Made by a program: the position numbers and the translations under genes
In this document: in pieces, positions 1 to 56,372 of the stretch
Position numbering within the stretch: position 1 is the stretch's first letter
Layout: the number at the start of each line of letters is the position of its first letter
Assembly (NCBI GenBank): GCA_902500785.1
Contig: CABVRW010000022.1
Location: 1 to 56,372, forward strand
Direction of reading: 5' to 3'
Origin: an uncultured Nitrospira sp.
GTDB taxonomy: Bacteria; Nitrospirota; Nitrospiria; Nitrospirales; Nitrospiraceae
Length of the DNA: 56,372 bases
Notes under the pieces: generated by a model
Seen by the model: the letters and a program-made list of their open reading frames with translations, nothing else
What the model was told of the DNA's origin: nothing
Databases searched by the model: none

Positions 1-278
1 CGATTGCCTACGCCCTCGCCTTAGTGGCGGCAGGACGAGCTGATGCCGTGGTGACCTTGGAGGGAGGCAACGAATGGGATATCGCCGCCGGCGTCCTGTT
101 AATCGAAGAAAGCGGAGGACGTGCCACCACCGCCGCAGGCCATGCCTTCGCATTCAACCGTCCCGATCCCACCGTGCAGGGCACATTGGGCATGGCTGCG
201 GATCTGGCTTCGCCGGCCCGCGCGCACCTCATTCGGTTCAGTACCGCAGGTGCCGGCCTTCGCTCCCCTCTCGTCTAG
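1..278 (+). CDS. Inositol monophosphatase family protein, C-terminal part
   Basis: The reading frame is open from the window edge (first full codon at base 3) to a TAG at 276-278, so the 5' part of the gene lies outside. The visible ~91 residues contain EWDIAAGVLLIEESGG. This is the metal-site-2 motif (WDxAAG...EAGG) of the inositol monophosphatase / fructose-bisphosphatase / CysQ phosphatase superfamily, whose Asp binds a catalytic Mg ion. It is followed by the usual C-terminal segment. The family removes phosphate from inositol phosphates, sugar bisphosphates or 3'-phosphoadenosine nucleotides, and the substrate cannot be told from this fragment. The gene is co-directional with the dehydrogenase that starts 61 bp downstream. 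Confidence 0.8.
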   Translation, partial: IAYALALVAAGRADAVVTLEGGNEWDIAAGVLLIEESGGRATTAAGHAFAFNRPDPTVQGTLGMAADLASPARAHLIRFSTAGAGLRSPLV

Positions 279-339
279 CCCTTTCAACTGCCGAATCTTC
301 TCTGTACGATGGCCCGCATCGCTCACATGGAGGTGTCCG

Positions 340-1224
340 ATGAACGTGGCCTTGCTGGGTACAGGATTGTTGGGGCAGGCGGTGGCGGAACGGCTGCATG
401 CCACCGGCCACACCCTGTCGGCCTATAACCGTTCCGCTGAAAAGACCCTCGCACTGCAACAACAGGGTATTGCCATCGCCTCGAATGCGGCAGAGGCCAT
501 GTCCACCGCGGACGTGGTCCTCCTCCTGCTGTCGGACGCGACGGCCATTCGTGCCGTCCTCTTTGAGCCTTCCGCGAGCCGAGCGATCCGCGGACGTACC
601 CTTATTCAGATGGGGACGATCGGCCCTTCGGAAAGTTGTTCGATCCAAGCAGCCGTCGAGCACCTGGGCGGGCGCTACCTGGAAGCGCCGGTCCTCGGCA
701 GCATCGCCGAAGCGAAGGCGGGGACGCTCCTGATCATGGTCGGAGCAACTCCGGAACACTATGCCGAATGGTCGCCTCTGCTCCGTGCCCTCGGGTCGGA
801 CGTGCGTCTGATCGGCCTCCCCGGAAAGGCGGCGGTCATGAAGCTCGCGCTGAATCAGCTCATCGCCGCGGAAATGGCGGCCTTCTCCCTCAGTCTGGGG
901 CTGGTTCGCCAAAGCGGGATCGAGGTCGAGAATTTTATGGCGGTGTTGCGAAAGAGCGCGCTCTATGCGCCGATGTTCGACAAGAAACTGCCTCGACTGG
1001 TGGAGCGGAACTATGAGCGGCCGAACTTTTCCACGCGCCATCTGCTCAAAGACGTAGAGCTGACGGCCGCTGCCGCAGACACGGCACACCTGTTTTCCGG
1101 CGGGCTCTCAGGGGTCCGCTCTCTGCTGATCGACACCATTGCCCTGGGGCTGGGAGACATGGATTACTCCGCCGTCTATGAAGGGATCAATCCCGCAGCA
1201 GAACGTCGCGGTAACGGCTACTGA
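340..1224 (+). CDS. NAD(P)-dependent beta-hydroxyacid dehydrogenase (3-hydroxyisobutyrate dehydrogenase family)
   Basis: The 294-aa protein has the usual length for this family. The N-terminus MNVALLGTGLLGQAVAERL carries the GxGxxG dinucleotide-binding turn of a Rossmann fold. The middle has the substrate-loop pattern (EAPVLGS, residues ~109-115), and LPGKAAVMKLALNQ holds the GxxxxxxKxxxN signature with the catalytic Lys. Family members oxidise short beta-hydroxyacids such as 3-hydroxyisobutyrate or tartronate semialdehyde, or reduce succinic semialdehyde (GLYR-type). The exact substrate is not readable. The start at 340 was chosen because GGAGG lies 7 bp upstream; an upstream in-frame extension has no ribosome site. 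The 3' end overlaps the convergent lipoprotein gene by 7 bp. Confidence 0.88.
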   Translation: MNVALLGTGLLGQAVAERLHATGHTLSAYNRSAEKTLALQQQGIAIASNAAEAMSTADVVLLLLSDATAIRAVLFEPSASRAIRGRTLIQMGTIGPSESCSIQAAVEHLGGRYLEAPVLGSIAEAKAGTLLIMVGATPEHYAEWSPLLRALGSDVRLIGLPGKAAVMKLALNQLIAAEMAAFSLSLGLVRQSGIEVENFMAVLRKSALYAPMFDKKLPRLVERNYERPNFSTRHLLKDVELTAAAADTAHLFSGGLSGVRSLLIDTIALGLGDMDYSAVYEGINPAAERRGNGY

Positions 1225-1712
1225 GAAGCGGGCTCGGCGGGCAGAAGCCGGTTGCCCACTAACGACTGCACCTTCATCACGTGAAACCGCCCGCCGACCT
1301 TCTTCGGAGCGGTGTCCCCTTCGATGCGTGTATACCACCAACGACCATCGCCTTCAGAAAAGTCCGACGACAGCGTGATCTCGAATCCCCCTTCCCGATC
1401 ATTCTCGCGTTGAGCCCAGGCTCCTTCCCAGCGGTGATCGAGTACAACCTTGGTCCGAAACCGTCCGTCTTTAAAATCATAGCTACCGTCACCGAATCGA
1501 TCTAGCCTCAACGGCACGACCATCCCGCCTTCCTCGTATTCCCATTCACCTGCAAGGACAGGGATCTCCCCCCGCTGTAACGAAGCGTCTGCCGACACAG
1601 GCTCCGGCCGCGAAGCCTCTTGTGGACGCGGCGCGTGACTGCAGGCGGGCAACGCCAGCGCGCCGAGGCAAATCGACATCAAAAACAAGCTCTTGTAGTT
1701 CATCGTGTACAT
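1218..1712 (-). CDS. Small lipoprotein of unknown function
   Basis: This 164-aa protein starts with a short hydrophobic signal ending in the lipobox ALPACS, so Cys24 is the probable lipidated residue and the mature protein is anchored in the cell envelope. A low-complexity Pro/Glu stretch (residues ~27-45) leads to a compact beta-rich domain with many charged and aromatic residues (GEWEYEEGG, DHRWEGAWAQRENDREGG). I do not recognise the domain family. An internal Met four codons in could be the true start; both lie before the signal sequence. The gene is convergent with the dehydrogenase and overlaps its last 7 bp. Confidence 0.72.
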   Translation of the reverse strand: MYTMNYKSLFLMSICLGALALPACSHAPRPQEASRPEPVSADASLQRGEIPVLAGEWEYEEGGMVVPLRLDRFGDGSYDFKDGRFRTKVVLDHRWEGAWAQRENDREGGFEITLSSDFSEGDGRWWYTRIEGDTAPKKVGGRFHVMKVQSLVGNRLLPAEPASQ

Positions 1713-2139
1713 CCCATGTGTTTCCGAACGCCCTCACCTTCCAGTGCTTCGCGTAAGCACTTTACATACCACGCGGACTCACTTCGCTCAAGCCCCTCAC
1801 GAATTTGGCTCATTTCAACCACTCGCCGACTCTACTCCTTAATACCCTCAACGGTCGACCGCGTTACGACGTGGCTGCCAAGCCGGCTGGTTCGCCGAGA
1901 AGTGACGCCGTCGCGGGCCAGATCCTGTGTCACTCCCTGATCCGCCCCCATATATCCAGGGCTTTTCCTCCAACTTGGACGCCTCAAGGTCGGACTCCCT
2001 CAACCGATAAGGAGAAAGCAGGAAAGGCCTGCCCGACAGCGCAGTTCCGTCGTACGCTCATCGAGAAGGGATCCCGTGGTCGCTGTCACAAACCAATCCG
2101 CACCGGAATGATCAGGTCAGAGAAACAGCTAATCGCACC
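1713..2139. other. Gene-free stretch between lipoprotein and signalling operon
   Basis: These 427 bp separate the divergent lipoprotein gene and the first hybrid kinase, so they should hold promoters for both. Open frames across it have no ribosome site and look non-coding. I see no convincing -35/-10 pair, hairpin or repeat. Confidence 0.5.
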
Positions 2140-5043
2140 ATGAGTATCGCGCCATTTCCAGACAACGAACCACAGCGGATCGAGGCCCTCGCACGGTCCG
2201 AATCGATCCAGGCGCGGTGTCAATTTGCGCTCGAGCATGCCATCGACGGGATCGCCATCCTCGACCGAGCCGGGCGCTTCACGTATGTCAATCGAGCGCA
2301 TGCCGCGATCTACGGATATGACCCGGCCGAACTCATTGGAAAATCGTGGAAAGATCTGTACGTCTCCGACTGGGTGACCAAGATTGAAACCGTCTCCTTT
2401 TCCCTTCTCATGCAGCGGGGCCGATGGCACGGGGAAACTATCGGCAAGAAAAAGCTCGGCGACGTCATCTCGACAGAAGTTTCTCTCACGCTCTTCCCTG
2501 TGCAGGATGGGCAAGACGACTGGCTGCTCTGGACCAGCCGCGATCAGACGAAACAGAAAGCGGCGCGCGATGAGATTCTCGACACCCAAGCGAGGCTCCA
2601 GGCCGTACTGGATGCCGCCACCGAAGTCGCCATCATCGCCATGAATCTTGATGGCGTCATCACCGTGTTCAATCGCGGTGCGGAATGGATGCTGGCGTAC
2701 GATGCGCACGAGATGATCGGCACACAGACCCCTCTCATGCTTCACCTCCCGGCTGAAGTGGAGTCTCGGGGACGGGAACTGTCGTCCCAGTTCGGGCGGC
2801 CCATCGAGGGATTCGACATATTGGTGGAAGAGGCGCGGCAAGGCACGCATGAAGAACGGGAATGGACCTATGTCCGAAAGGACGGCCAGCAGATTCCCGT
2901 CACCCTCCTGGTCACCGCCATGCGGGACGCCTTTGGCTGCCCCACCGGCTACCTCGGGATCGCCAAGGATCTGACCGAGACCAAAGAGGCTGAAGCCGCC
3001 CTCCGCACAAGCGAGGAACGGTATCAGGTCGCCGTCAGAGGATCGAGCGACGGCATCTGGGATTGGAACATCCTGACGAATGAGATGTATTACTCACCGC
3101 GATGCAAAGAACTCCTCGGATATGAAGATGACGAAATCGATAATGTGTTCGTCAACCTCTCCGCTCGTCTTCACCCGGACGACGAGCGCGGCGTCCGGAC
3201 AGCGCTGGAGGCCCACCTTACCAACAAGACGCCGTACGACGTCGAGTATCGGTTGCGCGCCCAGTCCGGTCACGACCGCTGGTTTCGTGCGCGAGGGCAG
3301 GCGATGTGGAACGAACAGGGCCGACCTGTCCGTATGGCGGGATCGCTGACCGATATCACCGAGCGCAAGGCCGCCGAGCAGGCACTGTCCGACGCAGCCG
3401 CGGAACTCGCAGGCCGGAATGTGGAACTGCAGCAAGCGCGGGACCATGCCCTGGCCGCGACGAAAGCCAAGAGCGAGTTTCTTGCTTCCATGAGCCACGA
3501 AATTCGGACCCCGATGAACGCGATCATCGGGATGGCCGATCTCCTTCAGGAGACGTCGCTCTCGCAGGTCCAGCAGGAATATGTCACTCGATTCAGCCGT
3601 GCCGCCGAAAGCCTACTGGAGTTGATCAACGACATCCTGGATTTGTCGAAAATCGAAGCCGGGCATCTTGAATTGGAAGCGATCCCCTTCGACCTGCATG
3701 AGCTCGTCGACAGAATCGCTGAGTCGATGGCCGTCCGCGCCTATGCCAAAGGCATCGAATTGATCGCCTTCGTGCACCCGGACGTCCCCGCCACGGTCAT
3801 CGGCGATTCCACCCGCCTGCGCCAGGTGCTCGTCAATCTGGTGGGCAACGCCGTCAAATTTACGGAACGAGGAGAGGTCGTGCTGAGAGTGGAACCCGGC
3901 CGCGATCAGTCGTCGTCCGGGGCCCTTCGCTTCTCGATCTCCGATACCGGCATCGGGATTCCGAGCGACAAGATCGGGACCATCTTTGAGAGCTTCACGC
4001 AGGTCGATTCATCCACCACGCGCAAGTACGGCGGGACCGGTCTCGGCCTGAGCATTTCGAAACGTATCGTAGCGCTATTGGGGGGACGCATCGAGGTCGA
4101 CAGCCTCCTCGGGCAGGGCAGCACATTTTCATTTGTTCTGCGCTTCGTGCCCCCCGCCGTTCAGGAGCCTCTGTCGGCAATCCCCTCGATGAATCTCGAC
4201 GGACGCCGCATTCTCATTGCGGACGGCAACCGCACCAGTCGGACGATCATTCGGGATCACCTCTCCCGCCTGGGCGCGTTGATTGTCGAATCACCCGATG
4301 GCATCGCTGCCTTGACGGCCCTCGATACCGCGCGACAACGGGAGGAACCGATCGACCTGGCGATCTTGGATAGCCACCTCCCCGATCAGCACGGGGTGGA
4401 CTTGGCCAAAGCCATCCGCCGCCGAGCCGACGGCACCGCGCTTCCCTTAGTCATACACACCGCGGAAGTGCGCCGCGCCGCCACCCGTCGGACCGACGAG
4501 TTACACATTGCCGGCTATCTCTACAAACCCATCAGCCGCAAGCGGCTGCTCGCCGCGGTGGGCCTCGCGCTCCAGCACACATCGGCCACGCCCGCAACAC
4601 CGCCGCCAACGCCGGCTCACCCCGAGCAGTCCGCTGATGCTCCGCTGGCCATCCTGCTCGTCGAAGATCTGGAAGACAATCGCGACTTGATTGCCTTGTT
4701 TCTGAAAGCCACGCCCTACCGGTTGGACGTGGCAGAAAACGGCGCCGTCGGAGTGGAAAAATTTCAGACCGGCCCCTACGACCTGGTCTTGATGGATATA
4801 CAGATGCCGGTGATGGATGGCTACCAGGCCACGAGCATCATTCGGGCATGGGAACAGGAACGAGGACGCGAAACCACGCCGATCATCGCCCTGACGGCCA
4901 ATGCGTTCAAAGAAGACATCGAGAAAAGCCAGGCCGCCGGCTTCACGACACATCTGACGAAACCCATCAAAAAAAAGACGCTGTTGGAGGCCATTCTCAC
5001 GCACGCCCGGCCACGCGCCGACGAGACGGTCACCCATCAGTGA
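2140..5043 (+). CDS. PAS-domain hybrid sensor histidine kinase with two receiver domains
   Basis: This is a 967-aa cytosolic hybrid kinase with no membrane segment. The order is PAS (~25-140), PAS (~150-275), PAS with PAC (~290-412), a coiled linker, HisKA (~443-508) with phospho-acceptor His453 in SHEIRTPMN, and HATPase (~555-672) with an N-box ([11 protein letters not shown]), DTGIGIP and GGTGLGLSI. Two receivers follow, REC1 (~687-805, acceptor Asp744) and REC2 (~834-955, acceptor Asp886). REC1 is partly degenerate: IADGN replaces the usual paired acidic residues, while its Asp and the KP motif remain. REC2 looks complete. Family knowledge says phosphate passes His to Asp and then to an Hpt protein, and one is encoded two genes downstream. 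The signal is unknown. The upstream ribosome site is weak. Confidence 0.93.
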
Positions 5044-5076
5044 GTAGAGGATGATTCAAACGAAGGAGCATTCGAC

Positions 5077-5106
5077 ATGATGGACCGACAAGGCATCGCC
5101 GCATGA
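5077..5106 (+). CDS. Putative 9-aa leader peptide coupled to the second hybrid kinase
   Basis: AAGGAG at 5063-5068 sits 8 bp before an ATG at 5077 that opens MMDRQGIAA and then stops. The stop TGA (5104-5106) overlaps the kinase ATG (5103-5105) as ATGA. The kinase itself has no ribosome site at the right distance, and no alternative start lies between its ATG and an in-frame TGA at 5052. The simplest reading is that ribosomes load on the mini-frame and re-initiate at the kinase. Expression of the peptide is inferred, not shown. Confidence 0.45.
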   Translation: MMDRQGIAA

Positions 5107-7859
5107 AGAGCTGGGAGCCCGGCGTCATCGCTTCACGGGCATGGTTTCCTCGACAGATCCTGGCGGTGGCAGGTCTGTCGCTCATCGTGGGAGGAATCGT
5201 CCTCTGGTCCGTCTCGTTCACGCTGCCCACCGCAGCGACCGAGGTGGCCAACAAGCTCGACATGCTTTCGCAGGACGACCACAACGATCTCCTCGCGACG
5301 CTCTTCCTCATCGGGGTTGCAGGATCGGCCCTCATCGTCACACTGATCGCACTGCTCCTCTGGAGTACCGTAAGCCTCCATCGCGCCCGGCTCCAAACCC
5401 AACGGGACCATCATCGTGCCTGTCGGGCTGAGTCACGATTCGTCACCGTGCTTGATGCCGCCCCGGATGTGTTGATCATAGCCGACGAAGCGGGACACAT
5501 TGTCTACGGCAACCGTATGGTGGAATCGACCTTCGGCTATCGCCCTCAGGAATTGATCGGCCGACCAGTCGAGGTGCTGATGCCGGAGCGATATCGGCAT
5601 CACCATCCCGAGCAGCGGAGCCACTACATGGCCACCCCCTCGACCAGACCCATGGCTGGGCACGCCGACCTGGTCGCCCAACACAAGAATGGACATGAGT
5701 TTCCCGTCTTGATCAGTCTGAGCCACGTAGCGATGGAAGACGGGACATACGTGGTGTCGGCAATCCGCGACATCTCCCAGATCAAGCAGGACCAGGACGA
5801 GCGGGAACGATTGTCTCGTCATATCCGACTATTACTCGATTCCACCGCCGAAGGCTTGTACGGCGTCGATCTCGACGGACGCTGCACTTTTGTGAATCGG
5901 GCCGGGGCGGAACTCTTGGGCTATACACCTGAGGAGTTGTTGGGACAGCCTCTGCATCACCTCATCCACCACTCCCATCCGGATGGCTCCCCCTGCCACG
6001 ATGCGCAGTGCGTGTTGGAGCGGGTCCGCCGGACCGGAGAAGGCTGCCGACTGGACGACGACGGGTTCTGGCGGAAGAACGACTCCGTCTTGTCGGCCGA
6101 AATCGACGCCCGGCCGGTATATGAAAACGGCAGGCTGACAGGAGCCTTCGTTGGCTTCACGGACATCTCCGAACGAAAGCACACGGAACTGGCCCTGGCC
6201 ACGACCGCCGCGATTCTCAAGAAACGCAATACGGAGTTATTGGACACCCGAGATCAAGCCCTGGCCGCAACCAAAGCCAAGAGCGAGTTTCTGGCATCCA
6301 TGAGTCATGAAATTCGGACTCCGATGAATGCGATCATCGGGATGGGAGATCTGCTGAAGGAGACGGTTCTCACCAGCCACCAGCGGAACTTCGTCGATCG
6401 GATTGCCCGAGCGGCCAACGCGCTGCTGGATCTCATCAACGACATCCTGGATCTGTCGAAGATCGAAGCGGGCCATCTGCATCTCGAGGCCATCCCGTTT
6501 GACCTCTCCGAGGTGATTGATGGCACGGCGGAACTGTTGGCGGAACGAGCCCATGCCAAGGGGTTGGAACTGGTGACCCATATCCCGCCGGAGGTGCCGA
6601 TCTGGGTCGAGGGAGATCCCACACGACTGCGGCAGATCCTGATTAACCTCGTCGGCAACGCCATCAAGTTCACCGACCAGGGCGGGGTGACCGTGGACGT
6701 GCGGCTGTCCCTTGAACCCAACGATGCCGCCCATCATCACATCACGGTGACAGACACCGGCATCGGTATCCCGGAGGACAAGCGTCAGGCCATTTTTGAA
6801 AATTTCACCCAGGTGGACTCATCGACCACACGTAAGTATGGAGGAACGGGGTTGGGTCTCGGTATCAGTCGGCGGCTGGTAGAAATGATGGGGGGAACCA
6901 TCTGGGTCGAGAGCAGACTGGGATTCGGCAGCACGTTCCACTTTACGACCCGTCTCCCCGCGCACCAGCCGAGTGAGTCCGATATGAACCGCGCGCTTCT
7001 CCGGACGTCTGCGTTGGCCGGCCGACGCGTGTTGTTGGCGGACGATCATGCGGCCAGCGGCCGGATGATACGGGAACACTTGTCGCGATTCTCGGCCGAG
7101 GTCCATGAAGCGCCCGACGGGGCCACCGCCCTGCAGATGCTTCGGCAGACTGTGGCACAAGGCAAGCGTTTCGACCTGGCGATACTTGACGACCGCATGC
7201 CCGTCTTGAATGGATGTCAGCTCGCCACAATTCTCAATACCGACCCCGAGCTACGGGCGATCCCAACCATCTTGCTCACGTCCGAGACAGGCCTTCCCGA
7301 CGCCCGCCAACCGGATGCCGTCGGATTCCGATCCTGCCTGGTCAAACCGATTCGGCGCGCGGCCCTGCTTCAAGCCGTCCTGCAGGCCCTCTCGTCCAAC
7401 CATCCGGCCGATGTTCCGCTACCAGGGAACCAGCCGGAGGGGTCGAGCCCCGGGAATGTCGGACCCCTGCGCATCCTGCTCGTGGAGGACCTTGAAGACA
7501 ATCGTGACGTGATCGCACTGTTTCTCAAGGATTGTCCGTACACCATTGAGATGGCCGAAGACGGCCTGGACGCTCTGGAAAAGTTCACGACCAGCCGATA
7601 TGACCTGGTCTTGATGGACATTCAGATGCCGCAGATGGACGGTTATGCCGCGACCGCGGCCATTCGCCGATGGGAATCCGACGCGCGTCGCGCACCGACG
7701 CCGATCGTGGCGCTCACGGCGAACGCGTTTCAGGAAGAACTCGACAAGAGCCTGGCTGCTGGCTGCGATGCCCATTTGACCAAACCCATCAAGAAGAAAA
7801 CCTTATTGGAAGCCATTCGCCGCTATGCCGTCACCTCGCCACGAAAGGAGGCAGCCTGA
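5103..7859 (+). CDS. Membrane-anchored PAS hybrid sensor histidine kinase with two receiver domains
   Basis: This 918-aa paralogue of the preceding kinase carries two transmembrane helices (~17-36 and 61-83) in place of one PAS domain. Next come PAS (~112-225), PAS (~237-357), HisKA with His402 (SHEIRTPMN), HATPase (DTGIGIP, GGTGLGLGIS), REC1 (acceptor Asp696, with an intact acidic pair in LLADDH) and REC2 (acceptor Asp839). The kinase core and REC2 are nearly the same as in the upstream kinase, including the [14 protein letters not shown] ending, which points to tandem duplication. The short loop between the two helices (~24 residues) is too small for a typical ligand domain, so sensing is probably by the PAS domains. 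It is the second gene of the operon, and its TGA overlaps the Hpt gene's ATG by one base. Confidence 0.93.
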   Translation: MKSWEPGVIASRAWFPRQILAVAGLSLIVGGIVLWSVSFTLPTAATEVANKLDMLSQDDHNDLLATLFLIGVAGSALIVTLIALLLWSTVSLHRARLQTQRDHHRACRAESRFVTVLDAAPDVLIIADEAGHIVYGNRMVESTFGYRPQELIGRPVEVLMPERYRHHHPEQRSHYMATPSTRPMAGHADLVAQHKNGHEFPVLISLSHVAMEDGTYVVSAIRDISQIKQDQDERERLSRHIRLLLDSTAEGLYGVDLDGRCTFVNRAGAELLGYTPEELLGQPLHHLIHHSHPDGSPCHDAQCVLERVRRTGEGCRLDDDGFWRKNDSVLSAEIDARPVYENGRLTGAFVGFTDISERKHTELALATTAAILKKRNTELLDTRDQALAATKAKSEFLASMSHEIRTPMNAIIGMGDLLKETVLTSHQRNFVDRIARAANALLDLINDILDLSKIEAGHLHLEAIPFDLSEVIDGTAELLAERAHAKGLELVTHIPPEVPIWVEGDPTRLRQILINLVGNAIKFTDQGGVTVDVRLSLEPNDAAHHHITVTDTGIGIPEDKRQAIFENFTQVDSSTTRKYGGTGLGLGISRRLVEMMGGTIWVESRLGFGSTFHFTTRLPAHQPSESDMNRALLRTSALAGRRVLLADDHAASGRMIREHLSRFSAEVHEAPDGATALQMLRQTVAQGKRFDLAILDDRMPVLNGCQLATILNTDPELRAIPTILLTSETGLPDARQPDAVGFRSCLVKPIRRAALLQAVLQALSSNHPADVPLPGNQPEGSSPGNVGPLRILLVEDLEDNRDVIALFLKDCPYTIEMAEDGLDALEKFTTSRYDLVLMDIQMPQMDGYAATAAIRRWESDARRAPTPIVALTANAFQEELDKSLAAGCDAHLTKPIKKKTLLEAIRRYAVTSPRKEAA

Positions 7860-8200
7860 TGAGTGAGAACACGCCTGAGTCGTCGGACCTCGAATCCTGG
7901 CCGTCTGAGGCGCGTGTCGATGCCTCGTTCGAGCCACTGATTCAGAAGTTCATGGCCAACAGGAAGAAGGAGATCACGACCATGGCGGAGGCCGTCAGCC
8001 AGGGCGATTTTGAAACGATCCGAAAAGTGGCACATGGCATGAAAGGCGTCAGCGGAAGCTACGGCTTTCCCGCGATGACGACCGCGGCGGCCCGCCTTGA
8101 GCAGGCCGCCAAGACTGCCGATGGGGGGTCCATCAGCCGAGACCTCAGGACGCTGGCGTCGTATCTTGATCGTGTCACCATCGTCTACGAGGAAACGTGA
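7859..8200 (+). CDS. Hpt (histidine phosphotransfer) domain protein
   Basis: This 113-aa single-domain protein has the Hpt signature VAHGMKGVSGSYG, with His59 as the predicted phosphorylated residue. Hpt proteins form a four-helix bundle and carry phosphate from the receiver of a hybrid kinase to the receiver of a response regulator. The start ATG overlaps the kinase stop (TGATG), and AAAGGAGG lies 7-15 bp upstream, so it is translationally coupled. Its position between two hybrid kinases and two single-domain receivers makes it the likely shared relay node. The acidic N-terminal 20 residues are probably disordered. Confidence 0.9.
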   Translation: MSENTPESSDLESWPSEARVDASFEPLIQKFMANRKKEITTMAEAVSQGDFETIRKVAHGMKGVSGSYGFPAMTTAAARLEQAAKTADGGSISRDLRTLASYLDRVTIVYEET

Positions 8201-8258
8201 TCGGCATGCAGCCTCGACTTCGACACATCATGACCGCCGAGCGAACAGAAAGGACCAC

Positions 8259-8678
8259 ATGACCAGCACCAAGGGCTCGCCTGGACTCACGATCCTCATG
8301 GTTGAAAATAAAGAAGATACCGCGTGTCTGTTGGAATTTGTGCTACAAAAGAATGGGTACCGTGTGATTCATTCCAACAATGGCAGCCAGGCCAAAAGCC
8401 TGATCTCAGCCATGGATCCTCCGGATGCCGTCCTCTTAGACATGACGTTGCCCGACACCACGGGGCTCGATCTCCTTGACTACCTGCGAACACAGACACG
8501 CTGGCAGACGACACCGGTGGCCCTGCTCACGACCAATGTCGAGAGCCTCGATTCGGTCCGGGCGGCAGGCCTCGGGGTCAACGACTATATTCTCAAACCC
8601 GTGAGCCCAACGCGGCTGGCGATGCGAGTGAACCGGCTGTTGGCGGATTCCAAGCGGAAACAGCCTCGAGTGGCATGA
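8259..8678 (+). CDS. Single-domain response regulator (receiver only), partly degenerate
   Basis: This 139-aa receiver has no output domain. The phospho-acceptor Asp is in AVLLDMTLP, the switch Thr is in ALLTTN, and the conserved Lys is in YILKPV. The acidic pocket reads MVENKED, that is Glu-Asn where receivers usually have two acidic residues, so metal binding and phosphorylation may be weakened. It is 58 bp downstream of the Hpt gene in the same operon, with AAAGG before the ATG. Receivers of this type act by protein contact (CheY/DivK style) or as a phosphate sink. No partner is visible. Confidence 0.87.
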   Translation: MTSTKGSPGLTILMVENKEDTACLLEFVLQKNGYRVIHSNNGSQAKSLISAMDPPDAVLLDMTLPDTTGLDLLDYLRTQTRWQTTPVALLTTNVESLDSVRAAGLGVNDYILKPVSPTRLAMRVNRLLADSKRKQPRVA

Positions 8679-8718
8679 GGACATCCCCCTCATGATCTGA
8701 TGACGAAGGAGTGCCGGT

Positions 8719-9114
8719 ATGGAACCCACCACGAACCGCAAACCCACCGTCCTCATGGTGGAGGACGAAGAAGATACCGCGAGTCTGCTCAAGTTTCTTT
8801 TGGAACGGGCGAGTTACGAGGTGGTTCACGCCAAAGACGGCCGACAGGCACAGGAATTGGTCGATACCCTACCTCTTCCCGACATCGTCTTGCTGGACGT
8901 GATGCTCCCCTTTCTGAGCGGCCTGCAGGTGCTGGTCTATATTCGAGGCAAAACGGCATGGGAGAAGGTGCCGATCGTGATGTTGACCGCCGATGGCAGT
9001 GAGCACGATATCAAACGCGCACTGGAGAGCGGAGCGAACGACTACATGCTCAAACCGTTCAACCCACGCGAGTTGACCAGCCGACTGAAGCGCTTCCTGA
9101 GCCCCTCGGCATAA
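8719..9114 (+). CDS. Single-domain response regulator (receiver only)
   Basis: This 131-aa receiver has a complete active site: acidic pair in LMVEDEED, acceptor Asp in IVLLDVMLP, Thr in VMLTADG and Lys in YMLKPFNP. There is no output domain. GAAGGAG precedes the ATG by 8 bp. It resembles the preceding receiver (shared EDTA..LLxF..L pattern) and is probably its paralogue with a full active site. As the most downstream phosphorelay component, next to the HEAT protein and the polysaccharide cluster, it could pass the signal to that machinery by direct binding. This is inference from position. Confidence 0.9.
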   Translation: MEPTTNRKPTVLMVEDEEDTASLLKFLLERASYEVVHAKDGRQAQELVDTLPLPDIVLLDVMLPFLSGLQVLVYIRGKTAWEKVPIVMLTADGSEHDIKRALESGANDYMLKPFNPRELTSRLKRFLSPSA

Positions 9115-9137
9115 GAGATTTCGGAGAAGAAATCCGC

Positions 9138-10250
9138 GTGCTCGCCCTCAACCATTCCGATCTGACGCTCCGCGTGGGCAGCATCGCTGTGTTGTGTATC
9201 TATTCCGCCGTCGTCCTGCTCCTGGCGGGTATTCTCCTCCTTCGGTTCATCCGCCTCGCCAAGGAGCGACGGCGTCGAAACGTCACGGAGATCTGGCGGC
9301 CGTTACTCGCCCAATGTGTCGTCGAAGTTCCTGAGACGCTTCCCGCACTCAAGTCTCGCGACCATCTCGTCTTCCTGTATCTTTGGAACCATTGTTATGA
9401 GTCCGTCAGGGGGGACGCACGGACGCTGCTGAATGAGTTGGCGCGACGAACGAAGACCGACCAGTTCGCCAAAGAACTCCTGCGCAGCGGACGCCTCCGC
9501 CGGCAACTCTTGGCCATCGTCACATTGGGTCACCTTCAGGAACGGTCCGTATGGAACGAGCTCGAGGGCACGTTGCAGGCCGACAACGCCTTCCTGTCAT
9601 TGGTCGCGGCGAAAGCGCTGCTGAACATTGATGCCCAGGCGGCGATTCCGCTCCTCATCCCGGTGATCAGCCGCCGGAAGGACTGGTCTCCGCTCAAGGT
9701 CGTCGCCATGTTCGAGGCCGTGGGTGCGGACCTCGCGGCGGAAACGATCGCCAAGGCCGCCTGTCTGGCTGCGCCTGAAATCGGCGCCCGCCTGATCCGT
9801 CACCTGGCCGCCACCCAAAGTCAGTACGGGCTGCCTCCGCTCCGAGCGCTCCTTCGAGAGAATTCGCCCTCCGATGACGTCCTCGCAGCCTGTCTGTTTC
9901 TGTTCGGAGAGTGCAGTGACCCGAGAGATATGGCGACGGTTCGCGCGCACATGTCCCATCCAACCTGGTACGTCCGGCTTCAAGCCGCATCGGCACTGGG
10001 GAAGATGGGGGTCGAGGAAGACGAGGCGCTGCTGATCGGGTTGCTCGACGATGAGCACTGGTGGGTGCGTTATCGAGCCGCCGAGGCGTTATCGAACCTG
10101 CCGTGGATGACCGCCGACAAAATGACCCGGCTGTGCGGCGCGCTTTCGACGATCGAGGCACACGAACACATGCTGCCCTTCATGGCTCAATCGAACGTCC
10201 GAAAAGCCGATTCGCTTCCGACCGCTCCCCCCGAGCGAGATACCCTATAG
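9138..10250 (+). CDS. Membrane-anchored HEAT-repeat protein
   Basis: The 370-aa protein begins at a GTG, with GGAGAAG about 9 bp upstream, 23 bp after the receiver gene. One transmembrane helix (~12-34) is followed by a basic stop-transfer patch (KERRRR) and a cytosolic array of HEAT repeats, clearest at ~255-345 (VRLQAASALGKMG, WWVRYRAAEALSNL). HEAT arrays are protein-binding scaffolds with no enzymatic activity. Membrane HEAT proteins of this type occur beside GT2 polysaccharide synthases, so a role in assembling or regulating the nearby exopolysaccharide machine is plausible. It closes the signalling operon and is convergent with the deacetylase gene. Confidence 0.82.
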   Translation: MLALNHSDLTLRVGSIAVLCIYSAVVLLLAGILLLRFIRLAKERRRRNVTEIWRPLLAQCVVEVPETLPALKSRDHLVFLYLWNHCYESVRGDARTLLNELARRTKTDQFAKELLRSGRLRRQLLAIVTLGHLQERSVWNELEGTLQADNAFLSLVAAKALLNIDAQAAIPLLIPVISRRKDWSPLKVVAMFEAVGADLAAETIAKAACLAAPEIGARLIRHLAATQSQYGLPPLRALLRENSPSDDVLAACLFLFGECSDPRDMATVRAHMSHPTWYVRLQAASALGKMGVEEDEALLIGLLDDEHWWVRYRAAEALSNLPWMTADKMTRLCGALSTIEAHEHMLPFMAQSNVRKADSLPTAPPERDTL

Positions 10251-10296
10251 CCCGACCTGATTCTCGGCCTTCCAATCCCACAGGAACAGCACCGGT

Positions 10297-12261
10297 CTAT
10301 CTCCATGCCGGTGCGACGTGATTACGAGTGCGGGGCCCGGGCGATGGATGGGTGGCTGCCGACGATTTTGAGCGCGGCGTGAACCGGACGGCGTGCGTAC
10401 CCTGCAGTTCCGGGAACAGCACCACCGACCCCCGTTGCGCGATCCCCTTCGGTGATGGCGCGGATCCGGCGAGTGTCCATCCTTCAGGTACTTCAATCGT
10501 CAACCCGGCCACCGGTGTCGGAACGACCATCGTGACAGATATACTCGTCGGATCGCGCCTCACATCGAGCTCCACCTGATTGCGCGCCGCCCACCAGCGA
10601 CCGAATTCTCCCACCGAACCGAACCACGCATACGGACGCACGCCGTCCACAAACCCCTTCTCGAAGGCGAGCTTGTGATCGAGAATGTTCGGGTGGATGA
10701 GCACGACGACTGAACCGCCGTAGCGGCTGATCTTTCGCGCCACCTCAAGGGCCTGGGGGAGCCGGTCACCCATTTTCGGTAGCTCTTCGTCTTCGATCGT
10801 GACAGGGAATTCGAAGATCTCGACCTCACTCTGCGTCAATCGGTCGTAGGTCAGCTGGTAGGGCAAATGAGTGAGCGAGTTGTTCGCCGTGGCCGTCGAA
10901 CTGTATCGGAACCCCGTCGCCAGGAGCGCTTGCGGAAGACCGAACGGATTGGAGAGCTCGCCGGGCCGGAAGCAGACGATCGCCTGGCCGGAAAAGTGAT
11001 CGATCAAAAACTTGCTGACGCGCAACTCCCCCAGCACGCTTGCATTCAAAGCCGTCATGCGATCTTTGACGAAGGGAGCGTACGACGGATAGGCCTCCCG
11101 TCCAGTGCCCATGGGAAACTGATTGAAGACCTTCGAATGGGCGATCGTGTGACTACCCAACTCCATTCCGAGTTCGGCGAGTCGAGCCAGATACCGCACC
11201 CCTTCGTCGTTGAAAAAGATATCGTCGTTATAGTCGCGGATGTATTTGACCTGGATGAAATAGGTCCCGACCAATCCCTGACTCTTCTCATACTCCGCAT
11301 AGTCGACGGCGTTTTTGATCGACTCGGTGAAATCCACATCGTGCGTGAGCATCACGGAAAGCGACTTCCCGAACGGCACCGTCCCCAGGGTCACCGCCTC
11401 GACTTGCGTCGTCCGATAGATCGATTTGATCAGGCGCAGCCACACATCAAGCGTGGGGTCGAACTGGTTGTCGTAGGTCCGAACGAGTTCCTCTCCGCGA
11501 TTGTTGTATCCTTTCAGGAGCAGAAATCCGAGATCCAATCCGATGGCATAGGCCCGCCCATGCCCATAGAGCGCCTGAGTAATGGCGGCCGTCCCGTCGT
11601 CGAAGCGCGCCAGCGGAGTCGTGCTTTCGGTGTAGCCATAGGTCCCCATCACCTCCATCCCCTTCTCTCGAATGCCGATCCGCAATTGTCGTTCACTCGG
11701 ATCGGTCAAACTCGCCAGCAGGGGATCAGACACCGACAATTGCAGATCATATCGCTCGTGCGAGGCGACCGCGTCACGAAAACCAAAGACCTGATTCAAT
11801 CCGCCGCCCAACACTTGCACCCCGATGAGCGTGCCGCCCGACGTAGGAAAACTCGCCAACGCCTGGAGTTCTTCCGGGGACAACACTTTCCCGGATATCA
11901 TCGGATAAACCAGTACAACCTTGTGCGTCAGGGCTTCACGAACATCGCGGGTAATCCGAAACGGAATACCGATCGACTTCAGTCCATGCGCCAAGCCCAG
12001 CCAGGAGGAGTCCGGATCGGTCAGCAAAATGGCCAAACGACTCTTGGAACCCTGCCCATAGGTCGTCCAGGGCGTCTGCACCTGAGGCGGCACAACCGTC
12101 ACATGACGTGGTCCCGACACTCCGGGGAACCGATAGAAATCCTGTTCGGGGATGTCGGTCGGCTGGAGAGGCCTCTGCCCGAAGAGCATCCAGCCACCGA
12201 TCACAAGAGAGACAAAGAATATGGCAACGCCCGTCAGGCGGACGTATGTGGATCCATGCAT
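10297..12261 (-). CDS. Membrane-anchored polysaccharide deacetylase-like protein
   Basis: The 654-aa protein has one N-terminal helix (~9-28), so the bulk lies outside the cytoplasm. Residues ~70-290 form a Rossmann-like domain of the kind fused to deacetylases. From ~300 comes a NodB-type (CE4) domain: THDVD (306-310) provides the two Asp, HTIAH (371-375) the two metal-binding His, and RPGELSNP a later conserved strand. A beta-rich tail ends the protein. CE4 enzymes remove N-acetyl groups from GlcNAc-type polymers, as PgaB does for poly-GlcNAc. It starts 4 bp after the TPR/porin gene and is the last gene of the minus-strand operon. Enzymatic activity is inferred from the metal ligands. Confidence 0.85.
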   Translation of the reverse strand: MHGSTYVRLTGVAIFFVSLVIGGWMLFGQRPLQPTDIPEQDFYRFPGVSGPRHVTVVPPQVQTPWTTYGQGSKSRLAILLTDPDSSWLGLAHGLKSIGIPFRITRDVREALTHKVVLVYPMISGKVLSPEELQALASFPTSGGTLIGVQVLGGGLNQVFGFRDAVASHERYDLQLSVSDPLLASLTDPSERQLRIGIREKGMEVMGTYGYTESTTPLARFDDGTAAITQALYGHGRAYAIGLDLGFLLLKGYNNRGEELVRTYDNQFDPTLDVWLRLIKSIYRTTQVEAVTLGTVPFGKSLSVMLTHDVDFTESIKNAVDYAEYEKSQGLVGTYFIQVKYIRDYNDDIFFNDEGVRYLARLAELGMELGSHTIAHSKVFNQFPMGTGREAYPSYAPFVKDRMTALNASVLGELRVSKFLIDHFSGQAIVCFRPGELSNPFGLPQALLATGFRYSSTATANNSLTHLPYQLTYDRLTQSEVEIFEFPVTIEDEELPKMGDRLPQALEVARKISRYGGSVVVLIHPNILDHKLAFEKGFVDGVRPYAWFGSVGEFGRWWAARNQVELDVRRDPTSISVTMVVPTPVAGLTIEVPEGWTLAGSAPSPKGIAQRGSVVLFPELQGTHAVRFTPRSKSSAATHPSPGPRTRNHVAPAWR

Positions 12262-12265
12262 GCGG

Positions 12266-14647
12266 TTACCAGTGATAGATCAAATTAAAACTACCCCCCC
12301 GACGGACGTAGAGAAATCCGCGGTCCTCATAGTAGCCCGATACTTCGGCCGAAAATCGTTCGTTGATTGGAAAGGTCACGCCGCCCTGAATGGTGCGGCT
12401 GCCCACCCGGGTAAAGTCCTGAGCCGCCACGATGCGTTCACCCGAGGTGCCGAACGAACCGGAGGCGAAGAACTGCAACCGATCCGTCGGTCGCCAGGTC
12501 AGTTGCGACGCGAGCGTCACAGCCCCCGTGTTCGGGATGAAATAGATCTTCTCGGTCAACCACAGATTGAACGGCAGAAAAATTGTCAATCCCGGCATCA
12601 ACAAATCAATATCGTCCTGCTTGTAATTCAGGCGCCGATAGCCGAACGACACTTCGAACGGGGCCAATGACGCGTGTAGGCCTCCCAGCCCTTGCGCCAC
12701 CTCGCCGACCACCGAGTAGTTAGGGGAGAAATTGGGGTTGATCGTCCCTTGTGCCGCCACATAGCCCCAGGCCCGTTGCCAGAGCGGACTGTACAGCTCG
12801 GCCGAGAAGGGCGTGTCGTGAAAGCCGAACCGACTGATCGGCTCGACCCGCATCACGAAGGTTTGGTTGCCGAAGGGCTTGGCAATCTCAAACAGCAGAT
12901 CGCGCTCATCGGGTTGATTCTTGGTGTAGGAATAGTGCCCATACCCGATCTTGGCATAGTCGCGGTAGGGAATGCGTAGGCCGGTCAAGCCTTGTCCCAC
13001 CGCTGCCCGTGGCGACACCAGCAATTCAGATTGCACGGCGCGAAGTTGCTGTTCAATGGCGGGGTCGTGTGTCTCGGCGAGCAGGGCTTCATACCGCTGC
13101 AGGGCTTCCTGCCGGTTTCCCCGCCAATGCGCCACTTCGGCGAGCCCGCGCCGCGCCTCGATCTGCGTGGGATCCGCCTCCAGGACTTGCGCATAGAGGC
13201 GATGGGCCGCATCAAACTCTTTCTGCCAGGACAGGACCTGCGCGAGCGCCACGCGGATCTCCTGATCCTCAGGATGGCGCGTCAACACGTCTCGATACAG
13301 CGTGGCCGCCTCGGCGTGGGCGCCTTGCCAAGAGAGCACTCGCGCCAAGGCGCTACGAACTTCATCGTTGCCGGGATGTTGCTGCAGCACTTCGCGGTAG
13401 ACCGCTTCCGCTTCGCGATACTGTTTCCCTACTTCGAACGTGGTGGCGCGCTTCATGGCGAGCGTGAGGCTTCGCGTCTCCGCGTCCTGCGTGGAAGCGG
13501 ACGGATCAGGCGCGGCGGCACGAGGCGGTTGCGAATCGGCCAGCAGTTCAGACTTGACAGCGTTCAACTGTGCTTCGATTTCGGGGTCGTGTGTCTCGGC
13601 GAGCAGAGCTTCATACCGCTGCAGGGCTTCCTGCCGGTTTCCCCGCCAATGCGCCACTTCGGCGAGCCCGCGCCGCGCCTCGATCTGCGTGGGATCCGCC
13701 TCCAGGACTTGCGCATAGAGGCGATGGGCCGCATCAAACTCTTTCTGCCAGGACAGGACCTGCGCGAGCGCCACGCGGATCTCCTGATCCTCAGGATGGC
13801 GCGTCAACACGTCTCGATACAGCGTGGCCGCCTCGGCGTGGGCGCCTTGCCAAGACAGAATCCTCGCCAGAGCGCCGCGTAGTTCGTCATTCTCGGGAAA
13901 CTGCTCCAGCCCCTCTCGGTATACAGACACCGCTTCAACAGGCTGACGCATGAGCTCCAATCGGCGGCCCCGTTCCATTGCCGATCTCCCATCGGTCTGC
14001 ACGGGGTCAAGCGTTCGAGCAGACGATGGATCGGGTGGCACCGCACCGGACATTCCGGTGCTCGAAGAGGCAGCCTCGGACTTCAGGGCCTGAAGACGCG
14101 CCGCGAGCTCCGCATCGCCGGTAGCAGTCACAACTGACTCATAATACGGAATCGCCTGTTCCCGATGGCCGCTCCACAAGAAAATATCGCCGATTCCGGT
14201 CAGGGCCTCGGCGTGATTCGGCTCGTCGCGAAGAATGAGGTCATACTCTTTTCGCGCCTCATCGAACTGTTTTTGCCAAGAAAGCACTCGGGCGAGACCC
14301 ACACGCGTATCGTGGTCGAGGGGATGGCGGGTCAATACGTCACGGAAGAGGGCAATGGCGTCGTCCCACCGCCCCTGCCAAGAGAGCAACTTGGCCGTGG
14401 TCGCGCGGACTTCGTCATTGTTCGGCCGTACCGCCAGGTATTGCCGATAGGCGGCGATGGCCTCCTCATACTGCTTCTCTTCCTCCAGGGCCTTCGCTCG
14501 TTCCAGCACATGGCGCGGAGAAGGCTCCTCGGCTTTTGCAGGGATCGTCGCAACGGACGCACAGAGCCAGATGATGGTGAGCAGAGCTCCCAGGAGGAGG
14601 CCCACAACGGGTCCGTGCCGACTACTCCGCATGATGAGATCGTTCAT
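12266..14647 (-). CDS. TPR protein with C-terminal outer-membrane barrel, polysaccharide exporter (PgaA/YaiO-like)
   Basis: I chose the Met at 14647 (793 aa) because AGGA lies upstream and a signal sequence follows (hydrophobic ~15-34, cleavage near AKAEE). The longer frame to 14707 would overlap the upstream gene. Residues ~40-540 are tetratricopeptide modules with a repeated LSWQ..F..A motif. Residues ~555-793 are a beta-rich domain ending in W, as expected for a YaiO-type outer-membrane barrel. The layout equals PgaA/PelB-style exporters: a periplasmic TPR arm guides polymer to a barrel. Two 91-residue blocks (about 265-355 and 439-529) are nearly the same in DNA. The gene is second of three, 34 bp after the glycosidase-like gene. 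Confidence 0.88.
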   Translation of the reverse strand: MNDLIMRSSRHGPVVGLLLGALLTIIWLCASVATIPAKAEEPSPRHVLERAKALEEEKQYEEAIAAYRQYLAVRPNNDEVRATTAKLLSWQGRWDDAIALFRDVLTRHPLDHDTRVGLARVLSWQKQFDEARKEYDLILRDEPNHAEALTGIGDIFLWSGHREQAIPYYESVVTATGDAELAARLQALKSEAASSSTGMSGAVPPDPSSARTLDPVQTDGRSAMERGRRLELMRQPVEAVSVYREGLEQFPENDELRGALARILSWQGAHAEAATLYRDVLTRHPEDQEIRVALAQVLSWQKEFDAAHRLYAQVLEADPTQIEARRGLAEVAHWRGNRQEALQRYEALLAETHDPEIEAQLNAVKSELLADSQPPRAAAPDPSASTQDAETRSLTLAMKRATTFEVGKQYREAEAVYREVLQQHPGNDEVRSALARVLSWQGAHAEAATLYRDVLTRHPEDQEIRVALAQVLSWQKEFDAAHRLYAQVLEADPTQIEARRGLAEVAHWRGNRQEALQRYEALLAETHDPAIEQQLRAVQSELLVSPRAAVGQGLTGLRIPYRDYAKIGYGHYSYTKNQPDERDLLFEIAKPFGNQTFVMRVEPISRFGFHDTPFSAELYSPLWQRAWGYVAAQGTINPNFSPNYSVVGEVAQGLGGLHASLAPFEVSFGYRRLNYKQDDIDLLMPGLTIFLPFNLWLTEKIYFIPNTGAVTLASQLTWRPTDRLQFFASGSFGTSGERIVAAQDFTRVGSRTIQGGVTFPINERFSAEVSGYYEDRGFLYVRRGGSFNLIYHW
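13061..13333 (-). repeat. In-frame direct repeat, copy A (273 bp)
   Basis: Direct comparison with 13583-13855 shows one mismatch by eye over 273 bp (position ~13085, G versus A). The spacing is 522 bp, equal to 174 codons, so both copies are in the same frame of the TPR exporter gene. Flanking TPR sequence diverges sharply at both ends. Confidence 0.92.
13583..13855 (-). repeat. In-frame direct repeat, copy B (273 bp)
   Basis: This is the partner of 13061-13333. It encodes TPR residues ~265-355 of the exporter, while copy A encodes ~439-529. Near-identity at third codon positions means recent duplication or ongoing gene conversion, not protein-level selection. Confidence 0.92.
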
Positions 14648-14681
14648 CCGTGACGACCGTCCTGACCTGTACTCGCGCACC

Positions 14682-16358
14682 CTACTGAGCGAGGGCTCGG
14701 AATCCATCGAGATCGTGAATAATCACCCCTGCAAAACTGTGCTGCTGGGTGGTGTCCAGCATTCTCTTGACGGCCATGGACACTTCGGTCTTCGAACGTC
14801 CGGCAAACGTGAGACTCTCCGGCCTGACGGTAAATCGATGATGGATGCGAAACCACTCCTGAGGTGATGCGGCCTGCGTCTCAGGAATCGGCGTCCATTG
14901 AAGGAGACGGCGATCGTAGTTCAATAGCGCGTCGGCCGGGCCGGGACGCGTAGACCGGCGCAACACCACATGTTGCTCCACCGCCAACGCCGTCGTTTCG
15001 ACCGCCAACCACACCGGCGTTCCGATCACCTCGCCGTACCGAAGGATGTCTTCAGCAATGTCCTGCACCTCGTCGAGATCGGTGCGATAACTCATCACCG
15101 CTACCTCATCGGCCAGGTCCATGACGGCATAGGCCAAGGGTCGGCCGCCGATCGTCGGACTGGTCAACCAAAAGGGCATCACCATCGACAGCCTGGTTCG
15201 GCCACCGATCGCACTCTTCAGCGTCTCGATGGTCTCGACATAGCGACGAAGTTGCGCTTCATCTCCAAGGAACCCCGGCAGGAGATAGGGCTCGATATCG
15301 AGCTGGACGCCGGACAACAGGCCGGGCTCCACAAGCTGAAGCAGCCTCAATATCTTATCGGCCAGAATGTGAGGTTCCTGAATGGCTTCGGGATACCCGT
15401 CCAAAGCTAGGGCCTCGATCCCGCTGCTCTGCACCGTCGTCAAGAGCCGCGCGTAGGCGCGCCAGAGAGCCTCGTCATCGGATTGAGACGGCATCTGGAT
15501 CAGGACCCTCGAACAACCCTGTGTCCGGCAGGTCGCCAACATCGTCTCCGGGTTCTCCACGGCCGCACGATAGTTCCATACCCAGAAACCGATTCCGCCT
15601 TGAGGCCTGCCCCCCGACGGCTCACGGACCAGCTCGATCCGGTCGAAGCTGATCTGCGCATGTTCGGTCTCCGCGGAAACCACCAGCGCCGTCACATACC
15701 GGAGGTCCAAGCGGCGACCAATCTCCTTCAGAGGCACCGTGATGTCGAATGGACCGGTCACCGTCGCCAACGGCACATTGTCTTCCCGCCGATAACCGGC
15801 CAGATCGTCCAGCGCCACCCCCACCTGTCCATCTGCTCGACCACGCAACCGCAACCGCTTGTAGGACATGAGATCCATCGGCAATCCAGCCTGGCGCAGG
15901 GTGATGCGTTGTCCACAGCGCCGCTTCCCCTCGGCGGTCCACTGCAGATCAATGCCCTGATCGCTCTTCGTCGCCTGCCCTTCGCAGGGGCCGAACGGCC
16001 GGGCCTCCCCGAGCGCTGAAGACAGTTCAAGAATGGGCACAAACGGTCGATAAGGAAGAGGGGGAACAGTCTGCGGAGGGCCGCTGAAGGTCACGGTCGG
16101 AGTGGTGCGCTCGCCGACATAGGTAAGTTCGATCTCATAGACCGTGGAAGGAATGGGCCCAGACAGGGGAATATCACCGGCTCGTGAGAGAGGAAGCATG
16201 GCACTCAGTCCACACAGAGTCAGCAGCCAGGTCACCGCCAGAACACCCGGACGCCGGGATCCGTCACGCGCGACCCTCGTCGACAGCCCAGGGATTCTGT
16301 TCGGGCAGACACCGTTGCCGGCGGAGACGCGCTGATCGATGTGGTTAGAGACACTCAT
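14682..16358 (-). CDS. Exported glycosidase-like (TIM-barrel) protein of the polysaccharide cluster
   Basis: The 558-aa protein has an unusually long N-terminus, then a hydrophobic export signal (~40-59, cleavage near SRAGD). Residues ~75-270 form a beta-sandwich-like region resembling carbohydrate-binding folds. The second half shows the strand pattern of a glycosidase barrel: GFWVWNYR, RVLIQMP, EALALDG, GVQLDIEPYL, LSMVMPFWL, EVAVMSY, VWLAVET, GVIIHDLDG. Asp and Glu in LDIEPY lie where GH18-like enzymes hold their acids. The substrate is probably the cluster's polymer. It is first in the minus-strand operon. The start has no clear ribosome site and overlaps the divergent synthase gene by 20 bp, so it may be mis-set. 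Confidence 0.72.
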   Translation of the reverse strand: MSVSNHIDQRVSAGNGVCPNRIPGLSTRVARDGSRRPGVLAVTWLLTLCGLSAMLPLSRAGDIPLSGPIPSTVYEIELTYVGERTTPTVTFSGPPQTVPPLPYRPFVPILELSSALGEARPFGPCEGQATKSDQGIDLQWTAEGKRRCGQRITLRQAGLPMDLMSYKRLRLRGRADGQVGVALDDLAGYRREDNVPLATVTGPFDITVPLKEIGRRLDLRYVTALVVSAETEHAQISFDRIELVREPSGGRPQGGIGFWVWNYRAAVENPETMLATCRTQGCSRVLIQMPSQSDDEALWRAYARLLTTVQSSGIEALALDGYPEAIQEPHILADKILRLLQLVEPGLLSGVQLDIEPYLLPGFLGDEAQLRRYVETIETLKSAIGGRTRLSMVMPFWLTSPTIGGRPLAYAVMDLADEVAVMSYRTDLDEVQDIAEDILRYGEVIGTPVWLAVETTALAVEQHVVLRRSTRPGPADALLNYDRRLLQWTPIPETQAASPQEWFRIHHRFTVRPESLTFAGRSKTEVSMAVKRMLDTTQQHSFAGVIIHDLDGFRALAQ

Positions 16359-17745
16359 TTCAATTTCTGAATGGCTGTTCCTGCTCTACCTTCTCGGCCT
16401 GACCGCCGGATACTTGATGCTGGACGTCATCGCCATTTTCCACCTGCGGCAATACCTGCAGGAGCGTGTGCTCGAAAGCCTGCCGCACAGCTATACGGGC
16501 TTCGAACCGCAAATCAGTATCCTGGTCCCGGCCTATAACGAAGCGACGACGATCGCCAGCTCCATTCGCTCCCTGCTGCAACTCAGCTACTCCGAATACG
16601 AAATCGTCGTAGTGAACGACGGCTCGAAGGACGCCACCATCGATGTCCTTCGGTCGGAATTCAACCTCTTTCCCTTTCCGGAGGCCTACAATACGCAGCT
16701 CCCGACGGCGGAAATCCGGGCGATCTACCATTCCTCCCTTCACGCCAACCTGCGCGTGATCGACAAGGAAAACGGCGGGAAAGCCGACTCCCTGAACGCC
16801 GGGATCAACCTGTCTCTCTATCCCCTGTTCTGCTGTATCGATGCGGATTCGATTCTCCAGCCGGATAGTCTGCGGCGGGCGGTCCAGCCCTTTCTGGACG
16901 ACCATCGCACCGTGGCCAGCGGAGGGACCGTCCGCATTGCCAACGGCTGCCGCGTGGAGAACGGATTTCTGACGAAGATCGGATTGCCCACGAATCTTCT
17001 GGCGCTGTTCCAAATCGTCGAATACCTCCGCGCGTTTCTCTTCGGACGCTTGGGCTGGTCGCCGATGAACGCCATGCTGATTATCTCCGGCGCGTTCGGC
17101 ATCTTCCGCAAAGAAGCCGTGGTCACCGTGGGCGGATATCGATCGGATACGATCGGCGAAGACATGGAGTTGGTCGTCCGCCTGCATCGCCACCTGCGCC
17201 TGAGCGAGAAACCGTACCGCATCACGTTCGTGCCCGACTCCGTCTGTTGGACCGAAGCCCCGGAGGATCTGCGCACGCTGAAAAATCAACGCATTCGCTG
17301 GCAGCGCGGACTGTGCGAGAGTCTGACGAAGAACCTCGATCTTCTCTGGCACCCCAAGGGCGGCACGATCGGATGGCTGGCATTTCCATTTATGGCCATC
17401 TTCGAATGGATCGGACCGGCGATCGAGGTGTTCGGGTACTGTTTTTTGACGCTCGGATTTATACTGGGATTTGTCTCGGTGCAGGCTTGGCTGATCCTGT
17501 TGATCGCCGCCATCGGGCTCGGGGTACTGCTTTCGGTGAGCGCCCTGCTGCTGGAGGAAATGTCATTTCACGTGTATCCCGATCAACGCGACGTGTTCAA
17601 ACTGCTCCTGGCCGCCATCCTGGAGAATTTCGGCTTCCGCCAACTGAATTCTGTGTGGAAATTGATCGGCCTGTATCGCTGGGTGGTCGGAAAGAAAGCC
17701 ACATGGGGAACGATGACGAGAACCGCGTCTTGGCAGACACGATAA
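16339..17745 (+). CDS. Membrane family-2 glycosyltransferase (processive polysaccharide synthase, PgaC-like)
   Basis: The 468-aa protein has a transmembrane helix at ~10-34, a cytosolic GT-A domain and about four further helices from ~345. The catalytic elements of processive GT2 synthases are all present: Asp94 in VVNDGSKD, NGGKADSLNAG (145-155), CIDAD (166-170), GED (273-275, the catalytic base region) and QRIRW (317-321), the QxxRW motif that holds the growing chain. It should polymerise a nucleotide sugar and push the chain across the inner membrane; UDP-GlcNAc is the best guess by similarity to PgaC/IcaA. It is divergent from the export and modification genes. GGAG at 16321-16326 supports the start. 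Confidence 0.9.
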   Translation: MWLETLISISEWLFLLYLLGLTAGYLMLDVIAIFHLRQYLQERVLESLPHSYTGFEPQISILVPAYNEATTIASSIRSLLQLSYSEYEIVVVNDGSKDATIDVLRSEFNLFPFPEAYNTQLPTAEIRAIYHSSLHANLRVIDKENGGKADSLNAGINLSLYPLFCCIDADSILQPDSLRRAVQPFLDDHRTVASGGTVRIANGCRVENGFLTKIGLPTNLLALFQIVEYLRAFLFGRLGWSPMNAMLIISGAFGIFRKEAVVTVGGYRSDTIGEDMELVVRLHRHLRLSEKPYRITFVPDSVCWTEAPEDLRTLKNQRIRWQRGLCESLTKNLDLLWHPKGGTIGWLAFPFMAIFEWIGPAIEVFGYCFLTLGFILGFVSVQAWLILLIAAIGLGVLLSVSALLLEEMSFHVYPDQRDVFKLLLAAILENFGFRQLNSVWKLIGLYRWVVGKKATWGTMTRTASWQTR

Positions 17746-17774
17746 CCGTCGCCGGTGAGAATGTCCCGGCGATG

Positions 17775-18929
17775 TCAGGCGCTCAATCGTTCGATCGATT
17801 GACTGGCTCGCTCCAGATCCTCATCGGTCTTCGCCACACAAAAGCGGATGTATCGACTCCCCTGAGGCCCGTCAAAAAACGCCTCTCCCGGAACGCCCGC
17901 CACCCGGGTCTTCTCCAAGAGATACAACGCGCATTCACGACTGGTCTGACCTGGAAGCCGAGACACATCCGCCAGCACGTAATACGCGCCCTGCGGCACG
18001 GCGGGAGGCAAGCCCGCAGTCTCCAGCGCCCGACAAAATCGATCGCGCTTCTGCTGATGCTCCCTGGCCAAGTCGGCATAAAATGAGGCGCCGAGCGCGC
18101 GAATTCCCGCCGCGACACCATACTGCAGCGGAGTGGGCGCGCAGACATACAACACATCACTCATCGCGCCGATCGCCTTCGCCCACGTGGCCTCTGCCAC
18201 GCTGTAGCCGATGCGCCACCCTGTGATGCTGAAGGTTTTCGAGTAGCCTCCGATGGTAATGGTCCGGTCGGCCATATCGGGAAGAGACGCCATGCTGACG
18301 TGTTCTCGCCCGTCAAACACAAAGTATTCGTAGATCTCGTCCGTCATCACCAGCAAGTCGTGCCGACAGGCGATTTCCGCGATCTGTTCCAGCTCATGCC
18401 GGGTGAATACTTTTCCGGATGGGTTTCCCGGGGTGTTGACGACGATCGCCTTGGTCCGGGATGTAATCGCCCGCTCGAGTTCCGTGCGATCCCAACTCCA
18501 TTCCGGGGCTCGCATCGGCACCGAGCGCGGAATCGCCTCGACGGCAAGAATGGCTTGGAGGTGATACGCGTAAAACGGCTCGAAGAGCACGACCTCGTCG
18601 CCGGGATTGAGCAGCGCCATACAGGTGGCCTGGAAGGATCCGGTGGCCCCCGCACTCACGGTGATGTTGGTCTCCGGGTCCGCCGTGATTCGATTATACG
18701 CCGCCAACTTGGCGGCAATGGCTCGCCGTAATTCCGCAATACCGTCAAACCGTGAATAGATGTTCTGGCCCTGAGCCATGGCCTCCTGTGCCGCTTGCAC
18801 CACGACCGGGGGAACGGGGGTATCACAGACACCCTGAGACATATTGATCCCGTTCACCTGTGCGCAGGCCAGTGTCATCGCACGGATATCGGACTGGGCC
18901 AAACGAGCTGTACGATCACTTTTTTTCAT
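17775..18929 (-). CDS. Class I/II PLP-dependent aminotransferase
   Basis: The start at 18929 (384 aa, MKKSDRTARLAQ) is set by GGAGGG 3 bp upstream; the longer frame lacks a ribosome site. This is a fold-type I aminotransferase: SAGATGSFQA binds the PLP phosphate, NTPGNPSGKVF contains the Asn pairing with the cofactor, MTDEIYEYFVFD holds the Asp that binds the pyridine nitrogen, and GYSKTFSITGWRIGY contains the Schiff-base Lys. The C-terminus has RYIRFCVAK with the substrate carboxylate Arg. It resembles aspartate / kynurenine / methionine aminotransferases. Substrate choice cannot be read from sequence. It is a single gene, convergent with the synthase gene. Confidence 0.9.
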   Translation of the reverse strand: MKKSDRTARLAQSDIRAMTLACAQVNGINMSQGVCDTPVPPVVVQAAQEAMAQGQNIYSRFDGIAELRRAIAAKLAAYNRITADPETNITVSAGATGSFQATCMALLNPGDEVVLFEPFYAYHLQAILAVEAIPRSVPMRAPEWSWDRTELERAITSRTKAIVVNTPGNPSGKVFTRHELEQIAEIACRHDLLVMTDEIYEYFVFDGREHVSMASLPDMADRTITIGGYSKTFSITGWRIGYSVAEATWAKAIGAMSDVLYVCAPTPLQYGVAAGIRALGASFYADLAREHQQKRDRFCRALETAGLPPAVPQGAYYVLADVSRLPGQTSRECALYLLEKTRVAGVPGEAFFDGPQGSRYIRFCVAKTDEDLERASQSIERLSA

Positions 18930-19095
18930 CACCCTCCTCGATGTCTGGATCAGGTACGCCGGCTCACCCGCCGGAGGCCGTCCGCTTGTAATGGACGCGA
19001 GCCGGAATCCCCTACTCGGTTCTACCAAAAAATGCAACCGACGAGAGGGTCACAGGCACCGCGCGCCAGGCGACACCACGACTCACACCACCGCG

Positions 19096-19713
19096 TCATT
19101 CATGACCAGGGGGAGAGGCCGCAGGGGCATGGCCATCCGGCTCGTCCATCCCGGAGCGCGCAGCCGCCTGCTGGGCCTCCGCACGGAATCGATCGTAGTG
19201 ACCCAGCACGCGCTCGACATAGAGCTGAGTCGCGGGGAGCGCCGGGGCGCCGATGGCCTGCCTGACACGCTTCTCGCCGGCATGGTACGCAGCCAGCGCC
19301 AACGTGAGATCTCCGCCGAACCGGTCCAGTAGCCGTCGAAGCAGCGCCGCACCGGCGCGAATGTTGTCCCTCGGATCGAACGGGTCCAGGACATGGAGCG
19401 CCGCAGCAGTCAAGGGCATGAGCTGCATCAGCCCAATCGCGCCTTTCGATGACACGGCGGCCGAATTAAAATTGGATTCGACCTTGATCACCGCCTGCAA
19501 GAGAGCCGGGTCAAGCGCATATTGTGCGGCATAGGTGGCAATGAGCGAGGTGATCGATTCGGAAGCGGGAGGAAACGCAACGTGGTTCATGCCGGAATCG
19601 AACGCAACCCGGCTCACCGGAGGCATCATGGCCATCAGACACCCGGCAACCACAAACGGGCAGAGCGCGCGGGCCACGCGCTGCCAGCGAACTTTCCATT
19701 CCGGCTCGTACAT
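19096..19713 (-). CDS. Lytic transglycosylase (SLT domain)
   Basis: This 205-aa protein has an N-terminal hydrophobic signal or anchor (~16-32) and a compact SLT domain. KVESNFN holds the catalytic Glu79, KGAIGLMQLMP (90-100) is the GLMQ motif, and AAYHAGEKRV is the conserved (N/H)AG motif. Such enzymes cleave the MurNAc-GlcNAc bond of peptidoglycan in the periplasm with formation of anhydroMurNAc. The Pro/Ala-rich C-terminal tail (~180-205) is likely disordered. It lies in a minus-strand run with the next lipoprotein gene, 39 bp apart. Its proximity to an envelope-spanning polysaccharide exporter may be chance. Confidence 0.88.
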   Translation of the reverse strand: MYEPEWKVRWQRVARALCPFVVAGCLMAMMPPVSRVAFDSGMNHVAFPPASESITSLIATYAAQYALDPALLQAVIKVESNFNSAAVSSKGAIGLMQLMPLTAAALHVLDPFDPRDNIRAGAALLRRLLDRFGGDLTLALAAYHAGEKRVRQAIGAPALPATQLYVERVLGHYDRFRAEAQQAAARSGMDEPDGHAPAASPPGHE

Positions 19714-19752
19714 GATCGTGAATTGACTCGGCCGACGGGGAACGAGCCGGTC

Positions 19753-20139
19753 CTACCGGCTCTCCTCCTCAAAGCTCCTGATGAGCACGGCGCGTCCCTG
19801 CCGGTCGAACCAGGATTGGATGCGGTCTCCCACATGGGCCGGTCGGTCGATCCTTGTGTTCTCATCGTGGGGAATGCGATGTTCTTGTCCGCGGACGTCT
19901 CGGACCAGGTATGCTCCGCCTTCCACAACTTGCACCTGACCTACCAACGATCCGGCCGGCTGTTCACCGACGGTCGCCGCGGCCCGGCTTTGCGCGCCCA
20001 GCGTTCCGGTCACGATTCCCATCCCGAGATGTTCCTGCGGAGAAGGTCCCTGAAGGGCAGGCTGCATGCACCCCATTGTCATCAGCGTCAGGGGAACGAC
20101 GAACAACAGACAAGGGCGAACCGTGAGCGAGGGCATCAT
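19753..20139 (-). CDS. Lipoprotein of unknown function
   Basis: The start at 20139 (128 aa) is supported by GGAGG 8 bp upstream; the 14-residue upstream extension has no such site. The hydrophobic N-terminus ends in LMTMGC, a lipobox, so the protein is probably lipid-anchored. The C-terminal half has a short beta domain (YLVRDVRGQEHRIPHDENT and an SWFDRQGRAV segment) that looks like a small OB/SH3-type fold involving a reported DENT motif. I cannot name the family with confidence. It is upstream of and co-directional with the transglycosylase gene. Confidence 0.72.
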   Translation of the reverse strand: MMPSLTVRPCLLFVVPLTLMTMGCMQPALQGPSPQEHLGMGIVTGTLGAQSRAAATVGEQPAGSLVGQVQVVEGGAYLVRDVRGQEHRIPHDENTRIDRPAHVGDRIQSWFDRQGRAVLIRSFEEESR

Positions 20140-20438
20140 GGCTGAAACCTCCAGGTATGAATGGTATGGAAGCCGGTGCAAGACAGGCGTGGCGCACCGT
20201 CACGTCACTATTCCATGGAGATGCGGAATCCTCAAGAAAATGAAACAAATCGGCAGAGGAGAGGAATCGATGGAAAGGTTCAAGACGCGGTTACCCGGAC
20301 ACAAGGTGCGGCGCTGTGAGGCTACGTCGGGGGTAGCACAGCTATCTCATCGCGTAGGAGAACAGAGAAAATGGGCGTCGCTGCGACCAGCCATACGCGC
20401 TGATCCCCGGCGAGAACCGCTTCACGATGATCAGGCTC

Positions 20439-20876
20439 TCACCGGCGGACATCGCCACCCTCAGAGCCGATGCAGCGACGATGCTCTTTCAGCCAACAAC
20501 GATCCATCACCACCTGCAGCCCGGCCAGGCGGGCCCGTGCCGCCGCCGCCGCGTCGATTACGCCTTCCTGGAGCCAGACAGCCTTGGCCTTGATGCGGAT
20601 CGCTTCGTCGACGACTGCGCCGGCCTCTTCGGATCGTCGAAAAATATTCACCATATCGATGGGACCGGGCACAGCCGAGAGCGCCGGATAAGCCGGCGCC
20701 CCCAACACCTCCGTCTCCCGAGGATTCACCGGGACCACGACCTTGCCCTGGCGCTGCATGTAAGCGGCCACCCCGTAGGAAGGACGTGCCGGATTCGACG
20801 ACAACCCCACTACGGCAATAGTCCGGCATTCTTGGAGCAGGCGCGCGAGCCACTCCTGCGACTCCTGACCGGTCAC
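20439..20876 (-). CDS. CoA-binding domain protein (YccU-like)
   Basis: The 145-aa protein has the CoA_binding_2 fold: IAVVGLSSNPARPSYGV at the N-terminus is the nucleotide-binding turn, followed by VVPVNP, IDMVNIFRR and KAVWLQEGV, all standard strand ends of this Rossmann-like family. The family binds CoA or acyl-CoA, and its role is poorly defined. I chose GTG at 20876 because it overlaps the msrA stop as GTGA, with GGAG just upstream. The frame could extend to an ATG at 20918, but that would overlap msrA by 46 bp. It probably forms a two-gene operon with msrA. Confidence 0.85.
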   Translation of the reverse strand: MTGQESQEWLARLLQECRTIAVVGLSSNPARPSYGVAAYMQRQGKVVVPVNPRETEVLGAPAYPALSAVPGPIDMVNIFRRSEEAGAVVDEAIRIKAKAVWLQEGVIDAAAAARARLAGLQVVMDRCWLKEHRRCIGSEGGDVRR

Positions 20877-21496
20877 GAGGCTCCCCAGAGATCTTCCAAG
20901 CGCTGCGATCGCCCGCAACTGAATTTGTAGAATTTATACCGGACCGGATTCTTCTTGTAGAAATCCTGATGATAGTCTTCAGCCGGATAAAACGTCGAGG
21001 CCATGGTGAGTTCCGTGACAATCGGCTTGTGAAGCCGCCCTGATTGTTCGATCGCGCGCTTGGATTCCTCGGCCAGGTCTTGTTGCTGCTCCGTCTGATA
21101 GAAAATCACCGAGCGGTATTGGCTGCCATGATCGCAAAACTGTGCGTTCGGCGTCACCGGGTCCACATTGTGCCAGAAGGTGTCGAGCAAGGTGGTGTAA
21201 CTCACCTTGGCCGGATCGTATACCACTTCAACCGACTCGGCATGACCCGTTCCACCGGCCGACACCTGTTCGTAACTGGGGTTTTCGACCCGCCCGCCCA
21301 TGTATCCGCTGGTCACCGACGTGACTCCCGGAACCTTCTCGAACACTTCCTCCATGCACCAAAAACATCCACCGGCAAAGAACGCTTTGGCGGAACCGGA
21401 ATCGCCCGCGGCCGAACCGACCGAAACCAGGCTTCCCGCCAATATCATCGGCAGGACCAGCACCGCGCAGCTTCGCATGCGTGTGACCATGTTCAT
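20873..21496 (-). CDS. msrA: Peptide-methionine (S)-S-oxide reductase MsrA, exported form
   Basis: The 207-aa protein contains GGCFWCMEEVFEKVPGV with catalytic Cys44 in GCFWC, the SGYMGG and GHAESVEVVYDP segments, and a C-terminal Cys in FSCGRSQ that can act as resolving residue. MsrA reduces methionine-S-sulfoxide in damaged proteins. Unlike most bacterial MsrA, it begins with a clear signal sequence (hydrophobic ~10-29, cleavage near SAAGD), so it should repair periplasmic proteins and would need an electron donor there. GGAGG lies 9 bp before the ATG. It is followed with a 4-bp overlap by a CoA-binding protein gene. Confidence 0.94.
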   Translation of the reverse strand: MNMVTRMRSCAVLVLPMILAGSLVSVGSAAGDSGSAKAFFAGGCFWCMEEVFEKVPGVTSVTSGYMGGRVENPSYEQVSAGGTGHAESVEVVYDPAKVSYTTLLDTFWHNVDPVTPNAQFCDHGSQYRSVIFYQTEQQQDLAEESKRAIEQSGRLHKPIVTELTMASTFYPAEDYHQDFYKKNPVRYKFYKFSCGRSQRLEDLWGAS

Positions 21497-21819
21497 TAGA
21501 TGAGTCCTCCCTACAACTCAGTCGGCTTATCGACATGTATCTTACCAAAGTACTCGCCAAAGTACTCGGGCCGCTGCGATTGGGATCTCGGACCCTCTCC
21601 TGGTATGCTGCGACAAACTCGCCCGCCGCGCGACACTACAGGCTCGGCCACGCGCGGTCACGGCCTTGGAATCTCCAACAGGATGCGGACAAAGGCCCTC
21701 CGCTTCGTCCGTTGTAGGTGAACGATCGTTCATCTCTCGGGACCGCCCACCAGCCTTCCCCGACGAGATCCGCTTCACGGAGGTCGCTACGAGCGTCGCA
21801 ATCAATCGTATGGTTCTGT
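21497..21819. other. Divergent intergenic region between msrA and a lipoprotein gene
   Basis: This 323-bp region should hold the promoters of msrA (minus) and the lipoprotein gene (plus). Apart from the 12-bp tandem repeat at 21545-21568, I see no recognisable element. Open frames here lack ribosome sites. Confidence 0.5.
21545..21568. repeat. Tandem 12-bp direct repeat upstream of msrA
   Basis: CCAAAGTACTCG is present twice without a gap, at 21545-21556 and 21557-21568, about 50-70 bp before the msrA start. Each unit contains the palindrome AGTACT. It could be an operator for a dimeric regulator, or a chance slippage product. Confidence 0.5.
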
Positions 21820-22305
21820 ATGATGGTAGGGATGAGACGACTGGTTGTGCTTGCGGGACTGTTGGGAGCGCTGGCGCTTCCCGGATGCGCCTCCTGGCTG
21901 ATGAACGGCGAGCCGCCGGAAGTCCTGGTAACGAACGTTACCCCGCTGGAGTCCCACGCCTTCGAGCAACGACTGCGGGTGGATCTTCGCATTCGCAACC
22001 TGAACGATTTTGACCTCCTCGTCACCGGCATCGACTTCCGCCTCGATCTGAACGGTCACCGGCTGGCCCGAGGCCTCGGCAACAAGGAACTGATCGTGCC
22101 CCGGCTGAGTGATTCCATCAGCTCAGTTGAAACGAGCACCTCTACGTTGCAGGTCGTCCGACAGCTGTTGTCATTCTCCGGGGATCAGCCGCTCACCTTC
22201 CGCGTCACAGGCGTGCTTCATACCAAGGAAGGCCGCCGCCCCTTTGACAACTCCGGCGTGCTGCTTGAAAAAGGCGCGCTGTCCGGCTCTCCCGCCGCTC
22301 AGTAA
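21820..22305 (+). CDS. LEA14-like (water stress/hypersensitive response domain) lipoprotein
   Basis: The 161-aa protein starts MMVGMRRLVVL and has a short signal ending in LPGC, a lipobox. The rest fits the LEA-14/WHy domain: an immunoglobulin-like beta sandwich with LRVDLRIRNLNDFDLLVTGIDF, the typical IxNPN-like strand, then RLARGLGNKELIVPRLS and a final FRVTGVLHT strand. Bacterial members are small envelope lipoproteins often linked to stress or solvent tolerance; the mechanism is unknown. The start may instead be ATG 21823 or 21832; none has a good ribosome site. An upstream in-frame extension to 21718 is unlikely because the lipoprotein signal would become internal. Confidence 0.76.
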   Translation: MMVGMRRLVVLAGLLGALALPGCASWLMNGEPPEVLVTNVTPLESHAFEQRLRVDLRIRNLNDFDLLVTGIDFRLDLNGHRLARGLGNKELIVPRLSDSISSVETSTSTLQVVRQLLSFSGDQPLTFRVTGVLHTKEGRRPFDNSGVLLEKGALSGSPAAQ

Positions 22306-22331
22306 CAGACCTCGAAGTAAGGCTCGAACGT

Positions 22332-22458
22332 ACAGGTGGCTCAAAAATCCTGTCCAGCAAGACCGCAGCCATGCGAGGAGGCGAGGCGTACCCTTGCGGT
22401 ACGTTGAGCCTCAGCGCGATGCGAGAACGAAGCTGGCAGGCTTTTTCAGCCGCTTGCT
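22332..22458. repeat. Palindromic dispersed repeat, copy 1
   Basis: This imperfect palindrome has related ends. The left end (GGCTCAAAAATCCTGTCCAGC) matches the reverse complement of the right end (GGCTGAAAAAGCCTGCCAGC). The centre holds a 6-bp stem hairpin, CGTACC-cttgc-GGTACG. It shares ends and interior words (GCGAGAACGAAGC, GAGGCGTACCC) with copies at 25814-25937 and 37599-37801. The right end runs into the TAG stop codon of the minus-strand gene at 22457. It may serve as a bidirectional terminator between two convergent genes. Confidence 0.75.
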
Positions 22459-22990
22459 AGACCCCGCCCCAGGAGCGTGCCCCCTGCACAAGATCCGGTT
22501 GCTGCTGCTCAAACTGTTTCATCATGAGCCCAATGGCTTCTTCGGGGTTTTCCACGGCGGCGATCAACCGTCCGCCGAGTTTCTTGAAAAATTTCTCCTC
22601 GGCCGGGGTGGCTCCGACCAAGATCACCGGCTTCCCTGCCTTCAGCGCCAGCGCAACCTCCGACACGGTGCCGGCCCCTTTCAACCCGCAGACCACCACA
22701 ACATTGCTGGACATCACATTGACGTTGTTTCGGGCGTTACCCATTTCGGTGATGATCGCCAAATCGACATACTTGGACACGCGTTCACGAGCCGAAGGAA
22801 GCACGCCGATCGTCAAACTGCCGGGAACCCGCTTGGCGCCCTGACAGGCCGCGTCCATGACCCCGACGTCGCGACCGCCAGTCAGCACCACCCACTCGCG
22901 ACGCGCGATCAACTCGCCCAGCACCAGGGCGTTGTCGACATCCTTTTTCCTGGCTTTGGCCGGACCCATGACGCCTACAATGTATCGCAT
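22457..22990 (-). CDS. LOG/YvdD-type Rossmann protein (TIGR00725-like)
   Basis: The 177-aa protein has a lysine-decarboxylase-like/LOG Rossmann fold. VVLTGGRDVGVMDAACQGA holds the first phosphate loop and GLKGAGTVSEVALALKAGKPVIL is the equivalent of the PGGxGTxxE motif, with GAGTVSE retaining the Thr and Glu. LOG proteins hydrolyse nucleoside 5'-monophosphates to base and ribose phosphate, but the GG before xGT is replaced by KGA here, so activity should not be assumed. The gene starts 3 bp after the methyltransferase stop, forming an operon with it. The TAG stop lies at the end of a dispersed repeat. Confidence 0.85.
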   Translation of the reverse strand: MRYIVGVMGPAKARKKDVDNALVLGELIARREWVVLTGGRDVGVMDAACQGAKRVPGSLTIGVLPSARERVSKYVDLAIITEMGNARNNVNVMSSNVVVVCGLKGAGTVSEVALALKAGKPVILVGATPAEEKFFKKLGGRLIAAVENPEEAIGLMMKQFEQQQPDLVQGARSWGGV

Positions 22991-22993
22991 GCC

Positions 22994-23815
22994 CTATCCT
23001 TGAGCTCGCCCGCCGCATTGCGGCTGCCACCATCCCGTCACCGCCACGGTCGCGTAATACAGCGCCCAGGAGTTCGGATCATCGGCGAGCCGGCAGTACC
23101 GCTCGATGTCGGACTCCGTCACCATCCCTGTCGCCACATACTTCGCTTGAAGCTGCTCGGCAGACAATTTCATCATCTGCGGGATCAGATCTCCGCCTGC
23201 GGATAAATGTCCTTCGTGCTCTACCGTCACCTGGTCCAGATGGTGGCGCTGAAACAGCACCGGCAACTTCGCTCCCAACGCATGATCCATTCCAAGCGAG
23301 GTGAACATCCGTTCGATCGCATCCGTGACACGCCCGAATGCCGCTCGGGCCTCGTCCGGTCCGGCCACGGCGCGAGCCGCCTGAAAATCCGGTTCCTCAA
23401 TGACGACCCAGCCGCCTGGTTTGACACACCGCAGCATCCGCTCAAACGCCGTCTCATACTCCGCGATATGAATCATGACATACCGCGCATGCACCAGATC
23501 GAACGTGGCGGCCGGAAGGTCTATCTCGCAGATGTCCCCTTGCAGGATCTCGATGGTCGAACTGCCGCTCCCTCGGAGGAACCGCGTGTTGGTGTCGAGC
23601 GCGACTACCTTGCCCGATGGCCCGACCCGCTGTTCCAACCAGCGGACGATAGAGCCGGCTCCCGCCCCCACTTCCAAACAGTGCCATCCGGTTGTCAGCC
23701 CGGCGGCCAGCATCCGGCGTTGCGTCCCCTGATCGAATATCCGCTCCAACATCTGGAGTCGCATCAATTCGCGAGATTCTTCGGCGGCATGGAACACGTA
23801 GTCTGTCTTCAGCAT
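22994..23815 (-). CDS. Class I SAM-dependent methyltransferase
   Basis: The start at 23815 (273 aa) is set by AAAGGA 6 bp upstream. HCLEVGAGAGSIVRWL is SAM motif I, VVALDTNTRFL the acidic motif II region, GDICEIDLPAATFDLVHARYVMIHI motif III-IV, and LRCVKPGGWVVIEEPDF the late strand typical of UbiE-like small-molecule methyltransferases. The C-terminal third (~170-273), rich in His and Met, is likely the substrate lid. The acceptor is unknown. It is first in an operon with the LOG-like gene. Confidence 0.87.
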   Translation of the reverse strand: MLKTDYVFHAAEESRELMRLQMLERIFDQGTQRRMLAAGLTTGWHCLEVGAGAGSIVRWLEQRVGPSGKVVALDTNTRFLRGSGSSTIEILQGDICEIDLPAATFDLVHARYVMIHIAEYETAFERMLRCVKPGGWVVIEEPDFQAARAVAGPDEARAAFGRVTDAIERMFTSLGMDHALGAKLPVLFQRHHLDQVTVEHEGHLSAGGDLIPQMMKLSAEQLQAKYVATGMVTESDIERYCRLADDPNSWALYYATVAVTGWWQPQCGGRAQG

Positions 23816-23870
23816 CTCTCGTCCTTTATAGGGCACATGAGTAGGCGTCGAGCCGAGACAGCGCGGGACC

Positions 23871-25508
23871 CTAAAATCGAGAGCCCGCCAATTTGACGTC
23901 GGCCTGTGCCCATGCGGCACGAAACCTGGTTTCCTCCTGGGCGGCGTCCTTGTTCTGAGCCCGCAGGCTTTGTACGAGTCCGTGCAGCGCCCATCCGTTC
24001 TCGGGATGGAGGCGCAAGTCTTCCCTGTACACCGACTCAGCCTCGCCCGGGCGTTCAGCCAGCAGCAGCACCGCTCCCAGATTATGGCGCACCGGCTGAA
24101 GCCAGAACGGCGGCTCGCTATAGGGCAGCGAGGCCTCAAGCTGTACCGCCTCACGTAGGGCCTGAATCCCGGCATCGTACTGCCCGCGCCGCGCCGCCAT
24201 CTCCCCTACCAGCACCCGTTCGGCCACCTTCAACAACGTACGGCTGATTTTGGCTTCCGCCGTCTTGGCTTTAGTGAATGGCTTCATGGCTTTTCGGAGA
24301 TTCGACAACTCTCCCTCCGCGCTCCCGAATCGAGTCGTCGCGGCAAAGGCCAATCCGCGCACATAATGCCAGAGGCCGGTGGTCAGCCGAAGAGCTCTGG
24401 GCGGAGGCGGGTGCCTGATCAGCTCGCCCCATTGACCGAAGCGAGCCAGGGTCAACAGCAGGGTCGGCGCATACCACTCCAGGGAAGACTCCTTGGCAAT
24501 CTCCTCAGTCGAAACCTTCGTCAACAGATCCCGCGCGACTTGCAAAGCTTCCGCGCTCCGGCCTTCCATCATCATGGACGCATTCAGAAAATGGAGATTG
24601 TGCGCATAGTAGCCCGATGCGTAGCTGCCCTCGAGGGGATGGCCGGACAAATACTCCTGGTCCACCATCGCGGCAGCCGCATTACGCTCCGACGCCTCCC
24701 GATAGCGCCCCATTCGCATATAGATATGCGCCGGCATGTGCACCAGATGCCCGGCACCGGGCATGAGCGACGGTAACCGCTTCGCGCAGTCGAGCCCGCG
24801 CTGGGGTTCCGGTGAGGCCTCGATCGCGTGAATGTAGTAGTGACAGGCGCCGGGGTGATTCGGATTCTGCTGCATCGCCGTCTCCAGCGTCGCCACGATT
24901 TCCTCCGTCCCCGGCTGAGGCCGTCCATCTCCGCGCCAGTAGTCCCATGGTCGGAGGAGCATCATAGCCTCGGCCGCGAAGGTCGCAGCATCCACATCAT
25001 GAGGATACTCGCGCGCGAGCTGACGCATCGCTGTGGCATACCGTTCGTCCTTCGCCTTCCTGGATCCGGACTTCTTCGCCGAGTAGCGCGTCGAGAGCGC
25101 CTCGACGTAGGCTCGTTCCTTGGCGGTGGCCTGCGCCAGTCGGGTGCTGGCCTTGCGGACCGCCTCCACGGCGCGCGGCTCCATGTTGGGATCCATGGCC
25201 GCGTTAATGTTTGGCCCCAGGCTCAACGCCACGCCCCAATAGGGCATGGGAGCATCGGGATCGAGGCGAGAGGCCTCGGTGAAGGCCGCGATGGCTTCCT
25301 CGTGATTGAAGGCATAGACCAACCGCAGCCCTTGATCGAAAAATTTTTGCGCCAGATCCGAGGTGGTCGTGATCTCATGATGCCACGTGCCGAGATTGTC
25401 GAACAGCGCGACCTCCGCCCGGGCCGGTCCGCCGAACAGAGGCAGAAGAGCCAACCCCGCAACCATCAAGCCGTGAATCGCCGCCCCTGCATATCGTCCC
25501 TTCGCCAT
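23871..25508 (-). CDS. Exported tetratricopeptide-repeat protein
   Basis: The 545-aa protein has a signal sequence (~10-30, cleavage near ARAEV). The mature part begins with LGTWHHEITTTSDLAQKFFDQGLRLVYAFNHEEAIAAFTEA, a signature of a large family of secreted TPR proteins of unknown role. Helical repeats continue to the C-terminus, with HLVHMPAHIYMRMG in the middle and a late TPR block at ~470-530. It is probably a periplasmic scaffold. There are no catalytic residues that I can point to, although the conserved His/Met cluster (CHYYIHAIEASPEP, HMPAHIY) is unusual for a pure scaffold and could bind a metal. It is a single-gene unit upstream of the methyltransferase. Confidence 0.82.
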   Translation of the reverse strand: MAKGRYAGAAIHGLMVAGLALLPLFGGPARAEVALFDNLGTWHHEITTTSDLAQKFFDQGLRLVYAFNHEEAIAAFTEASRLDPDAPMPYWGVALSLGPNINAAMDPNMEPRAVEAVRKASTRLAQATAKERAYVEALSTRYSAKKSGSRKAKDERYATAMRQLAREYPHDVDAATFAAEAMMLLRPWDYWRGDGRPQPGTEEIVATLETAMQQNPNHPGACHYYIHAIEASPEPQRGLDCAKRLPSLMPGAGHLVHMPAHIYMRMGRYREASERNAAAAMVDQEYLSGHPLEGSYASGYYAHNLHFLNASMMMEGRSAEALQVARDLLTKVSTEEIAKESSLEWYAPTLLLTLARFGQWGELIRHPPPPRALRLTTGLWHYVRGLAFAATTRFGSAEGELSNLRKAMKPFTKAKTAEAKISRTLLKVAERVLVGEMAARRGQYDAGIQALREAVQLEASLPYSEPPFWLQPVRHNLGAVLLLAERPGEAESVYREDLRLHPENGWALHGLVQSLRAQNKDAAQEETRFRAAWAQADVKLAGSRF

Positions 25509-25813
25509 CGATCGCGCTCCTGACCGTTACCTCGGATATGAGACGGGCGAGGCCGTTATCCTCCGGCGACGCACCGCCGCACCGAACAGCACAAATTAGC
25601 AGTCCCGGCGAGAAGTTGCTAGTCGGAGAGCCACAAGAAGAGAAGATGGGGCGGGAATGGCCCGGAACAGTCGGATAAGTTGGTCAGCGATTTCGCCATC
25701 CGATGCGTCCGAAAAAACCTGACGCCAGGCACAACGGCAAAGCCTGTTGAAACACTATTTGTAGGAATAAATGGAGGCACTGTGTCAGACACTGTGAGTT
25801 CACTCGACCACTT
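25509..25813. other. Non-coding stretch upstream of the exported TPR gene
   Basis: No convincing gene is present. The stretch contains GTGTCAGACAC (about 25787-25797), an 11-bp palindrome of a kind seen in REP-type elements, and a nearby CCTGTTGAAACA word resembling the ends of the dispersed palindromic repeat. It may be a decayed repeat remnant. Together with the repeat at 25814-25937 the gene-free span is 443 bp. Confidence 0.4.
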
Positions 25814-25937
25814 GCAGGATGCTCACAATGGGCGTCCAGCGCGGCCGCAACGAGTGAATGGCCGAGGCGTTCCCGCTGGGTGCGTGAGGGTCTACACGAC
25901 GCGAGAACAAAGCCGGCGGCCTGTTTCAGCATCCTGC
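25814..25937. repeat. Palindromic dispersed repeat, copy 2
   Basis: The element is bounded by a perfect 10-bp terminal inverted repeat: GCAGGATGCT at 25814-25823 and AGCATCCTGC at 25928-25937. The inner ends CGTCCAGC and GCCGGCGG continue the symmetry, and ACGCGAGAACAAAGC matches the interior of copy 1. It lies 14 bp downstream of the TGA of the minus-strand coiled-coil gene. No coding capacity. Confidence 0.78.
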
Positions 25938-25951
25938 TCGATCCGCAGGAG

Positions 25952-26656
25952 TCAGGCGTTGAGGTAGGGAGTCTGGGACGCTTCGGCGGCAGTCTCTCGT
26001 CGGTCTCTCGCAGTTTTCTTCTCACGCTCACGATACGGAAGCGCTCGTGGTGGAACGAGGGAGAGCTCGGCCGGCTGAGCCAGATCCATGTCCTTGCCCA
26101 TATACATCAGGACTTGCTGTTGGGAGGTCACCAGCGCACGCAAATCTTGAAGTTGTGCCGTCAACTCCTCGACCTGCACCTGTTGAACGGACACCTGTTC
26201 CCGTAATTGATCGACTTCCGCCTGAGTGGATCGGGTATGTTGAATCACCCACTCCTTGAGTTCGCGCGCTTGCGCCGTCAACGCCCGCTGCATGAATCCC
26301 GCCCGATCGCGGATCCGGAAGATCACTTCGCCGACCGAGCCTTCCCATCGTCGAGTCGGGACCAGCCCGGTTTCCGCCTCGGTCGCCTCCTCGGCATGCC
26401 GAGCCACCGGAGCCCCCAGCCACTTGGACAGACGCTGCCCCAATGGCTGCACCACCGCCCGCTCTTCGGAACGGCCATACTGGCACCAATCTTCAAAACG
26501 TTCGGTCAGATCTTCCAGTTTCACAAACACTTTGCCGATGGACGCGCGCAACGGCGAAGGCGCGAACGGATTCACTCCACCCGTTTCAGAATTGTCGGGT
26601 GAAAAGGTGAGAAGATGAATCGGTTTTTCGGACAAACGCTGCTGTTTGCGCTTCAT
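25952..26656 (-). CDS. Coiled-coil protein of unknown function
   Basis: The 234-aa protein has no signal sequence. Residues ~30-130 are mixed, with aromatic motifs (FEDWCQYGRSEE, EGSVGEVIFRIRDRAGFMQ). Residues ~125-180 are a clear coiled coil with heptads of Leu/Val and Gln/Glu (VDQLREQVSVQQVQVEEL). The C-terminal ~45 residues are basic and likely disordered. I do not recognise the family. It stands alone between the TPR gene and the TldE gene, with an upstream gap of 156 bp. A structural or regulatory role through oligomerisation is the most that can be said. Confidence 0.65.
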   Translation of the reverse strand: MKRKQQRLSEKPIHLLTFSPDNSETGGVNPFAPSPLRASIGKVFVKLEDLTERFEDWCQYGRSEERAVVQPLGQRLSKWLGAPVARHAEEATEAETGLVPTRRWEGSVGEVIFRIRDRAGFMQRALTAQARELKEWVIQHTRSTQAEVDQLREQVSVQQVQVEELTAQLQDLRALVTSQQQVLMYMGKDMDLAQPAELSLVPPRALPYREREKKTARDRRETAAEASQTPYLNA

Positions 26657-26812
26657 AGAGATACCTGGATCTGATCGATTGCGTCCCTTTTATTCATTAC
26701 TCTTTCCGATAGTCCGAGTCAATGCCTGGCTCAGGTTTTTTGCCCGTTCGCGGCCCTTGCGGACCGCGCCCCAACGAGACCGGTCTCGTCCGGATTTCTC
26801 GGTAGGGAGACC

Positions 26813-28159
26813 CTAGAATCGAGTCGCGCTTGAAAAATTAAAGTCGTGGATTCGCATGGCAGGCACCAGAGCCTTGCCGGTTTCCGAGGTCACCGCTTCC
26901 GCGGGAGTGGTATAGGCATCCACATGGGTGAACGCCCGCAAGGGGCTCTCGTGGAACCGGAAGTTCCGGACGGCCGAGGTGATCTCCCCGTTTTCAATCA
27001 GGAAGGTCCCATCTCGCGTCATGCCGGTGAGCGTCAGGTCGGACGGATTCACGGGACGGATGTACCAGAAATTCGTCACCAGAATGCCCCGCTGTGTCGT
27101 GCGAATGAGATCGTCCACCCGCGTCCCAATAGGCCGTTCACCCGATAAATACGGCGACTCCAGCGTCGGCACTGGATCGATCTGGTGCTCCTGTGCGGTA
27201 TACCGATCGTGCAACAACTGAGTCAGTACACCCGCCTCGATCCAACCGGATTCGATCACCGGGAGTCCCTCGCTGGTAAATCCATTTCCGAGAAGATCGG
27301 CATGCGTCGGCTGGTTGAAGAGGGACAGTCGTCGATCGAGGATTCGTGTATTGAGCGTTCCGCTGAACGGGCTGGTTCCCTTGTAGAATGATTTCGCGTC
27401 CAACATCCATATCATCCAACTCAACAGTCCGGCGACGGCAGGCGGCTCCAAAATGACCGTATACCGGCCCGGTGGCAACTCCTGCGGTTCGTCCGCCCCT
27501 CGCTTGGCTTTGATGATGGCCGCAAGCGTGCGCTCCTGCACATGCAGACGATCGATAGATCGATGCGCTGCCGCCGACCAACCGGTGGCGTCACCGGCCT
27601 GCACCGTCAGACTGAACCGTGCCTCCGTGCGTTCCTCATAGGCCCGCAGTCCTGTATCGGCGGCCAGCCCCACCCTCGCCACGCTGGATGACACCGTCCC
27701 GGCCGCGTCCAAATTCTCCATCTTGCATTGGCCGATGGCTTCCCGCGCATAGTCGAGCCGACGTGCGGGACCGGCCGCGCTCGTTTCGGGACGGGACGTC
27801 GCCAGCGACAGGTAGGTTTGCGGCCCAAGAGGCGGGAGATACTCAGGATCGTCGGGAGAGAGACGGGCGATACATTCGGCCTGCTTGAGCGTTTCTCGCA
27901 CCGCTCCGGCGGTCAAGTCCGTCGTGCTCGCCGTGCCATGTTGTCGCCCGAAGGCCACAGTGATCGACAGCGTTCCACGCCGCTGGTTCACATTCTGAAT
28001 GACTTGATTGTTCGCAAAGCGGGTCGTGCCGCCGTGGACGTCGCGCAATGACATGCAGGTGTGGTCACCGGTCGAGTGACTCATCACCAGGTCGGCCAGG
28101 AATTCGAACTCCTGTCGGCTCGTCAACTTTGGCCACAATGCCGTGATCGAAGAGGTCAT
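26813..28159 (-). CDS. TldE/PmbA-family protein, metalloprotease partner subunit
   Basis: The 448-aa protein belongs to the TldD/PmbA family by overall pattern: FANNQVIQNVNQRRGTLSITVAFG near the N-terminus, and late strands NPSDLTLTGMTRDGTFLIENGEI. It lacks an HExxxH motif, as TldE subunits do. In known systems TldD and TldE form a heterodimeric protease that degrades unfolded peptides, matures microcin B17 and processes CcdA. The start ATG overlaps the TldD stop as ATGA, so the two are coupled and should be made in equal amounts. Confidence 0.88.
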   Translation of the reverse strand: MTSSITALWPKLTSRQEFEFLADLVMSHSTGDHTCMSLRDVHGGTTRFANNQVIQNVNQRRGTLSITVAFGRQHGTASTTDLTAGAVRETLKQAECIARLSPDDPEYLPPLGPQTYLSLATSRPETSAAGPARRLDYAREAIGQCKMENLDAAGTVSSSVARVGLAADTGLRAYEERTEARFSLTVQAGDATGWSAAAHRSIDRLHVQERTLAAIIKAKRGADEPQELPPGRYTVILEPPAVAGLLSWMIWMLDAKSFYKGTSPFSGTLNTRILDRRLSLFNQPTHADLLGNGFTSEGLPVIESGWIEAGVLTQLLHDRYTAQEHQIDPVPTLESPYLSGERPIGTRVDDLIRTTQRGILVTNFWYIRPVNPSDLTLTGMTRDGTFLIENGEITSAVRNFRFHESPLRAFTHVDAYTTPAEAVTSETGKALVPAMRIHDFNFSSATRF

Positions 28160-29619
28160 TCGTCGGCCTTCACATCTCCGGCAATGACGTCCACGCGTCT
28201 GAACCGGGCATGGGAGGCGGCATGGGTCATCCAGCCTGATTGGCCCGGTTGGCCTTTGCCGCAGGTTATGAATCCATACCGTCGGCGATGGCGGCGATCG
28301 GCGACTCCGTCGCATCGTCCCCAAAACTCCGGAGTGATGCCATGATAGATCACGTCCCGCAACATGTGCGTCCGCCGACCGTTTTCGATCAGCCAAAACG
28401 CATCGCCCCCGAACTGAAAATTGTACCGGCGCTGGTCGATGCTGTAGGAGCCGTGCCCTTCGATGTAGATACCCCGTTTCACATCGGCCAGGAGCTCGTC
28501 GAGCGTCGACGTGCCCGGCTCGAGACCGATGTTCGCAATACGCACCATGGGCACAGTCCCCCAACTATCAGCCCGGTTCGACCCGCGTGACTGCTCCTCA
28601 TTGATTCTCGAAGCGACTTCTCGATTGGTGCAATAGCCGACAAACAGGCCCTCTCGCACGATGTCCCACTTCTGGCAGCGCACCCCGTCATCATCATACC
28701 CGGTCGCCGCCAGCGTTTCCGGTTCGGTGTTGTCGGCCACCAGGTTCACGGAGGGCGAGCCATAGCGATAGGTGCCGCGTTTCTCCGGCGTCAGAAAACT
28801 CGTCCCCGCGTAGTTCGCTTCATAGCCGAGCGCGCGGTCCAATTCGCTCGGATGCCCACAGGACTCGTGCATGGTCAATGAGAGATGCTCCGGATCAAGC
28901 ACCAGGTCGTACCGCCCGGCTTCGACCACCGGCGCCCGCACCTTCTCCACCGCTTGTTCGGCGATCCGCATCGCTTCACGGGCAAAGTCGGTGTCACGGA
29001 TCAATTCATACCCCATTCGCAAATGCGGCGTGCTGAAGGAGCGACTGGCAAACCGCCCGCCATGGACGGCCGTCGCCGTGCAATCGCCGTGCATCGCCAG
29101 TAAGGTGAACTCCAAATGCGTGCCTTCGGTGGACACGAAGAGTTTTCGGTCGCGTTGAGCCCAGAGACTCGCATGGCTTCTGACGACGCCCGGATGGCGC
29201 TGGATCACCTCCATCGTCGCCATCAGGAGCGAGGTTTGTTCTTCGAGGGGGACCGCAAAGGGATCCAGACGACAGGGCGTGACGACGCGATTATGATGCA
29301 CCGGCTCAGGCGCCAACTGCACCTTGGTGATGGCGAGAGAGGCCGACCCTTTTGCGATTTCCACGGCGAGATCCGCGACACGAGGAATCTCCTCGAGGGA
29401 GAGAATGGAGCTGGCCGCAAATCCCCAGGCGCCACGATGCAACACCCGGACACCGAATCCGCGATCGGTCGTCTCTCGAATGTGCGAGAGACGCCGGTCT
29501 TCACCATCGATCGTTCGGGTCGTCGTATCGAGCAGCCGGATATCCGCATACTCGGCCCCGGCCGCGCGCGCCCGAGACAGCGCCAGTTCAGCCAACTCGT
29601 CCCACAGCGGTCCACTCAT
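28156..29619 (-). CDS. tldD: TldD metalloprotease
   Basis: The start at 29619 (487 aa, MSGPLWDELAELAL) is the usual TldD beginning; a longer frame to 29718 has no supporting signal. HESCGH (251-256) is the HExxxH zinc motif of TldD. Other family strands include DYADIR-like EYADIRLL at the N-terminus and IEGHGSYSIDQRRYNFQFGGDAFWLIENG near the C-terminus. It should act with the downstream TldE-type subunit as a cytosolic peptidase. The promoter is presumably in the 115-bp gap shared with the divergent HTH regulator gene. Confidence 0.9.
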   Translation of the reverse strand: MSGPLWDELAELALSRARAAGAEYADIRLLDTTTRTIDGEDRRLSHIRETTDRGFGVRVLHRGAWGFAASSILSLEEIPRVADLAVEIAKGSASLAITKVQLAPEPVHHNRVVTPCRLDPFAVPLEEQTSLLMATMEVIQRHPGVVRSHASLWAQRDRKLFVSTEGTHLEFTLLAMHGDCTATAVHGGRFASRSFSTPHLRMGYELIRDTDFAREAMRIAEQAVEKVRAPVVEAGRYDLVLDPEHLSLTMHESCGHPSELDRALGYEANYAGTSFLTPEKRGTYRYGSPSVNLVADNTEPETLAATGYDDDGVRCQKWDIVREGLFVGYCTNREVASRINEEQSRGSNRADSWGTVPMVRIANIGLEPGTSTLDELLADVKRGIYIEGHGSYSIDQRRYNFQFGGDAFWLIENGRRTHMLRDVIYHGITPEFWGRCDGVADRRHRRRYGFITCGKGQPGQSGWMTHAASHARFRRVDVIAGDVKADE

Positions 29620-29734
29620 AGCAGCTTCTTTCGTTGCGGAGAAACGCACAGAAAGTCTTCTGCAGTATAGCAAGATCGCAAGGAGCGATTCCTGCCTTTT
29701 CATCGACAGGCCGTTCACCTATGATAAGCGCTCT

Positions 29735-30049
29735 ATGGGCTCCCTCGAGCAGACACCTCGGCAGCGGATCATCGCGCTGCTGACCGGCACGTTGTTGTCT
29801 TCGCACCAACTGGCTCAACTGCTCGGCATGCCTGAGCGCCACGTGGAAGACCATTTGACGCACATCGTGAAAAGCCTCGCTCGCGACCCGGCGCGAACAT
29901 TTCTATTGGAACCGTCCGACTGTCAGAATTGCGCCTACGCATTTCGCGACCGAACCAGACTGACCCGCCCCAGCCGCTGCCCGCGTTGCCGGAGCGAAGC
30001 GATTACCTCGCCTCGTTATGGCATACGCAACACAGACACCGGGGCATGA
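29735..30049 (+). CDS. Predicted transcriptional regulator, HTH plus zinc ribbon (COG3357-like)
   Basis: The 104-aa protein has an N-terminal winged-helix-like region (RIIALLTGTLLSSHQLAQLLGMPERHVEDHLTHI, ~9-45) and a C-terminal zinc ribbon with two Cys pairs: CQNCAYAF and RCPRC. This architecture matches a small family of predicted HTH/Zn-ribbon regulators, which probably bind DNA and sense a metal or redox change. No target is known. It is divergent from tldD and is followed by the SulP gene after 110 bp, so it may regulate either. It has no clear ribosome site at the chosen ATG. Confidence 0.75.
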   Translation: MGSLEQTPRQRIIALLTGTLLSSHQLAQLLGMPERHVEDHLTHIVKSLARDPARTFLLEPSDCQNCAYAFRDRTRLTRPSRCPRCRSEAITSPRYGIRNTDTGA

Positions 30050-30159
30050 GGGCTCTTCCGCGCGGTAGCCGTCAAGACCGGTGCTGCAGGAACTCGCATT
30101 CCGTTAGGGAGTCCCGCTGCCGTTTGATAGGGTAGGCTCCGGGCGGTACTCGATGTCTT

Positions 30160-31749
30160 GTGTCCTTCTTTATGACATGGCCTAACTCATCGTTCGCTCG
30201 TCCCCGTCTCGCAGACCTGAAACATGATCTGCTCGCCTCGGTGGTCGTGGTGCTCGTCGCGTTGCCGCTCTGCATGGGCATCGCCGTGGCATCCGGTGTC
30301 CCACCGGGCGAAGGCATTGTCACGGGCATCATCGGGGGACTGGTGGTCGGCCTCCTCGCGGGCTGCCCGCTGCAGGTCAGCGGTCCGGCCGCCGGCTTGA
30401 CGGTCGTGGTCTGGGAACTCGTCCAGGTCCATGGGCGCGACCACCTCGGTATCATCATTCTCCTGGCTGGCGTCATCCAAATCCTCGCCGCCTGGCTGAA
30501 GGTGGGTCACTGGTTCCGGGCCGTTTCCCCCGCCGTGATTCACGGCATGCTGGCCGGTATCGGACTGCTTCTCCTCGCCAGCCAATTCCACATCATGATC
30601 GACGAGGTCCCGCAAAGCGCCGGCCTCGCCAACCTCTCGACCATTCCGTCCGCCATCTCGAAAAGCCTGCTTACCAGCAACGACGCGAACACCAGCCATC
30701 ACGAAGCGGCCTGGATCGGACTGTTGACGATCACGACGATCGTCTTGTGGACGAAGTTCGCGCCGACCTCCCTCGGGTTGATCCCCGCAATGCTGATGGG
30801 TGTGACGGTGGCGACCGCCGTCGTGGCGCTGTACGATCTGCCGGTCAGCCATGTCTCCGTCCGCGATAACCTCTTGTGGGTCATCACCCTGCCGCAGGCC
30901 GACGACCTCGCGCACCTCCTCGACACCTCGACTTGGGCCAAAGCGCTGGGCCTCGCCTTTATCGCCAGTGTGGAAACGCTGCTGTCCGCGACCGCCGTCG
31001 ACCAACTCCATAGCGGCCCGCGCACCCGTTATAACCGTGAACTCTTCGCCCACGGGATTGGCAACAGTCTCTGCGGTCTCGTCGGGGTGCTACCCATGAC
31101 CGGTGTCATTGTACGGAGCGCGGCCAATGTGCAGGCAGGCGGCAGAACCCGCATGGCCACGGTATTTCACGGCCTGTGGCTGCTGTTGTTCGTATCGCTG
31201 CTGCCGTTCGTGCTCCGGCTCATTCCAACGGCCAGTCTGGGCGCCGTTCTGGTCTACACCGGATACAAACTCATGAACCTGCAGGCCATCAAGGAACTCA
31301 GGCCGCATGGACTCAGCGAGATCGCCATCTATCTGGCGACCATGGCGGCTATCGTGACCACCAATCTCCTGATCGGCGTGCTGTTGGGGTTGGGCCTAGC
31401 TGTGGGCAATCTCCTCTATCGCACCCAATCCCTGCAGACGGCCTATCTGCACGATCCACAGACCCGCCACCTCACGCTGAACCTCTCGGGAGTCGCGACC
31501 TTCCTGAGTCTCCCGCGCCTCGCGGAGGCCCTGGAACGGACCCCGCCGATGGCGGAAGTGTATGTGCGGGTGGATACCCTGTGGCACATCGACCATGCCT
31601 GCTTGAAATTGTTGGAGTCTTGGGAGAAACTGCATGCGGGCACCGGAGGACGGGCCGTGATTCCATGGGAACGGCTCCGCAACCTCGCCGATTGTCAGGT
31701 CGCCGCCACCGCGCCACGCGACGAACCATCAGGACGGACGACCACATGA
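30160..31749 (+). CDS. SulP-family anion permease (candidate bicarbonate or sulfate transporter)
   Basis: The 529-aa membrane protein has about 12 helices. The family signature in TM1 (DLLASVVVVLVALPLCMGIAVASG) and the Ser/Thr-rich SGPAAGLTVVV segment of TM3 are clear. The C-terminal ~90 residues form a short STAS-like domain (LNLSGVATFLSLPRLAEAL, VYVRVDTLWHIDHACLKLL). SulP proteins move sulfate, bicarbonate (BicA type) or other anions; the substrate cannot be read, but a carbon-uptake role would fit with the DAB operon elsewhere in this window. Start at GTG 30160 or ATG 30172 is uncertain. A small lipoprotein gene overlaps the stop as ATGA. Confidence 0.85.
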   Translation: MSFFMTWPNSSFARPRLADLKHDLLASVVVVLVALPLCMGIAVASGVPPGEGIVTGIIGGLVVGLLAGCPLQVSGPAAGLTVVVWELVQVHGRDHLGIIILLAGVIQILAAWLKVGHWFRAVSPAVIHGMLAGIGLLLLASQFHIMIDEVPQSAGLANLSTIPSAISKSLLTSNDANTSHHEAAWIGLLTITTIVLWTKFAPTSLGLIPAMLMGVTVATAVVALYDLPVSHVSVRDNLLWVITLPQADDLAHLLDTSTWAKALGLAFIASVETLLSATAVDQLHSGPRTRYNRELFAHGIGNSLCGLVGVLPMTGVIVRSAANVQAGGRTRMATVFHGLWLLLFVSLLPFVLRLIPTASLGAVLVYTGYKLMNLQAIKELRPHGLSEIAIYLATMAAIVTTNLLIGVLLGLGLAVGNLLYRTQSLQTAYLHDPQTRHLTLNLSGVATFLSLPRLAEALERTPPMAEVYVRVDTLWHIDHACLKLLESWEKLHAGTGGRAVIPWERLRNLADCQVAATAPRDEPSGRTTT

Positions 31750-31970
31750 TCACATCATCCCATTGGATCATCCTCGCCCTGCTCGTGACCGGGTCCGGCT
31801 GTGGCCCCGATCAGGCCGCGCAGATGCTCGAGACCGCCCAATTCGAAGAACGCCAGACCAACAACGCCCACGCCAAGCAACTCTACGAAGAAATCCTCCG
31901 GAATTACCCCGACAGCCCGGCAGCCAAGACCGCGCAGGAACGACTAGCCAAGCTCACCGACGCGCCGTAA
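31746..31970 (+). CDS. Small TPR-like lipoprotein coupled to SulP
   Basis: The 74-aa protein begins ATG inside the SulP stop codon (ATGA overlap), so it is translated with the transporter. ITSSHWIILALLVTGSGC is a short lipoprotein signal with lipobox TGSGC. The mature ~55 residues contain one helix-turn-helix hairpin (NNAHAKQLYEEILRNYPDSPAAKTA), a typical TPR/BamD-like unit. A single TPR cannot fold as an array, so it probably packs against a partner. Function unknown. The gene ends 7 bp before the convergent membrane-protein gene. Confidence 0.8.
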   Translation: MITSSHWIILALLVTGSGCGPDQAAQMLETAQFEERQTNNAHAKQLYEEILRNYPDSPAAKTAQERLAKLTDAP

Positions 31971-31977
31971 ACTCCCG

Positions 31978-32775
31978 CTATGGACGACGTGGAAACCAAG
32001 GGATAAACGCATTCGTCGTCCGTCGATATTCCGCATACTCCTCACCACGGCTCGCCATGGCTTGGGATTCTGTCCAGGGAATACCGGTGATCTTCAGCAA
32101 GGCCACCCCCATCGCGATCGGACCGATCAGGGTCAGGCCCCAATTGCCCATCGGAATCGCCAGCGCCATCAGCACATAACTCCACCAGTGCAGCCATTCA
32201 AAAAAATAATTGGGATGGCGAGAATAGCGCCAGAGGCCGATCCGGCAGACACGATCCGTATTCCACGACTTGCTTCGAAACGCGGCCAATTGCCGATCGG
32301 CAATCGCCTCACCTGCCACCGCGACCCCCCACCAGAGAAATCCGATCAAGTCCCAGAAATGAAACGGCGGGTGCGGGTTCTGCATGACGACCAACGGAGG
32401 CAGCGAGAAGAACGCGATGGCCGCCGCCTGCAGTTGGAAATACCAAAATAGATACGACTGTTCTCGATCGCCCCATCGACGACGGAGGGCGCGGTACCGT
32501 CCGTCTTCCGATTTAGTCCATACTCGATCGATGAGTACATGCGTGCCAAGACGGACGGCATAGATGACGACCATCGCCGCCACGAGCACGCGCCGAGCCG
32601 GTTCTCCCGAGACCGCCGTGGCATACCATGCCACGACCAGTGCCAGCCCGTAGCACCAGCCCACGTCTGCCACCGCCGCATTCCGCCACCGGCGCTGGGC
32701 GGTCCAGAGAAGGACCATGAGCACCGCTGACGCGGCCCAGGCTGTCACCAGGAGGGAAAGAGGATCCGTCGTCAT
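31978..32775 (-). CDS. DUF1295 membrane protein (steroid 5-alpha-reductase-like / isoprenylcysteine methyltransferase fold)
   Basis: The chosen start at 32775 gives 265 aa; a further in-frame ATG at 32814 is possible. The protein has 6-7 transmembrane helices and the family-defining C-terminal stretch KSWNTDRVCRIGLWRYSRHPNYFFEWLHWWSY, where the Arg-His-Pro-Asn-Tyr segment binds a cofactor in the related reductases and methyltransferases. DUF1295 proteins are predicted membrane oxidoreductases acting on lipids, with unknown substrates. It is a monocistronic gene convergent with the SulP/lipoprotein pair, and divergent (by ~300 bp) from the fatty-acid hydroxylase gene. Confidence 0.84.
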   Translation of the reverse strand: MTTDPLSLLVTAWAASAVLMVLLWTAQRRWRNAAVADVGWCYGLALVVAWYATAVSGEPARRVLVAAMVVIYAVRLGTHVLIDRVWTKSEDGRYRALRRRWGDREQSYLFWYFQLQAAAIAFFSLPPLVVMQNPHPPFHFWDLIGFLWWGVAVAGEAIADRQLAAFRSKSWNTDRVCRIGLWRYSRHPNYFFEWLHWWSYVLMALAIPMGNWGLTLIGPIAMGVALLKITGIPWTESQAMASRGEEYAEYRRTTNAFIPWFPRRP

Positions 32776-33070
32776 ACAATCAGCCGTCGAGATTGAACTG
32801 TGAGCGTCCTGCATTCACGGGCCGGGATCGCTGGATTGTACTATGACGGCATCCGCTGACGAGCCGAGGCCCATGACGAATGGGAATTTCATTCGTACGA
32901 TAGACTCTGCGGAACAATCACGGTGCAGGCCAGGGAGAGACAGAGGTCCGGTGATGAAGTTGGACTCCGTCAGAACCCGGTTGTCCTGCCGCCCATTGCC
33001 GGTCCACGGGTACCGATTGTGCCGGAAGCACGGTATCATACAATTCGAACATATCGTGGAGTGACATGTC

Positions 33071-33889
33071 ATGGGTTCTGAAGACGTCGTTCGGGTCGCC
33101 TCGTACCTGTCCGTGCTGGTCGTGATGGCCACATGGGAGTTGTTGGCGCCCCGCCGGAAGCAAACGGCTTCGAAGCTCTGCCGATGGGGTGGCAATCTCA
33201 CGATCGTAATCCTGAATACGGTCATTGCCCGGCTGCTGTTGGTGGGAGGCATCGCAGCGGCGGCGGCCATGGCTCAAGAACGAGGCTGGGGCCTCTTGAA
33301 CTGGGTGGAGTGGCCGAGCTGGCTCGAGTTCGGACTGGCATTAGTGGCGCTCGATCTGGTCATCTATTGGCAGCACCAGGCATTCCATCTGGTCCCGATT
33401 CTGTGGCGCTTTCACATGATGCATCATTCGGACTTGGACCTGGACGTGTCGAGCGGGGTGCGGTTTCATCCGGTGGAGATCGTCATCTCTCTGATGGTGA
33501 AGGGAGCGGCCGTGATTGCGCTGGGAGTTTCCCCCTTGGCGGTCGTGGTCTTCGAGATCGTGCTGAACAGTACCTCCCTGTTCAACCACAGCAACGTCAG
33601 AATGCCCCTGAGCATCGAACCGTTCCTGCGATGGTTCATCGTCACTCCTGACATGCATCGCATCCACCATTCGGTGGACCCTCGCGAAACCAACAGCAAC
33701 TATGGATTCAATGTGCCCTGGTGGGATCGGCTGTTCGGAACCTATTGCGCGGAACCGGCGTTGGGCCAGACAGGCATGACGATCGGCCTCGAACACCTCG
33801 GCCCGCCGGTCTGTTTGAATTTGTTCATGATGCTGCGGTTTCCGTTCGTGACAACGATTGGACGCTATGCCGGTCGCACCCAGCCGTGA
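33071..33889 (+). CDS. Sterol desaturase / fatty acid hydroxylase superfamily membrane protein
   Basis: The 272-aa protein has four or more membrane helices and the three to four His clusters that bind the di-iron centre: WQHQAFH, RFHMMHH, HSNVR and MHRIHH. These define the fatty-acid hydroxylase superfamily, which introduces hydroxyl groups or double bonds into membrane lipids, with O2. The C-terminus has NYGFNVPWWDRLFGTY, a conserved strand of the family. Start selection: GTGGAG sits ~11 bp upstream. It is next to another predicted lipid-modifying membrane protein, so the two may act on the same lipid; this is inference. Confidence 0.88.
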   Translation: MGSEDVVRVASYLSVLVVMATWELLAPRRKQTASKLCRWGGNLTIVILNTVIARLLLVGGIAAAAAMAQERGWGLLNWVEWPSWLEFGLALVALDLVIYWQHQAFHLVPILWRFHMMHHSDLDLDVSSGVRFHPVEIVISLMVKGAAVIALGVSPLAVVVFEIVLNSTSLFNHSNVRMPLSIEPFLRWFIVTPDMHRIHHSVDPRETNSNYGFNVPWWDRLFGTYCAEPALGQTGMTIGLEHLGPPVCLNLFMMLRFPFVTTIGRYAGRTQP

Positions 33890-34008
33890 GGCCCGAACGT
33901 CGATGAAGCCGGCAGGAACCATCGTGGGTTGTCACCTTATCGGGTGCGGCCAATCTTCGCCGATCGCTGCGCCGCTTCCAGGATAACGGGGGCGCAAAGG
34001 GGAGAACC

Positions 34009-34920
34009 ATGGAGACAGCGCTGGCTGGTACGATCGCATTGGTCGCCGGGGCCACCAGAGGAGCAGGACGGGGGATTGCCGTGCAATTGGGCGCCTGCGG
34101 AGCGACGGTCTACGTCACCGGACGGACGACGCGTTCCCAGCCTTCGGAGATGAACCGGCCGGAAACCATCGACGAGACCGCAGAGCTCGTGAATCAAGCA
34201 GGCGGCCGTGGGATCGCAATCCAGGTGGATCATCTGGTCCCCGCCGAGGTGCGCGCGCTGGTGACCCGTATCGAACAAGAACAGGGTTGTCTCCACCTGC
34301 TCGTGAACGACATCTTCGGCGCCACTAAGATCGAATGGCATAAGACGGTCTGGGAGTCGGATTTGGAATATGGACTGCGCACCTTGCGGCTGGCGGTAGA
34401 CACCCATGCCATCACCAGTCACTTCGCGATCCCGCTCCTCATTACCACACCAGGTGGCCTTGTCGTGGAGGTCAACGACGGGACCGCCGAGTACAACGGG
34501 AACACCTACCGGAACTCATTTTTCTACGACCTGGCCAAAGCGGCGGTACTTCGCATGGCCTTCGCGTTGGGGCACGAGTTGAAGCCACACGGCGCGACAG
34601 CCCTCTCGCTCACTCCCGGCTGGCTGCGATCAGAAGCCATGCTCGAGGCCTTCGGCGTCACCGAATCCAACTGGCGTGATGCGATCACGCGCGTACCAGG
34701 CTTTGGCGTTTCCGAGAGTCCGGCATTCGTCGGCCGGGCTGTCGCGGCGCTCGCCCAAGATCCGGAGGTGTCGCGTTGGAACGGCATGTCCCTGTCCAGC
34801 GGGCAACTCGCCAAAATCTATGGCTTCACCGACCTTGACGGCAGCCGGCCCGATGCCTGGAGGTACATGACCGACGTTCAGAACGGAGGCAACCCCCACG
34901 ACGTCACCGGCTATCGCTGA
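34009..34920 (+). CDS. Short-chain dehydrogenase/reductase, atypical
   Basis: The 303-aa protein has the SDR cofactor motif AGATRGAGRG (residues 13-22) and a YxxxK pair at Tyr173 and Lys177 in FFYDLAKAAV. The Ser that normally lies about 13 residues before the Tyr is not obvious; the region reads EVNDGTAEYNGN, so the catalytic triad may be altered. The later segment LTPGWLRSEAMLEAFGV matches SDRs. It probably reduces a carbonyl substrate with NADPH; the basic residues after strand 2 (TGRTTR) favour NADP. GGGGAGAA lies just before the ATG. It is followed by a small membrane protein gene. Confidence 0.83.
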   Translation: METALAGTIALVAGATRGAGRGIAVQLGACGATVYVTGRTTRSQPSEMNRPETIDETAELVNQAGGRGIAIQVDHLVPAEVRALVTRIEQEQGCLHLLVNDIFGATKIEWHKTVWESDLEYGLRTLRLAVDTHAITSHFAIPLLITTPGGLVVEVNDGTAEYNGNTYRNSFFYDLAKAAVLRMAFALGHELKPHGATALSLTPGWLRSEAMLEAFGVTESNWRDAITRVPGFGVSESPAFVGRAVAALAQDPEVSRWNGMSLSSGQLAKIYGFTDLDGSRPDAWRYMTDVQNGGNPHDVTGYR

Positions 34921-35031
34921 CAGTTCAGACCGACAGATCCGCAAGGCATGCTCCTATAGGAGGTCACCCGTCCAACGCTGCGTGAGTCCGGTCGGCCATC
35001 GGTTCTAAAGAATCTCAGGCTGGAGGAGGAT

Positions 35032-35487
35032 ATGGATCCGAATATCGCCTTGTCGCACCTCATCCACAAACCAACAGACTCTGCCGCCAACTTCGCAAAA
35101 TGGCTGTTTCGTCTCGCCGGCATCTATGGAATGGTCGTGCTGTTCCCGCTCTACTTCATAGAATTCGGGGCGGGACTTGGGCTCGGCGTTCCGGTTCCCT
35201 TTCCCCACCCGGAGCATTTCTACGGCTTCATCGGCGTGGCACTGGCTTGGCAATTCGTCTTCCTCGTCATTGCGCAGGATGTTCGCCGCTATCGGCCATT
35301 GATGTTGTGCGGAGTCGTCGAAAAACTCTTCTTTGGCCTTGCGATGGTCACCCTCTATGTCCAGGGTCGAGTTGGTGCGGACGTGGTCAGCGTCGGTGGT
35401 ATTGATCTCGCGCTCGGCCTGCTCTTCGTGATGGCCTTCCGCGCCACGCGAGGGCTGGACGCGTCGCTTGAGGTCGATGGCAATTGA
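35032..35487 (+). CDS. Small four-helix membrane protein of unknown function
   Basis: The 151-aa protein has about four transmembrane helices: ~26-46, 64-82, 92-111 and 123-140, with short loops. GGAGGAGG lies 5 bp before the ATG, the strongest ribosome site in this part of the window. No conserved motif points to an activity. It lies 111 bp after the SDR gene on the same strand, so a shared transcript is possible. Confidence 0.72.
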   Translation: MDPNIALSHLIHKPTDSAANFAKWLFRLAGIYGMVVLFPLYFIEFGAGLGLGVPVPFPHPEHFYGFIGVALAWQFVFLVIAQDVRRYRPLMLCGVVEKLFFGLAMVTLYVQGRVGADVVSVGGIDLALGLLFVMAFRATRGLDASLEVDGN

Positions 35488-35562
35488 GCGAAGGTCTGAT
35501 TTCTAACCAGACGGAAGCATGATACTCCAACTCCGGCAGGAAAGCGGGTGAGGAAGGGGAGA

Positions 35563-36426
35563 TCATCCCCAGGGATCGTCGCCTGCCTGTGAGCGAGTCG
35601 TCAGCCATTGACGGAAACCGGGCAAGCCGAAAGACAACATCGCCTGGATCTTATCGCTGCGCATCGACAGGTCTGGAGGACGAGGCGGGCCATGATAGTC
35701 GGCAACCGACCCGGGCTGAATCCATGGGAGGAGTTCCGGATACCGTCCCGCCAACAACTCCCCGATTTCCCATCGAGATAATCGTTCGCTGCCCCCCAAG
35801 TGATACAGGCCCCCACGCGACTGTGCGGCGAATTCCCACAGGGCGCGCGCTAAGACGCCGGCTGGAATGGGGCAGCGAAACTCGTCGGTAAACAGTGTCA
35901 TCTTCATGCCTGATGCCGCGGTCCGCACCATGTCTTCGACGAAACTTCGGTCTCGGGTCGGCGAGGTGCCGGCTGTCAGGGCGATACGAATCACCGCATG
36001 CGCAGGATTCTGTAACACCACCCGCTCGGCCTCCACCTTCGTTCGCCCGTATTCATTCAACGGATTGACAGCATCCGTTTCGACATAGTGCCCCGTCGAC
36101 CCGTCGAATACCTGATCGCTGGACAGAAACACAAATGGAATGTCTCGCGCCAAGTCAGCCAGCGACCGAGTCGCGTCAACATTGATGCGCGTGGCCTGCG
36201 CTGGGTCCTGCTCGCAGGCACCGGTTCGACTCAACGCCGCGCAATGAATGACGAGGCTGGGCTGATACCGCCGCCAAAGCTCTTTGAGCTGGAGAGAATC
36301 GGTCAGGTCCGCCTCGGCCCTCGTGACTCCGCGCACGTTCCACTGCGGTGCCCAACGAGCGGCAGTCCTGGCGAGATATCCACCGATCAGGCCGGCGACT
36401 CCTGTAATCAAGACAGTGGGTTTCAT
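35563..36426 (-). CDS. RmlD-like NAD(P)-dependent sugar-nucleotide reductase / epimerase family SDR
   Basis: The 287-aa protein has the extended SDR fold: GVAGLIGG (9-16), SSDQVFDG (102-109) with the catalytic Ser/Thr region, and NEYGRTK with Tyr126 and Lys130. The order and spacing match dTDP-4-dehydrorhamnose reductase (RmlD), which makes dTDP-L-rhamnose. No rmlA/B/C genes are near, so a wider substrate is possible. The start overlaps the stop of the preceding NmrA-like gene as ATGA. Confidence 0.84.
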   Translation of the reverse strand: MKPTVLITGVAGLIGGYLARTAARWAPQWNVRGVTRAEADLTDSLQLKELWRRYQPSLVIHCAALSRTGACEQDPAQATRINVDATRSLADLARDIPFVFLSSDQVFDGSTGHYVETDAVNPLNEYGRTKVEAERVVLQNPAHAVIRIALTAGTSPTRDRSFVEDMVRTAASGMKMTLFTDEFRCPIPAGVLARALWEFAAQSRGGLYHLGGSERLSRWEIGELLAGRYPELLPWIQPGSVADYHGPPRPPDLSMRSDKIQAMLSFGLPGFRQWLTTRSQAGDDPWG

Positions 36427-37097
36427 ACGTGACTCCGGCCGAGACGTCGAATCTCCGGCACTTCGATCACCCTCGTGCTCTCGGGCGGATGTTCGATGGA
36501 CCAGACTGTGGTAGCGAGCATGTCACTGATCGTGACCAAACCAAGTCTCGTTGCCGCTTCGCGCGTGACGGGGATCCGTTCCAACAGGCGGTAGACCGGC
36601 TGCAACACCAGCGGCCACCAATGGCCTGGGCCGAGAATATACCAGGGACGGAGGATGGTGGCGATCACTCCGGCTTTCGCGATGGCCGCTTCGCAATCGG
36701 TGCGAACGGCGATGTAGTCCTGCATGATGGGAGCGGGATGGGCGACACTGACATAGACGAAATGCCGAACACCGGTCGCCTTGGCCGCTCGAACCGCAGC
36801 CAGCGTCGAGGGTTCATCGATCGCGCGGAACTGTGGTCCTTTCCAAGGTGACGGCTTCGGCGTACCGACCAGATGAACCACGGTGTCAGCCCCGCGCAGC
36901 GACACAAGAAAAGTGTCGGCATCGAACGGGCTACCGACCACGACCCGACATTCGGGCGGGACTCTTCTGATGGATTCCTGGCGAGTCAAGGCGGTGACTT
37001 GATGTCCCCGTTCAGTCAGGCGCGGGATAAGCCTGGCCCCCAGATACCCGGTCGCGCCGGTGACGAACACCTTCCGTCCGGTTGTTGACCTGTTCAT
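36423..37097 (-). CDS. NAD(P)H-binding atypical SDR (NmrA/NDUFA9-like)
   Basis: The 224-aa protein starts with VFVTGATGYLGARLIPRL, a Rossmann GxxGxxG motif, and continues as an atypical SDR (VVHLVGTPK, FVYVSVAHPAPIMQDYI, ILRPWYILGPGHWW). The canonical YxxxK pair is replaced by YIAVRTDCE, as in NmrA-like or NDUFA9-like proteins, which use the fold for binding or lipid-quinone-linked roles. It overlaps both neighbours by ATGA junctions: the downstream RmlD-like gene and the upstream remnant. Confidence 0.82.
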   Translation of the reverse strand: MNRSTTGRKVFVTGATGYLGARLIPRLTERGHQVTALTRQESIRRVPPECRVVVGSPFDADTFLVSLRGADTVVHLVGTPKPSPWKGPQFRAIDEPSTLAAVRAAKATGVRHFVYVSVAHPAPIMQDYIAVRTDCEAAIAKAGVIATILRPWYILGPGHWWPLVLQPVYRLLERIPVTREAATRLGLVTISDMLATTVWSIEHPPESTRVIEVPEIRRLGRSHV

Positions 37098-37522
37098 GGC
37101 TGTGAAAGAAGTGCGGGCCGGTTCCCCTGCTCTAGGAAACTGGTCCAGCCTTCGGTCTTCCGCATGTCTTCAAGGTCCTTGGCCACGAGACGCGCCGCGG
37201 CCTCGACGAGCGCTGCCTGGTCCTCCGCCGACAACCCGAGATTCGTCTTGATGGATGTGACCCGCTCGTCCAACGGATCGCCGTCCGGCAACTGACGCAA
37301 GGCAATGTGCTAAAAACGGCAGGTCCCGCCTGTTCCGTCCAGTCCCACGCGAAAGGTACCAAACCTCGCCACGTCTTGCTGTGCGACAGGAATCCAGACG
37401 ACCTCCAGAACATTGCGCCGATGGCCCCTGAGCAAGGCTGCCGCAGCGGAGAGATGTGCAAGAGACAGTGACCAGAGCGAGCGGGAGTAATCAGTGGCGT
37501 CGGAACCATCTCCGTAACATGT
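37094..37522 (-). pseudogene. Decayed gene: two in-frame coding segments split by a TAG
   Basis: Reading the minus strand, an open frame runs from after a TGA (37523-37525) to a TAG at 37310-37312. It then continues in the same frame to a TGA at 37094-37096 that overlaps the next gene's ATG as ATGA. The first part (about 70 codons) contains LWSLSLAHLSAAAALLRGH and VLEVVWIPVAQQDVARFG. The second (68 codons from a TTG at 37300) contains LPDGDPLDERVTSIKTNLGL and a helical tail. Both parts look like protein and the ATGA junction is preserved, so this looks like the end of an operon gene cut by a stop codon and lacking its 5' part. The C-terminal pattern is faintly patatin-like. That identification is weak. 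Confidence 0.42.
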
Positions 37523-37598
37523 TCATGTGAGGATCTACGGATGAGTCGGAGAAACGGATGTTTCTCCGGTAAGGATCGTGACAAACTTCAGACCTCTC

Positions 37599-37801
37599 GC
37601 AGGCGGTTCAAACAGGCTGTCCGGCGCCGCAGGAAGCACGGCGACTGAGGAGGTACATACCCAACTTCGTTTGACCCGTTCGCCGTGACGATATTCCCGG
37701 CGAACGGATATACCCCACCACTAATCCCGTTTTCCTATCTATACGTCGGAGGGAGGCAGGCGACCAAGAACGCCGCTGGCAGCCCTGTTTCAACAACCTG
37801 C
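37599..37801. repeat. Palindromic dispersed repeat, copy 3 (long form)
   Basis: The left end GCAGGCGGTTCAAACAGGC matches the reverse complement of the right end, which reads GCAGGTTGTTGAAACAGGG on the minus strand. The ~203-bp interval is longer than in the other copies. It lies between the decayed gene and the ABC-F ATPase gene. The terminal C of the right end is the first plus-strand base of that gene's TAG stop codon (CTA at 37801-37803). Confidence 0.65.
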
Positions 37802-39483
37802 TAATTCCTGGTCAACTTGCGGTAGCGAATCCGATGCGGCTGGTCGGCTTCTTTGCCGAGCCGCTTCTTGCGATCGGCTTCGTATTCGCTGTAGTTGCCT
37901 TCGTACCACACCACTTTGCTGTCGCCTTCGAAAGCCAGAATATGGGTGGCGACACGGTCCAAAAACCAACGATCGTGACTGCTGATCACGCCGCAGCCGG
38001 CAAATCCTTCCAGGCCCTCTTCCAGGGCGCGCAGCGTATTCACGTCCAGGTCGTTGGTGGGTTCGTCGAGGATAATGAGGTTGGCCCCTTCCTTCAGCAT
38101 ACGAGCCAGGTGCACACGGTTCCGCTCGCCGCCGGAGAGATCCTTCACCTTTTTCTGCTGATCGGTGCCGGCGAAATTGAAGCGCGCGCAGTAACCGCGG
38201 GCATTCACTTCGGCCTTCCCCAGCATGATCGTATCCTGTCCCTCTGAAATGATTTCGTACACCGTTTTATTCGGGTCGAGCGTGCGATCCTGATCGACAT
38301 AGCCGAGCTTGACCGTCTCGCCGATCTTAATGGTGCCGGTATCCGGCTTCTCCTTGCCGATGATCATGCGGAACATGGTCGTTTTACCCGCGCCGTTGGG
38401 ACCGATCACGCCGACGATGCCGCCTTTCGGGAGGCTGAACTCGACGTTTTCATACAGCACATTCTCGCCGAACGCCTTGCTGATCCCCTTGGCTTCGACC
38501 ACCACATCGCCCAGTCGCGGTCCCGGCGGAATATAGATTTCCAGATCGGCGACCAGCTGATCCTGCTTCTGGTTCACCAACTCCTCATAACGGTTGAGAC
38601 GCGCCTTACCCTTGGATTGCCGGGCTTTCGGCGACATCCGAATCCATTCCAACTCGTGCTCGAGGGTTTTCTTGCGCTTGGATTCGGCTTTCTCTTCCTT
38701 CTCCAACCGATCCTGCTTTTGTTCGAGCCAGGAGGTGTAGTTGCCCTGGAAGGGAATGCCATGGCCACGATCGAGCTCCAGGATCCAGCCCGCCACATTG
38801 TCGAGGAAATAGCGATCGTGCGTCACGGCGATGACCGTGCCCTTGTACTGTTGCAGGTGCTGCTCCAGCCATTGCACGGATTCCGCATCGAGGTGATTGG
38901 TCGGCTCGTCGAGCAGCAGAATGTCCGGCTCCTGGATCATGAGGCGACAGAGAGCCACGCGGCGTTTTTCTCCGCCGGAGAGCACGCTGATCTTCTGATC
39001 GGCGGACGGGCAACGCAGCGCATCCATGGCGATCTCGAGCTCGCTCTCGAGTTCCCAGCCGTTGGCCGCCTCGATCTTCTCCTGGAGCTGCGCCTGCTTG
39101 TCGATGAGCTTTTCCATCTCGTCCGGGCTTGCGTCACCCATGCTGTTGCTGACCGCTTCGTACTCGTGCAGCAGCGCCACCAGCTCCTTCTTCCCTTCCT
39201 CGACGACCTCTTTCACCGTCTTGTTGGGGTCGAGCTGCGGCTCCTGTTCGAGCATGCCGACGCTGTAGCCTTTTGAGCGGGTAATCTCACCGACGTAGTT
39301 GGGATCGATCCCGGCAATAATCTTCAGCAGCGAGCTCTTCCCGGACCCGTTCAAGCCGAGCACGCCGATCTTGGCGCCGTAGTAAAATCCCAAATAGATA
39401 TCGCGCAGCACTTGCTTTTTCGGCGGATAGACCTTGCCTACGCCGACCAGAGAAAAAATCACTTGCTTATCGTTCGTGGCCAT
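37801..39483 (-). CDS. ettA: Energy-dependent translational throttle protein EttA (ABC-F ATPase)
   Basis: The 560-aa protein is of normal EttA length. It has two ABC domains: Walker [10 protein letters not shown] and GPNGAGKTT, two LSGGE signature motifs, and Walker [12 protein letters not shown] and [12 protein letters not shown]. Between the domains lies the interdomain linker with the positively charged coiled hairpin. EttA has a short arm that contacts the ribosome near the E site and controls entry into elongation according to the ADP/ATP ratio. The start at 39483 was chosen because GAGG lies 6 bp upstream; a frame extended to 39645 has no support. The stop codon abuts a dispersed repeat. 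Confidence 0.95.
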
Positions 39484-39633
39484 AACCATCCTCAGTTGAA
39501 TTTGAATCGACCGATCACCATAGCAAAGAGCGCACAGCCGGTACAACCGGTATCGGACTCGAGGGGTGGCCGTACCCGCGCAACCCTGGTTGAATACAGA
39601 AGCAGGCGAGCGCCAGACTGAGGAGGTGTGCTG

Positions 39634-40356
39634 ATGAGTCATCACATGTTATCGAACGGGCCGGGCTGCAGACGACTCGTCGTCGCGATGCTGGTGAGCT
39701 TGGTCGTCGCTGCCGCCCCTGTCACTCATGCGGCGGACGACCGCGAGCAGCGGGACCTGGTGGACCAGTCCCGCATGACCCTCTCCAATTTTCTAGCCGA
39801 TCCCAACATGACCTGGTTCCGTGATCACATCACGGACGCGAAGGGCCTCTTCATCGTGCCGCAGTTTTTGAAAGCCGCGCTGTTCTATGGAGGAGCCGGC
39901 GGAAGCGGCGTCTTCATGGCCCGGGACGAGAACACAGGAGCATGGAGCGAGCCGGCCTTCTTCACCATGGGAGCCGCCAGTTTCGGATTTCAGTTCGGCG
40001 CCCAGATGTCGGAAGTCGTGCTGCTCGTCCTCACGCAGCGCGGGGTCGATTCGCTGCTTCTCGGAAATTTCAAGCTCGGCGCGGACGGATCCGTCGCCGT
40101 CGGGCCGGTCGGAGCCGGGGTCTCCGGCGCGACCACGCCGAACCTGAGTGCGGACCTCTTGTCGTTTGTCCGAGCCAAGGGCCTGTTCGCGGGAGTATCG
40201 CTGGAGGGAGCAGCGCTGATTTCAAGGGATGAGTGGAGCAGAGCCTATTACGGCAAGGCCGTGACCCCGACCGACATCGTCATCCGGCGCGTAGTCACCA
40301 ATCCGCACTCGGACCGGTTGCGCGAGGAGATCGTCCATGCGACCAAGCAGAAGTAG
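39634..40356 (+). CDS. Exported SYLF-domain (YSC84/lipid-binding) protein
   Basis: The 240-aa protein has a signal sequence (~17-35, cleavage near THAAD), then the SYLF domain: [19 protein letters not shown], a glycine-rich [19 protein letters not shown], and [23 protein letters not shown]. In eukaryotes the SYLF domain binds phosphoinositides; in bacteria its role is unknown but it is usually exported. AGGAGGT lies 6 bp before the ATG, which fixes the start at 39634 over a GTG two codons earlier. It is divergent from ettA, with about 150 bp between. Confidence 0.87.
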
Positions 40357-40413
40357 TGGCGCCCAAACCATATTCGGTGAACGATCGGTCGAGGCGACTG
40401 AATCGCGTGGGGC

Positions 40414-41256
40414 CTACAGCGAGTGCACGAGTTCAGCGCCTGCATCCGCCCTGGCCGCCATGTCGGCAAGGCCGGCTCTAACTTCCGAGGCCGTGCGGAC
40501 AGGGCTGGTGAAGGCCACCCGTCCTCCCTGCATGCGGCCGGGAGTCTTGATACGAAGGTGGAACCCCAGTCGATCCAGCGCGGTCATGGTCACCTGCTGC
40601 GCCTCGACCTTGCCGAACACACGGGCGAGCAACAAGAGCGTCTCGGCCTGATCGGTATTGATGTGACGGATGAGCTCCGACGCCTCCTCGGCAAGCGGAT
40701 CCACCGCGGCCGCCGCATAGTCTGCCGGCGCGACCCAACCCATCGAACCGAACCCGCCGACGAAATAGATGTCCGCGATCGTCATGCGAAAAAATCCGAA
40801 ATCGTTGAAGTCCACCCAGTAGGAGGCGTTGGGATGTCGCGCCAAGTACCGTTCTCGGACCGGGGCGCTCTCCTCCTTCGGCACAGGCGTCACCGACCCC
40901 ATCAACGTGACCCTCGCAGCACCCAGGGGGTCGGTTCTACTCTCTGGCGGCGTCACGAGCAAGCTGGCGCGTGGATCTCCCAGCAGATTCTGGGTGTGCA
41001 TCGCCATGGTGCTGATGAGAAAGGCCGGCTGCTCCTGCTCGTCCAACCCGTAGGGCATCACGGAGCCGAACGGCCAACCGGGCTGCTTGCGCGACAGGGT
41101 GGAGAGACCGCCCGTCTGCTGCAGATAGACTAGGGTCTTGGCCCGCTCGGCATGGGACGGTTCGGGAACCTCGGGACCGTCTGAATCCGGCCCGCTATTA
41201 TGCTGTTGCGATGATGACAACGACGCCTCTTTTCTGTGGGATGAACTGTGCGACAC
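40414..41256 (-). CDS. HugZ-like pyridoxamine 5'-phosphate oxidase-family protein with DUF2470
   Basis: The 280-aa protein begins with a polar Ser/His-rich tail (~1-30), then a split-barrel flavin-binding domain (GGLSTLSRKQPGWPFGSVMPYGLDEQEQPAFLIS, ~48-165) and a C-terminal DUF2470 domain (~195-275, LIRHINTDQAETLLLLARVF). This combination is found in HugZ-type haem oxygenases and related haem-utilisation proteins. The fold binds FMN or haem without a P-loop. Iron-ligand residues of HugZ cannot be confirmed here. The GTG start has only AGGG near it. The gene runs away from the small Cys-rich gene upstream on the same strand. Confidence 0.84.
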   Translation of the reverse strand: MSHSSSHRKEASLSSSQQHNSGPDSDGPEVPEPSHAERAKTLVYLQQTGGLSTLSRKQPGWPFGSVMPYGLDEQEQPAFLISTMAMHTQNLLGDPRASLLVTPPESRTDPLGAARVTLMGSVTPVPKEESAPVRERYLARHPNASYWVDFNDFGFFRMTIADIYFVGGFGSMGWVAPADYAAAAVDPLAEEASELIRHINTDQAETLLLLARVFGKVEAQQVTMTALDRLGFHLRIKTPGRMQGGRVAFTSPVRTASEVRAGLADMAARADAGAELVHSL

Positions 41257-41332
41257 CTTACCCTGGATATGCTGTGGATTTCCACTGAGGGCAGACCAGG
41301 GCGGAACCTTCTTCGACGCGCCTCCAATGACC

Positions 41333-41500
41333 TCAGATCCCGAGGTCCTCGGTCAATCGCACTTCCGATTCGTCGAGGATCTCTTCCAGACAGGTGAAAC
41401 AGGTGAAGGGAAATTGATTGACGGGAACGGCGCAGACTTCACCCACCGGCGATTCATCCAGCGCCGGGCCGCCGCATTCTTTATGGATCAAGACAAGCAT
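41333..41500 (-). CDS. Small Cys-containing protein, probable zinc-binding (55 aa)
   Basis: A 55-codon frame opens at ATG 41500, with AAAGGAG ending 4 bp upstream, and ends at TGA 41333-41335. The peptide MLVLIHKECGGPALDESPV has His6 and Cys9, and the later segment FPFTCFTCLEEILDESEVRL has CxxC. The set Cys9/Cys23 plus Cys34/Cys37 could hold a zinc ion like a small ribbon. It starts 8 bp after the alpha/beta-hydrolase stop, so it is probably co-translated with that gene. Strong ribosome site, operon spacing and paired Cys residues make it a credible gene. I do not know its family. Confidence 0.68.
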   Translation of the reverse strand: MLVLIHKECGGPALDESPVGEVCAVPVNQFPFTCFTCLEEILDESEVRLTEDLGI

Positions 41501-41508
41501 GGGCTCCT

Positions 41509-42255
41509 TTATGATGATCGAGTCACCAGACGACGCACGGTGTCCAAATGCTCCGGGCTACTCAGCCGGTGATCGCCGGTTGTCAGTACCAACTCGATGG
41601 GAAATTCCGGATCCTGCGAGAGTACCTGCTGAACAAAGTCCCAGCTCCCTTCCGGCCTGATGACCGTATCCTGCAGGCCATGCAGAATCGTCGTCTTCAC
41701 GCGACGCGGCATGCTGTCGCGACGGCTCCAGAGCACCCGGCTGTCCTCGACCCAGTGCCAGGGAATCGGCGCATCCCTATGCATGGGCTCGTCGTCCCAC
41801 GGCATGGAGCCGGTCGCCTGCCACCGTTCACGCCGCTCGTTAGGAATCTGTGCCGCGCGCAGATCCATCATATTGAACGCCGGAGCGATGAGGATCAGCT
41901 CTTCGACGCTCTGTTGTTCTTGCGCCGCGAGCCAGGCGAGCCAGCCGCCGAGAGAGTTGCCGACAATCGTCACCGGCGGACCATCGGCCAATAAATTGAT
42001 GACGGCTTCGGCGTCTTCCAGCCATTGCACCAGTCGATATTCGCCCCACGTGCCATCCGAGTCGCCCCAGCCGCGAAAGTCGAAACAACAGAAACCCCAC
42101 CCCCGTTCCTGACACCAGTGCGCCAGGGCCTTGCTCTTGTTCCCCCACCGTTTGGAGAGGAAGCCGGTGATGAAGAGGATCTGGCGGTCACTGCCTTCGA
42201 GGCGATCGCCGCGAAGGACTGTGCCGTCCGCTCCGGTGAGTGTGAAGGGATCCAT
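41509..42255 (-). CDS. Alpha/beta-hydrolase (serine esterase/thioesterase type)
   Basis: The 248-aa protein has an alpha/beta-hydrolase fold: IVGNSLGGWLAWLAA holds the nucleophile Ser in the GxSxG elbow, ILHGLQDTVIRPEGSW holds the acid Asp, and TTGDHRLSSPEHL has the catalytic His. The N-terminus (ILFITGFLSKRWGNKSKALAHW) resembles mammalian ABHD10-like thioesterases that remove acyl groups. The true substrate is unknown. ATG 42255 is preferred over GTG 42258 because the TAGG spacing fits better. It lies 7 bp after the carboxylesterase stop, on the same strand. Confidence 0.85.
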   Translation of the reverse strand: MDPFTLTGADGTVLRGDRLEGSDRQILFITGFLSKRWGNKSKALAHWCQERGWGFCCFDFRGWGDSDGTWGEYRLVQWLEDAEAVINLLADGPPVTIVGNSLGGWLAWLAAQEQQSVEELILIAPAFNMMDLRAAQIPNERRERWQATGSMPWDDEPMHRDAPIPWHWVEDSRVLWSRRDSMPRRVKTTILHGLQDTVIRPEGSWDFVQQVLSQDPEFPIELVLTTGDHRLSSPEHLDTVRRLVTRSS

Positions 42256-42262
42256 CACGCGC

Positions 42263-42976
42263 CTACCGCACTGCCTTCAAGAGGAAACTGCCCAGTTTGC
42301 GCAACACCGGCTCAGGAATTTCATGACCGCCTCGGAAAGGCAACCACTCAACCATCATCCCAGCCTTGAGAAATTCATCGCGCAACCGTTCTGCCATGAC
42401 ATAGGGCAGGATCGGGTCCTGGGTGCCGTGGCTCTGGAACAGCGGCAACCCTTTCCGCTTCAACAGCAAAGGCCCCCACTCTGGTTTGGCCACTAAGGTC
42501 CCGGAGAGCTGGATGAGTCCGGCATAGGGCTGCGTACTGTGCAACAGCGCGTCGCAGGAAAGCATGGCGCCCTGAGAAAATCCCCCGAGAATCGTGCGGG
42601 CGGGATCGGCGCCGAATTTCCCGTGGAGGTCATCGAGAAATGTCTTCATCCGGCCGCGCGCGTCAGTAAGTCCTCGCGGAATGTCGTTCGAGATGTCCCG
42701 AACTTTTCCCGCCGCCCGATCGGCTTGAATGCGGGCCATGTCGATCATCCACCAGGCGCGCGAGTCGCCAAAACCCATCGGGATTGAAATCGGTGCCTCG
42801 GGAAACACAAAACGCGTACCGGTGGGTGCATCGAGATATTCGCTGAGGGGAACCAGATCGTCTCCCGGCGCACCGAAACCATGGAGCAACACCACCAACG
42901 GACCGTTGCCCCCACCCTTGTCGTCGATGCCCCCGGTCAGACGAACCGTGAGACCACCGAGTGTGTCCATACGCAT
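42263..42976 (-). CDS. Carboxylesterase / phospholipase-type alpha/beta-hydrolase
   Basis: The 237-aa protein is of the LYPLA/YpfH-type carboxylesterase group: PLVVLLHGFGAPGDD (oxyanion hole), ILGGFSQGAMLSCDAL (nucleophile Ser in GFSQG), HGTQDPILPYVMA (Asp) and FRGGHEIPEPVL (His). These enzymes hydrolyse short carboxylic esters or lysophospholipids. The start at 42976 has AGGAGAAG 7 bp upstream; the longer frame to 43039 is unsupported. It leads an operon with the second hydrolase and the 55-aa Cys-rich protein, so the three may act together. Confidence 0.88.
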   Translation of the reverse strand: MRMDTLGGLTVRLTGGIDDKGGGNGPLVVLLHGFGAPGDDLVPLSEYLDAPTGTRFVFPEAPISIPMGFGDSRAWWMIDMARIQADRAAGKVRDISNDIPRGLTDARGRMKTFLDDLHGKFGADPARTILGGFSQGAMLSCDALLHSTQPYAGLIQLSGTLVAKPEWGPLLLKRKGLPLFQSHGTQDPILPYVMAERLRDEFLKAGMMVEWLPFRGGHEIPEPVLRKLGSFLLKAVR

Positions 42977-43107
42977 CGACGTGCTTCTCCTATTCCGAGA
43001 GTTGCGTAGATATTCTCGCACCGCTATCGGCCGAATCAACAGCGATGCCCCTGCACCGGCGCCCGATCACCAGCGCCCAAGCAGACGTTCGCGACATGAA
43101 CCGAGGA

Positions 43108-46100
43108 TTACTGGCCAAGATACCAATATTGAAGGAAGGAAATCACCGCGAGGATGCTGGCACTAAATACCGGATTGAGAACCAATGGCGTGTAGGCCCC
43201 TTTCTGAACGTGCTCGATGTCCTCTAGTGCCAGGCGCAGCTGATCTGCACAAACCTTTTGTTGCGTCCCCATTCCTGTTACAGCAAGCAGGTGCTCACGA
43301 AAATATCCAATGGCAAGGTCACGAGCTTGTCTGGCTCTCGATCTTAGAATGATCGTACTACCGGCCGCCAGACCAGCATAGATGAGCCAAATCATAATCA
43401 GCGCGAGAGGAAAATCCCAATTGTCGAAAAGCCGATTCCGAGACAATATCATAAAGAACAAGGCGATGAAGGGGCAAAATACGAGTTTATGCACCGCGTG
43501 AGTTTGATCCGCAATGCACCTCACCATAATCAAACCTGGAAGATACCGACGATCTAACTCGAACCGGGAATGAAATTTAGCAAGCGTCTTATCCGGCCAC
43601 CGTATGGATGTCGTCTTGAGTCGTGTTATGAAGCTCTGGCTCAGCAACACGGCATCGAACACAAACATGTTTAAGAAGACCATCGATAAAACTGCCGCCC
43701 ACGTCACACCAGCCACTATTTTGCAGTTAGTAATTCCTCGGCAGGGGCTGGATGGCGGACCAGGCGATGCAATGACAGCCAAAATGATGAAAATGAGAAA
43801 TAGATAAATTACGAGTAAGCTCAGAGATCGGACGACTCGGTTTCTATAGAGAGCGGCCCGTGAGTAATCGTGCCATATTCGAGCGATGCTCGCACTACCA
43901 TCGGTTGGTTGCGGTACCGACTTAATCCAAATTATGGACCTAAGAAGCACGCATACCTGTTCACGTAGGCTGCCTTTGGGTCTATAGGAAGGGAGCGCAA
44001 ATTCTTCTTTCAATTCACTCTGACTGGATCGAAGCGCATAGTAGGCTCTGACCAAACATCCAAGACACCATGCAATCACGAGAGAGCGGATGATGATGCT
44101 TGGCCAGGTGCTCACCCCGTCGGAAATGCTGAACGGCTCACCCTCCCATCTATCCTCCAAAATCACCCGTATCAGCCGATCCACTCCTCCCACGACCGTG
44201 AAAGCTCCGACACTGGCTATTATTGTCAGCGCAACGACCCTCCAATGCCATGTGACTCTTTCAGCGACATCGCCCTTCGCCCAATTCCACATTTTCCCAG
44301 GCAGTTGAGTGAACACGACAAGACTCACTAGCACCGCCACCAGGAGCCAGAACACAGTGTGACGGAATCGAAGGCGATAATCCGCGTTCAAAATTTTCCA
44401 CCAGGGTCTCATCCCCAGAGGAAACAGTTCACGCGGGGGCTGAATCATTTCTATTTCTCCCACCCGCGACGGGACGGCTCCTCGGTCAGCAGAGAGGTCG
44501 ACTGGACCATGGCGCCCGACCTCGAATAGTCGTGGACAAAGCAGCGCGGAGAACGGTTTCGGACTCAAATCGATTTCGTATCGGTCAAATAGTAACTCCA
44601 TACTCTCAAAACCAGTTTCCGGACACACCATTGTCGATGGTGTCGACGACCGCACAGACCTGATGTGGCCCAAGGCTCGAAGCATCGTAAAAAAACCTGA
44701 GGTCTGATAACTGTTCCGGAAAGGGGGGATATCATGCTGGATTCCACTATGGAGATTCAGACCAAAGGGTGACGCGACAACGAGGTTGCGCGCCCACTTT
44801 GATTCACGCTCCTGAAGCAACCGCGCATCCAAATCAGTTGTAAAAAAAATCGCGTTGGGAAATTCTTCTCGAACAGCCCTCAGAATGAGCAAGGTGTCAT
44901 ACACGTCGCTGCCGAGCACCCCGATCGCCTTCGGCGGCTTCCCAATGGACCCGCTGGCCTCGTCAGCATCCTGCTTCATTCTTGCAACTAACCTGCGCAG
45001 ATAATCCAGCTGGCTCTCCCCATCCGGGCGTTCGAGGCCTTCAACCGTCTTATCTTGATGCTTCTTGTCATTCGAGTTCGATCGGCCGCTTTTTTTATCG
45101 TTCTCTGCCTCCCCGCTTTTCTTACTGGCTCCTGGTGTCAGGCCATCGAGGCCGCGGAGATAGGAATAGCGGGAGATCCTCATCTCAAGCGCATCCCAAC
45201 GTTCTGGGTGTTCTATCTGGGAACGAATGGCCCGAGAGATAGATTGGCACTCCCTAAACCGTTTATAGAGGACAGCGTCACGCCGATTCCTTTCTGCCCC
45301 CTCGTCCATACTCTCGACTTTATTTAGTTCATCGGTAATATTCTCACTAGCAACCACACAAGCTGCCGCTCTGAAAACAATTGGAAGCGCTCGGCCATAG
45401 AACGTGTCCCATTCTCCGATAAGCGCAATGGGATCTTCGCCTATTTTGACCTGTCGCCTTCCAAGTTCTCCCACCAAGGCGAGAGACATCTCTTCATCGC
45501 CCTCGACGGTATGCTCGAGGACAACACCTGCATTAGCCAGTTGGGCGGCCAAATTTTTCCTGCACGATTGACCCCCTTCGCACCTATGGGTATTGGCTTG
45601 CCCATTCGAATCAATCCCTTGCAAAAGAAGTTCAGGAGAGGCTGTGGCCCAAGGTGAATAAAGGGCGATCTTGAACGACGTAGGGCCCTCAAGAGATCCT
45701 ATGTTCGGCCACCATTTAGGCGCAGCCTGATCTCGTGCGTTCTGTAGCATAACCCTGAGCATGCTGGAGCTAGGTGGGCCGATAATCTTAAACTCGAGCT
45801 TGGCCATACACTCTACAGAATGCCGCCCTCCACAGACATCGGCCCAATACTGGCTCGCAAGCAACCCTGAAATTTCATTCAGTCTATTCAACGGCCTCTC
45901 TCCCAGACTGTCATCCGTCGCCCAGACTAGGAGAACCCGATCGTAGTGCTGCTTGTAATCCTTGTCCTGATGACATTGTCTAGTCTTTCTCGCCTTATAC
46001 CACTCGAACGGAACGAGGCTCTGCCCAACCTCGAAGTACCCGATGTGCTCTTCGTCGGCCGGCACAAGGCACGCCACACCGAGAGCGGAGAGTGCTGCAT

Positions 46101-46455
46101 AGCGGTCGCGCAACCGCTTCTCATGGTTCTCGGCATATGGACTTCCCTCGGTAATGATGATGAGAACCCCGATATGCACCCCGGGGTCTTCCCTGCTCTC
46201 AAAGTGAATACTGGAGAAACTGTGGTTGTGGCGTGGCTGTTCGGTACGGTCGCTTTGCTGATGAGATTCTGCCGCTTCTATCGGGTCCTGCCAGAGTCGC
46301 GCCTGAATCAGTTCCGCTTCCCGGCCTATGGCTGGTTCAACCACAGGGCGTGAGCTGAGAAGAGGCTCACGTACCAGCCAGAGCGTAGCTAAGGCCATGG
46401 CGAGTCCGACGACTGTTGTGATGGGAATTTTTGATTCTTCCCGATCCCCTGCCAT
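43108..46455 (-). CDS. Large membrane protein with periplasmic-binding-like ectodomain, unknown family
   Basis: The 1115-aa protein has a signal anchor (~12-29), a ~660-residue outer region, then about eight membrane helices (~699-717, 739-756, 788-805, 880-897, 914-938, 990-1005, 1015-1036, 1094-1113). The outer region holds type-1 periplasmic-binding-like strands: HIGVLIIITEGSPYAENH (~94), FKIALYSPW (~261), PIALIGEWDTFYG (~342) and AIGVLGSDVYDTLLILRAV (~510) with FFTTDLDARLL. A charged K/S/D-rich insert (~440-480) interrupts it. I recognise no transporter, kinase or nuclease motif after the helices. The base composition is visibly lower in GC than both flanks, which suggests transfer. GAGGGG sits 6 bp before the start. 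Confidence 0.8.
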   Translation of the reverse strand: MAGDREESKIPITTVVGLAMALATLWLVREPLLSSRPVVEPAIGREAELIQARLWQDPIEAAESHQQSDRTEQPRHNHSFSSIHFESREDPGVHIGVLIIITEGSPYAENHEKRLRDRYAALSALGVACLVPADEEHIGYFEVGQSLVPFEWYKARKTRQCHQDKDYKQHYDRVLLVWATDDSLGERPLNRLNEISGLLASQYWADVCGGRHSVECMAKLEFKIIGPPSSSMLRVMLQNARDQAAPKWWPNIGSLEGPTSFKIALYSPWATASPELLLQGIDSNGQANTHRCEGGQSCRKNLAAQLANAGVVLEHTVEGDEEMSLALVGELGRRQVKIGEDPIALIGEWDTFYGRALPIVFRAAACVVASENITDELNKVESMDEGAERNRRDAVLYKRFRECQSISRAIRSQIEHPERWDALEMRISRYSYLRGLDGLTPGASKKSGEAENDKKSGRSNSNDKKHQDKTVEGLERPDGESQLDYLRRLVARMKQDADEASGSIGKPPKAIGVLGSDVYDTLLILRAVREEFPNAIFFTTDLDARLLQERESKWARNLVVASPFGLNLHSGIQHDIPPFRNSYQTSGFFTMLRALGHIRSVRSSTPSTMVCPETGFESMELLFDRYEIDLSPKPFSALLCPRLFEVGRHGPVDLSADRGAVPSRVGEIEMIQPPRELFPLGMRPWWKILNADYRLRFRHTVFWLLVAVLVSLVVFTQLPGKMWNWAKGDVAERVTWHWRVVALTIIASVGAFTVVGGVDRLIRVILEDRWEGEPFSISDGVSTWPSIIIRSLVIAWCLGCLVRAYYALRSSQSELKEEFALPSYRPKGSLREQVCVLLRSIIWIKSVPQPTDGSASIARIWHDYSRAALYRNRVVRSLSLLVIYLFLIFIILAVIASPGPPSSPCRGITNCKIVAGVTWAAVLSMVFLNMFVFDAVLLSQSFITRLKTTSIRWPDKTLAKFHSRFELDRRYLPGLIMVRCIADQTHAVHKLVFCPFIALFFMILSRNRLFDNWDFPLALIMIWLIYAGLAAGSTIILRSRARQARDLAIGYFREHLLAVTGMGTQQKVCADQLRLALEDIEHVQKGAYTPLVLNPVFSASILAVISFLQYWYLGQ

Positions 46456-46704
46456 AAGAGCCCCTCACATCCCTGTGGCTGGACTCATGGATGTAGCACC
46501 CACTGGTCGATCCAGCAAAAGCTATGCCTGCATCTAAGCTCCGCTGGACCACAACTCTCCAGCGCTAGAGGATGAACTAATAAAGGATTACTGGTGCGCG
46601 CGATGCTCAGCCAGCGATGAGGGGAAGAGTATCTTCCTCGATACGATATGTATCTATTCAGATAAGTACAAGAGGCTAGGGCTTTGCTCGATGACGTGGT
46701 AATG

Positions 46705-48180
46705 CTACGACGAGCAGCTGACGCTGAGGTGTTTGCCCCAGTTCGGAGGCGGGACGGCATAGGATTCCATGCCGGGCTGTTCGGTATAGGGGTGGTGCAA
46801 CAGCGTCAGGAGCCGGTCGATTTCGGAATAGTCTTTCTGCTGGGCCTTCTCGATGGCCCCTTGGGCGAGATAGTTACGCAGGACGTATTTGGGATTGACC
46901 TGATCCATTCGAGTCCGGCGCTCCGCGTCTCGGCTCCGTTCACGCTGCAGACGGTCGCGATACTGACCGGCCCAGGTATCGAACCGTTCCGGATTCAAGA
47001 AGTGTTCACGCAGCCGTTCGTTCTTCGCGCCGGCGTCGGATGAAAACGTGCCGAGTTCGCGCCAGAAGATCGTGTAATCGACACGGCTGCCGACCATGAG
47101 TGACTTCAACTCCTGCAACAAGGTCTCGTCCTCTCCATGGTCTTCAACCAAACCCAACTTGGCGCGCATGTGCGCTCGATAGTGTCCATCCACGATTGCT
47201 TGATAGCCATCCAGAGCCGATTTCAGCTCTTCCTTGGGCGCGAGCGCCAGCAGAGTTTGCGCCAGGCAGCTGAGGTTCCAGAGCCCGATGTACGGCTGCT
47301 GGTTGAAGGCGTAGCGTCCGTTATAGTCCGAGTGGTTGCAGATGAAGCCGGGCTCGTAGTCGTCCATGAAACCATAGGGGCCATAGTCCAAAGTTAGGCC
47401 AAGGATCGACATGTTGTCCGTATTCAACACGCCATGCGACCAGCCGACGGCTTGCCAATGGGCAATCAGTTTCGCCGTGCGCTCGACCACCTCCGCGAAC
47501 AAGCGGGCATATTTGTCGGCGGTCTGCGCAAGGTCGGAGAAATGCATCTCGATGGTGTAATCGGCCAGCCGCTGCAGATGTTCATGTTGTTTGCGGTAAT
47601 AGAAAATCTCAAACGTGCCGAATCGCACATGCGACGGCGCCATCCGGACGATCGTGGCGGCGGTTTCGACCTGCTCGCGATAGACCTTGTCGTCGCTGCC
47701 GACCAGGCACAGCGCACGCGTCGTCGGGATGCCGAGTCCGTGCATGGCTTCGCAACCGAGATATTCACGGACGGCCGAACGGAGCACCGAGCGTCCATCC
47801 CCGTCCCGCGAGAACGGCGTCATGCCCGCGCCCTTGAGATGCAGATCCCAGCGTTCGCCGCGTCCGTTCTTCACTTCTCCGAGGAGAATCGCCCGCCCGT
47901 CGCCGAGCTGCGGCACATACACGCCGAACTGATGGCCTGAGTAAAGCATGGCCAATGGCTCCATGCCCGGCACCAGGAGGCTGCCGCCGAAGACTCCGGC
48001 GAACTCCGGCCGCGTCGCTTCCCGAGGATCGAGATCGAGCAACTCCATCGCCGCCCGGTTCGCGCTGATCAGAAACGGCGGTGCGGTGAACGGCGTCGGG
48101 TTCACCTTGGCGTAGCACACCTCCGGCAGGCGGGCGTAACTATTGTCGAACGTGAGCGTTTCGAGGCGATGAAGCGTCAT
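46705..48180 (-). CDS. selO: Protein adenylyltransferase SelO (YdiU/UPF0061)
   Basis: The 491-aa protein has the normal length and motifs of SelO: LGDGRAILLGEV, WDLHLKGAGMTPFSR, GVLNTDNMSILGLTLDYGPYGFMDDY. SelO is a pseudokinase that transfers AMP to Ser/Thr/Tyr of target proteins such as sucA and grxA, in response to oxidative stress. The C-terminus ends SVSCSS, with Cys489 in the place where some SelO proteins have selenocysteine. The gene is 19 bp after the MpsC-like gene and co-directional, so they form an operon. Confidence 0.93.
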   Translation of the reverse strand: MTLHRLETLTFDNSYARLPEVCYAKVNPTPFTAPPFLISANRAAMELLDLDPREATRPEFAGVFGGSLLVPGMEPLAMLYSGHQFGVYVPQLGDGRAILLGEVKNGRGERWDLHLKGAGMTPFSRDGDGRSVLRSAVREYLGCEAMHGLGIPTTRALCLVGSDDKVYREQVETAATIVRMAPSHVRFGTFEIFYYRKQHEHLQRLADYTIEMHFSDLAQTADKYARLFAEVVERTAKLIAHWQAVGWSHGVLNTDNMSILGLTLDYGPYGFMDDYEPGFICNHSDYNGRYAFNQQPYIGLWNLSCLAQTLLALAPKEELKSALDGYQAIVDGHYRAHMRAKLGLVEDHGEDETLLQELKSLMVGSRVDYTIFWRELGTFSSDAGAKNERLREHFLNPERFDTWAGQYRDRLQRERSRDAERRTRMDQVNPKYVLRNYLAQGAIEKAQQKDYSEIDRLLTLLHHPYTEQPGMESYAVPPPNWGKHLSVSCSS

Positions 48181-48199
48181 CGATTCAGTGTCCCGTCAG

Positions 48200-48562
48200 C
48201 TATCGGAAGTTGGCTTCGAGATCGGATTCCAACGTGAAGACGAAAATGCGCTCGCCGACCACGGTGTCGATGTCGGTAAACAACGCCGTGATTTTCGCAC
48301 CGATCAGATCCGCCACCTGTTCACAGAGGCGTTCACGGCCCTGCGCGATGAGGTTCTGGCGAAGACGTTTCACCATATCAATGCCTTCAGCCGTCTTGGC
48401 CAGTTGGCGCTCTGCGGGGGTCAGCACACCCTTGAGCCGCACCACCAGCATATCCCGCACAATGAAGACCCGGACCTCGTCCGGGCCACGCCCCAGAAAT
48501 TCCTGTTCGAACTTGATAATCGCCGTCCGAACGGCGGCTTCCTTTTCTCCCTTGCTGGCCAC
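48200..48562 (-). CDS. DUF2294 / MpsC-type protein
   Basis: The 120-aa protein has the DUF2294 (Pfam MpsC) pattern: EKEAAVRTAIIKFEQEFLGRGPDEVRVFIVRDMLVVRLKGVLTPAE near the N-terminus and GERIFVFTLESDLEANFR at the end. In Staphylococcus aureus the mpsABC operon encodes a NuoL-like subunit, a DUF2309 subunit and this protein; Bacillus YbcI is similar. Its exact role is unresolved. Here it is not in the dab operon but divergent from it across a 553-bp gap, upstream of selO. That proximity supports a functional link. Confidence 0.86.
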   Translation of the reverse strand: MASKGEKEAAVRTAIIKFEQEFLGRGPDEVRVFIVRDMLVVRLKGVLTPAERQLAKTAEGIDMVKRLRQNLIAQGRERLCEQVADLIGAKITALFTDIDTVVGERIFVFTLESDLEANFR

Positions 48563-49004
48563 AGGCGGTCACGTCCTTTTCGTCGTCCACTGAACAGGGT
48601 CCGGCCGATTATACGCACGGGGCGACGATTTCATCCAGTCCAACGGATGCTCCTCTCCGTGGAGGGAATTGTCGAATGGGAGAACCGCCTGCCGTGTCGC
48701 TTTGACAGCGCGTCTCGTCAGCCTCGCTGCACCGGCTGACATCAATATGGCAGGATCCCGCGACCTGACCATCCGCTGACGCGACGAACAAGGAATGGTG
48801 TGAGAACGATGGTCGGGGTACGGCGTGCTCGACTGGGCCCAGCGGACCAACCGCGTGGTGATGGTGATTCGACTTTCCACTTGCATTTAGGGGCCCGCGC
48901 GGCTACATCTTACGTCGCGTTCCGGTGGTGCCGCCGAGAGGCCGTGAATCGCGCGCGGCCAGGACCCACGTTATTGATGTCATGAGACAGGCAGTAGGGT
49001 CTAG

Positions 49005-49095
49005 CCGGTGTTTCCCCTCAGGGAAAGGCCGGGGACAGTGCAGGCCAGTCGTTGGTTCCTTGTTTCAAGGACCGTCGGCTGGCCTTTTTCTTTTC
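49005..49095 (+). promoter_or_regulatory. Structured leader of dabB: hairpin followed by intrinsic terminator
   Basis: Hairpin 1 (49005-49032): CCGG-TG-TTTCCC, loop CTCA, GGGAAA-GG-CCGG. Hairpin 2 (49043-49084): GGCCAG ... CTGGCC with an inner arm CCTTG-TTT-CAAGG, followed at once by TTTTTCTTTTC (49085-49095). A terminator in the plus direction with no plus-strand gene upstream, 20 bp before the dabB ATG, is most simply an attenuator or riboswitch expression platform. I could not match it to a known riboswitch class. Confidence 0.65.
49043..49095 (+). terminator. Rho-independent terminator in the dabB leader
   Basis: A long GC-rich stem (outer arm GGCCAG/CTGGCC) ending directly in TTTTTCTTTTC. 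It lies upstream of dabB, so it should limit transcription of the whole carbon-uptake operon unless prevented by an anti-terminator fold or factor. Confidence 0.75.
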
Positions 49096-49115
49096 ATGGA
49101 GTACATGGGGTCGAC

Positions 49116-50810
49116 ATGTCGTTCTTCGCGCTCGTCCCACTGCTGCCGCTCCTGACGGCATTCATCGTGATGACCGGCGATCGCGCGGAGCAGGACCGGA
49201 ATGCCAGGGCCGGGCTGTTCCCCATCATGGCGTCCTTTCTCGGGTCCCTCATCATCCTGATACGGGTCACCTCCGGAGACCCGATTACGATTCAACTCTA
49301 CGATCCGGCCGCCATCGCCAATCCCGCCTTCCCGATCGGGTTCTATATCGACCGTCTCAGTGCGGTGATGATGGTCCTCATCACGGGCGTGACTACCCTC
49401 ATTTATCGCTACTCGATGGGCTACATGTATCAGGATCGCGGGTATCGCCGGTACCTCGGCATGCTCGCCATCACGACTGCGGTGCTGCTCTGCATGGTCT
49501 CCAGCGCCAATCTGGTGATGTTGTTTATCTTCTGGCAAATTCTCTCCTGGCTGCTGTTTCTTCTGGCGCACAACCACGCGCATGCCGCCACGTTGTCCGG
49601 CGCCTCCAACACCTTCACCCTGTTGCGCATCAGCGATGCGGCGTTTCTCGCAGGGATCGTCCTGGCCTATTCCCTCTATGGCACCTTCGAGTTTCACTCC
49701 CTGTTCGCCCGCGCCGCAGCGACGCCCGTCACCCTGTCCCTCTGGCCGGCACTCGGCTGGGAGATGAATGGGAGCACGGCGGTCACGCTGCTCATTTTCA
49801 TCGGAGCCATGGGCAAGTCGGCGCAATTCCCGATTCACACCTGGCTGCCGCGGTCACTCTATGCACCGACGCCGGTCCACGCGCTCCTGCATGCCGGCAT
49901 CATCAACGCCGGTGGTTACCTATTGAACCGTCTGGCCCCGCTCTACGGCCTGAGCCCGACCACCCTCCATGTCGTCTTCGTCATTGGGATGCTCACCGCC
50001 ATTCTTGGCGCGACCATGATGTTGACCCAGAACGACATCAAAAAGACGCTTGGCTTTTCGACCATCGGCCAAATGGGCTACATGATTATGGAATGTGGTT
50101 TGGGTGCATTTTCCCTCGCCGTCTTCCATCTGATCGCGCATGGCCTGTTCAAGGGCACGGTCTTCCTGAACTGCGGCAACGTGATCCACAAGGCTCGCCA
50201 AGAGCCCTCGTTCCCGCAAATCGACCGTGAGGCGGAAGAAAGCGAATTCTCCAACCTGACTTGGTCCACCGGATTCTTGACGACGTTGCTGCTGCCGCTC
50301 GTGATTCTGCTCGTCACGCATGGTGTCTTGAGAATTCCGCTCATCGACTCACAGGGCACCGTCATTTTCCTCTTCTTCATCTGGGTCACCTCCTCGCAAG
50401 CGATTCTCTCGCTGACACGCATTCGCGCCGTGGCCTCGTGGAAGGTCTCTGCCGCCATGCTGGTGACGCTCGTCATCGTGGTCTTCACCTACCTGTTTGC
50501 GGTGGAGAGCTTTACACACTTCCTGTATCCGAATCCGGACGTCGTGGCGTTCTATTTCAAGGCCGCGGCGTTGCCGGGCCGGCTCTTCGACAGCCTGGTG
50601 GTCGGAACCACGTTGCTGACGATCCTGAGCTGGGTGTATCTCTACGCCCATGCGCATGGACGCACGGTCACAATTCCCGGATGGATCGAAGTGTTCCTCG
50701 TCCGCCTGTATGTCCTGTTCATGAACCGCCTCTATCTGGATCAGCTCTATCTCAAGTTCGGCCGATTCGTGACATTCGTCGCCCACCACCTGGAAAAGCG
50801 GCTCTCGTGA
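49116..50810 (+). CDS. dabB: DIC transporter membrane subunit DabB (NuoL/MpsA-like)
   Basis: The 564-aa integral membrane protein has 13-14 helices and the proton-antiporter fold of complex I subunit NuoL. MGKSAQFPIHTWLP holds Lys234 (TM7), followed by HALLHAGIINAGGYLL (TM8, His255 and His259), NDIKKTLGFSTIGQMGYM and Lys346 in a later helix. At the position of the NuoL TM5 Glu the sequence reads FWQILSW, Gln141. Lengths and gene order match DabB of DAB carbon-concentrating systems, which couple cation flow to inorganic carbon uptake with DabA. The start at 49116 avoids the leader hairpin; an in-frame start at 49008 would lie inside it. Confidence 0.9.
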   Translation: MSFFALVPLLPLLTAFIVMTGDRAEQDRNARAGLFPIMASFLGSLIILIRVTSGDPITIQLYDPAAIANPAFPIGFYIDRLSAVMMVLITGVTTLIYRYSMGYMYQDRGYRRYLGMLAITTAVLLCMVSSANLVMLFIFWQILSWLLFLLAHNHAHAATLSGASNTFTLLRISDAAFLAGIVLAYSLYGTFEFHSLFARAAATPVTLSLWPALGWEMNGSTAVTLLIFIGAMGKSAQFPIHTWLPRSLYAPTPVHALLHAGIINAGGYLLNRLAPLYGLSPTTLHVVFVIGMLTAILGATMMLTQNDIKKTLGFSTIGQMGYMIMECGLGAFSLAVFHLIAHGLFKGTVFLNCGNVIHKARQEPSFPQIDREAEESEFSNLTWSTGFLTTLLLPLVILLVTHGVLRIPLIDSQGTVIFLFFIWVTSSQAILSLTRIRAVASWKVSAAMLVTLVIVVFTYLFAVESFTHFLYPNPDVVAFYFKAAALPGRLFDSLVVGTTLLTILSWVYLYAHAHGRTVTIPGWIEVFLVRLYVLFMNRLYLDQLYLKFGRFVTFVAHHLEKRLS

Positions 50811-50865
50811 CCATTCAACGCGGCACCGCGAACCACCGCGCAGCGTCGGCAGGCGGAGGCCGGTC

Positions 50866-52173
50866 ATGATCAAGGCCTGGATGACGCCGTGGCTGCTCGT
50901 GGCCCTACCCTTCCTCGGCGCGGGGCTCAGCCTGCTCTTGCGAGCGTCGCTCCAGCGGATGAAGACCTCGGCCCTGCTGACCACCATCGCCAGCCTGCTT
51001 GCGGTCGTCGGAACGCCCTGGGCTCTCGACGATACCCTGGCCGGTGTGCCTTTTCTTTGCCTGCTCCCGCTGACGGCATTTCTTTCGCTCCTCGGACAAC
51101 CATTGCACCGCGACAACACTCCGGCTTGGGTGATGACACTGGTGCTGCTGGGGCTGGGACTGGGCATCCTTTCCGCTCCGGCGCCCGCGCACGACATCAT
51201 GCTCCTGATACTGCTTGCCCTGCTCTGCAGCCTGCTCTATCGTTTTCAATCCGGCGCTTCGGCGGAGACCTGGCGGGGGCTATCGTCCTATGGTCTGGGC
51301 CTCGTGTCCACCGTGCTGGCCCTCATGCTTCCGACACCGGCAGCGACGGTCGCTCTCTTAATCACCTGCGGCACCCTGCTGCCGCTCCTGCCGATCCACA
51401 GCGGCTTCGTGGCGACTCTCACGGGATTGCCGGGCAATCTTCCCGCATTCCTGGCCCTGTTGCTGCCCACGGTCGGATTCCATACCCTGCTCCTGTTGCT
51501 TCCGAATTTGACCGTCACGATCCTCCACACCGTCGCGCTTCTGGCACTGGCGGGGGCCGTCTATGCTTCGCTTCGGGCACTGATTCAGTCGCGTCCGCTG
51601 TCTCGTCTCGCATATGCCGCCGTCGCGTTTTTCGACATGCTCTGGTGGTATATCGCCGACACGGGCACCGCCCCCATGCAAGCCACGGTCTATCTCAGCG
51701 CCGTGGGGCTCGCAACGAGCGGGCTGCTGCTGGCCTGGTTCGCGATCCGGGCCCGTTACGGCGATATCGATACACGCGCAATCGGCGGTCTTGCCTATCC
51801 CATGCCCCGCTTCAGCACCCTGCTGGCGCTGCTGGCGCTCGCCGCCCTGGGTATGCCGCCCTTCGGCGTCTTTTCCGGTTTCCTGGGCATGCTGCTCATG
51901 CCCACGTTTACACCGTCAGGACCGTTTGCCGTGATCATGATCGTCTGGCTCACCGCCTCCTGGTACTACACCGAACTGGTGCAACAATTGGTCTTCGGCC
52001 GGCAACGCGCGGCGATGCGGTACGAGGACTTACGGCAGACGGAGTTTGCGTCGCTGGTGCTGCTGCTGGTGTTGCTGCTCGCCCTCGGGATGGCCCCTTC
52101 GCACTTCTTTGACTCGAATGCGCCGACTCCGCCGTCTTCGGTCGCCGCACAGGGTGGAACATGGATCCGATGA
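50866..52173 (+). CDS. Extra NuoM/NuoN-like membrane subunit of the DAB complex
   Basis: The 435-aa hydrophobic protein has ~12 helices and weak complex-I antiporter-subunit similarity: LLPLLPIHSGF (~172-181) lines up with the VKMPMVPFHTWLPDAH region, and GMPPFGVFSGFLGML (~329-343) is the well-conserved late-helix motif. At the place of the key TM7 lysine there is a threonine in TCGTLLPLLPIH, and the HxxAPTP part is lost. It could be a proton-path subunit with altered chemistry or a structural one. It lies between dabB and dabA, and its end overlaps dabA by 13 bp. Confidence 0.82.
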   Translation: MIKAWMTPWLLVALPFLGAGLSLLLRASLQRMKTSALLTTIASLLAVVGTPWALDDTLAGVPFLCLLPLTAFLSLLGQPLHRDNTPAWVMTLVLLGLGLGILSAPAPAHDIMLLILLALLCSLLYRFQSGASAETWRGLSSYGLGLVSTVLALMLPTPAATVALLITCGTLLPLLPIHSGFVATLTGLPGNLPAFLALLLPTVGFHTLLLLLPNLTVTILHTVALLALAGAVYASLRALIQSRPLSRLAYAAVAFFDMLWWYIADTGTAPMQATVYLSAVGLATSGLLLAWFAIRARYGDIDTRAIGGLAYPMPRFSTLLALLALAALGMPPFGVFSGFLGMLLMPTFTPSGPFAVIMIVWLTASWYYTELVQQLVFGRQRAAMRYEDLRQTEFASLVLLLVLLLALGMAPSHFFDSNAPTPPSSVAAQGGTWIR

Positions 52174-55100
52174 TCCGCCGCGACGACTCGGTGGACCTTG
52201 AAGCGCACCGCATGGAGCTCCGAGGCATGATCCGCCTCGCCAGCGAAGTCATTGCGCAGTATTGGCCCATGCGAACCTTCGTCCACCACAATCCGCTCCA
52301 CAGCCTGGAGTACCTCCCCTTTATCGAAACCGTCAGCCGCGGGCGCCAATTCTTGGGCGGCCACGGGTATCTCGCCGGTGACATCTATCGACGGTATCTG
52401 AAGTCGGGCAGAATTCTGGTCCGCCACATCGACGACGCGCTGGCGTCGTTCGCGCTCGACCAGGAGGTCGATCTCGGACCCTGCCGCATTTCGCATCGCG
52501 AGGTGTTACGCGCCTGCCTGACCCACGGCCTGTCCGCCGCGACCGACGAACCGCTCGATCGACTGATGGAACGCGAACCGAACGAAGAGCACGTCGATGC
52601 GCTGGCCGAACGGCTCAGATCGTTCTCCACACCGACCGTACAGGAACGGATGGCCGCCACGGTTCGCGAGGATGAGGCCGCCTTAGGCCACCATCTCACG
52701 CTCTCAAGCTGGTGCGACCAGACGCTGGGGACCCGGATCGTCGACGAGATCAACGGTGAATTGATCAAATGGTGCGAGGCCTTTCTGGACGAGGGCCATG
52801 CCACCTGGGCGATGCCGGGACGCGAGCTGGGCTTCTACGCAGCCTGGAAGCAGGTGGCCGGGAAAGAATGGATGACCTGCGGCATTGCGGACAGTCGCCG
52901 GAAAATTGCGGCGCTGCCGGAGCATCCCGAAGACGTGATATTTGACTGTCTCGAAGCGCTGGCAGTCCCCGAGAAATTCAGGCAGGACTACCTATCGCTC
53001 CAGCTTGCGGCCCTCCCCGGTTGGGCCGGCTTCATCAAATGGCGCGCGGAAGAAACCGGCTATGCCTGGCAGCAGGCCTATCCCGTCGGGCTGGTGAAGT
53101 TTCTAGCCGTCCGTTTGTGGTATGTGCGCGAGCTGGTCCAGAAAGTCTGCCGGGAAGAATTGGGCATCGAAGGGAACTACTCGGCGGTGTCGAACTACAT
53201 AGCCCAGCAGCCCCATGCTTACTTTCTGCGCAAGGAATGGGCCGCAGGACGACTGCCGGCCGCCTTGGCCGACCGGGTCGCCCACCTCCATGCCAGAACG
53301 AGGCATCGACCGCCGGGTGCGCCGCCCCTCTCTCATGAATGGGAGCGACTCACCCATCACGATCAGATCGAATTCGGACCACGCCGCGAACGGGCCGCGC
53401 AGCGGGTCATGGCGCAACGTCTGCTCACCCTTGCCCAGGCGCTCGAGATCGTCCCCGCTCTGCTGATGGACGGGCCGCCGACGGCCCTTCGCACTCTGCT
53501 GGATTGGATCGAGGGTTTCCCGGAATCCGTGCATGGTCCCGTGTGGCTCAAGGCGTTCGAGGCCGGGTATCAGGATCACCTCTTCGGCATGTTGCTGCGC
53601 GCGCCGGTCAAACCCCAAGCGGCCGCCCTCGAGCGCCACCCGCCGGTGCGGCCCCATTCACAATCGGTCTTTTGCATCGATGTGCGATCCGAGCCGTTCC
53701 GCCGCCACCTGGAATCGACCGGCGCGAACGACACCTATGGCTTTGCCGGTTTTTTCGCCGTCTTCATCCGGTATCGCGCCTGGGGCAAGGAACATGAGAC
53801 CGAGCAATTTCCCGTCATCATGCGGGCAAAAAACGAAGTGCGCGAGATCCCCCGCAGCTACCTGGATCATTACGTGTCCAAACACCAGTCGCGCGCCAAA
53901 CTCGTCCACGCCGGACATACGCTCTTGCACGATCTGAAGGAGAATGTCGTCACCCCCTATGTGATGGTGGAGTCGCTGGGCTGGTTTTACGCGCTTCCCA
54001 TCATGGGAAAGACGGTTCTGCCGGCTCTATACAAACGCCTGACCAAATGGGTGCGGCGGTTGTTCGTGCCGCCGATCGCCACGATTCTCACGGTCGACAA
54101 ACTGGCGCCGGCCGAAACCGAGGAAATGGTGGTCTCCGAGCAACGCGCCTTGATCTGGAAAGCGCTCCGCGACCGACTCGGGCTTCATGGATCGCGGGTG
54201 GATGCCGAATTCGTCGAGGCTTTGCGCCGGCGCGCGCTGGACGAGGAGGCGCCGGTGGAACCGTTCCTGAGCGACGCGGCGAAATCGGCCGACCTGTCGA
54301 CCGAGCAACTCACCGGCTTCCTCGAAGAGCTTCGGCGACACTACCGAATCAATCGCCGCGCGGCGTCGCGTCAGAAAGAGCGGATCACGCGGACCGGCTT
54401 CACCCTCGAAGAACAAGTCATGACCGTGGAAACCGCCTTGCGCATGATGGGCCTGGTGAGGAACTTCGCGCGGCTCGTGCTCTTCTGCGCACACGGCAGC
54501 ACCACCGAGAACAACCCCTTCGAATCGGCCCTGGACTGCGGCGCCTGCGGCGGGAACGAGGGTCAACCGAATGCGCGCGTGCTGGCCGCGATGGCCAACC
54601 GCGCGCCGGTGCGCGAACGGCTGGCCAAACGCGGCATCGAGATTCCATCCGATACGCACTTCCTCGCCGGGCAGGTCGATACCACGACGGACGAGGTGCA
54701 CCTGTTCGATCTTGAAGATGCGCCGCCGACCCACCGCAAGGATGTGGCCCGGTTGCTCGACGATTTATTCGAAGCCGCGCAGCTGACCAGTCAGGAACGC
54801 TGCACCCGGTTTCCCGATGTCGGCGTCGTGCTGCCCGTGAACCAAGCATCAGCGCACGTGGCGGACCGCAGCGCGGACTGGAGCCAGGTGCGGCCGGAAT
54901 GGGGTCTCTCCGGCAATACGACCTTCATCGTCGGCCGCCGGGAGTTGACGAAGGGATTAAACCTGTCCGGGCGCGTCTTCCTCCACTCCTATGACTATCG
55001 CGAAGATCCGACAGACCGCTGGCTCGAAGTGGTCCTGACCGCGCCGCAAGTGGTGGCGCAGTGGATCAACATGGAGCACTACTTCTCAGCCGTGGATAAT

Positions 55101-55430
55101 GATGTCTATGGAAGCGGGAGCAAGATTTATCACAACGTCGTCGGGCGCATCGGGATCATGTCCGGCCCGTGGAGCGATCTCCGCCTCGGCCTGGCTTGGC
55201 AAACCGTCATGAACGGCGACTTGCCCTATCATGAACCCATGCGACTCCTCACGCTGGTCGAGGCCTCGCGCCCGCGGATCGAGAAACTCATCGCCCGGCA
55301 TGAAGTGCTGCAACATTTCTATCACAACGAGTGGGTGCACTTGGCGGCGCTGGACCCTGAGGACGGCCTCTGGTACCGCTACATGCCGTCCGGAGTCTGG
55401 CGCCGGGTGCGGAATCCCAGTGACACATAA
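52161..55430 (+). CDS. dabA: DIC transporter catalytic subunit DabA (DUF2309 / MpsB / UPF0753)
   Basis: The 1089-aa protein belongs to DUF2309. VFCIDVRSEPFRRHLE holds the zinc ligands Cys505 and Asp507; FCAHGSTTENNPFESALDCGAC holds His778 and Cys793. These match the beta-carbonic-anhydrase-like Cys-Asp-His-Cys set known for DabA (the spacing of 15 between His and Cys is the same). DabA makes bicarbonate from CO2 in the cytosol when driven by cation flow through DabB. The N-terminus has the family pattern FVHHNPLHSLEYLPF. It overlaps the previous gene by 13 bp, so it is co-translated with the membrane subunits. Confidence 0.95.
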   Translation: MDPMIRRDDSVDLEAHRMELRGMIRLASEVIAQYWPMRTFVHHNPLHSLEYLPFIETVSRGRQFLGGHGYLAGDIYRRYLKSGRILVRHIDDALASFALDQEVDLGPCRISHREVLRACLTHGLSAATDEPLDRLMEREPNEEHVDALAERLRSFSTPTVQERMAATVREDEAALGHHLTLSSWCDQTLGTRIVDEINGELIKWCEAFLDEGHATWAMPGRELGFYAAWKQVAGKEWMTCGIADSRRKIAALPEHPEDVIFDCLEALAVPEKFRQDYLSLQLAALPGWAGFIKWRAEETGYAWQQAYPVGLVKFLAVRLWYVRELVQKVCREELGIEGNYSAVSNYIAQQPHAYFLRKEWAAGRLPAALADRVAHLHARTRHRPPGAPPLSHEWERLTHHDQIEFGPRRERAAQRVMAQRLLTLAQALEIVPALLMDGPPTALRTLLDWIEGFPESVHGPVWLKAFEAGYQDHLFGMLLRAPVKPQAAALERHPPVRPHSQSVFCIDVRSEPFRRHLESTGANDTYGFAGFFAVFIRYRAWGKEHETEQFPVIMRAKNEVREIPRSYLDHYVSKHQSRAKLVHAGHTLLHDLKENVVTPYVMVESLGWFYALPIMGKTVLPALYKRLTKWVRRLFVPPIATILTVDKLAPAETEEMVVSEQRALIWKALRDRLGLHGSRVDAEFVEALRRRALDEEAPVEPFLSDAAKSADLSTEQLTGFLEELRRHYRINRRAASRQKERITRTGFTLEEQVMTVETALRMMGLVRNFARLVLFCAHGSTTENNPFESALDCGACGGNEGQPNARVLAAMANRAPVRERLAKRGIEIPSDTHFLAGQVDTTTDEVHLFDLEDAPPTHRKDVARLLDDLFEAAQLTSQERCTRFPDVGVVLPVNQASAHVADRSADWSQVRPEWGLSGNTTFIVGRRELTKGLNLSGRVFLHSYDYREDPTDRWLEVVLTAPQVVAQWINMEHYFSAVDNDVYGSGSKIYHNVVGRIGIMSGPWSDLRLGLAWQTVMNGDLPYHEPMRLLTLVEASRPRIEKLIARHEVLQHFYHNEWVHLAALDPEDGLWYRYMPSGVWRRVRNPSDT

Positions 55431-55482
55431 ATCGCCACAGGCAACATTGCTCGGATAAGATCTATTTCAAAGGAGTAGAGAC

Positions 55483-55824
55483 ATGGCCGCACTCACGTTG
55501 CATCCCATGAAAGAAATCCGCGTCATCGTATCGGGTGAGCATCGGCCCTTTGTCACCGAGTTGTTGGATAAGGTGGAAGCGACCGGGTACACGATCATCG
55601 GCAATATCTCGGGGAAGGGCCATCACGGCGTGCGCGAAGCCCACTTCATGTTCAGCGAGCAGGAAAGCCTGGTCATGATTATGGCGGTGGTGCCGGAAGA
55701 AAAGGTGGAACCGGTGTTGGCCGGACTACGACCGTTGTTCGACCGGCATTCGGGCGTCATGTTCGTCTCCGATGTCACCGTGAGCCGGCGTGAATACTTC
55801 GGTAAGAAGAGCGACAAGTCCTGA
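55483..55824 (+). CDS. P-II-like signalling protein associated with inorganic carbon uptake
   Basis: The 113-aa protein has the ferredoxin-like PII fold: KEIRVIVSGEHRPFVTELLDKVEATGYTIIGNISGKGHHGVREAHF with the start of the T-loop, and a C-terminal EEKVEPVLAGLRPLFDRHSGVMFVSDVTVSR. It lacks the uridylylated Tyr of GlnB and so belongs to the PII-like group (CPII/SbtB type) that binds adenine nucleotides and, in some cases, bicarbonate. AAAGGAG lies 8 bp before the ATG. Its place 52 bp after dabA makes it the likely regulator of the DAB complex. Confidence 0.87.
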   Translation: MAALTLHPMKEIRVIVSGEHRPFVTELLDKVEATGYTIIGNISGKGHHGVREAHFMFSEQESLVMIMAVVPEEKVEPVLAGLRPLFDRHSGVMFVSDVTVSRREYFGKKSDKS

Positions 55825-55940
55825 CCCGCGGAACGGGAACCCGCGACTGATGAGCCCGCCGACCGGGAACCCGACCTTGTCTTCTCACCGGTGATTGTCT
55901 ACAATGTGCCCCCGTTGACCTGTAAGCGGAAGGACGGCGC

Positions 55941-56210
55941 GTGAAGGGATTACGGTTTGAACGGCTCGGGCGAGACCGCCACTACAACATTATTTTCCAC
56001 ATCGGCAGCAGCTATGTGCCAGTGAGCGATGAGACTCTCGACGAGCTGAAGGCGCAGACCCTGCTGTCCTCCGAACGTTTCCTCGACCTCCTCCTCGATA
56101 AAATCGGTTATACCAGCTACCTCAAAGACCAGATCCGCGCGGAGCTCCAAGCCGCCGGCGATCCCATGACCCAGATGACCGTTCTCCAAGGCGCCATCCG
56201 GGAGCTGTAG
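55941..56210 (+). CDS. Small protein of unknown function downstream of the DAB operon
   Basis: The 89-aa protein begins at GTG 55941 with GGAAGGA about 6 bp upstream. It is helical and charged: RHYNIIFHIGSSYVPVSDETLDELKAQTLLSSERFLDLLLDKIGYTSYLKDQIRAEL. No motif is recognised. It lies 116 bp after the PII-like gene on the same strand, with a GC-rich inverted-looking gap between that has no T-run. Membership in the DAB operon is possible but not shown. Confidence 0.7.
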   Translation: MKGLRFERLGRDRHYNIIFHIGSSYVPVSDETLDELKAQTLLSSERFLDLLLDKIGYTSYLKDQIRAELQAAGDPMTQMTVLQGAIREL

Positions 56211-56211
56211 A

Positions 56212-56372
56212 TCACTCGCCGATCGTGAATCGTCCTGCCGAAATAGTTACCTGGTACATTCCTTCAGAATCGCCCTGTGAGATCACGGAGTAGGTGATCC
56301 TCGAGTCGAACGCCTTTAAGGATGCGGCGGACTGCCCTCGCCCTGGCAAGCAGGACGTCAGCGTCGATGGGG
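56212..56372 (-). CDS. Partial gene at the window edge, C-terminal segment, unknown
   Basis: Reading the minus strand from the window edge, one frame stays open for 53 codons and ends at TGA 56212-56214. The visible residues include SLKAFDSRITYSV, QGDSEGMYQVTISAG and RFTIGE at the end. Codon third positions are GC-rich as in the neighbours, and the end lies 1 bp from the convergent small gene, which fits a real gene. The start is outside the window. Confidence 0.55.
   Translation of the reverse strand, partial: PSTLTSCLPGRGQSAASLKAFDSRITYSVISQGDSEGMYQVTISAGRFTIGE

Follow-up and report, generated by a model that had tools for sequence, protein, structure and literature searches.

Two stretches of a single gene in an uncultured Nitrospira sp. 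agree at almost every base, silent third positions included, while the sequence on either side of them does not. What keeps two parts of one protein arm so alike? The gene lies in a stretch of 56,372 nucleotides (contig CABVRW010000022.1), here called the window, and encodes an open reading frame of 813 residues with a TPR arm and an outer-membrane barrel. Its architecture and the company of its genes make the product a probable polysaccharide (exopolysaccharide) exporter. The two stretches are direct repeats of 274 bp, read on the minus strand and offset by 522 bp (174 codons); 522 is a multiple of 3, and the two copies share one reading frame. Exact runs at this offset cover 13060-13084 (25 bp) and 13086-13333 (248 bp), the sole mismatch being 13085 versus 13607. 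The original prediction had described a near-perfect, in-frame duplication of 273 bp with one difference and sharp edges. Frame, single difference and edges hold, the length is 274 bp, and the word duplication does not survive the trees described below. Over the 156 module codons tested, third positions agree at 90 of 91 inside the block and at 24 of 65 in the rest, a score reached by none of 2000 column permutations. A repeat finder reports the pair as longer, 300 bp at 94% identity (13018-13317 / 13540-13839), because the flanks are distant homologues.

Such repeats are scarce in this kind of DNA. A background scan of 358,906 bases (the window and 29 related loci) for direct repeats of at least 60 bp and at least 88% identity, at most 6 kb apart and with an exact 20-mer, returned nine. 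Eight are the same block in eight genomes, and the ninth lies between two adjacent histidine kinases of the window. A donor elsewhere in the genome was ruled out, as at E 0.001 the DNA of the gene has no match in G000 apart from its own locus.

Profile searches found many TPR matches along the protein. Its C-terminal barrel (aa 587-813) passes the curated cut-offs for the YaiO type, with 77.3 bits against 32 for TIGR04390, and the YaiO-type model PF19413 is also exceeded (39.1 against 23.9). The protein stays below the PgaA family models (TIGR03939, 83.5 against a cut-off of 366.65; PRK10049, 46.8 against 1043) and far under the cut-off of the BcsC model. The true start of the frame may be internal, and a stretch at about aa 26-60 looks by eye like a signal peptide. 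In an AlphaFold2 model built with 18 sequences, the arm is predicted to form three nine-helix modules (M1, M2, and M3), each of four TPRs plus a cap helix. Low-confidence linkers separate them at aa 217-238 and 393-405. The overall pTM is just 0.29, so the relative placement of the modules is not predicted. Searched against solved structures, the barrel profile gave one match, to an unrelated protein (E 0.018). The repeated block, hereafter the core, occupies the central part of M2 and of M3 (Table 1).

Table 1. Positions of the putative exporter gene, its modules, the repeated block, and neighbouring genes in the window.
Feature	Position	Strand	Description
Exporter gene (probable)	12266..14707	minus	813-aa ORF, TPR arm and outer-membrane barrel
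Module M1	14054..14518	minus	aa 64-218, nine helices; pLDDT per ten-residue block mostly 75-92
Module M2	13535..13987	minus	aa 241-391, nine helices; block pLDDT 80-94
Module M3	13016..13495	minus	aa 405-564, nine helices; block pLDDT mostly 74-94, both ends lower
Barrel region	12269..12892	minus	13 strands, aa 606-811, low-confidence model (block pLDDT 34-69)
Homogenised block, M2 copy	13582..13855	minus	aa ~285-375, TPR2 helix B to TPR4 end
Homogenised block, M3 copy	13060..13333	minus	aa ~459-549
248-bp stretch between copies	13334..13581	minus	M2 cap helix, linker (aa ~392-404), M3 N-flank
Neighbour, weakly glycoside-hydrolase-like protein	14682..16358	minus	E 1.1e-7 to PDB 10yv_A, residues 265-459
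Neighbour, divergent GT2 glycosyltransferase	16339..17745	plus	top NCBIfam match PgaC/IcaA, under cut-off (152.1 vs 422.3)
Neighbour, possible polysaccharide deacetylase-like protein	10297..12261	minus	16.4 bits, under cut-off 23.1

To place the block in an evolutionary frame, we compared exporter genes across the genus. At E 1e-60 the gene is found in 21 of 29 genus genomes, the window's own included. Counting TPRs in orthologues, a check proposed at the outset, gave three modules in 18 of these 21 and two modules in the other three (L045, L046, and L047). Eight further two-module genes, L029 and L030 from other genera of the same family and L048-L053 from records titled Nitrospira, complete a set of 29 genes, with 18 three-module and 11 two-module members. 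L054 and L025 (gene truncated at contig end) were left out of the module analysis by a length filter, and L055 (weak partial match, E 7e-4) and L031 (a second, partial match of G004) by an E 1e-30 filter. One gene present in two collections was merged to a single entry. Each species is represented by one genome, and L045 and 22 of 24 related record titles are metagenome bins. The main trees of the N-flank (41 codons) and core (91 codons) contain the 18 three-module genes only; trees that include two-module genes use 5 of the 11.

The repeat could be attributed to a piece of the arm having been duplicated recently, in tandem and in frame, as 274 bp with one mismatch at a whole number of codons would suggest. 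A fresh 522-bp copy, however, would match across all 522 bp, and the window's M2 and M3 agree at 0.98 of third positions in the core but at only 0.39 and 0.35 in the flanks. In the N-flank tree the 18 M3 copies form one clade against the 18 M2 copies (support 100/100), and pairing the window's M2 with its M3 is rejected (p-AU 6.9e-7). The 17 other genes in this tree also have three modules, and their M2-M3 spacing is 519 or 522 bp wherever a repeat is detected. We therefore reject a recent duplication on flank divergence and the N-flank tree; it would require flanks that evolved extraordinarily fast in every species, and we regard it as highly improbable. The core tree has a different shape. 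Here a common clade of all M3 copies is rejected (p-AU 8.1e-6), and M2 pairs with M3 of the same genome in the window gene (100/98), L032 (100/98), L041 (95/90), and L005 (94/89), and more weakly in L042 (86/88). By these comparisons M2 and M3 are old paralogues, not products of a new duplication, and only their core is homogenised.

Homogenisation extends beyond the window. Third-position identity between M2 and M3 cores is 0.98 in the window gene, followed by 0.88, 0.85, 0.81, 0.81, 0.79, 0.74, 0.70, 0.68, 0.59, and 0.54 in other genes, and it is 0.33-0.51 in the seven remaining three-module genes. N-flank identity between M2 and M3 is 0.24-0.46 across all 18. A permutation test detected a tract in 10 of the 18 (0 of 2000 permutations each), in overlapping places; L042 was borderline (91 of 2000), and seven showed no tract. 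The window's cores agree with those of the nearest other three-module gene at 0.53 (M2) and 0.65 (M3) of third positions. A strict rule, which requires the M2 and M3 cores of a genome to resemble each other more at third positions than either resembles another species, leaves 4 of the 18 (the window gene, L032, L005, and L041). The remaining tract genes are matched as well or better by close relatives, so their homogenisation may predate the species. Fixed, diverged copies, which the original prediction had named as its counter-case, are seen in 7 of the 17 other three-module genes, beside orthologues with homogenised ones. The seven tract-free genes group together in the barrel tree (91/91), and their lineage seems either to have ceased homogenising or never to have done so. 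No finished genome with a homogenised core was identified; L038, a single-contig MAG chromosome, has three modules and no tract.

Some details bear on timing and direction. Of 91 third positions, 1 differs between the window's M2 and M3 cores, and 5-6 differ between its cores and that of L045, the closest relative found. The last homogenisation in the window thus probably postdates the split from L045. The window's cores are closer to M3 than to M2 of all seven tract-free species, which suggests copying from M3 to M2, although a long M2 branch in the tract-free clade could produce the same pattern. Mean N-flank identities (M1-M2 0.40, M1-M3 0.40, M2-M3 0.49) give no sign that M3 derived from M1. 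The last module of L050, L052, and L053 has an N-flank nearer M1 (0.51-0.54) than M2 or M3. In the core tree, M3 of L035 groups with the window and L032 (82/73), and M2 of L035 groups with L041 (99/96); separate conversions may have hit its two modules.

Could the likeness be an artefact of assembly, with the window's copies merged or homogenised by the assembler and L045 collapsed? Short reads are known to struggle with a repeat such as this one, 274 bp long with one mismatch. The draft that holds the window contig is in 129 contigs, L045 was binned from a metagenome, and an assembler could wipe out a few differences. Assemblers are not expected to merge copies in which half of the silent sites differ, however, and tracts occur in 10 of 18 genes of separate genomes, each with its own sequence and with core third-position identities of 0.59-0.98. 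Nor is L045 a copy of the window, as 10-11 of 274 core positions differ. These differing tracts from separate assemblies reduce the concern over a mis-assembly raised at the outset, and we consider an artefact improbable. Purifying selection on the DNA or RNA, or on an overlapping antisense frame, might also hold the blocks identical, and an open antisense frame (12992-13882, plus strand) does span the region. Yet between species third positions agree at 43-59% in the core and 49-57% in the flanks (window means). We reject selection on silent sites and give it next to no weight, since the likeness is between copies within a genome and the cores are not specially conserved between species. A foreign insert between the copies was also ruled out. 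The 248-bp middle stretch has a mean identity of 64.8% to 17 orthologues, about the same as the M2 N-flank (66.2%).

The same core marks a deletion. L045 lacks exactly 522 bp relative to the window, so that its module has the start of M2 and the end of M3, with the junction within the block. The two genes are colinear at an offset of -15 before the core and +507 after it. Inside the core both offsets fit nearly equally, because the window's two copies are almost identical. What is missing is the 248-bp middle stretch and one core copy. The N-flank of L045 pairs with window M2 (100/99); its C-flank is most similar to window M3 (0.93), and no M2 exceeds 0.62. The six genes closest to the L045 exporter gene share 94-100% identity with their window counterparts, and the two-module frame itself is open across 644 codons. 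Loss in L045 appears simpler than gain in the window, since the 248 bp absent from L045 are ordinary orthologous sequence. The original prediction that the arm changes length by recombination is borne out here on an evolutionary time scale. Its suggestion of phase variation is not supported, as a loss of 174 codons keeps the frame and switches nothing off.

The N-flanks of L047 (97/87) and L046 (87/97) also nest among M2 copies, which suggests two further losses, with moderate support compared with the strong support for L045. An M3-like end beside the barrel is no proof of loss by itself in these three genes because it is common to all nine two-module genes compared (of 11). L048 and L049 likewise fall on the M2 side at their start (0.58-0.59 against 0.50-0.51); either these are losses too or the M2 type is older. 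We did not count losses on the barrel tree, where module number changes five times, because of its weak resolution, with stars on 6 of its 25 inner branches.

We consider it very probable that the M2 and M3 cores evolve in concert, most simply through gene conversion, and that the same homology sometimes yields a module deletion. Recombination between close direct repeats can yield either conversion or deletion. In this view a four-TPR module was copied in tandem long ago to give M2 and M3. Through homologous recombination in the middle of the modules, one core would repeatedly overwrite the other, which would keep the cores alike and leave each module its own TPR1 and cap helix; in the window species the latest such event would be young. 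Occasionally the same homology would resolve as a deletion, removing one core, a cap helix, the linker, and an N-flank (522 bp, in frame) and leaving a complete nine-helix hybrid module in a shorter arm. The compared genes show directly a homogenised core, old flanks, and, in one relative, the deletion product that such recombination would leave, with its junction in the core. The proposed molecular route, gene conversion, its dependence on RecA, and any influence on export are inferences. Deletions within the core should be tolerated by the fold, because any in-core exchange rebuilds a whole nine-helix module in frame. Selection may hold the M2 and M3 flanks apart, because distinct N-flanks are kept in all 18 genes.

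A variant of this mechanism is homogenisation by repeated expansion and contraction, that is, unequal crossing over, and both may act. Such exchange is expected between repeats like these cores, and the two-module genes in 3 of 21 genus members indicate contraction. One cycle, however, would not equalise the cores and yet keep module-specific flanks on both sides, and the absence of four-module genes among the 29 analysed indirectly favours gene conversion. We therefore hold repeated expansion and contraction to be unlikely as the main route. A contingency locus, at which cells of one population carry two- or three-module arms and so tune export, is a somewhat more doubtful proposal. Repeat length and spacing suit recombination, and L045 is a natural relative with two modules. 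The median deletion rate of 438-bp direct repeats in Deinococcus is 6.5e-4, and a single mismatch lowers it 4.8-fold (PMC4627823, as excerpted); in-frame tolA repeats of E. coli contract at 6.9e-5 (PMC3477136, as excerpted). Against it, the loss is not readily reversible and nothing is switched off. Homogenisation might itself be selected, with matching cores storing ready in-frame deletions that in nature take three beads to two, and species that cease homogenising, such as the seven tract-free ones, becoming locked at three modules. We think this joint reading, too, rather unlikely.

With its concerted evolution, most simply by gene conversion, the exporter adds a clean case to a process already known, intragenic concerted evolution. 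According to the portions of the literature available to us, E. coli TolA is similar in having in-frame repeats in an envelope protein, with contractions supported by RecA and one laboratory deletion equal to the allele of a natural isolate (PMC3477136). TolA differs in carrying a row of short (15-mer) units that vary in number; in the exporter, two 274-bp cores within large TPR modules are equalised, and their number is mostly kept with occasional module loss. E. coli PgaA also has a TPR arm before an outer-membrane barrel, and the arm binds the polymer and the PgaB deacetylase domain (PMC9384988, in part). The exporter shares the PgaA setting, with a PgaC-like GT2 and a possible deacetylase nearby, but it falls below the PgaA cut-offs, its barrel fits YaiO models, and its arm is modelled as three separate four-TPR modules. 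BcsC likewise has TPR clusters linked by hinges, and the available part of its description (PMC5638805) does not mention a homogenised core. The arm length of polysaccharide exporters varies among bacteria, as the same text notes for BcsC.

A survey of protein repeats, in its excerpted form, uses the same criterion, within-protein copies more alike than their orthologue counterparts, and describes concerted evolution as relatively rare (PMC5120217). Unlike that survey, the present comparison follows one bacterial gene down to its tract edges, its silent sites, and a deletion product. Literature searches returned no description of homogenised exporter modules among the matches listed (the best 10 of 672 and the best 12 of 44), and the accessible part of PMC5596200 contains nothing on the exporter gene. 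Within related Nitrospira, a single gene family displays the two parts of the mechanism, homogenised cores and the precise loss of a module. We know of no settled reason for the variation in TPR-arm length, and natural two- and three-module alleles make its importance testable. M2 and M3 cores are unusable as ordinary orthologous characters in trees.

The surroundings of the gene are also shared. The cluster at 10297-17745, with the GT2, glycoside-hydrolase-like, TPR-barrel, and possible deacetylase genes, stays together in many related loci. All 23 loci from L032 to L054, which differ in length and in some cases stop near the exporter gene, have at least one of the GT2, glycoside-hydrolase-like, and deacetylase-like neighbours; GT2 is present in 19 of 23. 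The glycoside-hydrolase-like protein itself has no Pfam family above cut-off. As the TPR-barrel and GT2 proteins reach no PgaA or PgaC cut-off, this is perhaps an undescribed synthase-dependent polysaccharide locus. An exporter match at E 1e-60 is absent from 8 of the 29 genus genomes (G001, G003, G006, G011, G016, G018, G022, and G023), and judged by gene content the locus looks accessory within the genus. Four of these eight are single-contig genomes; seven are also without a GT2 match, and the GT2 match of G016 is only 47%. The record of L040 (CAADGJ010000338.1) is titled Nitrosospira and has a Nitrospira-type locus, with a gene the same as that of G002, which belongs to the window's genus; L040 is probably a mislabelled bin.

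The repeat between the histidine kinases is direct, 88 bp long and 90.9% identical (3448-3535 / 6258-6345), at the start of the HisKA region of these hybrid kinases. Third positions of the pair agree at 21 of 30 over the 90 bp from 3448 and at 17 of 50 over the 150 bp upstream, and another 30-bp patch, from 3628, agrees at 9 of 10. A conserved motif or a short tract of conversion could each account for this repeat.

Follow-up and report, generated by a model that had tools for sequence, protein, structure and literature searches.

How can an operon for inorganic-carbon uptake be expressed when a strong intrinsic terminator stands directly before dabB? This question is raised by a contig of an uncultured Nitrospira sp. 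(CABVRW010000022.1; the whole stretch of 56,372 nucleotides is referred to as the window), for which a preliminary description had placed an attenuator or riboswitch candidate at 49005-49095. We followed the candidate through the genus, the order and a wider sample of bacteria.

Results

Architecture of the leader

The hairpin and the strong terminator reported in the preliminary description are both present just before dabB (Table 1), and, as it had stated, no plus-strand gene lies upstream, since the neighbours mpsC and selO are on the minus strand and no tRNA is found there. Its boundaries do not cover the whole conserved unit, which starts near 48916, or at 48881 if a promoter-like site is included. 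This unit lies in an intergenic region of about 550 nt between mpsC and dabB. Transcription is predicted to start near 48916, downstream of the promoter-like site, which we infer from its conservation in the genus loci, although it has no consensus sigma-70 match.

Table 1 Features of the dabB leader and neighbouring genes in the window
Feature	Coordinates	Strand	Remarks
selO, left neighbour beyond mpsC		-	PF02696
mpsC, divergent	48200..48562	-	PF10057; adjoins most RNA copies
Promoter-like site	48881..48909	+	TTGCAT 48881-48886, 17-bp spacer, TACATC 48904-48909; conserved in genus loci
Whole leader RNA (model R1, 180 positions)	48916..49095	+	about 180 nt; in 27 of the 29 genus genomes; columns 89% identical on average
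P0, 5' hairpin domain	48925..48969	+	GUGG...CCAC with internal loops; RNAalifold on genus
P1, 5' strand GGC	48990..48992	+	pairs with GCC 49044-49046
P1b (GUA 48994-48996), then unpaired GG	48994..48998	+	GUA pairs with UGC 49039-49041; GG faces AG 49037-49038
P2 hairpin (first hairpin of the preliminary description)	48999..49036	+	covariation
Intrinsic terminator	49042..49094	+	stem 49042-49085; conserved U-rich tail to 49094
dabB	49116..50810	+	NuoL/Mrp-like subunit of DAB inorganic-carbon uptake complex; PF00361, PF00662
Conserved ORF between dabB and dabA	50866..52173	+	435 aa; no Pfam family
dabA	52161..55430	+	PF10070, E = 4.6e-264
PII-family gene, downstream of dabA	55483..55824	+	PF00543

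The terminator is formed by a 5' arm, AGGCCAGUCG (49042-49051), that pairs with CGGCUGGCCU (49076-49085), and the GCC at 49044-49046 is both the 3' strand of P1 and the base of this 5' arm. Folding of the 131-nt region yields -62.3 kcal/mol, compared with -43.1 +/- 3.7 kcal/mol for shuffled sequences (z = -5.2). The site was absent from the output of a simple terminator scan, because the loop limit of 3-8 nt and the stem rule of that scan are unsuited to an interrupted stem. The ATG start codon of dabB follows the terminator tail by 21 nt, and in most genus loci the stem ends about 30 nt before it. This leaves too little room for dabB to have its own promoter after the terminator, and transcription of dabB therefore very probably crosses the terminator.

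Conservation and distribution

Within the genus, whose members include N. defluvii, a dabB-like gene occurs in all 29 genomes and a close ortholog (at least 80% identity) in 27. The leader precedes dabB in the same 27 genomes with 78-98% DNA identity, and the two genomes that lack it also lack this ortholog. An upstream block consisting of CTTGCA(A/T)T, 17-18 nt and TACAT(C/G)T is likewise conserved in the 27 and resembles a promoter.

The R1 covariance model matched 42 of 175 genomes of the family and also recovered diverged copies from further genera and from a second family. A broader core model (R2), built from 23 sequences, matched 186 of 235 Nitrospirales genomes, and in a sample of the phylum all convincing matches fell within this order; the covariance-model E-values are rough owing to a short calibration. 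Across all phyla, a scan of 84,980 species with a degenerate DNA pattern, chosen without regard to genes, returned 93 matches in 92 stretches, of which 86 have the structure and seven do not. Six of the seven are in named organisms of other phyla (Mycolicibacterium, Acidimicrobiia, Akkermansia, Solincola, Flavobacteriaceae and Brachybacterium) and the seventh is locus L205; all seven have no hairpin and are attributed to chance. The RNA is confined to Nitrospirales in these searches, which we count against the riboswitch reading.

Several weak model matches were also set aside. One near a pilus ATPase (G274:C81) and two in another Nitrospirota family (G226 and G190; 27-30 bits), which have no GUAGGG core, are terminator look-alikes, while three antisense matches reflect the terminator palindrome. 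The weak, coreless match at L311 (G226:C50:1897-1997) stands before the start of a gene that resembles, as judged by eye only, isocitrate dehydrogenase, an enzyme of the reductive TCA cycle; it too is probably a terminator look-alike.

Core consensus and covariation

The consensus core reads GGC-N(1-2)-GUAGGGY-[P2 stem-loop]-RCAGURCRRGCC, with the final GCC at the terminator base, and GUAGGG and CAGURC are nearly invariant across genera. The preliminary description had proposed a covariance search of dabB leaders in Nitrospirota and had named unconserved pairing in relatives among the results that would refute it, which we take as its main test; the search recovered the Nitrospirales copies, and their pairing is conserved with covarying pairs. 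An alignment restricted to the genus yields almost no covariation, as it is too conserved to test pairing, so that distant relatives are needed. Among 106 distinct sequences, 91.8% of cells are paired and 20 of 24 pairs have changed on both sides. Compensatory cells number 301 against a shuffle mean of 98, a value reached by none of 500 shuffles, and sliding the partners lowers pairing from 92% to 25-45% (37-45% for a slide of one column). This alignment was fitted to the structure and is hence biased in its favour; an independent MAFFT alignment of 23 sequences agrees on covariation. In the 106 sequences, helix 1 (P1b and P2) has changed on both sides in 10 of 11 pairs, and the terminator, with 96.8% of cells paired, carries compensatory changes in seven of ten.

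P1 occurs as GGC:GCC in no fewer than 67 of the 78 distinct cores and as GGU:ACC in L283, although GGC is missing from some of the copies at SulP and Mrp genes. For P1 itself there is little covariation, this one GGU:ACC case, because the helix has only 3 bp and is nearly invariant. Hairpins equivalent to P0, with a conserved internal loop and compensatory changes, are found upstream in two other clades. The leader is almost certainly a conserved, structured, cis-acting RNA, and such an RNA in the 5' region of predicted mRNAs is one hallmark of riboswitches.

Genes downstream of the RNA

A second hallmark is association with functionally coherent but non-homologous genes, here dabB, dabA, mnhE, SulP, LCIB and CsoSCA-like genes. 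By next gene, 114 model matches comprise 65 before dabB, 16 before mnhE, 13 before dabA and 12 before SulP genes, with single matches before an LCIB-type gene, a CsoSCA-like gene and a gene for a 797-aa protein; the rest are one contig end, one coreless match and the three antisense terminator matches. In the pattern scan, 82 of the 86 structured matches precede dabB, dabA, mnhE or LCIB genes and the other four are at the CsoSCA-like gene, the 797-aa protein gene and, in two cases, a sequence end. Tallies based on A3 contain partly redundant rows, with some genomes under two locus ids.

The SulP permeases behind the RNA match PF00916 (E about 1e-54 to 1e-58), and their best NCBIfam models are sulP, DauA and BicA, all below their cut-offs. 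Those at L276:5039-6712 and its equivalents in several Nitrospirales are probable bicarbonate, rather than sulfate, transporters. The LCIB-type beta carbonic anhydrase matches PF18599 (E = 5e-53), and the CsoSCA-like protein (L204:1989-3191) matches PF20686 with 23.8 bits against a cut-off of 21.5. With its weak similarity to the carboxysome shell carbonic anhydrase, the latter is a candidate new carbonic anhydrase. The 797-aa protein (L168:4207-6600) belongs to no Pfam family; its gene has its own RNA copy upstream and a second copy with dabB downstream, and is likely to be carbon-related. No sequence relationship links these gene families, and inorganic carbon is their sole common theme, a role that is assigned to SulP and Mrp partly through their linkage to the RNA.

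Because a promoter-like site and a terminator bracket a compact structured RNA, the element might instead be a separate small RNA that acts in trans, transcribed from its own promoter and ended by its own terminator; its place before dabB would then be incidental or a matter of leakage only. We consider this very unlikely. The RNA copies before mnhE often lie between dabA and the Mrp operon, and a genome can hold as many as three convincing copies, every one at a separate carbon gene, with positions between dabA and mnhE among them; in G274 and G397 three copies stand in one cluster, separately before SulP, dabA and mnhE. Coreless matches excepted, no copies occur away from such genes, and a plain small RNA would have no need of the overlap between P1 and the terminator.

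A predicted ON switch

Computationally, the core and the expression platform exclude each other through the common GCC, as assessed in 20 diverse folded cores. In the full RNA of all 20, the terminator state is favoured over forced P1 by 2.5-10.9 kcal/mol. When the RNA is cut 8 nt after the GCC, ahead of the 3' arm of the terminator, P1 has a probability of at least 0.87 in 19 of the 20 and of 0.14 in L112. As P1 forms in the cut RNA and the terminator wins in the full RNA, folding predicts an attenuator that is OFF by default and turned ON by a signal. We propose the following sequence of events: (i) RNA polymerase would make P0 first and then the P1-P1b-P2 core, in which GGC:GCC, GUA:URC and the covarying hairpin enclose conserved internal loops. 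(ii) Without stabilisation of the core, the terminator would invade P1 through the common GCC, and transcription would stop about 20 nt before dabB, leaving the operon off. (iii) If a signal acts on the core, P1 would keep the GCC, the terminator base beside the U-run would be blocked, and polymerase would read through.

In another alternative nothing is switched, and the element is a terminator that always acts or just a conserved palindrome; this view draws on the fact that strong intrinsic terminators are common, and the simple scan gives several in the region, a number near chance level. Yet conserved unpaired loops, P0, the covariation of P1b and P2 and the placement before several unrelated carbon families all speak against it, and a permanent terminator at this distance from dabB would silence an operon that is kept in nearly all genomes. 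Such a terminator is extremely unlikely, and termination here is, on this modelling, very probably conditional. An attenuator or riboswitch candidate, as the preliminary description had it, remains the best reading of a conserved structured RNA that precedes unrelated inorganic-carbon genes and whose terminator overlaps the closing helix of its core. More specifically, the leader is probably a cis-acting transcription attenuator that controls genes for inorganic-carbon acquisition, represents an undescribed Nitrospirales RNA family and is most likely a riboswitch.

Comparison with known RNA classes

The preliminary description had matched the element to no known class, and we likewise found no Rfam family that fits. 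At the gathering threshold, Rfam 15 has no family on the window or at the element in 16 divergent loci, and a focused search (E <= 10) gave a best E of 1.5 with no credible hit; mir-432, Proteo-phage-1, RT-12 and suhB, at E 1.5-9.7, are chance matches. A leader peptide or dabB extension, considered in the frame of dabB, was rejected since in-frame stops lie close upstream (567 aa in G006 and 570 aa in G027, against the 564-aa protein), as was an N-terminal extension from the GTG at 49008, a start that is not conserved.

The closest architectural parallel is the HMP-PP riboswitch (thiS motif), a small aptamer in which P1 excludes the terminator base and the ligand causes read-through (PMC6478431). 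The leader has the same predicted ON architecture and, similarly, genes tied to one metabolic theme, but the genes are unrelated, and its P2 and P0 precede the terminator rather than sitting within the terminator tip. Identity with this class was rejected, as there is no Rfam match and no thiamin genes lie directly downstream at the loci checked. The pbuE adenine and crcB fluoride riboswitches are also transcriptional ON switches that set a ligand-stabilised aptamer against a terminator; the leader differs from them in sequence, fold and genes, and again has no Rfam match. The NiCo (czcD) riboswitch controls a terminator as well, and the GACAGGCAG...GGACAG segments in the genus Nitrospira bear a superficial likeness to it. 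This likeness is gone in other genera, Rfam gives no match, and no metal-export genes are found at the leader. With protein-mediated and leader-peptide attenuators the leader shares premature termination in a 5' leader, predicted in its case, but it has no conserved ORF in the dabB frame, and no antiterminator protein was identified.

Discussion

What works the switch? An RNA-binding protein might take the place of a small molecule, for example MpsC, encoded divergently, or the PII-like protein encoded downstream. Consistent with MpsC, its gene adjoins most RNA copies, and among 11 sampled genomes strong MpsC matches were found in all five with the RNA and in none of six without it, one of which gave a weak match. 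Such co-occurrence is nevertheless expected, since MpsC is part of the same uptake locus; moreover, B. subtilis, examined as a control, has MpsC, and no RNA copy was found there, and the all-phyla scan places the RNA only in Nitrospirota, chance matches aside. The nearly invariant internal loops look at least as much like an aptamer as like a protein site. We therefore regard control by a protein as doubtful, and a metabolite-binding riboswitch as fairly likely.

Our leading idea is that the signal is inorganic carbon, or else a metabolite that indicates when inorganic carbon runs short. Were CO2 or bicarbonate itself the ligand, a tentative and rather improbable proposal, this would be the first natural class of riboswitches to recognise dissolved inorganic carbon, switching on the carbon-concentrating genes of Nitrospirales. 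Combined with ON polarity, such a ligand would raise uptake in its own presence, an unusual behaviour for a nutrient and an odd one for simple feedback. ON polarity would be better suited by a metabolite that builds up under limited carboxylation than by inorganic carbon. Nitrospira uses the reductive TCA cycle, which makes 2-oxoglutarate, acetyl-CoA and PEP candidate signals. Alternatively, the RNA may sense Na+, pH or a general energy or starvation signal, which is possible, albeit not likely. Mrp, SulP and the NuoL-like DabB all work by ion coupling, and their common factor could be Na+ or H+; the LCIB-type and CsoSCA-like carbonic anhydrases, however, are not ion-coupled transporters, and the RNA has no match in Rfam 15, which includes the known Na+ and Li+ riboswitch classes. 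Gene context can mislead on ligands, as in the history of ykkC, whose listed linked genes included nitrate/sulfate/bicarbonate transporters and whose first ligand turned out to be guanidine (PMC7266159); the contexts here are more uniform.

In the literature searched, where subscription papers and preprints are sparsely covered, no bicarbonate, carbonate or CO2 riboswitch was found, and DabA and riboswitches were mentioned together only in one paper, which is unrelated. A 2022 review makes no mention of bicarbonate (PMC10043782). Little is understood of the way in which bacteria sense inorganic carbon. By standing before DAB, SulP, Mrp and carbonic-anhydrase genes throughout Nitrospirales, the RNA marks a single regulon in which the question can be tested directly in vitro. 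It would also tie carbon concentration to nitrification in the nitrite-oxidising Nitrospira, suggests that SulP and uncharacterised proteins probably belong to the carbon system, and could give a carbon biosensor.

Other features of the genome

Matches resembling 6S RNA (RF00013) occur only elsewhere in the genome, at G000:C32:38296-38370 and G000:C25:41829-41904, just under the Rfam threshold, and 6S RNA was thus rejected as the identity of the leader. The window also contains a 1115-aa ORF with no Pfam family on the minus strand (43108-46455). Within the dab operon, the PII-family protein has weak DUF190 similarity and is a possible post-translational regulator of carbon uptake, and the 435-aa ORF, which is kept across Nitrospirota dab operons, may encode a third DAB subunit.
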